DNA of 32,525 nt from assembly GCA_012798565.1 (NCBI GenBank), contig JAAZMX010000007.1:1-32525 (forward strand), in the 5' to 3' direction. This DNA is from Candidatus Kuenenbacteria bacterium. Lineage in GTDB: Bacteria; Patescibacteriota; Patescibacteriia; UBA2196; GWA2-42-15. Under the pieces are notes generated by a model, which worked only from the letters and a program-made list of their open reading frames with translations, made no database searches and was not told where the DNA came from. Every line of letters starts with the position of its first letter. Within the stretch, counting starts at the first letter, position 1. Below, piece by piece: positions 1 through 32,525 of the stretch. Position numbers and translations under genes: made by a program.

Positions 1-203
1 GTTTCTTGAATGTCAACATAAGCTTTGGTGCGGGCTTCCCCGCCAACCATGACCAGTCCGGTGGTCGCGTAGCATTCAATGCCGGCATGAGTATCAGGAT
101 CTTGTTTGATCATCGCATCATAAATACCATCAGACAGCTGATCGCAGATCTTGTCTGGATGACCCTCGGTAACCGATTCGGAAGTAAAAATATGTTTCAA
201 CAT
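1..203 (-). CDS. metK: S-adenosylmethionine synthetase, N-terminal part (runs off window start)
   Basis: Reverse complement from ATG at 203 translates [67 protein letters not shown], the classic MetK N-terminus ([16 protein letters not shown]). Not in the ORF track because it is truncated. Confidence 0.96.
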
Positions 204-228
204 AATTTTATAGCAGCTAAATTAATAA

Positions 229-1248
229 TTATGACTGATACAGGCGCAAATTTATTTTGGTAAATTCTATTGTGCGTTTAAAACCATCTTCCAGACCAAC
301 CAGCGGGAACCAACCGAGTGTTTCTCTGGCCAGGGTGATATCGGGAATATTATAGGAAGCAATATACCATTCAGGGTTACGATAAATAATCTTGGATTTT
401 GAATCAGTGAGTTTGATCGCCAGTTCGGCCGTGCTTTTAAGGGTGTGTTTTCCATAGTGGCCCAAATTGATCGGAGTAGTAAGAGACGAACCGGCCAATT
501 TGACCAAACCGTCAACAATATCATCAACATAGCAAAAAGTATTTTGGGTATTTTCATCCCCATAAACCACCAGGTCTTCATTGTTGATGGCACTGATGAT
601 AAAATCGGGAACGGAACGACCCTCGTTAAGGGCCATCCGAGGGCCGTAAGTGGTGAAAACACGGGCAATCTTGGCGTCGAGACCAAACTGACGCTGATAA
701 TAACTGACGATGGTTTCAGAAAAACGTTTGCCCTCGTCATAGGCACTGCGCGGACCGATGGGGTTGGTGCAGCCAAAATAATCTTCTTTGATTGGACCTT
801 GATCTTTGGGTATGCCATAAATATGCTGGCTGGAAACGTGAATGAAAGTAGCTTTGTACCTGACAGCGAGGTTGAGCATATTCTGAACACCGGCCGAGTT
901 GGCGCCGATAATTTCCAGGGCATATTTGGCATGATCTTTGGGTGCCGTAGGACAAGCAAGATTAAAAATCTTACTGATACCCTGAACGTTGATCTGAAAT
1001 TTTTTGAGTTCAGGATAATCATCAAGGTCAAGCGGCTCGGTAATGTCATGACGGATGAATTCAAAGTTTGGCAGCTGAAGCAGCTGGTCAATATTTTTCT
1101 CGTCGCCAGTAATAAAATTATCAATGGCAATAACGTTATAGTTTTTTACCAGAGAAGCGGCAAGATTGGAGCCGATAAAGCCGGCGGCACCGGTCAAAAT
1201 AATATTATCGCGGCCGGTAGCAAGAACGGTTCTGTCTTGGATTATCAT
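229..1248 (-). CDS. NAD-dependent epimerase/dehydratase (extended SDR; UDP-glucuronate decarboxylase / dTDP-glucose dehydratase-like)
   Basis: GAAGFIGSN Rossmann motif, SSQHIYG, YDEGK catalytic motif, ARVFTTYGPRM. Confidence 0.92.
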   Translation of the reverse strand: MIIQDRTVLATGRDNIILTGAAGFIGSNLAASLVKNYNVIAIDNFITGDEKNIDQLLQLPNFEFIRHDITEPLDLDDYPELKKFQINVQGISKIFNLACPTAPKDHAKYALEIIGANSAGVQNMLNLAVRYKATFIHVSSQHIYGIPKDQGPIKEDYFGCTNPIGPRSAYDEGKRFSETIVSYYQRQFGLDAKIARVFTTYGPRMALNEGRSVPDFIISAINNEDLVVYGDENTQNTFCYVDDIVDGLVKLAGSSLTTPINLGHYGKHTLKSTAELAIKLTDSKSKIIYRNPEWYIASYNIPDITLARETLGWFPLVGLEDGFKRTIEFTKINLRLYQS

Positions 1249-1286
1249 ACAATTATTATTTTAGATAGTAAGTTGCTAAGTTATAA

Positions 1287-1769
1287 TTATTTGGGGAAAG
1301 GCCCATTTTTTTTAAAAACCCAAATTTTGGTTAAATAATAAGTGAAGCCGGTGACCAGACCCATGGCGATAATTTTGCCGATAATATCATTGACAGTAAA
1401 ATGCTCGACAATGAGGAAAAGGAATAAGCCAGTGAGAATAAAACTTAAAATCAAAACAATAATAAAGCGAAAATATTGATAGTGAGAAGAGCCAGCATTA
1501 TGACGGAAGGTCCATTTTTTATGAAGGAAGAAACGAACAACACTGCCAACAAACATAGATAAGGCATTGGCCCAGAGATAATTTTCGTGCCAGAAATGAG
1601 AGAAACGAGTAAAAATAATATACAGGACAAGATCAAGAAAATTACTAAAATTACCAACGATCGAATATTTTATTAATTCTTTGGAGTCGGGGTAATGGCG
1701 GATAAAAGGCAGATTTCGGAAGCAAATGGCCGTTTTTTCATAAAAGAATTGTAAATATTTTTTAAGCAT
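1287..1769 (-). CDS. GtrA-like family membrane protein
   Basis: Four hydrophobic segments, pattern LIKYSIVGNFSNFLDLVLYIIFTRF...NALSMFVGSVVRFFLHKKWTF. ATG at 1769 (MLKKYLQFF) preferred over the TTG at 1778 used by the ORF track. Confidence 0.88.
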   Translation of the reverse strand: MLKKYLQFFYEKTAICFRNLPFIRHYPDSKELIKYSIVGNFSNFLDLVLYIIFTRFSHFWHENYLWANALSMFVGSVVRFFLHKKWTFRHNAGSSHYQYFRFIIVLILSFILTGLFLFLIVEHFTVNDIIGKIIAMGLVTGFTYYLTKIWVFKKNGPFPK

Positions 1770-1780
1770 AAAAAACAAAA

Positions 1781-3955
1781 TTATTTGCCGGCAGAAACCT
1801 TAACGCCGCCCCTAAATTTGGGATCATAGGCCATAAACTGGCCAAGGAGGCCACCGGTACCTCTAAAGATGCGGACGTGGGGACCACCACCCTGACCGGC
1901 ACCCGTGATAAGTTCATCTATCCCATCGCCGTTAATATCTCCTGAAGCCAAATTAACGCCGCCAGTAAATTTTTTATCATAAGCAAGAAACTGATTTTTT
2001 AGAATACCAAGTGAACTGAAAATTTTTATTTGGGGCGAAAGCTGGCTCATAGGAGCGATGGCGTAAGAAAGGCCGGAATCGTCATAATAACCGAAGGCCA
2101 CATTGATACCACCATAGAATTTATCAAAAGCCAGAAATTGTCTAATTAACTGGCCATGATAATTAAAGATTTTGACATAAGCTTGAGCGCCCGGACCGGA
2201 ACCAAGAATAATTTCTTCGAAACTGTCATTATTTACATCGCCAACGGCAATACTCAAGCCACCTTTGAAGAATTGATTAAGGGCCAAAAATTCTGAGAGC
2301 TTTTTGCCAGTTTGATTAAAAATCCTAACTAGCGGCTGATAACCGGCAGCCGGAACGGTAATAATTTCTTTCTGGCCGTCATTATTAACATCAGCAACCC
2401 CGACCCGCACGCCGAATTTCATTTCCTTATCATAGGCTAAAAATTTGGTTTTATAAACACCATTGATATCAAAGATATAAACCCAAGGTTCGGCTCCCTT
2501 TTCCGAGGAAACGATCAGTTCTTCCTGGTTGTCGCCATTGAGATCGCGGCTGGTAATATTGATGCCGTTACGGTTTGTTTTTTCCAGAGCGAAAAATTGA
2601 GAATATTGCTTGCCTTCAAAATAAGTTTTAACCTGAGGGCCACCGGATGGCCCAGGGGCGGTAACTAATTTATCAGTGCGAATTTCCAGTTGACTTAAAG
2701 AGTTTTTGGCGGCCGCCAAAGTGGCATAAACATTTAATTTGCCGTGTCCAAGTTTACCAAGATAGGTAGGGTTCTTGGCCTCAATATTATCAGTATTATT
2801 GAGTAAATAATCACGAATTTCTAAAATAGTTAATTCAGGCTTGAGCGCTTTGAGCAGACCGGCGGCGGCGCTGACTTGAGGAGCGGAAATAGAGGTACCA
2901 GACCAGAGACCGCCGTATTCCTTATCATATTGGGGGTGATTATTTTCTTGGAATAAAGTACTAAAGACACTCACGCCCGGAGTGACCAGGTCAATACATT
3001 TGCCATAGTTCGAAAAACTGGCCAGATGATCGTTGTTGTCAACCGAACCAACTCCGATAACCCAGTTATCCCCGGGGGTGTCACCATCATGACAAACTGG
3101 ATATTGAGGCTTGAAAGTCATATCAATCCCCTGATTGACTTCATTACCAGCCGCAGCCACAATCAGAATACCAGCTTGATAGGCCTTGGCGATGGCAGTT
3201 TTCAGGGTTTGCGATTCGCCCTCACCAACAAAGCTCAAGTTTATAATATGGGCGCCATTCAGGCGAGCATAGTCAATCGCCCTGGCAACGTCCAGAGTAC
3301 TACCGGTGCCTTCACCATTGAGAACTCGTAAAGCCATAATTTTGGCACGCCAATTAATACCAGTGATGCCGATTTTATTATTACCCTCGCCGGCAATCAC
3401 GCCGGCAATAATAGTGCCGTGGTTCATGCCAAGAAAATTATAATTACCATTAAATTTTGGTGAGGGATCCTGATCCTCGCTCAAGAAATCCCAGCCATAA
3501 TAATCATCAATATAACCATTACCATCATCATCAAGCCAATTGCCTGGGACTTCCTTGGTGTTGCGCCAGATATTATTTACGAGATCTGGATGATTTATAT
3601 TCACTCCTGTATCAATCACGGCAATGACCACACTGCTGTTACCAGTGCTGTAATTCCAGGCTTGTGGAACCTTAATCGAGGAAAGATAGGCTAACTGCTG
3701 AGGATAAAAAGTATCGTTGGGATCCAAAACTGAACGATAGAGATAGTTGGGCTCGAGGTATTCAATGGAATCATTATCTTGGCGATCAGAAATAAACTGC
3801 GCCACGGATTCATGGCCAGTATCCAATTGATAAATTTTGTCAGAATTTTTTAATTTGATAAGCACTTGGTTGGCTTGATGGGCTGGCGAACTGTCTATTT
3901 CGAAGTGCGAAGCGCGGATAGGCACACCAATAAAAAACAGGCCGATGATTATCAA
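1781..3955 (-). CDS. Secreted S8 (subtilisin-like) serine peptidase with C-terminal FG-GAP/VCBS-like repeats; annotated N-terminus likely incomplete (see finding at 3941-4005)
   Basis: Catalytic triad contexts VIAVIDTGVNINHPDL (Asp), NHGTIIAGVIAG (His), GTSISAPQVSAAAGLL (Ser), oxyanion AAAGNE. C-terminal ~50-aa repeats with D-x-N-x-D-G motifs (DLNGDN, DVNNDG, DVNNDS, DINGDG). Confidence 0.93.
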   Translation of the reverse strand: MIIIGLFFIGVPIRASHFEIDSSPAHQANQVLIKLKNSDKIYQLDTGHESVAQFISDRQDNDSIEYLEPNYLYRSVLDPNDTFYPQQLAYLSSIKVPQAWNYSTGNSSVVIAVIDTGVNINHPDLVNNIWRNTKEVPGNWLDDDGNGYIDDYYGWDFLSEDQDPSPKFNGNYNFLGMNHGTIIAGVIAGEGNNKIGITGINWRAKIMALRVLNGEGTGSTLDVARAIDYARLNGAHIINLSFVGEGESQTLKTAIAKAYQAGILIVAAAGNEVNQGIDMTFKPQYPVCHDGDTPGDNWVIGVGSVDNNDHLASFSNYGKCIDLVTPGVSVFSTLFQENNHPQYDKEYGGLWSGTSISAPQVSAAAGLLKALKPELTILEIRDYLLNNTDNIEAKNPTYLGKLGHGKLNVYATLAAAKNSLSQLEIRTDKLVTAPGPSGGPQVKTYFEGKQYSQFFALEKTNRNGINITSRDLNGDNQEELIVSSEKGAEPWVYIFDINGVYKTKFLAYDKEMKFGVRVGVADVNNDGQKEIITVPAAGYQPLVRIFNQTGKKLSEFLALNQFFKGGLSIAVGDVNNDSFEEIILGSGPGAQAYVKIFNYHGQLIRQFLAFDKFYGGINVAFGYYDDSGLSYAIAPMSQLSPQIKIFSSLGILKNQFLAYDKKFTGGVNLASGDINGDGIDELITGAGQGGGPHVRIFRGTGGLLGQFMAYDPKFRGGVKVSAGK

Positions 3956-4005
3956 AAAATTAAAATAGCAGCAACTTTATTTTGGAAATAGGAAAAAGTC
4001 ATAGA

Positions 4006-6228
4006 TTAGGGGTTGGAAATAAGATTATTGACGGTCATGCCTGGATGAGTGGCCAAGAAATCAGTTAATACTTTGTTAAACGAGGTTTGATCGCCGCTGT
4101 TCTGATAGATAGCCGCCAGTTGGCGCCAGTAGTCAATATTTTCGGGCTTGAGGTTAATTAATTTTTGATAAAGACTTATAAGGGTAGGATAATTTTTGGT
4201 TAGGCTATAAAGATTGACCAGGCGTTCAAGATTAACAATATTTTCTGACAACCCCAAATCAATCATAGTATTATACTCACTCGCGGCTTCTTCGTTCTGA
4301 CCAGTAATGATATAGGCCGTCAAGAGGAGCCAGCGGGCGTCAAGGTTTTTGGGGCTGAGAGCAACGCCCTTCTGAAAATAATTAGTGCCTTCCTTAAAAC
4401 TGCCCAGGCTAATAGCGGCTTGACCCATTTCAAAATAAATCTGCGGCCGTGTAGGCGATAATTTCAAGGCCTGCTCGCCCAGACGCAAGACCTGGCTGGG
4501 CAAAGTATGGTCGGTCGGAGTGGCGGCGTTGTACAAAATCATCAGATAAAGATAATTCTGCACATCAATGGGAGATTCGTCAATATTAGCCTTGATGGCC
4601 GAGAAGGCCGTTGCATAATTATCTTTTAATTGTTTTTGACCAGAAATATATTCAGAGCGGTTGAAATTTAAAATATTGTCTGTGAGCTTCTGCCGAATCT
4701 CCGGTGTGTGATAAGTATTAAGAGCTATGGCCTGCTGCATAGTGCTAATACCCTCGCCAATCTGGCCAAGATAGAATTTTTTTAATCCTTCTAGTGCCAG
4801 GGCGTTAGCTTTGGCTGGACGATAATTGAAGATAACAGCGGCTAGGATTAAAAATACCAGACAAGCAGCACTTAAAAAGTATTGGAGGGGCTGATAATTT
4901 TCCTCTGAAAGACCAGACTGGTAAAGACCCTGATGCCTATTAACAATAAAGCAGACGAAAGCTAAGACCATAAAAAGCATGATATAGGTAGGTAGACAAT
5001 CAAAAACAAAAATATTTTGGACAAAATGACCAAACAGAAAAGCGGTTGATAAAAGATAGATGGGCAAATTGGCACGATCCTTGAGGAGGAATTTGAAGAG
5101 ATAAAAAAAGCCCAGACCGAAAATAGCTAAATAGCCGATAAGGCCAAGCAGGCCAGCACTAACCGCGACATCAAAAACCGTATTGTGGGCGCGGTCAAAC
5201 CAAATTTGCGAGCCGTTGTCACGAAAAATTTCCGGATGAAAATATTTGTTGAAGGCAATATTGTAATTGTCCCAGCCATAGCCCAAAAGGAAGCGTTCGC
5301 GCCAACCGCGCCAAGAAGAGTCCCAGGCCAAGATACGTGATTGGGTAGTGATATCCGAGAGAGAAATAGTGGCAACGCGATTGAGAGTATTGGATTTGAC
5401 AATCCAAGAGGAATGACGATTACTCCAGACAAAAATAACAGAAAGCAGCAGAATAGACAAAAGCGATAAGGAAATAACTTTTACCCGACGGCGCGGCCAG
5501 AAAACAGCCAGAGCAATAAAGAGCGGGGGCAAGGTAACAGCCAAAGACAGAATAGCACCGCGTGTTTCAGTCTGCCAAAGAACATAAAGTTCAAAAATAA
5601 TTACCAATCCGGTGATTATTTTGGCCGGTATTTTTTTATATTCAAAAAATAAAAGCAAACTCAACCATAGGTGTCCGAGAGCATAGGCGCCAAGATAGGC
5701 CGGATTGCCCAAAGTAGATGATAGGCGGCCGGTGGCAGCGGAGACAATCCAAGAAATTTGGATATGCTCTTGCGCCAGAGCATATAAACCCACCAAAACA
5801 CTAATAAAAACCGAGGCACTAAAATATGACAGCCACTGACGACGTGAGCGCAGGGTTTGGGATAATAAAAAACAATAAATAATCAAATGAGAAATAGTCA
5901 AAGAACCTTCGCCACGCTCAATAGTACTCCAGAAGCTGCGGTAGGGATTGACACCGGTCAGACTAGTCAGAAGCACGATCAGTCCAAAGACCAGGATGGC
6001 GATGGTGAGTTTATGAAAACGCGGACGATACCAACGACAGAAGATGAGCAAAAGCAGATAGATAAAAAGAGCAAGCTCAATAATAAAGCGAAAATAAAAG
6101 ACTTTGAGCGAGATAAAAGGAAAAAGAAAATTCTCACCGACTAAAAGCGGGGTCAAAAGTGCTAAATATAAGCAAGCCCATAGACTATAGCGCAGATAGC
6201 GAACCAATGGTGAGTTAATATTAAACAT
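4006..6228 (-). CDS. O-antigen ligase/Wzy_C family multi-TM protein with C-terminal TPR-like repeats
   Basis: Multiple TM segments; RGEGSLTI, GRLSSTLGNPAYLGAYALGHL, ETRGAILSL, GYGWDNYNIAFNKYFHPE, WFDRAHNTVFDVAVSAGLLGLIGYL. Helical repeat C-terminus (FEMGQAAISLGSFKEGTNYFQKGVALSPKNLDARWLL). Confidence 0.9.
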   Translation of the reverse strand: MFNINSPLVRYLRYSLWACLYLALLTPLLVGENFLFPFISLKVFYFRFIIELALFIYLLLLIFCRWYRPRFHKLTIAILVFGLIVLLTSLTGVNPYRSFWSTIERGEGSLTISHLIIYCFLLSQTLRSRRQWLSYFSASVFISVLVGLYALAQEHIQISWIVSAATGRLSSTLGNPAYLGAYALGHLWLSLLLFFEYKKIPAKIITGLVIIFELYVLWQTETRGAILSLAVTLPPLFIALAVFWPRRRVKVISLSLLSILLLSVIFVWSNRHSSWIVKSNTLNRVATISLSDITTQSRILAWDSSWRGWRERFLLGYGWDNYNIAFNKYFHPEIFRDNGSQIWFDRAHNTVFDVAVSAGLLGLIGYLAIFGLGFFYLFKFLLKDRANLPIYLLSTAFLFGHFVQNIFVFDCLPTYIMLFMVLAFVCFIVNRHQGLYQSGLSEENYQPLQYFLSAACLVFLILAAVIFNYRPAKANALALEGLKKFYLGQIGEGISTMQQAIALNTYHTPEIRQKLTDNILNFNRSEYISGQKQLKDNYATAFSAIKANIDESPIDVQNYLYLMILYNAATPTDHTLPSQVLRLGEQALKLSPTRPQIYFEMGQAAISLGSFKEGTNYFQKGVALSPKNLDARWLLLTAYIITGQNEEAASEYNTMIDLGLSENIVNLERLVNLYSLTKNYPTLISLYQKLINLKPENIDYWRQLAAIYQNSGDQTSFNKVLTDFLATHPGMTVNNLISNP

Positions 6229-6280
6229 ATTGAGTTTATTTTATAATATCTAAGACAAATAAACAAGCTGTATGAAAAAC

Positions 6281-6309
6281 TTGAAAAAAGCGAGTGAATT
6301 GATTATAAT
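6281..6309 (+). promoter_or_regulatory. Sigma70-type promoter candidate for the plus-strand glycan operon
   Basis: TTGAAA (6281-6286), 17-nt spacer, TATAAT (6304-6309), 25 nt before the ATG at 6334, in the divergent intergenic region. Confidence 0.75.
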
Positions 6310-6333
6310 AAAAACAAGTAAAATGCCCAAATC

Positions 6334-7713
6334 ATGATCAGCCCATTGGCTAAAATTAAAAGAATAATTTTATTTTTAGGGGATGTCAGCATCCTTTATT
6401 TTTCGTTATGGTTGACATTGCTCGTGCGCTATCAGAAAATAGTATCTGCTCCCGTTTGGAACAAACACTGGCTCCCCTTTACGCTGGTGTTCGGTTTATG
6501 GATTATCATCTTTTTTATCAATAAACTTTACGAATTAGAGACGGCTAAAAATAGTTTCCAGTTTTACAGCCTGCTCGGCAAAAGCATGCTTTGGTGCGCG
6601 CTAATCGGATTTGTCTTTTTTTATGTCGCCACGACCGGCATCTCGCCCAAAACAATCTTAATTTTGGATTTACTCATTTTCAGTGGCCTGTTTTTTATCT
6701 GGCGGCGTTTTTATAACCAATTAGTGGTTCACAAAAAATTTTTAGAGGAGGCCCTGATGATCGGCTTGACTGCGGAAACAATCAATTTAGCGCAAGAGAT
6801 AAACAGCCAGCCGCAAAAAGGCATTCGGGTAAAAACGCTCGTGCGGCTAGACAACAACCAGGCGCCATTGACGGTTGATCCGTTCTTTGAAGTGCTGGAC
6901 GAAACGGTTAATCTTCAAAATTTGATTATCAAAAACAAAATACGCCTGGTGATTGTCGCCAATAATTTGAATGAACATCAAAAATTGATCAATCACTTGT
7001 ATCAATCACTGGCGCAAAAGATCACGATTTTTGACTTGCCAAAATTTGCCGAGGAATTCACGGGGAAAATCCTGGTAAATACGATCGGTCAATTGTGGTT
7101 TTTGGAAAATATCAAAGAGGGCAATAAAAAGGCCTATGAAACTACCAAGCGCCTAACCGATATCGTCTTGTCTTTGGGTCTTTTGCTGTTGACCATGCCT
7201 TTTTTGCCCCTGATTTATGGCCTAATCAGGCTCGGCAGTCCTGGCCCAGGATTTTTTCAACAGCAGCGAACCGGACGTAATGGCAAAAAATTCATGGCTG
7301 TTAAATTCCGGACGATGAGCGTGGACGCGGAAAAAAACGGGCCGCAATGGGCGCAAAAGAATGATCCGCGCGTTACCCCGGTGGGGAGATTTATGCGCAA
7401 ATCACGAATTGATGAAATTCCGCAACTCGTTAACATCTTGCGAGGCGAAATGAGTTTTATCGGACCCCGGCCGGAAAGACCGGAATTTATTGAAAAATTG
7501 AAGACCACGATCCCCTTTTATGAGACACGCCTGCTCATTAAGCCCGGCTTGACCGGCTGGGCGCAAATTAATTTTCCCTATGGCGCGTCAGAAGCCGACG
7601 CCTTGGAAAAATTACAGTATGATTTGTATTATATCAAAAACCGTTCGCTGACTTTGGACTGGTCAATTATTTTGAAAACAATTAAAACGGTATTGAGCGG
7701 CGGCGGACAGTAA
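6334..7713 (+). CDS. Polyprenyl glycosylphosphotransferase (initiating sugar-1-phosphate transferase, WbaP/WcaJ-like)
   Basis: N-terminal TM segments, C-terminal bacterial sugar transferase domain: SPGPGFFQQQRTGRNGKKFMAVKFRTM...DPRVTPVGRFMRKSRIDEIPQLVNILRGEMSFIGPRPERPEF...LLIKPGLTGWAQI. Confidence 0.96.
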   Translation: MISPLAKIKRIILFLGDVSILYFSLWLTLLVRYQKIVSAPVWNKHWLPFTLVFGLWIIIFFINKLYELETAKNSFQFYSLLGKSMLWCALIGFVFFYVATTGISPKTILILDLLIFSGLFFIWRRFYNQLVVHKKFLEEALMIGLTAETINLAQEINSQPQKGIRVKTLVRLDNNQAPLTVDPFFEVLDETVNLQNLIIKNKIRLVIVANNLNEHQKLINHLYQSLAQKITIFDLPKFAEEFTGKILVNTIGQLWFLENIKEGNKKAYETTKRLTDIVLSLGLLLLTMPFLPLIYGLIRLGSPGPGFFQQQRTGRNGKKFMAVKFRTMSVDAEKNGPQWAQKNDPRVTPVGRFMRKSRIDEIPQLVNILRGEMSFIGPRPERPEFIEKLKTTIPFYETRLLIKPGLTGWAQINFPYGASEADALEKLQYDLYYIKNRSLTLDWSIILKTIKTVLSGGGQ

Positions 7714-7715
7714 GA

Positions 7716-7743
7716 TGAATTATGAATAGTGAATTATGAATAA
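7716..7743. repeat. Tandem 14-nt direct repeat (TGAATTATGAATAG / TGAATTATGAATAA) containing the downstream start codon
   Basis: Two adjacent copies with 13/14 identity read directly in the sequence. Confidence 0.9.
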
Positions 7744-8875
7744 CGGAATAAAACTGAATGACAAAATTTTGGGATTTTTTTTGACAGAGAAAATGAGCTT
7801 GGCCAAATGGGAGCGAGCGGGCATCTTGTCACGAGAAATCGCGCCCTATAATCTTTTGGCAAAACATTTCAAAAAAATATATTTATTCACCTATGATGGC
7901 AAGGAAGAATTGGCCTATCAAAAATATTTGGCGCCGAATATCGAGATTGTTTACAAAAGATGGCGCATGCGAGCTAGGGATTATCGCTGGCTCTTGCCTT
8001 TTTTGAATTGGCGCAAGACACGAGCCTGTGATTTTTGGAAAACTAACCAGTTAAAAGCCCGAGCAGCACTAATCGCCAAAATAATAAAGCCCAAAGGACG
8101 GTTAATACTTAGAACTGGTTGGACACAATCTCTTTTTCAGATAAAACAAAACGGACGAGCCGACAAGGCCATTATACGCTGGGAGAAGATCGCTTATTGG
8201 TTGGCGGACATGGCGCTAGTTACTTCAGAAGGCGACAAAGAATATTTGATCAAAAAATATAAGATTGAACCGAAAAGAATAAAGCTAGTCGCCAATTATA
8301 TTGATACGGATAAATTTTCGCCACAACCAGGGAATAAATATGAAAATCGGATAGTTTATTCTGGTAAAATAGAGGAACAAAAAAATTTAGTAAATTTGGT
8401 AAAGGCGCTAGCGGGAACAGGAATCGGTTTGGATATAATTGGCGGAGCTATGGAGGAAAAGAGCGAGCAATTAAAAAAACAATTGGAAACATTGGCAAAG
8501 GAGCTCCAAGTAAAAGTGACTTTTAGCGGACGCAGACCAAACGATGAGTTGCCAGGGCTTCTGAATAAATATCGAATCTACGTTTTGCCGTCTCTTTATG
8601 AAGGGATGCCAAAGTCACTTTTGGAAGCGATGAGCGTCGGTTTGGCCTGTATCGGCACCAAAGTGGCAGGCACCAAGGAAGTTATTGAAAATAATAAAAC
8701 AGGACTTCTCACCAGCACGACAGTGGAATCGCTCAGAGAGACGATCGCAAAGCTGGTGGACAATCGGGAATGGCAAGAAAAATTGGGTGCGGCGGCGAGA
8801 GAATTTGTGGTAGATAACTTCGCCCTAGCAACCCAAATCAATAAAGAAATAAAGATCTATGAAAGTCTTGTTTAA
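7736..8875 (+). CDS. Glycosyltransferase, GT4-like (GT-B fold)
   Basis: RIVYSGKIEEQKNLVNLVKAL, VTFSGRRPNDELPGLLNKYRIYVLPSLYEGMPKSLLEAMSVGLACIGTKVAGTKEVIENNKTGLL. Confidence 0.9.
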   Translation: MNNGIKLNDKILGFFLTEKMSLAKWERAGILSREIAPYNLLAKHFKKIYLFTYDGKEELAYQKYLAPNIEIVYKRWRMRARDYRWLLPFLNWRKTRACDFWKTNQLKARAALIAKIIKPKGRLILRTGWTQSLFQIKQNGRADKAIIRWEKIAYWLADMALVTSEGDKEYLIKKYKIEPKRIKLVANYIDTDKFSPQPGNKYENRIVYSGKIEEQKNLVNLVKALAGTGIGLDIIGGAMEEKSEQLKKQLETLAKELQVKVTFSGRRPNDELPGLLNKYRIYVLPSLYEGMPKSLLEAMSVGLACIGTKVAGTKEVIENNKTGLLTSTTVESLRETIAKLVDNREWQEKLGAAAREFVVDNFALATQINKEIKIYESLV

Positions 8876-9611
8876 TAAGATCAAAAAAAATCTGCAAGAA
8901 AAAGGCTGGAAAAAAACTCTTAAAATTGCCAGGGTAGTACTTGGCACAGTTTTGACGAGTGAAAAGAAAAAAATGCGTCAGCTGGAAAAATATATCAACC
9001 AACACAATCGGACTTACGAGAAAATAACTGGCTTGGCCACGAGCCTCAATAATGGCACGCACCCCAAGCATGAAATAGTAAATTATAGCCAGTTTTTTCT
9101 GGACAATATTGATGAGAACGACAAAATATTGGATGCGGGATCAGGGACAGGCTTGGTGGCTTATAAAATCGCGGAAAAAGCCAAATATGTGCTGGGAGTG
9201 GATTTTAACAAAAAAAGCATTGAAGAAGCTCAAAAAAAATATCAGCGCTCAAATCTGAAATTTATAGTGGCTGATCTCAACGAATACCGGCCGGAAGAAA
9301 AATTTGACAAGATAATTTTGTCAAACGTGCTGGAGCATATTTGTGATCGGAAAAGATTGCTTGAAGCTTTGAAAAATGTAGCACCAATAATATTACTGCG
9401 AGTACCACTAATCACGCGCGATTGGCTCGCGGCTTATAAAAAAGCCAAGGGCTTTGAATACAAGCTGGATCCGACTCATGAGCTTGAATATACCGAGGCG
9501 GAAATAAAAAAAGAAATTGAAGCAACTGGCTGGGTGATAAAAAGTTTTCAGGTGAACTGGGGTGAATGGTGGGGAATAATTAAAAGACAGTATGTTGATT
9601 CACAAGATTAA
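8859..9611 (+). CDS. Class I SAM-dependent methyltransferase
   Basis: DKILDAGSGTGLVAYKIAEKAKYVLGVDF (motif I) and IILSNVLEHICDRKRLLEAL. Confidence 0.88.
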   Translation: MKVLFNKIKKNLQEKGWKKTLKIARVVLGTVLTSEKKKMRQLEKYINQHNRTYEKITGLATSLNNGTHPKHEIVNYSQFFLDNIDENDKILDAGSGTGLVAYKIAEKAKYVLGVDFNKKSIEEAQKKYQRSNLKFIVADLNEYRPEEKFDKIILSNVLEHICDRKRLLEALKNVAPIILLRVPLITRDWLAAYKKAKGFEYKLDPTHELEYTEAEIKKEIEATGWVIKSFQVNWGEWWGIIKRQYVDSQD

Positions 9612-10665
9612 AAAAGGGTTGGCGTTAATGGGTAAATATTGCTTAAATTCTGTCCCAAACAAATGGGAATTGATTTATATTATCGAAAATGCCAATTGGT
9701 CGACTGACTGGGATGGCTGGCAAATAACACGAGAATTGAACAGGAAAAATTTGCTCAGGGCCAAGACAGACACAATGGCTTGCGGCTATAAAAATAAAAT
9801 TATACATCTGGGATCAATACCAGTGTCTTCAGAGATAAAAAATATAAACCGAGACAATAAAATCGTTCAGACTATTTTTCATATTGGAGATAAACACTGG
9901 CCGCAGATTAAACAGATTAAAAAAAATTTATCTAGGATCAGTTGGCTGCATACTTCCTGTTTGGATACGAAGAGTAAATTGATGTCAGCCGGGGTGCCGG
10001 AATCGAAAATAAAAGTGATTCCATTGGGTATTGATTTGGAGATATTTCAACCAGCTTCACATAACGCAAGGCAAATAATCAGAGAAAAATTAAATCTACC
10101 AAAAAATAAGATTATTATTGGCTCCTTTCAAAAAGATGGCAACGGCTGGGCCGAAGGACGAGAGCCAAAACTGATCAAGGGGCCGGATATTTTCTGCGAT
10201 GTGGTGATAGAGTTGTCAAAAAAATATCCAATCCATGTATTATTGACCGGGCCAGCCCGCGGTTATGTCAAAAAAAGATTGGCAATGGCTGGGGTGACAT
10301 TTGCCCATCAATATTTAAAAAATTATAATGACCTAGTCCCCTATTGGCAAGCTTTGGATTTATATTTAATAACTTCACGTGTCGAGGGAGGTCCCAAGGC
10401 GCTGCTAGAAGCTTGGGCAACCGGAGTACCAATAATTAGCACAAAAGTCGGCATGGTGCCAGATATTGCCGTGGATAATGAGACAGCGATCTTGGTCGAA
10501 GTGGGAGATATACAGGCATTGATAGCTGGGGCAGAAAAAATAATTACTAATCAAGAATTTGGCCAAAGATTGGCAGCCGCTGGCCTAGATGAGATAGAAA
10601 AATACAGCTGGATCAAAATAGCGGAGAGATACTATCAAGAGGTATATCAGCCATTAGACATTTAA
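9592..10665 (+). CDS. Glycosyltransferase, GT4-like
   Basis: KIKVIPLGIDLEIFQPA, YWQALDLYLITSRVEGGPKALLEAWATGVPIISTKVGMVPDIAVDNETAILV. Confidence 0.9.
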   Translation: MLIHKIKKGLALMGKYCLNSVPNKWELIYIIENANWSTDWDGWQITRELNRKNLLRAKTDTMACGYKNKIIHLGSIPVSSEIKNINRDNKIVQTIFHIGDKHWPQIKQIKKNLSRISWLHTSCLDTKSKLMSAGVPESKIKVIPLGIDLEIFQPASHNARQIIREKLNLPKNKIIIGSFQKDGNGWAEGREPKLIKGPDIFCDVVIELSKKYPIHVLLTGPARGYVKKRLAMAGVTFAHQYLKNYNDLVPYWQALDLYLITSRVEGGPKALLEAWATGVPIISTKVGMVPDIAVDNETAILVEVGDIQALIAGAEKIITNQEFGQRLAAAGLDEIEKYSWIKIAERYYQEVYQPLDI

Positions 10666-10680
10666 TATAAAATATAAAAT

Positions 10681-12498
10681 ATGATTTTAAGAACAATATT
10701 CAATCAAGAGCGAAGGAAATATTTCCAGAAAGCGTGGGCTTTTATTAAGAAATACAGACTATTTTGTTTGGTCATCCTCGTTCTAAGTGTTGCCACGTCT
10801 GTTTTTGATGGTTTTAGCATGGGGGCGATCGCACCTTTTTTCCAAAACCTACTCAATGGTGACGGGAAACAAAATTATATTTTACCTATTTTTAAAGATC
10901 TACAATTAAAATTGTTTGCTGAGCCACAGGCAACGGCAATTTTGAAAATTTTAGTTTTTGCCTTAGTGATGATTATTCTTAAGAACTTATTCAATTACCT
11001 ACGAACTATTTATATAGTCAAAGTCAGTAATCTGATAAAACGTGATTTACAAAGTGAGATGTTTAATGCCATAGCTGATACAAGTTATGATTTTTATGGT
11101 GGTATGAAATCTGGAGGCTTAATAGGTAGTATATCAGTTTACACCAATGGTATCGTAGGTTTTTACTTTGTTTTACTAGACTTACTAGTGAGAATTAGCA
11201 AATCCGGTGTTTATTTATTTATTTTGGTTTTAATCTCATGGAAGGCTACGATAATTTTTATTATATTAGAAATAGCGCTCTCCCCGGTGGTAAAAAAAAT
11301 TTTTGGAATTATAAAAAGCGTCAGCATGCAAACGACAGTAGCGGTAGCTGATTTACATGATCGCATGGTTGAAATATTTAATAATATCCGCTTGATAAAA
11401 ATATCCTCCGCGGAAAACTATGAGAAAGAAAGGTTTGATAAAATTACCACCGATTTGGCAAGGCTAGAATTTGATAATGCAAAATATGATAATTCAATAA
11501 CCCCAATAGCGGAGACCGTTCTCATGTTGGCGATTATCCTGTTTTTCATAGTGGGAATTGAATTTTTTAAAATTGATTTGATTGTTTTTCTGCCAGCGAT
11601 TGTCGCCTATCTATATGTATTTATGAAAATATTTGATGAGATAAATGCTATCTTGAGATCATTTTCTAAAATATTCCAATACATTGAACCCTATAAAGCT
11701 TACGAAAAAATGCTGGCAACGGCCAGGGAAGCAATATTGCCAAACGGTCAGAAACAGTTTCAAACGCTAAAAAAAGGAATTGAATTCAAAAATGTAAGTT
11801 ACGGATACTATAAAGGGCAAACCGTTGTTCAAGATATTAATCTTTTTATCCCAAAAGGAAAATTCATTGCGCTGGTCGGACCAAGTGGAGTAGGCAAAAC
11901 CACCTTGGCTAATCTAGTGGTTGGGCTCTTCTATCCTAAAGAAGGCCAGATATTAATAGATGACGTGGATATCCAGGAATTGGATATACACAGTTGGCGC
12001 AAAAAAATCGGTTATATTTCCCAGGATATTACTATTTTTAATAATTCTGTCGAATATAATATAGCCTACGGTGACCTGGCGGCACCAAAAGAAAAAATAA
12101 TTGAGGCGGCCAAAGCGGCTAATATTTATGACGATATTATGAACTTGCCGAAAAATTTACAAACGTTTTTGGGGGAAAAGGGAGCCAAGCTTTCAGGCGG
12201 ACAGCGACAAAGAATTGCGATTGCGAGAGCGATATTGCGTGATCCGGAAATACTAATTTTGGATGAAGCGACGAGTTCGTTAGATATCGAAACTGAACAA
12301 ATAATCCAAAAAGAGCTACTAGCTATTATGAAAAGTAGAACAGTGATCGCCATCGCCCACCGATTGCCAACCATAAAAATGGCTGATCAGATTGTTGTTT
12401 TAAACCATGGGAAAATAGTAGAAGTAGGTAATCATGCTGAGCTTCTAAAAACCGGCGAGTTTTATAAAAAATATTATGAACAGCAATTTGAAGATTAA
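10681..12498 (+). CDS. ABC transporter, fused permease-ATPase (MsbA/PglK-type lipid-linked glycan flippase candidate)
   Basis: N-terminal TM domain. Walker A GPSGVGKTTL, signature LSGGQRQRIAIARAIL, Walker B ILILDEATSSLD, H-loop IAIAHRL. Confidence 0.93.
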   Translation: MILRTIFNQERRKYFQKAWAFIKKYRLFCLVILVLSVATSVFDGFSMGAIAPFFQNLLNGDGKQNYILPIFKDLQLKLFAEPQATAILKILVFALVMIILKNLFNYLRTIYIVKVSNLIKRDLQSEMFNAIADTSYDFYGGMKSGGLIGSISVYTNGIVGFYFVLLDLLVRISKSGVYLFILVLISWKATIIFIILEIALSPVVKKIFGIIKSVSMQTTVAVADLHDRMVEIFNNIRLIKISSAENYEKERFDKITTDLARLEFDNAKYDNSITPIAETVLMLAIILFFIVGIEFFKIDLIVFLPAIVAYLYVFMKIFDEINAILRSFSKIFQYIEPYKAYEKMLATAREAILPNGQKQFQTLKKGIEFKNVSYGYYKGQTVVQDINLFIPKGKFIALVGPSGVGKTTLANLVVGLFYPKEGQILIDDVDIQELDIHSWRKKIGYISQDITIFNNSVEYNIAYGDLAAPKEKIIEAAKAANIYDDIMNLPKNLQTFLGEKGAKLSGGQRQRIAIARAILRDPEILILDEATSSLDIETEQIIQKELLAIMKSRTVIAIAHRLPTIKMADQIVVLNHGKIVEVGNHAELLKTGEFYKKYYEQQFED

Positions 12499-14137
12499 AA
12501 TACTATACGATTTCCAAGACGGACCTTGGGGTGGTGGTAACCAATTTTTCCAGGCACTTCGAAATGAATTTCGGAAACTCGGCATTTATGAAGAAGAACT
12601 AGCTAAGGCTAATTGTATCTTATTTTACAGCTATCAAAAATTAGAAGAGGTAATAGCATTAAAAAAGAAATATCCGGAAAAATTTTTTATTCATCGATTG
12701 GGCGAGGTATTCTATTATCACCGTCAAGGGGGTTGGAAAATAATAGACAGAGCGACGGTCATTGCGGCCAATAATTTAGCTGATGGGGTTGTTTTTAATA
12801 GTAAATGGTTGCATCAAGAATTGGCATATCTAGGATTTAGAAATAAAAATTATGCTATTATTGGCAATTGTTTGGACGAGACTTTTTTTAATAATGACCG
12901 GAAAAAACCACCCCAAGGGGAAAAAATAAAACTCATCGCCAGTAGCTGGTCAGATAATCCAAATAAAGGTTACACTTATTACCAATATCTCGATCAACAA
13001 CTGGATTGGTCTAAATATGAAATGACCTTTGTGGGCAATTCACCAATAATTTTTCGAAATATAAAAATGTTGCCACCGCTTCCAAGCGTATTATTGGCTA
13101 AAGAACTTAAAAAGCATGATATCTATATAACGGCTACTAAAAATGATGCTTGTTCTAACGCCATTCTGGAAGCCTTGGCTTGCGGTTTGCCGGTCGTCGC
13201 CTTAGATAGTGGGGGCAACAGAGAAGTAATACGAAATGCCGGTGAGCTATTCACAGACAATCAAAATATGATAAGAACCATTGAGGCGGTGGTAAAAAAT
13301 TACCAGTCATATGTTAATAAAATTGAGTTTAAAGGGGCTGGGGAAATAGCCAGTGAATATATTGAACAAATCGAACAATGGCTAAAAAATAAACCATATC
13401 GATTCAAAGCTATCTCGGCTCATAAAATTCAGATATACATATTCTTTTTCCGCCAAAGACAAAGATATAATCAGGTGATTAAAAAAATCACCCAAATTAA
13501 AAAAAATAGTTATCGGTACTATAAAGCCAGCTGGCATCGAAATATCTTAGAGTGGCTACTCCACGCCAACATTAATTTACTTAAGGGTAAGGTTCTAGAT
13601 ATCGGCTCAAAAAACAGACGCTATGACAAAATGATGAAAGGGGCAGAGGTAACGGCGGTGGACATAGAGGAAAACAAGGAGTTAAACGTTTTATACGGTG
13701 ACATCGAGGTTGGCCTTGATTACTCAGATGACTATTTTGATGCCATACTATGTCTTGAGGTGATGGAATATCTCCAAGGTTTTGACAAAGCAAGCAAAGA
13801 AATATATCGTTTACTCAAACCAGGTGGGGCAGCGATTATCAGTATCCCTTTCTTACAAAACGACCATGATGATAATTTTCGGCCGACTAAAAAATTTGCA
13901 GAAAAAATTTTTCAAGAAGCAACATTTACTCAGATAGCTATACGGACATTTGGTAATGGTTATACAGTGATATGGGATATAGTCAAAAGAAAATGGATGT
14001 GCAATAAATCAGAGCCAGCTCGCAAATTGATTTATTATTTTTTGCTTTGGCCCTGGTTAATAATCTTAAAAATATTTCGAATAGATAAAATCCAAGATCA
14101 ATATTACAGTGGGTTATTCATAATTTTAAAAAAATGA
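12476..14137 (+). CDS. Two-domain protein: N-terminal GT4-like glycosyltransferase, C-terminal SAM methyltransferase
   Basis: GT part: VVFNSKWLHQEL, KHDIYITATKNDACSNAILEALACGLPVVALDSGGNREVI. MT part: GKVLDIGSKNRRYDKMMKGAEVTAVDIE, FDAILCLEVMEYLQGFDKASKEIYRLLKPGGAAIISIPF. Confidence 0.87.
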   Translation: MNSNLKIKILYDFQDGPWGGGNQFFQALRNEFRKLGIYEEELAKANCILFYSYQKLEEVIALKKKYPEKFFIHRLGEVFYYHRQGGWKIIDRATVIAANNLADGVVFNSKWLHQELAYLGFRNKNYAIIGNCLDETFFNNDRKKPPQGEKIKLIASSWSDNPNKGYTYYQYLDQQLDWSKYEMTFVGNSPIIFRNIKMLPPLPSVLLAKELKKHDIYITATKNDACSNAILEALACGLPVVALDSGGNREVIRNAGELFTDNQNMIRTIEAVVKNYQSYVNKIEFKGAGEIASEYIEQIEQWLKNKPYRFKAISAHKIQIYIFFFRQRQRYNQVIKKITQIKKNSYRYYKASWHRNILEWLLHANINLLKGKVLDIGSKNRRYDKMMKGAEVTAVDIEENKELNVLYGDIEVGLDYSDDYFDAILCLEVMEYLQGFDKASKEIYRLLKPGGAAIISIPFLQNDHDDNFRPTKKFAEKIFQEATFTQIAIRTFGNGYTVIWDIVKRKWMCNKSEPARKLIYYFLLWPWLIILKIFRIDKIQDQYYSGLFIILKK

Positions 14138-14889
14138 AACAATGGCGCATTGATGACATCGGGGCATCAACAAAATATTATAATCAATGGGGCAGACAAA
14201 AATTCTCCTGGCGAGGAATCACTTATTTTTATTTTCCATGGGCTAACTATGGTTTTTTAAAAAGAGTCTGGCCATTCAGGGGCTGGGCCAAGTATGAAGA
14301 GCTAACGGCTGAAGAGTGGCAAAAATATTTAGAAATATTTTATAATAACCAAATAAAACCGATTGTGGCAGTGACAGCTACATGGGTGGATGAAAAATCA
14401 AATTTAATACCTTTCCCAGAAAAATTTCCGGCAGAGGCGGCGACCCTCAAGCAAGCGGCCGATGAGGGGAGAATAACCGTTGCCAACCATGGTCTGACAC
14501 ATTGTCTTGTCGGACGACATCTCCCCCACTTCCGATATTCAAATCGAAAAGCACACCGCGAATTCTGGCCTGACTTGCCAAGTGAATTGCACAGAGAACA
14601 TATTCTAGAATCTCAAAAAATATTGGAAGATTATTTTGCAAGAAAAATAGAAATCTTTGTGCCTTCGGGCAACGTCTGGAGTATAAAAACTTACGAGGCG
14701 CTGAAAGAAACAAATATTAAAAAAGTGATTGCCGCCCGTTATATGCTAGAAACAAACAAGGCAATGGAAGGGATAGAATTTATCCAAGATGATAATTTTG
14801 TGCGTTTGCACGACCGTGATCTCAAATTGCATAATATTAAATGGCTAACTAAAAAGATTAGTTTATATGAAAAAAATAATAAAAGATAG
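14134..14889 (+). CDS. Polysaccharide deacetylase-like (NodB homology, divergent)
   Basis: RIDD near N-terminus (metal Asp pair), NHGLTH (HxxxH-type metal motif), FVPSGNVWS region. Confidence 0.72.
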   Translation: MKQWRIDDIGASTKYYNQWGRQKFSWRGITYFYFPWANYGFLKRVWPFRGWAKYEELTAEEWQKYLEIFYNNQIKPIVAVTATWVDEKSNLIPFPEKFPAEAATLKQAADEGRITVANHGLTHCLVGRHLPHFRYSNRKAHREFWPDLPSELHREHILESQKILEDYFARKIEIFVPSGNVWSIKTYEALKETNIKKVIAARYMLETNKAMEGIEFIQDDNFVRLHDRDLKLHNIKWLTKKISLYEKNNKR

Positions 14890-16183
14890 TATCAAAAAAA
14901 TACTAGGCTGGAGAATAATAAATCTTCTGGCAACCTTGGTATTGCCCGAACAAAAGAAAAGACTCAATAAAATAATGGCGCTAGAGGAAGCTCGGAGAGA
15001 TACAATTAAGCCGAATAGCCGCCCATCAAAAATAACTATAAGTTTAAGTAATTGCTGTAATTTATTGTGCCCGATCTGTTCAATTCACAATCTGCGAAGT
15101 AACGGCATAAGGCGAGCCGTAAATAATATCTCTATAGAAAATATAAAAGTAATGGACGAAATATTTGATAAAGCCAAGAGCGCTAATTTCATGGGTCATA
15201 TAGGTGAATCTATCCTAAATCCTGATTTCATAGAAATTATTAACTATATCAAGCTAAAATATAAATTAGAACTATCAATTTCCACTAATGGCATGGGGTT
15301 AAATGAAAAAATTCAAGATACCATGTTAAAAATCGGATTTGACTCAATAGCTTTTTCGATCCATGCATCCACTCCGGAAACTTACGGTATTTTGCAAGCT
15401 GGGAATTTTGAAATGGTAATCGGTAATTTGACCTCATTGGCTGAAAAGAAAATAAAAGGGAACTACAAAAAGCCCAAAATTAGTATTGTTTACGCACTTA
15501 ACAAGGTCAATGTCGATGAAGCATATAAAATGATTGATCTGGCAAAAAAATTGAGAGTAAACGCATTAAATTTCTGCCGTTACTTGGATTATAACCACAA
15601 GATAAGCAAGGTTATCTTCGATGATATAGAAGAAGCTAATAATAAGATAGACTCATTATATGAATATGCTAGGGAACATGATTCGCTAGAGGCGTTGCCA
15701 AAAGAGCGTCCTTATCTCAAAATAATAGAGGAAAAGTCAAATCGGGAACTTTGTAACTATAATGAAGAAATAAAGTGTACCTTGCCTTGGACGGGCTTAC
15801 AGATGAGGGCAAGTTATTCCCATGATGATTCATACTATCTGGGTTGTTGTAATGTTTTCAATTCTTTTTTATTCAATTATAAAAAGCATATAGATAAATA
15901 TGGGCGAGTCGATTTTGAAAAAATATGGCATCATCCTGTTCTGCAATACTTACGCCAGACAGTAAACGCTGACGGGGGGAGAAGAAATCCTCTGTGCGCT
16001 TATTGCAAGAGTAGCCAACGAGCGCACCTAAAGGCGACAAATAATAAAGAAAATTACCGCATCAAGTTGGAGATGATAGATAAATTTTTTCAAGAATTCT
16101 CCAAGCAATACCAAGAAGTAGAACCAGTTGATGGTTTGGAAATTTTATATACAGAAGATGAGGAGTTACACGCTATGTCTTGA
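14867..16183 (+). CDS. Radical SAM protein with SPASM-like C-terminal cysteines
   Basis: CNLLCPIC (CxxxCxxC cluster motif), MGHIGESILNPDF, ISTNGMGL, C-terminal Cys-rich CTLPW...YLGCCNVF...NPLCAYCKSSQ. Confidence 0.88.
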   Translation: MKKIIKDSIKKILGWRIINLLATLVLPEQKKRLNKIMALEEARRDTIKPNSRPSKITISLSNCCNLLCPICSIHNLRSNGIRRAVNNISIENIKVMDEIFDKAKSANFMGHIGESILNPDFIEIINYIKLKYKLELSISTNGMGLNEKIQDTMLKIGFDSIAFSIHASTPETYGILQAGNFEMVIGNLTSLAEKKIKGNYKKPKISIVYALNKVNVDEAYKMIDLAKKLRVNALNFCRYLDYNHKISKVIFDDIEEANNKIDSLYEYAREHDSLEALPKERPYLKIIEEKSNRELCNYNEEIKCTLPWTGLQMRASYSHDDSYYLGCCNVFNSFLFNYKKHIDKYGRVDFEKIWHHPVLQYLRQTVNADGGRRNPLCAYCKSSQRAHLKATNNKENYRIKLEMIDKFFQEFSKQYQEVEPVDGLEILYTEDEELHAMS

Positions 16184-16202
16184 GCAAATTTAATCTATCA
16201 TT

Positions 16203-17012
16203 ATGGATTTAATAACAATTTTGATCGTCAATTACAATACAACTGATTTCATTCAAAACACTCTGGAATTATTACCAAAAATTACTAAGAATAATTATCG
16301 AGTACATATACTAGATAATGGTTCTAGAGTTGACGATTTTGACAAGTTGGCGGCTATCTCCCGTGAACACCCAGAGGTAATCTTGGAGCGAAATGAGACT
16401 AGCTTACGAGGTAGTCTGGCCCATGGCACGGCGATGAATTATCTGGCTGCCGAAGTGAAAACTCCGTATTTTTGTATTTTGGATTCCGACGCACTTTGGC
16501 TCAAAAAAAACTGGGACGAGATACTGATAAATCAATTAAATAATAAAATAAAGATAGTTGGCACTCAAGCTGACGGCCTTTTAAAACCAAAGGATTTTCC
16601 TGCGGTTTATGCCGCTATTTTGGAAACAAAAGCGTTTAAAGAATTAAATATAGACTTTCGACCCAAAGATATCAGCGAAAGTCAAGATACTGGCTTTGAG
16701 ATGCGGGGGAAATATTTAGCGGCTGGATATAATGGTCAAGTATGGCCGGGGAGAAATACTAGGATATATAAAAATGGCCCCTTTGCTAAGCTGACCGGTG
16801 TGGTAGAATATTATCTTGATAATGACGCGGAGATACTAGCTGTGCATTTTGGCCGGGGTAGCAATTTAGGCACTCAAAAATACAAAAAGGGGTGGAGGCG
16901 TTGGTTTTATAAAATACCTCGAATCGGCCGACATTTCTTGCGTCGGAGAGGCGAGAAAGAAACAGCAGAGTGGCGGCATATCTGTCAGGAGATAGTGGCC
17001 AAGCAAATTTAG
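16203..17012 (+). CDS. Glycosyltransferase family 2-like
   Basis: ITILIVNYNTTDFIQNTLELL, HILDNGS, PYFCILDSDALW. Confidence 0.85.
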   Translation: MDLITILIVNYNTTDFIQNTLELLPKITKNNYRVHILDNGSRVDDFDKLAAISREHPEVILERNETSLRGSLAHGTAMNYLAAEVKTPYFCILDSDALWLKKNWDEILINQLNNKIKIVGTQADGLLKPKDFPAVYAAILETKAFKELNIDFRPKDISESQDTGFEMRGKYLAAGYNGQVWPGRNTRIYKNGPFAKLTGVVEYYLDNDAEILAVHFGRGSNLGTQKYKKGWRRWFYKIPRIGRHFLRRRGEKETAEWRHICQEIVAKQI

Positions 17013-17016
17013 TAAT

Positions 17017-17964
17017 ATGAAAATATCAGTATTAATGTCCGCTTTTAACGCGGAAAAATACATCAGCCAAGCAATCGAGAGTATTTTAAAACAAACTTGC
17101 GATGATTTTGAATTTATTATCCTCAACGATGGATCGACTGATAAAACAAGGGAGATAATTCAAAACTACACCAAACAAGACAAACGGATCAGACTGATTA
17201 ATAATAACAAAAATTTCGGTCTCACAAGGTCGCTCAATATCGGCCTTGAGGAAGCTCGCGGCAAGTATATAGCGCGCATAGACGCTGATGATCTGTCTGA
17301 GCCGGAGAGATTGCAAAAACAATATGAGTTTATGGAGGCCAACCCGGAATACGCTTTGGCTGGTAGCTGGGTAAAAATCATTGATTCGGAAGGACGAGAA
17401 ATGACAGTAAGGAAGCTACCGACAGATATTAAACTAATTAAATTTAATTTTATTTTTGGCAAGCCGTGCCTCTGGCATAGCTCCATATTTTTCCGTAAAG
17501 AAGAGATGGACAAGGTCGGTAATTATGATGAGGAATATAAATATTCACAGGATTTAAATTTGTATGTGCGCTTGCTCAAAACAAAAAAAATAACCAATGT
17601 GCCAGAGTTTTTGATCCAACACCGCTTGCATAGTAATTCTATTGGTAAAAACAATAGCGAGGCACAGCACTCTTTTTATCTCAAAGCCATCCATGAATTG
17701 ATTAATAATTATTACCACATAAGCCGCGAGGAGTTGGAATTGCGCGACAGGGCCAGAAATCAAAAAATCAATAAACTCAAAGATCTAAAAATAGCCCTCA
17801 AAATTGATAAAAAAATATATATAAATTTTTTAGTAAAAGAAAAGCTGGATGAAGAGCAGGTCCGTGAGGCCGAAAAAACTTATAACAGAAAAAAAATTTT
17901 TATAATAAAAGGTTATTTTAAAAATAAATTACCTAAATTATATCAGTGGCTGAAGAACAAATAA
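17017..17964 (+). CDS. Glycosyltransferase family 2
   Basis: ISVLMSAFNAEKYISQAIESILKQTCDDFEFIILNDGSTDKT, GKYIARIDADDLSEPERLQKQYEFM. Confidence 0.95.
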   Translation: MKISVLMSAFNAEKYISQAIESILKQTCDDFEFIILNDGSTDKTREIIQNYTKQDKRIRLINNNKNFGLTRSLNIGLEEARGKYIARIDADDLSEPERLQKQYEFMEANPEYALAGSWVKIIDSEGREMTVRKLPTDIKLIKFNFIFGKPCLWHSSIFFRKEEMDKVGNYDEEYKYSQDLNLYVRLLKTKKITNVPEFLIQHRLHSNSIGKNNSEAQHSFYLKAIHELINNYYHISREELELRDRARNQKINKLKDLKIALKIDKKIYINFLVKEKLDEEQVREAEKTYNRKKIFIIKGYFKNKLPKLYQWLKNK

Positions 17965-17965
17965 T

Positions 17966-18943
17966 ATGACCAAACAATTTGATGTGCCAATACTTTTGAC
18001 AGTTTATCGGCGCGTAGATACCACCGAAAAGACTCTCAATGCCATTCGGCAGGTCCGGCCAAAACAACTTTTTGTGATTGCTGATGGGGCTAGAAACGCC
18101 GAAGAAAAAATAAAATGCGACGCGGCCAGGGCGGTGGTCGACCAGGTTGACTGGGAGTGCGAAGTGAAAAAGAATTTTTCCGAGATGAATATGAACTGCG
18201 GGCCGAGAATTGCCTCGGGCTTGGAATGGGCCTTCGGACAAGTTGATCGGGCGATAATCCTTGAGGATGACTGCCTGCCAGAGGAGAGCTTTTTTTATTA
18301 TTGCCGAGAGTTATTGGAAAAATATAAGGACAATCCAAAAATAATGCAAATCGCGGGATTGAATACCCAGCAAGGCAATAAAAAATTCCAATGCGCCGAC
18401 AGCTATTATTTTTCACAAGTAGCGCAGACGTGGGGCTGGGCCACTTGGCGCAGGGCTTTTGACAGCTATGAATTTTTTCTAGACAGCTGGCCGGAAATGA
18501 AACGCAATAAAAAACTAGATAAAATCCTCGCCAATTACGCGGTGAGGGAATACTGGAGCAACCTATTTGATAATATCCACGATAATAAGAAAGGACGCGA
18601 CGGCACCTGGGATGTCCAGTGGTTTTATAATGTTTTGATACATGACGGCGTCTCGATCGCGCCCAAAAGAAACCTGATCACCAATATCGGTTTTGGCGAG
18701 GGCGCCGGCTCAACGGTCAATGTCTTAGATCAAAATGCCAATATGCCAAGATACCCCATGGAATTTCCACTACAGCACCCAAGGGAAATAAAATTTAATA
18801 ATCCGCAGGCGGATAATTATACTTTTTGGTATATCTATGATATAAATAAGGGCGCTAGGAAAAAAGTCAAATCATTTTTGCGACATAGTCTGCCTGGACC
18901 GTATAGATGGCTAAAAAAAATATTTAAAAAAAATACCCTCTGA
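17966..18943 (+). CDS. GT-A sugar transferase of the HlpA-like / GNT-I-like type
   Basis: PILLTVYRRVDTTEKTLNAIRQVRPKQLFVIADGAR, DRAIILEDDCLPEESFFYYCRELLEKY, SQVAQTWGWATWRRAFDSYE. Confidence 0.85.
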   Translation: MTKQFDVPILLTVYRRVDTTEKTLNAIRQVRPKQLFVIADGARNAEEKIKCDAARAVVDQVDWECEVKKNFSEMNMNCGPRIASGLEWAFGQVDRAIILEDDCLPEESFFYYCRELLEKYKDNPKIMQIAGLNTQQGNKKFQCADSYYFSQVAQTWGWATWRRAFDSYEFFLDSWPEMKRNKKLDKILANYAVREYWSNLFDNIHDNKKGRDGTWDVQWFYNVLIHDGVSIAPKRNLITNIGFGEGAGSTVNVLDQNANMPRYPMEFPLQHPREIKFNNPQADNYTFWYIYDINKGARKKVKSFLRHSLPGPYRWLKKIFKKNTL

Positions 18944-18958
18944 TCGAGAGGGTATTTT
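18930..18958. terminator. Bidirectional Rho-independent terminator between convergent genes
   Basis: AAAATACCCTCT (18930-18941) - GATCG loop - AGAGGGTATTTT (18947-18958), a perfect 12-bp stem flanked by A and T tracts. Confidence 0.9.
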
Positions 18959-18969
18959 AAATATAAAGA

Positions 18970-19941
18970 TTAATTGCCCCGCCAGAAGTCCAGCATGTCG
19001 GGGATTGTTTTTTCTAGAAAATCAATCTCTGGTTGCCAGCCGGTAATATTTTTGAATCTGCTGTTGTCACCAATAATCTGTCCCCCATCAGTCGGCCTCT
19101 TGCCAGCCGGGTCCTTAATTAAAGAAATATTTTTTACCCTTGAAAGTTCCAGCAACTTATTTAGTATTTGTTCAAAGGTGATACCACGACCGGAACAAAT
19201 ATTATAAACTTGGCCCGGTTGGCATTTTTCGGTTGCCAGCCAATAGCCACGAACCACATCGCGCACATCGGTGAAGTCGCGTAAAGCAGTTAAGTCGCGG
19301 ATCTCTATTTCTGGGGCGATAACGCCTTTTTCCATATCGGCGATTTTTTTGGCAAAGTTGGAAACACCAAAAACAGGATCGCGGCCCGGGCCGGTGTGAT
19401 TAAAGGCACGGATTCTGATAATCTTCAGGCTATAGGCTTGGAAATACTGAAAACCCATAAAATCTTGGGCGATTTTGGAAATAGCATAGGGTGATTTGGG
19501 GCGCAATTCGCTTTCTTCACTGAAAGGCGGGAGGCCAATTTCTTGGGCCGGGCCATATTCTTCCGAAGAACAGGCAACCAAAATAACCGGATCAAAGTTG
19601 GCATCACGCAGTTGGCGCACCGCTTCAAATAAATTGCTCTGACCAATAATGTTGGTGTGAAGGGTATTCTCAGGGTTTTCCCAAGAGGAACCAACATAGC
19701 TTTGGGCGGCTAAATGAAAAATAACATCTGGCTTGACCAAGGAGATTAATTCTTTAACTTTTTCTTTGCTATTGATATCACACTCGTGACCGATAAAATT
19801 ATGGTTGTCAAAAATCTGTCGGTCGATATGGGCATTGCTAAAAACCGTGCCGTGAATTTCTGCGGCCGGATAATTTTTGAAAATATAATCATTGAGATAC
19901 TGACCAACAAAACCACCAATACCGGTAATAAGGACTTTCAT
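18970..19941 (-). CDS. GDP-4-dehydro-6-deoxy-D-mannose reductase-like SDR (Rmd/GMD-like)
   Basis: MKVLITGIGGFVGQYL, FHLAAQSYVGSSWENP, YAISKIAQDFMGFQYF, RAFNHTGPGRDPVFGVSNFAKKIADMEKG, LRDFTDVRDVVRGYW, YNICSGRGITFEQIL. Confidence 0.9.
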   Translation of the reverse strand: MKVLITGIGGFVGQYLNDYIFKNYPAAEIHGTVFSNAHIDRQIFDNHNFIGHECDINSKEKVKELISLVKPDVIFHLAAQSYVGSSWENPENTLHTNIIGQSNLFEAVRQLRDANFDPVILVACSSEEYGPAQEIGLPPFSEESELRPKSPYAISKIAQDFMGFQYFQAYSLKIIRIRAFNHTGPGRDPVFGVSNFAKKIADMEKGVIAPEIEIRDLTALRDFTDVRDVVRGYWLATEKCQPGQVYNICSGRGITFEQILNKLLELSRVKNISLIKDPAGKRPTDGGQIIGDNSRFKNITGWQPEIDFLEKTIPDMLDFWRGN

Positions 19942-20024
19942 AATTTATTTTTTATCTTTGATTAACTGCTAAATTTTAGCATATCACGAAGAGTCAAAAC
20001 GAGCAATTTCCTCAACCACTTTGT

Positions 20025-20990
20025 CTACAAAATGAAGTTGAATAAATAACCTGTAAAAATAATGCCTGCCCCAACAACACCAGCAAAAATCAAGATAAAT
20101 TTGATTTTTATTACTCGTTTTAAAATCATAAATTCTGGTAATGATAAGGCGGTAACCGCCATCATAAAAGCCAGCGATGTCCCCATGGCCACACCTTTCT
20201 CGGCCAGAGCCCCGACGAGTGGAATAATTCCTGCAGCATTGGAGTAAAGTGGAATGCCAATAAGGACGGCTAAGGGTACGGCATACCATTTATCCGCCCC
20301 GGCATACTTGGCCAAGAAGTCGGTTGGCACATAACCGTGTATCCAGGCGCCGAGACCGATGCCAATAAAAATATATGGCCAGACTTTCTTGATTATGTCC
20401 CAGGTATAGTTCCGGGCGTAAGAAAGCCGAACAGGCCACTTCGTATTCAATGTTTCTGTTTTTACATTAATTAAATTTTCATACACAGATGATTCTACTA
20501 AGTTCTGTGCTTTCATTTTTCCGATAATAACACCTGACAAAATTGCAATAACCAATCCGCTCACGATATAAATCAGGGCAATCTTCCAGCCAAAAAGACC
20601 GAGTAACAAAACCAGGGCGACTTCATTGATCATGGGAGAAGCTATCAGGAAAGAAAAAGTTACACCAAGGGGAACACCCGCTTGTACAAAGCCCAAAAAC
20701 AGAGGGACGGCCGAGCATGAACAAAACGGAGTAACAATGCCAAGTAGTGAAGCGATAATATGACCGGAATATTGGTGTTTATAAGAAAGAATGGAACGAA
20801 TCTTGGCTGGGGGCAGAAATGAACGGATAACAGCAACGACGAAAATAATAACTGAGAGTAAGATAAGTATTTTGATTGTATCATAAACAAAAAAATTGAC
20901 TGCTTCGGCAATAAGAGTTTTCTGGGGAATGGCAAGAATATTATATGTAAACCAATCAGCTAATAACTTTATCGGAAAAAATATATCCAT
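20025..20990 (-). CDS. UPF0718/DUF318-type permease (ArsP / SO_0444-like family)
   Basis: LLGIVTPFCSCSAVPLFLGFVQAGVPLGVTFSFLIASPMINEVALVLLLGLFGW family motif, ~8 TM segments, second half IPLYSNAAGIIPLVGALAEKGVAMGTSLAFMMAVTALSLPEFMILKRVIK. Confidence 0.9.
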   Translation of the reverse strand: MDIFFPIKLLADWFTYNILAIPQKTLIAEAVNFFVYDTIKILILLSVIIFVVAVIRSFLPPAKIRSILSYKHQYSGHIIASLLGIVTPFCSCSAVPLFLGFVQAGVPLGVTFSFLIASPMINEVALVLLLGLFGWKIALIYIVSGLVIAILSGVIIGKMKAQNLVESSVYENLINVKTETLNTKWPVRLSYARNYTWDIIKKVWPYIFIGIGLGAWIHGYVPTDFLAKYAGADKWYAVPLAVLIGIPLYSNAAGIIPLVGALAEKGVAMGTSLAFMMAVTALSLPEFMILKRVIKIKFILIFAGVVGAGIIFTGYLFNFIL

Positions 20991-21007
20991 ATAAAAAACT
21001 TACGAAA

Positions 21008-22228
21008 TCATAATAAATTATAATACCATTTTAAAATTTCTTTGATCCACTTGTCTTGGTTAAAATCTGTTTTAATTTTTTGATAACCATGCTCCCCTAG
21101 CGTTTGGGCCACATCTGGCTTTTGCAGGAGATAAATTATTTTTTGGACCAATTCTCGGGTGTCTAGAGGGTTGGCCAGAAAGCCTGTTTTTTGATCTTCA
21201 ACTACTTCCCTACTCCCGCCGAAAACAGTGGCGATAACCGGCCGATGACAGGCCATGGCTTCTAAATTAATAGTAGGAAAAGAATCAAAACAAATTGATG
21301 GCACCACGACCAAATCGCTGAGGTTATAATAATATTTCATTTTGGCTCGACTAACCGCTCCGGCCAAATAAACATAAGACTGATTGTTTTGATAGTTGTT
21401 CTGACTGTCTAGAACCAAAAGCACAGCTTCGGGGATGGCTTTAATAATCTCCTCCATGGCGATCATAATTTGCTTGGTACCCTTGTACCCACTCAGGCGA
21501 CCGGCAAAAAGAATTATTTTTTTGTTGGCCAAGCCTGATTCTTTTTTCAATTTTTCTATTTCCCTTTGGCTCACTTGCCAAGCTGATGCGTCAATGCCGT
21601 TGTGGATGACTTCGATATTTTTAAAACCATTTTGCTCCAGAGCTTTTTTGAGTTCGCCGCTAACACTGAAAATCTTGGCGAGATATTTAAAATAACGGCG
21701 AATAACTAGGTTGCGCCAAGGATTAAAAGCTTTCTTGCTTTGTTTGAATTGTTCCGAAAGCGTAAGGTGATAATTAACTTGATCAATATTTTCTAAATTG
21801 TATTTTTGATCGATAAAATGACTAAGCTTGGTATAGCTAAAAGGCATAACATCATGAGCCGTAAAAAAAACTTTGGGTGAAAATTGGCGGGCTATTTTTA
21901 TCAAAGAAAAAGGAAATTGGTAATAAAGATTATGAAAGTGGATAACTTCTGGGCTAGCTTTGGCCAAAAAATTCTTAAATTCTTTTTCTACTCTAAGATT
22001 TCTAAGACAAAGATAAGAACGCGTAAGCCAGCGAGCTTCTTTGGTTCTGACACGATAAATTTTTAGATTGTTTTCATCCTGCCAGCCGATATCGCCGGCT
22101 GAATTGGCGGCAGTGAAAACAAAAACCTGATGGCCAGCTTTGATTAATAACTTGGCCTGCTCAAAAGCAATAGCAGTAGCACCGCCTTCATGAGAAGAAA
22201 AATGGTTGGAGACGATAACGATTTTCAT
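21008..22228 (-). CDS. Glycosyltransferase, GT4 family
   Basis: MKIVIVSNHFSSHEGGATAIAFEQAKLL, EVIHNGIDASAW, LFAGRLSGYKGTKQIM, NLEAMACHRPVIATVFGGSREVVEDQKTGFLANP. ATG at 22228 preferred to the ORF-track start at 22246. Confidence 0.93.
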   Translation of the reverse strand: MKIVIVSNHFSSHEGGATAIAFEQAKLLIKAGHQVFVFTAANSAGDIGWQDENNLKIYRVRTKEARWLTRSYLCLRNLRVEKEFKNFLAKASPEVIHFHNLYYQFPFSLIKIARQFSPKVFFTAHDVMPFSYTKLSHFIDQKYNLENIDQVNYHLTLSEQFKQSKKAFNPWRNLVIRRYFKYLAKIFSVSGELKKALEQNGFKNIEVIHNGIDASAWQVSQREIEKLKKESGLANKKIILFAGRLSGYKGTKQIMIAMEEIIKAIPEAVLLVLDSQNNYQNNQSYVYLAGAVSRAKMKYYYNLSDLVVVPSICFDSFPTINLEAMACHRPVIATVFGGSREVVEDQKTGFLANPLDTRELVQKIIYLLQKPDVAQTLGEHGYQKIKTDFNQDKWIKEILKWYYNLL

Positions 22229-22275
22229 ATTAATACAAATATACAAATATTATATGAATATACAAATAAATAATT
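22229..22275. repeat. AT-rich word-repeat intergenic segment (TACAAAT x3)
   Basis: TACAAAT at 22234-22240, 22242-22248 and 22261-22267, plus TATGAATA at 22253-22260. Confidence 0.75.
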
Positions 22276-22283
22276 GATAGTGT

Positions 22284-23417
22284 TTATTTGTTATTTTGTT
22301 CATATAGCACAATTATTTCTGCGATTTTATGTTTAATACTATTCTTTTTCGCCCAGGCTATGCAGTCTTCAGCCTTAATCGTGCGTTTATTTAAAACTAG
22401 ATTAATTTTTTCGGCAATATCAATTGGATTCCTGGCCTCAACTAGATAGCCAGTCTCCCCATCGAGAATAGCGTCAACGGCGCCTGATTCTCGAGAACCA
22501 ATGCAAGGCACGCCCTGACTATTGGCCTCAAGATAGACCAGACCAAAACCTTCCAGCCATTTATTATCAATATTGAGCGAGGACATCAAAAATAAATCTG
22601 CTTCTTGATAGGCAGCCAACAGAGCCTCATGGCTCACCCGGCCATGAAAAACAACCTGGCGAGCGAGATCGTGTTCAGCGATAAATTTTTCCAAAATATT
22701 ATAATAAGGGGTACCGGGTTCGGCTTGGCCAATGATATTGAACTGGAACTGATCGGAAAAATCGTTTTTATAGTATGACAGGCCAGCGAGGGCCTCTAAA
22801 ATACCCTTGCCAGATTTGAGACCACCAACAAAAATTATTTTTTTAATTTTATTTTCTTTGGGGATCAAATCGCCGAGCGGGAATGAGGAAAGATCAACGC
22901 CATTATTGACGACTCGGATTTTGCTTTCCAGCTTGGATGAATGGATTTTGCTAAGTAAATAATTTTTTGTAAAAGAGCTAACAGCAATAACCAAATCTAC
23001 TTTTTTATAAACCAGCTTGGCCATGAAACTGGCTAAGGAATGTTTCCAAAAGCTTTTTAGCAGCGCGGGAGAATAAGCATAGGTGCCATGAACGGTAATC
23101 ACAATCTTGGCCCGAGAGAAAGGAGCGCCGAGCAAACAATTGGCATATGGCTCAGTGACGACGTGAATAATATCTGGTTGAAATTTAGTCAAAAGAGAAT
23201 TGACTTTTCTGCCAGTGGAAAAAATCCGCCAGAGGTTCACGAGATAAGCTAGCGGATTATCAAAAACAACCAGCTGTTCCAAGTCAACGGCTGATTTTTT
23301 ATTGACTAAACAGAGCACTTGATGACCGGCGATTTTCAGATTATTAGCCAAATCAAAGGCATAGCGGCTCCAGCCGTCGGTGGCGTCAAGACGATTGGCT
23401 AGAATGGCGATTTTCAT
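22284..23417 (-). CDS. Glycosyltransferase, GT4 family
   Basis: MKIAILANRLDATDGWSRYAFDLANNL, RVVNNGVDLSSFPLGD, IIFVGGLKSGKGI, VFHGRVSHEALLAAYQEADLFLMSS, GLVYLEANSQGVPCIGSRESGAVDAILDGETGYLV. Confidence 0.94.
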   Translation of the reverse strand: MKIAILANRLDATDGWSRYAFDLANNLKIAGHQVLCLVNKKSAVDLEQLVVFDNPLAYLVNLWRIFSTGRKVNSLLTKFQPDIIHVVTEPYANCLLGAPFSRAKIVITVHGTYAYSPALLKSFWKHSLASFMAKLVYKKVDLVIAVSSFTKNYLLSKIHSSKLESKIRVVNNGVDLSSFPLGDLIPKENKIKKIIFVGGLKSGKGILEALAGLSYYKNDFSDQFQFNIIGQAEPGTPYYNILEKFIAEHDLARQVVFHGRVSHEALLAAYQEADLFLMSSLNIDNKWLEGFGLVYLEANSQGVPCIGSRESGAVDAILDGETGYLVEARNPIDIAEKINLVLNKRTIKAEDCIAWAKKNSIKHKIAEIIVLYEQNNK

Positions 23418-23421
23418 ATTG

Positions 23422-25125
23422 CTAATTGTTTTTATTCAACTGGTAGATCTCTACATACGGGCCATAAAATTGGTAGGATCGATAGAGGGAAAATTGGTTG
23501 AAGGTATAATTATTAAAAGGAACCTGGAGCGCGCTTGGATCTGGCCAGAGTTGATCATCGGCGGATGACAATTCGGTGGGATAAAACTTGGCGACTAGTT
23601 TGGCCGCTTTGGACAAAGAGGCGGAATGCTCAGATAATTTATTCTTATCAAAGTTGGACAAAATCAAATAGTCAAAAGACTGATTGTCATCAACCAAGTC
23701 CCGATAATTAACTACAAAATAACTAGGGGCGGGATATCGGTCAGCGGGCAAAGATAATAAATATTTTCTCTGACTGGAATAAAGGGCGGGAAATTTTTCT
23801 TTGACTAGCTGCACTATTGCCTGATTTTCAATCAAAGGCAGTTCCACCCCAAGATGGAAATTTTTGATAGTTGAATCGGCGGGGATGTTTTGTCTCACCC
23901 AGTGATAGGCCAAAACGCGAGTGTCTGTTTTGGTCATTCGAAAATCATATAAAATACTAGAGATGAAACTGAGTAAGCTAAAAATAAAAACCAGAATAAT
24001 CAGGAAGCGCGGCTGGCGCGGAGATATTTTCTGCCAGAAGGAGTAAAGGAGATTGGCCGCCAGAATAGCTAAGAGCGGGATCAGGGGCAAAAGATAGCGC
24101 GTCATAGGATTGGTAAGAGGCGCCAAGAGAAAATAATACAAGACTATCCACGGCACTAAAAAATAAAAGACAATTTTATTCTGGCGCCAGAGCACAATAG
24201 AAGCTGGGATGGCCAAGAGAAAAAGAACCGATTCCTGAAGAAAGCCGTTTTTGAGATAAGCGATCAGGATCTGGAGACTGGCGAGACTGAAAGGGCTGTA
24301 AGATTTGATGGTCGGGGAAGAATCAAAAATCCGGCCGAAATAATTGTTTAATCCGAACGGATTGAGATAATAAACCAAACCAATCATAAGCAACAAAACA
24401 ATATTGGTGAGCCAAAAATTTCTGTTGGCAATAAAAATGCGGCTAAATTTCTGAGACTTATTTTTCAAAAAATGAACCAGCAAAAACCAAAAATAACTGA
24501 TTATGCCAACAAAGTTGATACTAAAAGCCAGGCCGATGAAAATCCCGGCGGACAGATAATCGCGCCAGGTCGTCTGAACCTTGGTTCGCAGATGGACCGA
24601 CCATAATAATACCAAGAGAATAAAAAAAGTTTGGGCGGTCCAGGTCTGACCATAATGAGAATTAGCAACATGGAAAAAGCTGGTGGCTAAAAGCCAGGCT
24701 GAGATGAGACTGATCGGGCGGCAGGCAAAAAGCTTCTCGGCAATGCGATAAATCAAAAAAACCGAGGCTGCGCCAAGCAAGGCTGAGACTACTCTGACAA
24801 CTGATATAAACGCGCCCAGATTGAGCAGGACGGCCTCTTTCATTTCGGCCACGCTGCCAAAGATACCCAAAAGCCGAGTAATAATTAGATAAAAACCCAA
24901 AAAAGGCAGATAAATGTAGGCTAAACCAGCAGGGTAATAATATTGGAACGCATTGGCACGCAGAGACTGAGTGCCGATCATCTTGAGAGCGGCTGACAGG
25001 CCAGGCGTCTCGTCATAAACCAGAGATAGCGGATAGCCATAGAAAATGCCGATAAAACGCAGGATCAAAGCCACAATCAAAATGGCGATGATAAGATAAT
25101 GTTTTTTGAGGAAATTCCAAATCAT
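23422..25125 (-). CDS. GT-C membrane glycosyltransferase (GT39/ArnT/PMT-like)
   Basis: Multi-TM; IAILIVALILRFIGIFYGYPLSLVYDETPGLSAALKM (N-terminal D-E loop), FHVANSHYGQTWTAQTFFILLVLL, NPMTRYLLPLIPLLAIL. Confidence 0.85.
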   Translation of the reverse strand: MIWNFLKKHYLIIAILIVALILRFIGIFYGYPLSLVYDETPGLSAALKMIGTQSLRANAFQYYYPAGLAYIYLPFLGFYLIITRLLGIFGSVAEMKEAVLLNLGAFISVVRVVSALLGAASVFLIYRIAEKLFACRPISLISAWLLATSFFHVANSHYGQTWTAQTFFILLVLLWSVHLRTKVQTTWRDYLSAGIFIGLAFSINFVGIISYFWFLLVHFLKNKSQKFSRIFIANRNFWLTNIVLLLMIGLVYYLNPFGLNNYFGRIFDSSPTIKSYSPFSLASLQILIAYLKNGFLQESVLFLLAIPASIVLWRQNKIVFYFLVPWIVLYYFLLAPLTNPMTRYLLPLIPLLAILAANLLYSFWQKISPRQPRFLIILVFIFSLLSFISSILYDFRMTKTDTRVLAYHWVRQNIPADSTIKNFHLGVELPLIENQAIVQLVKEKFPALYSSQRKYLLSLPADRYPAPSYFVVNYRDLVDDNQSFDYLILSNFDKNKLSEHSASLSKAAKLVAKFYPTELSSADDQLWPDPSALQVPFNNYTFNQFSLYRSYQFYGPYVEIYQLNKNN

Positions 25126-25140
25126 GGGTACAAAATAAAA

Positions 25141-26553
25141 TTAGCTAACACCTAGAATATATTTTAAACCAAGGTAATACTGTTTTATTTTGTCCCAGCT
25201 AGTCAAACGCTTGAGGTGCAACCAAAGAAAAGCAGGGTTAAAATAAAAGGAATGATAAGCGCGTTTTTGCATAGCACGCAGTTCTTCGGCGTCTTTATAG
25301 CCAGAGGGAACATAGGTGGCAGTGGTGCGGCCCTCATAAGGAGAGATAATTTGGCCGTGGGCTAGGGCGTCGTCATAAAGCTCTGTCCCCCATTCGGGAA
25401 ATGTCAGGAGAAATTGAGCAAAGGGAATTTTTAATTCTTTGGCAAATTGAATAGTCTTAAAACCTTTGACTGGTGTTTCGCCAGGCAGACCGAGCATAAA
25501 AGAACCGCGGATATCAATATCTAAATCCAGGGTCCACTTAGCAGCTTGACGCGCCTGTTCCAAGGTCGCACCCTTTTTGATGCGCAGCAATAAATCTGCG
25601 TTGCCAGTTTCAAAACCATAAAAAATACACCAGAGGCCTGATTTTTTGGCGCGCTCCAACATAGTTTTGGTGACTGTATTGACTCGGCCACAAGCGGACC
25701 AGGGAATCTTTAAACCGGCCGCATCTAATAAATCGCAAAATTCCGTTACCCAACCTTCATTAATTAAAAAATTATCATCCCAGAAGGTAACTTCGCGGAT
25801 ACCAAAGTTATCGTATAAATTTTTTATTTCCGAAACGACACGCCTCGGACTATGACGGCGATATTTTTGTGAAGCGCGCCCAGATTCAAAACAAAAAGTA
25901 CAGTGTCCCCAAGGACAACCGCGCGAGGTAATAACATTGGCAACGGGTAATTTTTTGTATTGCAAAGGCAAGGGCATATAAATATGGTAATCATACAGCT
26001 CATGAGCTGGCGGTAACAATTCATCAATATTCATCACTGGTTCGGGCGGCGGATTTTGTTGCCAGCGGCCAGTCTCATCTTTGATCCAAATACCCGAGAT
26101 ATCCTTGTCTATGGCGCCAGTATTTTGCAAGGAAGTGACTATTTTTTGAAAGGTCATCTCCCCTTCTCCATAGCAAAGACAATCAACCATGGGAGTAGCC
26201 TCGATAATTTTCTCCGGAAAACAGGTAGCATGAGCCCCGCCAAAAATGATTGGAGTTTGGGGGTTTAAATTTTTGAGATATTTAATCAAACTATAAGCTT
26301 CTTCGGCCGAAGCAGAGAGAGAAGAAATGCCAATAATTTCCGGCTTAAATTCAGCAACTACGCGACCGACATCTTCATTTTGATAATCAAGCGGCGGACA
26401 ATCAACAATCTTCACCTGGTGACCGGCCTTGAGTAAAGGTGCGGCTAAATAACCAACCCCCAGGGGAGGGAAAAAGCCGGCACGCAATTTATGCTTGGAA
26501 CCATAGCCCTTGGCCATCAGGTCATAGGGGGGGAGAACGAAGAGAATCTTCAT
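25141..26553 (-). CDS. B12-binding-domain radical SAM protein
   Basis: N-terminal B12-binding-like region (FFPPLGVGYLAAPLLKAGHQVKIVDCPP...IIGISSLSASAEEAYSLIKYLK...IIFGGAHATCFPEKII), radical SAM cluster region TSRGCPWGHCTFCFE, FWDDNFLIN, FYGFETGNADLLLRIKKG, GSFMLGLPGET. Confidence 0.93.
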   Translation of the reverse strand: MKILFVLPPYDLMAKGYGSKHKLRAGFFPPLGVGYLAAPLLKAGHQVKIVDCPPLDYQNEDVGRVVAEFKPEIIGISSLSASAEEAYSLIKYLKNLNPQTPIIFGGAHATCFPEKIIEATPMVDCLCYGEGEMTFQKIVTSLQNTGAIDKDISGIWIKDETGRWQQNPPPEPVMNIDELLPPAHELYDYHIYMPLPLQYKKLPVANVITSRGCPWGHCTFCFESGRASQKYRRHSPRRVVSEIKNLYDNFGIREVTFWDDNFLINEGWVTEFCDLLDAAGLKIPWSACGRVNTVTKTMLERAKKSGLWCIFYGFETGNADLLLRIKKGATLEQARQAAKWTLDLDIDIRGSFMLGLPGETPVKGFKTIQFAKELKIPFAQFLLTFPEWGTELYDDALAHGQIISPYEGRTTATYVPSGYKDAEELRAMQKRAYHSFYFNPAFLWLHLKRLTSWDKIKQYYLGLKYILGVS

Positions 26554-26663
26554 AATCTACAAATATACGAATCAGTTACGAATTTACAAATATTGGATAA
26601 ATCCCAAATTACAAATCCAAAATCCAAAATAAATTACAAGCACCAAATCTAAAATTTAAAACA
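26554..26663. repeat. AT-rich word-repeat intergenic segment (TACAAAT/TACGAAT x5, CCAAAAT x2)
   Basis: TACAAAT at 26558, 26585, 26610; TACGAAT at 26566, 26577; CCAAAAT at 26617 and 26624. No ORF spans it. Confidence 0.85.
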
Positions 26664-27188
26664 CTAAGCCCTGGAAATATTTTTAGTTTTCACTCTTTGC
26701 ATATACGGAACTAAACTATAAATCCCAAAGAAAACGGCGGTGAAAAATAAATCGCCGATAAGGGTATTTTTAAAGAAAGGAATAGCCAGAGTAAAGCAGG
26801 AACCGAGACCAGCTAAATCCAAGGAATAAAAACCACCGAAATACCAAAAGGCTAGATTGGTAATAATAAAAAATAATAACGAACCAGCAAAGGCTCCGAG
26901 ACCGACCGCCCACCAGTGATAGTGTTTTTTGAGGTAAAGACCAATAAGACTAATTAAAACAAAACTAAGGTAAACAGAGGCCATCAGGCGCCAGTCATAA
27001 AAACCTAAAAAAATGTCACTCGAGACCAAGATAATAACGGGGATGAGGAAAAAGCGATTACGAGCTAGAAAAAAGCCAGCAAAAATGGCGATGGCGCCAA
27101 GCGGAGAAAAATTTGGTGGATAATCAAACAAGCGACAGATAAAACCGAGAACAACAAGAATACTGGCAATGAGAAGTTTGTTTTTCAT
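26664..27188 (-). CDS. Small multi-TM protein, DUF6580-like (ECF S-component-like)
   Basis: NFSPLGAIAIFAGFFLARNRFFLIPVIILVSSDIFLGFYDW, ~5 TM segments, compact size. Confidence 0.7.
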   Translation of the reverse strand: MKNKLLIASILVVLGFICRLFDYPPNFSPLGAIAIFAGFFLARNRFFLIPVIILVSSDIFLGFYDWRLMASVYLSFVLISLIGLYLKKHYHWWAVGLGAFAGSLLFFIITNLAFWYFGGFYSLDLAGLGSCFTLAIPFFKNTLIGDLFFTAVFFGIYSLVPYMQRVKTKNISRA

Positions 27189-27191
27189 AAT

Positions 27192-28046
27192 TTATTTTTT
27201 CTTACCTAAATAATAAAAAGCTAAGGCAATATTTTCAGCGCCAGGAAAGTGAGAGAGTAGAAGATCAAATAATTTCAACGGGCTAAAAATAAATAAAAAA
27301 ATAAGAGACCAAAATTGCTGTAACGGACGCCAACTAAAACTCAAGAGTAAGGCAAAAAATTCTTGAGCGACTACCGCAAAGGCAGAGGCAGGTCCACATC
27401 TAATCCCAATTTCTTTTTCTTCAAAATCAACCAGGAGCGCGCGTAAACCTGATTTTGTCCAGCGCGTATAATCGCCAGGCGAAGAATGAAAATTTTCTAT
27501 AAAAGGAGCAACTAAATAAAGTAGGCCGCCAGGTTTTAAAACTCTTTTTATTTCCGCCAAGGTAGCTTGCGGGTTGGGAACATGTTCTAAAACTAATTCC
27601 GCTACAATGGCATCAACGGTGGTGCTGGCAAAAGGTAAATGATTGATGTCGGCAATAATATCGACATTGGGCAAAGGCAAAAAATCCAGATTAATAATGT
27701 CGGGGCGCAAACGTTTTGGCCCGGAACCAAGATTGATAATCAATTTATCTTCTCCCAAATCAGCCAGGGCCTGTTTGGCACTTTGACCAACAAATAAAGC
27801 ACCGAGCAGATAATAAAAAAAATGATAAAGACTTGATTGATGCTTAAATTTATTTTTTAAACTAACAAGAAGGCTGTCAGAAGGCTGGGGGTTGTTGGCA
27901 CTCTCAAAAGAATAAAAAACTACTGACTTGGCTGAATGGGTATATTTAGTTTGGCAATTAGGGCAAGTTAAATGGCTGGGATTATTTTGTAAAGCCACTA
28001 AACACTGGGGACAAAAAAGATGATTAAGAAGGTCAGAAGTGAACAT
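27192..28046 (-). CDS. Class I methyltransferase with N-terminal zinc-ribbon (Trm112-like) segment
   Basis: FCPQC...LTCPNCQTKY, KLIINLGSGPKRLRPDIINLDF, VDAIVAELVLEHVPNPQATLAEIKRVLKPGGLLYLVAPF. Confidence 0.88.
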   Translation of the reverse strand: MFTSDLLNHLFCPQCLVALQNNPSHLTCPNCQTKYTHSAKSVVFYSFESANNPQPSDSLLVSLKNKFKHQSSLYHFFYYLLGALFVGQSAKQALADLGEDKLIINLGSGPKRLRPDIINLDFLPLPNVDIIADINHLPFASTTVDAIVAELVLEHVPNPQATLAEIKRVLKPGGLLYLVAPFIENFHSSPGDYTRWTKSGLRALLVDFEEKEIGIRCGPASAFAVVAQEFFALLLSFSWRPLQQFWSLIFLFIFSPLKLFDLLLSHFPGAENIALAFYYLGKKK

Positions 28047-28064
28047 TATTTTGAACTTAATATT

Positions 28065-29618
28065 TTAGATCTTTTGACATAGGACAATATAGTGGATGGG
28101 TAGTAAAGAAAAGGGTACCTTCTTGATTTTAATAATCTTTAACTGGCCTCTGATAATCTCCTCAAATACTTTTTGATCCATGAAACGCAGGTGCCATTCG
28201 TCAGTCATGCGAGTGGGTATGCCCTTGAATAAAAGCTGAAGTAAGCCAACCTTATGGAGGATGGCTTTAATTTTATTTAATAAATTTTCATAAGGAAAGG
28301 TAATGACAATCAGGCTTGTTGGCTTGGCGACTGAGGTGATCTGTTCAATCATTTTTTGGGGAGATTTTATATGTTCAATTACTTCACTGGATAAAATTTT
28401 GTCATAGGTTTTGGCCTTAACTTCTGGAGGTAAATCTTCCACATTACCATAAATCAAAGTGACCGGATGGAGAGCTAATTTTTGGCGAGCGATAGCCAAA
28501 AGATAAGGAGATAAATCAACCCCAGTGAGCTGGCCACTTTTTATTTTTAAAAGCATATGGCCAGTGCCACAACCTAAATCCAAAACCTGATCAGCGGGAT
28601 TAATAGCTAATAGCTTTATTATGGCTCGAGTGCGTAGATAGGTAATTAAGTTAATAAACGGATTTTTACTCTGATGATAATGGTCAGGATTATATTTAAC
28701 AGCCATCCGCTCGTTCCAGCTCTCAAAATCGCTAGGAGGCATTGCGGCTTTCTCCTGTTGCTCCTGAGAATAATTATTCTCCGTCGATTCAACCGCCAAT
28801 TTTTGACCAATAACAGTCCAGCTATTACTATTAACGCGATAAATATGTAAATCGGTAATACCTTTTTGCTCGGCCAAAAGAGAAAGTGCTTCTTCCCTAG
28901 TCCAATAATTAGCAACCCTCGGAATCAGCTGATCAAAAACAATACTATGGATATGATAAAATTTAAAAGTAGACAGCTGTTGAAAGTAGGGAGAACCTTG
29001 TGGTTCGATTTTGACCCACAGCCACACGGGGACAGACAAAAAGTAAGCAATTAAGTGCACGAGACTGACTGGTAGACGGGAAGTAAAATTGCGCCGCAAA
29101 AAATTAACCACACGAATTATGCCTTCATTGCCTTCTCGACCATAAACCCAGAGGATAATTTTGCCGCCAGGTTTAGCAGCACGCACCAGATTTTTAACAG
29201 CCAACTCTGGATTTTCCAGATGGTGAATAACGCCAATACTCATCACTAAATCAAAATGATTTTCATAAGTGATACTATAAATATCATTAAACTCTACATT
29301 GACTCCGGGTAGGCCAGCCAAATTATGTCTGGCCGCGGCTACTGATCTTTTATCACAATCAAAAGCCACTACTTCTTTGGCTCCCCATTTACTGGCCCAG
29401 TAACTATTACGACCCATCCCGCAGCCAGCGTCCAAAACACTAGCATTACGAAAATCAGCCTCTGTTAGAGGCGCCACCCATTTCGTAAATTGGAGATAAT
29501 AATTCGGGTCGATTGCAGAGTATTTGGCCCATTCATAACCGAATCTTTCAGAGGAAGACATGAAAAAATATTCAGCTTTTACTGCCTTTAGCTTAGCAAT
29601 TTTGAGATGAGTTGACAA
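28065..29618 (-). CDS. Tandem two-domain SAM methyltransferase (ATG at 29561 is the likely real start; the track's 29618 is a TTG)
   Basis: N-terminal MT VLDAGCGMGRNSYWASKWGAKEVVAFDCD...SIGVIHHLENPELAVKNLVRAAKPGG. C-terminal MT VLDLGCGTGHMLLKIKSGQLTGVDLS...ILSSEVIEHIKSPQKMIEQITSVAKP. Confidence 0.9.
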   Translation of the reverse strand: MSTHLKIAKLKAVKAEYFFMSSSERFGYEWAKYSAIDPNYYLQFTKWVAPLTEADFRNASVLDAGCGMGRNSYWASKWGAKEVVAFDCDKRSVAAARHNLAGLPGVNVEFNDIYSITYENHFDLVMSIGVIHHLENPELAVKNLVRAAKPGGKIILWVYGREGNEGIIRVVNFLRRNFTSRLPVSLVHLIAYFLSVPVWLWVKIEPQGSPYFQQLSTFKFYHIHSIVFDQLIPRVANYWTREEALSLLAEQKGITDLHIYRVNSNSWTVIGQKLAVESTENNYSQEQQEKAAMPPSDFESWNERMAVKYNPDHYHQSKNPFINLITYLRTRAIIKLLAINPADQVLDLGCGTGHMLLKIKSGQLTGVDLSPYLLAIARQKLALHPVTLIYGNVEDLPPEVKAKTYDKILSSEVIEHIKSPQKMIEQITSVAKPTSLIVITFPYENLLNKIKAILHKVGLLQLLFKGIPTRMTDEWHLRFMDQKVFEEIIRGQLKIIKIKKVPFSLLPIHYIVLCQKI

Positions 29619-29640
29619 GACTTGAGTTTGGTGGTTAAAT
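29612..29640 (+). promoter_or_regulatory. Sigma70-like promoter candidate for the 29716 gene
   Basis: TTGACA (29612-29617), 17-nt spacer, TTAAAT (29635-29640) preceded by TGG (extended -10 TGn). Confidence 0.55.
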
Positions 29641-29715
29641 TGAGAGAAATAAAAAGAAAAATCATGAAGTAAAAATAATTCAAAAGGCAGTGAACCTTAG
29701 CAAGGAGGCAATACC

Positions 29716-30435
29716 ATGCTAGCTCTTATAACATTAACGCATTTTTTCATAGGGACCGCATTGATCACTATGTTAGGTGGAAACTGGCTGCAGTGCTTGG
29801 CTGCCGGAATTATAACGAGCGTCTCTGACGTCGCGGCGTTCGTGCAGGTGGTAATCGATTCACTAAAAAGAAAGGAACTTTTCTCGCGACAATCAAAGAT
29901 AATGATTGCCGCAAAAGAAATTTCCCACTCCCATTTTCTCTGGGTACTGGCCATTGTCGTTTTAGTGACTTTGTATCCCATGGAGTATGGCGTTTTTGTA
30001 CTCCCCTCGGCACTCCTTGTACTGACTCTAATTCTGGCTGCTATATTAAAGAATGCGTCGGCGGTGATCCGTCAGCTGGTTTCGTGGGTCCTATTATTGA
30101 TGGCAACATTGTTCGCTTTTTTTATAGGGATTGCTTTACACGAATATCCCTATACAATGTGGCCGGCAAGTATCACCCTCATGCTACTGTTGCATTGGAT
30201 AATGGACGGACTGACGCACAGCTGGGGAATAAGCGACGCTCGACGCTCTCTTGATCTATCAAAGGAGGAAGCCGATGTTTCTATGACGTGGCCGCTCGGC
30301 TTCTGGGTTGATTGTGGAATATACGATTACCGTCCGGAAGAGAACACATTGCTATGGAAAATTCTACCGAAGAAAAAATTGGAGGTGGCGGTGTTCGCGG
30401 CAGCTATCGCGATAACCGCCATAAAGATATTATAA
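29716..30435 (+). CDS. Orphan multi-TM membrane protein; weak resemblance to YdjM/DUF457-type membrane metal-dependent hydrolases
   Basis: Strong SD (AAGGAGG, 29699-29706) before ATG 29716; ~5 TM segments; His/Asp motifs LTHFFIGTAL, EISHSHFLW, LLHWIMDGLTHSWGI. Confidence 0.75.
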   Translation: MLALITLTHFFIGTALITMLGGNWLQCLAAGIITSVSDVAAFVQVVIDSLKRKELFSRQSKIMIAAKEISHSHFLWVLAIVVLVTLYPMEYGVFVLPSALLVLTLILAAILKNASAVIRQLVSWVLLLMATLFAFFIGIALHEYPYTMWPASITLMLLLHWIMDGLTHSWGISDARRSLDLSKEEADVSMTWPLGFWVDCGIYDYRPEENTLLWKILPKKKLEVAVFAAAIAITAIKIL

Positions 30436-30456
30436 ATTCGTTCCGGAAAGGAAACA

Positions 30457-30490
30457 AAAAGCGGACGTGGAAAATTCCAGGTCCGCTTTT
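30457..30490. terminator. Strong bidirectional intrinsic terminator
   Basis: AAAAGCGGAC (30457-30466) pairs with GTCCGCTTTT (30481-30490); inner TGGA-AAAT-TCCA extends the hairpin; T-rich tract follows. Lies between convergent genes. Confidence 0.92.
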
Positions 30491-30518
30491 ATTTTTTACA
30501 AATATTTACTTACAAAAA

Positions 30519-32501
30519 TTAATCAGTAAGTCGATAAATCTGGGCGTATTCGGAGCCAGCAGAGGCGGCGTACTCTAATTTGAGAGGTAGCTGCTCCAAA
30601 CACTTCTCGGCCAAGCCAGTGGGCCAATATTGATTAATATAAAGATAATGATAATTTAAAGCGCGCACCGCGGCTAAATCGCAATCTTTTTCCAGAGTTT
30701 GAAAGGTAGTGACAAGCTCTGGGTCAACATCAGTATAAAAATTTTCCACGAATTGGTAACGTGAAGCCAAGCGACCAGTATAGACTATAAACTTGGCATT
30801 GGGTGTCTGGGGAATTTGGGGGTCGCTATAGGTAAGAAAATGATCTTTACCAGTCGTATGTTGTTTGACCCAACTATAAACATCTTTTTCTAAATTCGTA
30901 GGAACGAGATAATATTGGAAAAACGGTGAAAGGTGGTCAGCGGTGCGACCAGCAGGAATAATAATATAGGCAACGAGATAAATAAGGCCACTGGCAACCA
31001 TAATAAGCAGAATGATAAAAGCACCTATTTTAAAATAGATTTTAGGGTAGTGCTCAATAAAATTAAAGATAGCCAAAGCGATAAGCAAAGCCCAGAAGGC
31101 AGAGGTGAGATAAAAAAATCTAGCTAATTCATGATTATGAGCTGGATCAAGCACCACACAGAATGGCACAGCAAAAGCCACAAAAGAAGCGAGGGCAAAT
31201 AAAATGACTTCTTGGCTCAGGGAGGAAAGATGTTGGCGAAATAACCAGACAAGGGCAGGAATAATGAGAATAAACAAAAAGCCAAGTTGAGTAATAAAAA
31301 AAGAACTCCAGGGATAAAGATTGCCGTGGCCAGCCCAAACATAGCGCGGAAAGCTAGAGAAAAAAGAAGGTGCCCAGGTAGCGCTCATACTACCAATACT
31401 ATAACTAGTGAGGACGCCACCTTGATAGCGCACAATAATAGCGCTGATGATAACGGCTGCCAGGGAAATCAAAAAATTTTTAGCAACTACTCCCCTATTT
31501 TGGCCAAGAAGATAAGCAAGAAAAGGATAAACTAAAAAGGAAAATAATAGAACGGCTAAATAAGTTTCCGCAGTGAGACCAAGTAAAGAAACAGAGATTA
31601 CTAAGGTGATGAAAATACCCGGGCGCTGAAGAAAATTGGTCTTACTCGAGGATAACAGGCGGAAGTAGAGAAAAACAGAAACAGTAAATAGAATAAAGGC
31701 CAAAGGGACCCATTCAATATTAAAAATTTTTAGGAACGGACTAAAAAAAGAATTAAAAGAATTGGTGATAAATTTATAGTTCACGGGAACATGCCTAATA
31801 AACTTATCAAAAATTACCGGCAATATTTGGAAAATATTTAGGAAAGCGAGATTGCTGGCCAGTAAAACTACCAGAGAAATAAATAATGATTTTTTAGGCT
31901 GGCGCGTCGCGAAAAATAAGATGGCAAAAATTAGGGTAGAAAAAATAAAAATAAAAATTGCTCGGTGGATATCAGTAATATACCAAATAGGAAGCGTGGT
32001 AATTTTATGAACCGCGGCGGCTAAAAGGAGTGGGGCATAATGGTAACTGAGAGGCGTTGGTGGTCCATCTAGGCGGACAATGGGAAAATTACCCTCACTG
32101 ATAGTGGCGATAGTGGGTAGACTGCCAATAGCTATTTCGTCGCCACTTAAACTGCGCAGTCCGATCACTAAAACAAATAGAGAAATAGCCAAAAAGATCA
32201 AGAATATTTTTGAGTATGAATAAGACTGACGATGATTTGTTGGCTTGTTAATGGTCCGCGGAGTAAAGATTAAGAGGATCACCCCGACTAAACCGTAAAA
32301 AATTGTTAGGGTTGGAAATAAGCTAGTGATGGGGAAAAAATAACCAAAAATATTCAAAGTAAAGAGATAGAAGGTCGTGCCGATAATAGGGGCTAGAGGA
32401 ATAAGAAACTCTGACCGTTGTTCTTTGAGCACTAGCTTGCTAAATTGCCAGCCAAAAAGACACAGGGACAACCAAAATAAAAACAGTAGGATAATACTCA
32501 T
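30519..32501 (-). CDS. Large multi-TM protein, GT-C / DUF2298-like (uncharacterised membrane glycosyltransferase candidate)
   Basis: ~12+ hydrophobic segments; first loop SGDEIAIGSLPTIATISEGNFPIVRLDGPPTPLSYHYAPLLLAAAVHKI; soluble C-terminus. Confidence 0.7.
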   Translation of the reverse strand: MSIILLFLFWLSLCLFGWQFSKLVLKEQRSEFLIPLAPIIGTTFYLFTLNIFGYFFPITSLFPTLTIFYGLVGVILLIFTPRTINKPTNHRQSYSYSKIFLIFLAISLFVLVIGLRSLSGDEIAIGSLPTIATISEGNFPIVRLDGPPTPLSYHYAPLLLAAAVHKITTLPIWYITDIHRAIFIFIFSTLIFAILFFATRQPKKSLFISLVVLLASNLAFLNIFQILPVIFDKFIRHVPVNYKFITNSFNSFFSPFLKIFNIEWVPLAFILFTVSVFLYFRLLSSSKTNFLQRPGIFITLVISVSLLGLTAETYLAVLLFSFLVYPFLAYLLGQNRGVVAKNFLISLAAVIISAIIVRYQGGVLTSYSIGSMSATWAPSFFSSFPRYVWAGHGNLYPWSSFFITQLGFLFILIIPALVWLFRQHLSSLSQEVILFALASFVAFAVPFCVVLDPAHNHELARFFYLTSAFWALLIALAIFNFIEHYPKIYFKIGAFIILLIMVASGLIYLVAYIIIPAGRTADHLSPFFQYYLVPTNLEKDVYSWVKQHTTGKDHFLTYSDPQIPQTPNAKFIVYTGRLASRYQFVENFYTDVDPELVTTFQTLEKDCDLAAVRALNYHYLYINQYWPTGLAEKCLEQLPLKLEYAASAGSEYAQIYRLTD

Positions 32502-32525
32502 AGAATTGGTTTTTTATCTAGTGAA

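Follow-up and report, generated by a model that had tools for sequence, protein, structure and literature searches.

A lone frame break in the signal peptide segment of a secreted FG-GAP subtilase gene from Candidatus Kuenenbacteria

INTRODUCTION

The closest described relatives of the gene reported here are secreted S8 subtilases of Patescibacteria that carry FG-GAP repeats, among them six orthologues from the same order (G001, G003, G004, G005, G006, and G008; 48–64% identity) and a homologue in UBA4787 (DHGX01000003.1). Catalytic domain and repeats are alike in all of them, and the six orthologues also match the gene under study in the O-antigen ligase/TPR gene lying upstream and in how long the signal peptide is and what it is like. 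What sets the gene apart is that its signal peptide is split over two reading frames.

Three kinds of known system provide a comparison for such a split. As in homopolymer contingency loci, gaining or losing one repeat unit here would change the frame near the beginning of a secreted-protein gene, but the tract in our gene is short, common throughout the genome and not conserved. Poly(A/T) transcriptional slippage reported to rescue frameshifted genes in Blochmannia (PMC3017870) and Citrobacter tssM (PMC4256274) likewise concerns a frame broken at an A/T run that can in principle be mended in the transcript; the T6 run found here, by contrast, falls below the minimum reported for slippage by Escherichia coli RNA polymerase (PMC6260861). 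Lone indels in assembled genomes and recent pseudogenes share with our case the restriction to one genome, an undamaged main frame and the presence of further isolated breaks elsewhere in the assembly, the difference being that our case may be either an error or a mutation. We conclude that the gene is an ordinary secreted subtilase gene with a lone frame break.

RESULTS

Layout of the locus and position of the break

The window analysed is a stretch of 32,525 nucleotides and comprises the whole of contig C16 (JAAZMX010000007.1) in a 1.06 Mb genome (G000) assembled into 75 contigs. The subtilase is a single-copy gene on its minus strand, and the main frame runs over 724 codons from TTG 3955 to its stop (1781–3955), a frame that the orthologues also carry without internal stops. 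It encodes a Peptidase_S8 catalytic domain (2741–3637, minus strand; PF00082, E = 3.1e-52, residues 107–405 of the product P0001) and an FG-GAP repeat region (1886–2545, minus strand; PF01839 and PF13517, about residues 471–690). Upstream lies a gene for an O-antigen ligase (Wzy_C) with C-terminal TPR repeats (4006–6228, minus strand), identified by PF04932, TPR models and synteny. Read along the minus strand, its TAA stop is followed by TCT and then by ATG (4002–4000), a gap of 3 nt.

From this ATG a short ORF of 16 codons, MTFSYFQNKVAAILIF, ends at TGA 3954–3952 (3952–4002, minus strand). Its start position and length are as in the orthologues, and it represents the ancestral start codon of the subtilase, with the n-region and the beginning of the h-region of its signal peptide. 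The subtilase frame stays open back to 3976, where a TAA at 3979–3977 bounds it, so that both frames are open over 25 nt (3952–3976, minus strand), and this computed interval must contain a net −1 event. A run of six T (3954–3959 on the minus strand, A6 on the plus strand) lies inside it as a candidate indel position. The ATG, the short ORF with its TGA, the T6 and the subtilase frame from TTG 3955, down to the 3 nt spacing, had been described correctly in the first-pass annotation, which proposed that the two frames are joined through the T6. The run is indeed a plausible site, but it is not the sole candidate, since a net −1 change anywhere in 3952–3976 joins the frames. That annotation also placed “TTT TTT before a TGA” at the break, which is wrong: the codons are TTA ATT TTT TGA, with a single in-frame TTT ahead of the stop. 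It passed over one further feature: TTG 3955 and the TGA overlap, as TTGA, in a way that could allow a stop-restart. Reading the TGA as an amino acid was considered and rejected as useless, since a TAA follows it directly in the same reading frame.

Orthologues place the start at ATG 4002

In all six orthologues the frame is uninterrupted: it begins at an in-frame ATG, encodes a charged n-region followed by a hydrophobic core, and runs on into the protease; the signal peptide is thus continuous with the protease frame in 6/6 orthologues and interrupted here at TGA 3954–3952. Synteny is equally consistent, with the same O-antigen ligase/TPR gene upstream of the subtilase at all six loci. The same-genus genome has its subtilase ATG 2 nt past the ligase stop, compared with 3 nt in the window. 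Two relatives of another genus place the subtilase ATG inside the end of the ligase/TPR gene, with overlaps of 23 nt (L004, 1276–1298) and 11 nt (L005, 1118–1128), and in the remaining relatives the ATG comes after the stop.

Length offers a second measure. Ahead of a conserved KLK motif the six orthologues carry 48, 44, 50, 50, 51, and 49 residues, and the gene studied here has 49 residues in the joined form and 33 when counted from the TTG, a form shorter than the joined one by 16 residues. These comparisons show ATG 4002 to be the ancestral start of the subtilase and support the upstream frame as its true N-terminus, as the first-pass annotation had suspected.

The remaining doubt on this point is that the subtilase truly begins at the TTG and the upstream reading arose by chance. 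When random genomic 50-mers were used as spacers, 1.4% gave a joinable, signal peptide-like reading that begins at an ATG no more than 12 nt from the stop, and a mechanical genome-wide scan for split signal peptides returned 5 similar arrangements among 710 genes here and 3 among 554 in the sister genome; the cases other than that of the window look like chance arrangements by eye. Because chance alone yields such joins at this rate, we rely on how well the reading fits the orthologues rather than on the peptide by itself. The orthologues are matched both in where the gene starts with respect to the ligase stop and in the residue count to KLK, which argues against coincidence and makes it, in our judgement, extremely improbable.

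The joined signal peptide and the form from TTG

The −1 joined reading MTFSYFQNKVAAILIF/LIIIGLFFIGVPIRA (3911–4002, minus strand) is a predicted standard Sec-type signal peptide, judged by hydropathy and charge against the orthologues, with cleavage probably after RA. Its hydropathy reaches 3.49 over 12 residues with a net charge of +1 ahead of the core, close to the orthologue signal peptides with their values of 2.5–3.4 and net charges of +2 to +3.

A functional restart at TTG 3955, coupled through the TTGA to termination of the short ORF, would make the layout a stable one in which a truncated signal works. The overlap is present, the main frame is undamaged and the TTG form still has a hydrophobic core (2.81 over 12 residues). 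However, this form is uncharged ahead of the core and falls 16 residues short of the orthologues, and inspection of the sequence before the TTG revealed no visible Shine-Dalgarno-like sequence. We consider a functional restart of this kind decidedly unlikely.

The break is private to one genome

The first-pass annotation had pointed to homologous loci in related genomes as places where the same break might recur. None of those compared carries it, and it is absent from every homologue read across the N-terminus. Searches of viral_contigs, phages, and the order likewise turned up neither another copy of the locus nor another strain. On these sequences, the break is private to the genome of the window among the relatives examined. 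A regulatory use confined to one species would be compatible with such a private break; the conservation by which programmed recoding is usually recognized is, however, missing.

Slippage on the ribosome or the polymerase

Slippage, programmed or incidental, could make the joined protein in two ways: the ribosome could shift by −1 on U_UUU ahead of the UGA, or RNA polymerase could slip on T6. A slip confined to the one UUU codon, while UGA occupies the A site, does yield the correct frame. Against the ribosomal route, the slippery site is a weak one: the zero frame holds no X_XXY_YYZ heptamer, and the P-site tRNA on ATT would need to re-pair on AAT. In E. coli, sites of the U_UUU_UUU type are reported to shift far less readily than A_AAA_AAG (PMC5009743). 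Folding of the region is no stronger than that of dinucleotide shuffles (z = −0.13 and 0.41), in a test for stimulatory structures other than pseudoknots. For the polymerase, slippage in E. coli is undetectable below T7 (PMC6260861), one unit longer than the run here, although this threshold may not be that of the present phylum; insertion rates climb exponentially with run length (PMC5574713). The split arrangement is, moreover, missing in all orthologues. Slippage as the source of the joined protein is therefore very improbable, and of the three explanations offered by the first-pass annotation programmed −1 frameshifting is unsupported for want of conservation, a proper heptamer and structure, whereas the simple indel is favoured.

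Repeat tracts and phase variation

Switching between T6 and T7 within a population would turn protease export on and off, making the run a short contingency locus. A change of one unit would indeed switch the frame of this secreted-protein gene, and elsewhere in the same genome a heptanucleotide array sits exactly at the frame break of another surface-glycan gene. The T6 is, however, unexceptional and short for a contingency locus: the genome contains 2,963 A/T runs of six, this one included, and 1,367 longer ones besides, and the T6 so does not stand out as an unusually long, hypermutable tract. Neither does any relative show the break, and the indel need not lie in the T6. We found no paper on phase variation in Patescibacteria in a limited literature search. 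Phase variation at this run, the remaining one of the explanations first offered, thus lacks support and is in our view unlikely.

The longer A/T runs of the genome number 1,094 of 7 nt, 262 of 8, 10 of 9, and 1 of 10. The drop from 8 to 9 nt is sharper than any among the shorter runs, a pattern that selection against runs of 9 or more, or their loss during assembly, would produce.

The heptanucleotide array mentioned above, (ATCAGAA)x4, lies at about 7638–7666 of L137 (G000:C58), in a gene for an O-antigen ligase/polymerase-like membrane protein (about 7005–8338). The sister-genome orthologue of this gene is unbroken and has no array, and counting of frames indicates that gain or loss of copies could bring the two parts into one frame. 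This gene is thus a better candidate for phase variation than the subtilase break. Further heptanucleotide arrays of exactly four copies occur in the same genome at L023:3124, L031:3126, L100:4132, L108:1440 and 9259, L124:5768, and L165:12429, with units of AATTTCC/AATTGGA-type, ATTTCTG, and TTTTGCC.

Other frame breaks in the genome

Comparison of the 576 sister-genome proteins that have a match in the genome of the window returned five split matches, four of which mark a frame-broken gene; the fifth (L142) is spurious, its region looking like 5S rRNA. The reverse comparison, of 597 proteins against the sister genome, detected no frame-broken gene. By our own calculation the difference between 4/576 and 0/597 corresponds to about p = 0.06 and is suggestive only. 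The scan is insensitive in the first 20 or so codons and missed the window case itself. Such results show that lone frame breaks occur in this assembly or lineage. The four other breaks all lie away from homopolymers of at least six nucleotides and therefore do not demonstrate systematic miscalling of homopolymers. Besides L137, three further frame-broken genes relative to the same-genus genome are located at L130 (about 317), L124 (about 15090), and L135 (about 3799).

DISCUSSION

The split is very probably a lone indel in the signal peptide segment of an ordinary secreted subtilase gene, either a recent mutation or a consensus or assembly error. The likelihoods that we attach to this and to all other readings are judgements, not computed values. 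The ancestral start of the Sec-secreted FG-GAP subtilase is ATG 4002, directly after the ligase/TPR gene. A net loss of 1 nt, or equivalently a net gain of 2, would have occurred within 3952–3976, quite possibly in the T6, and would have separated the opening 16 codons from the frame of the remainder in one genome. We infer that the event was a plain indel, whether it arose in the consensus or assembly or as a recent mutation in the sampled strain. Any real mutation must be recent, since the long downstream frame is intact, and little protein, if any, would then be made, through translation restarting at the TTGA, and its signal would have no n-region. With the lone indel as the most likely explanation, a regulatory switch is disfavoured.

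For work on similar genomes the case carries a caution: when a frame break in a metagenome-type assembly looks slippery, relatives should be compared before recoding is proposed. For the subtilase itself the annotation is corrected: the start of the gene is ATG 4002, and a gene call from the TTG would miss the export signal.
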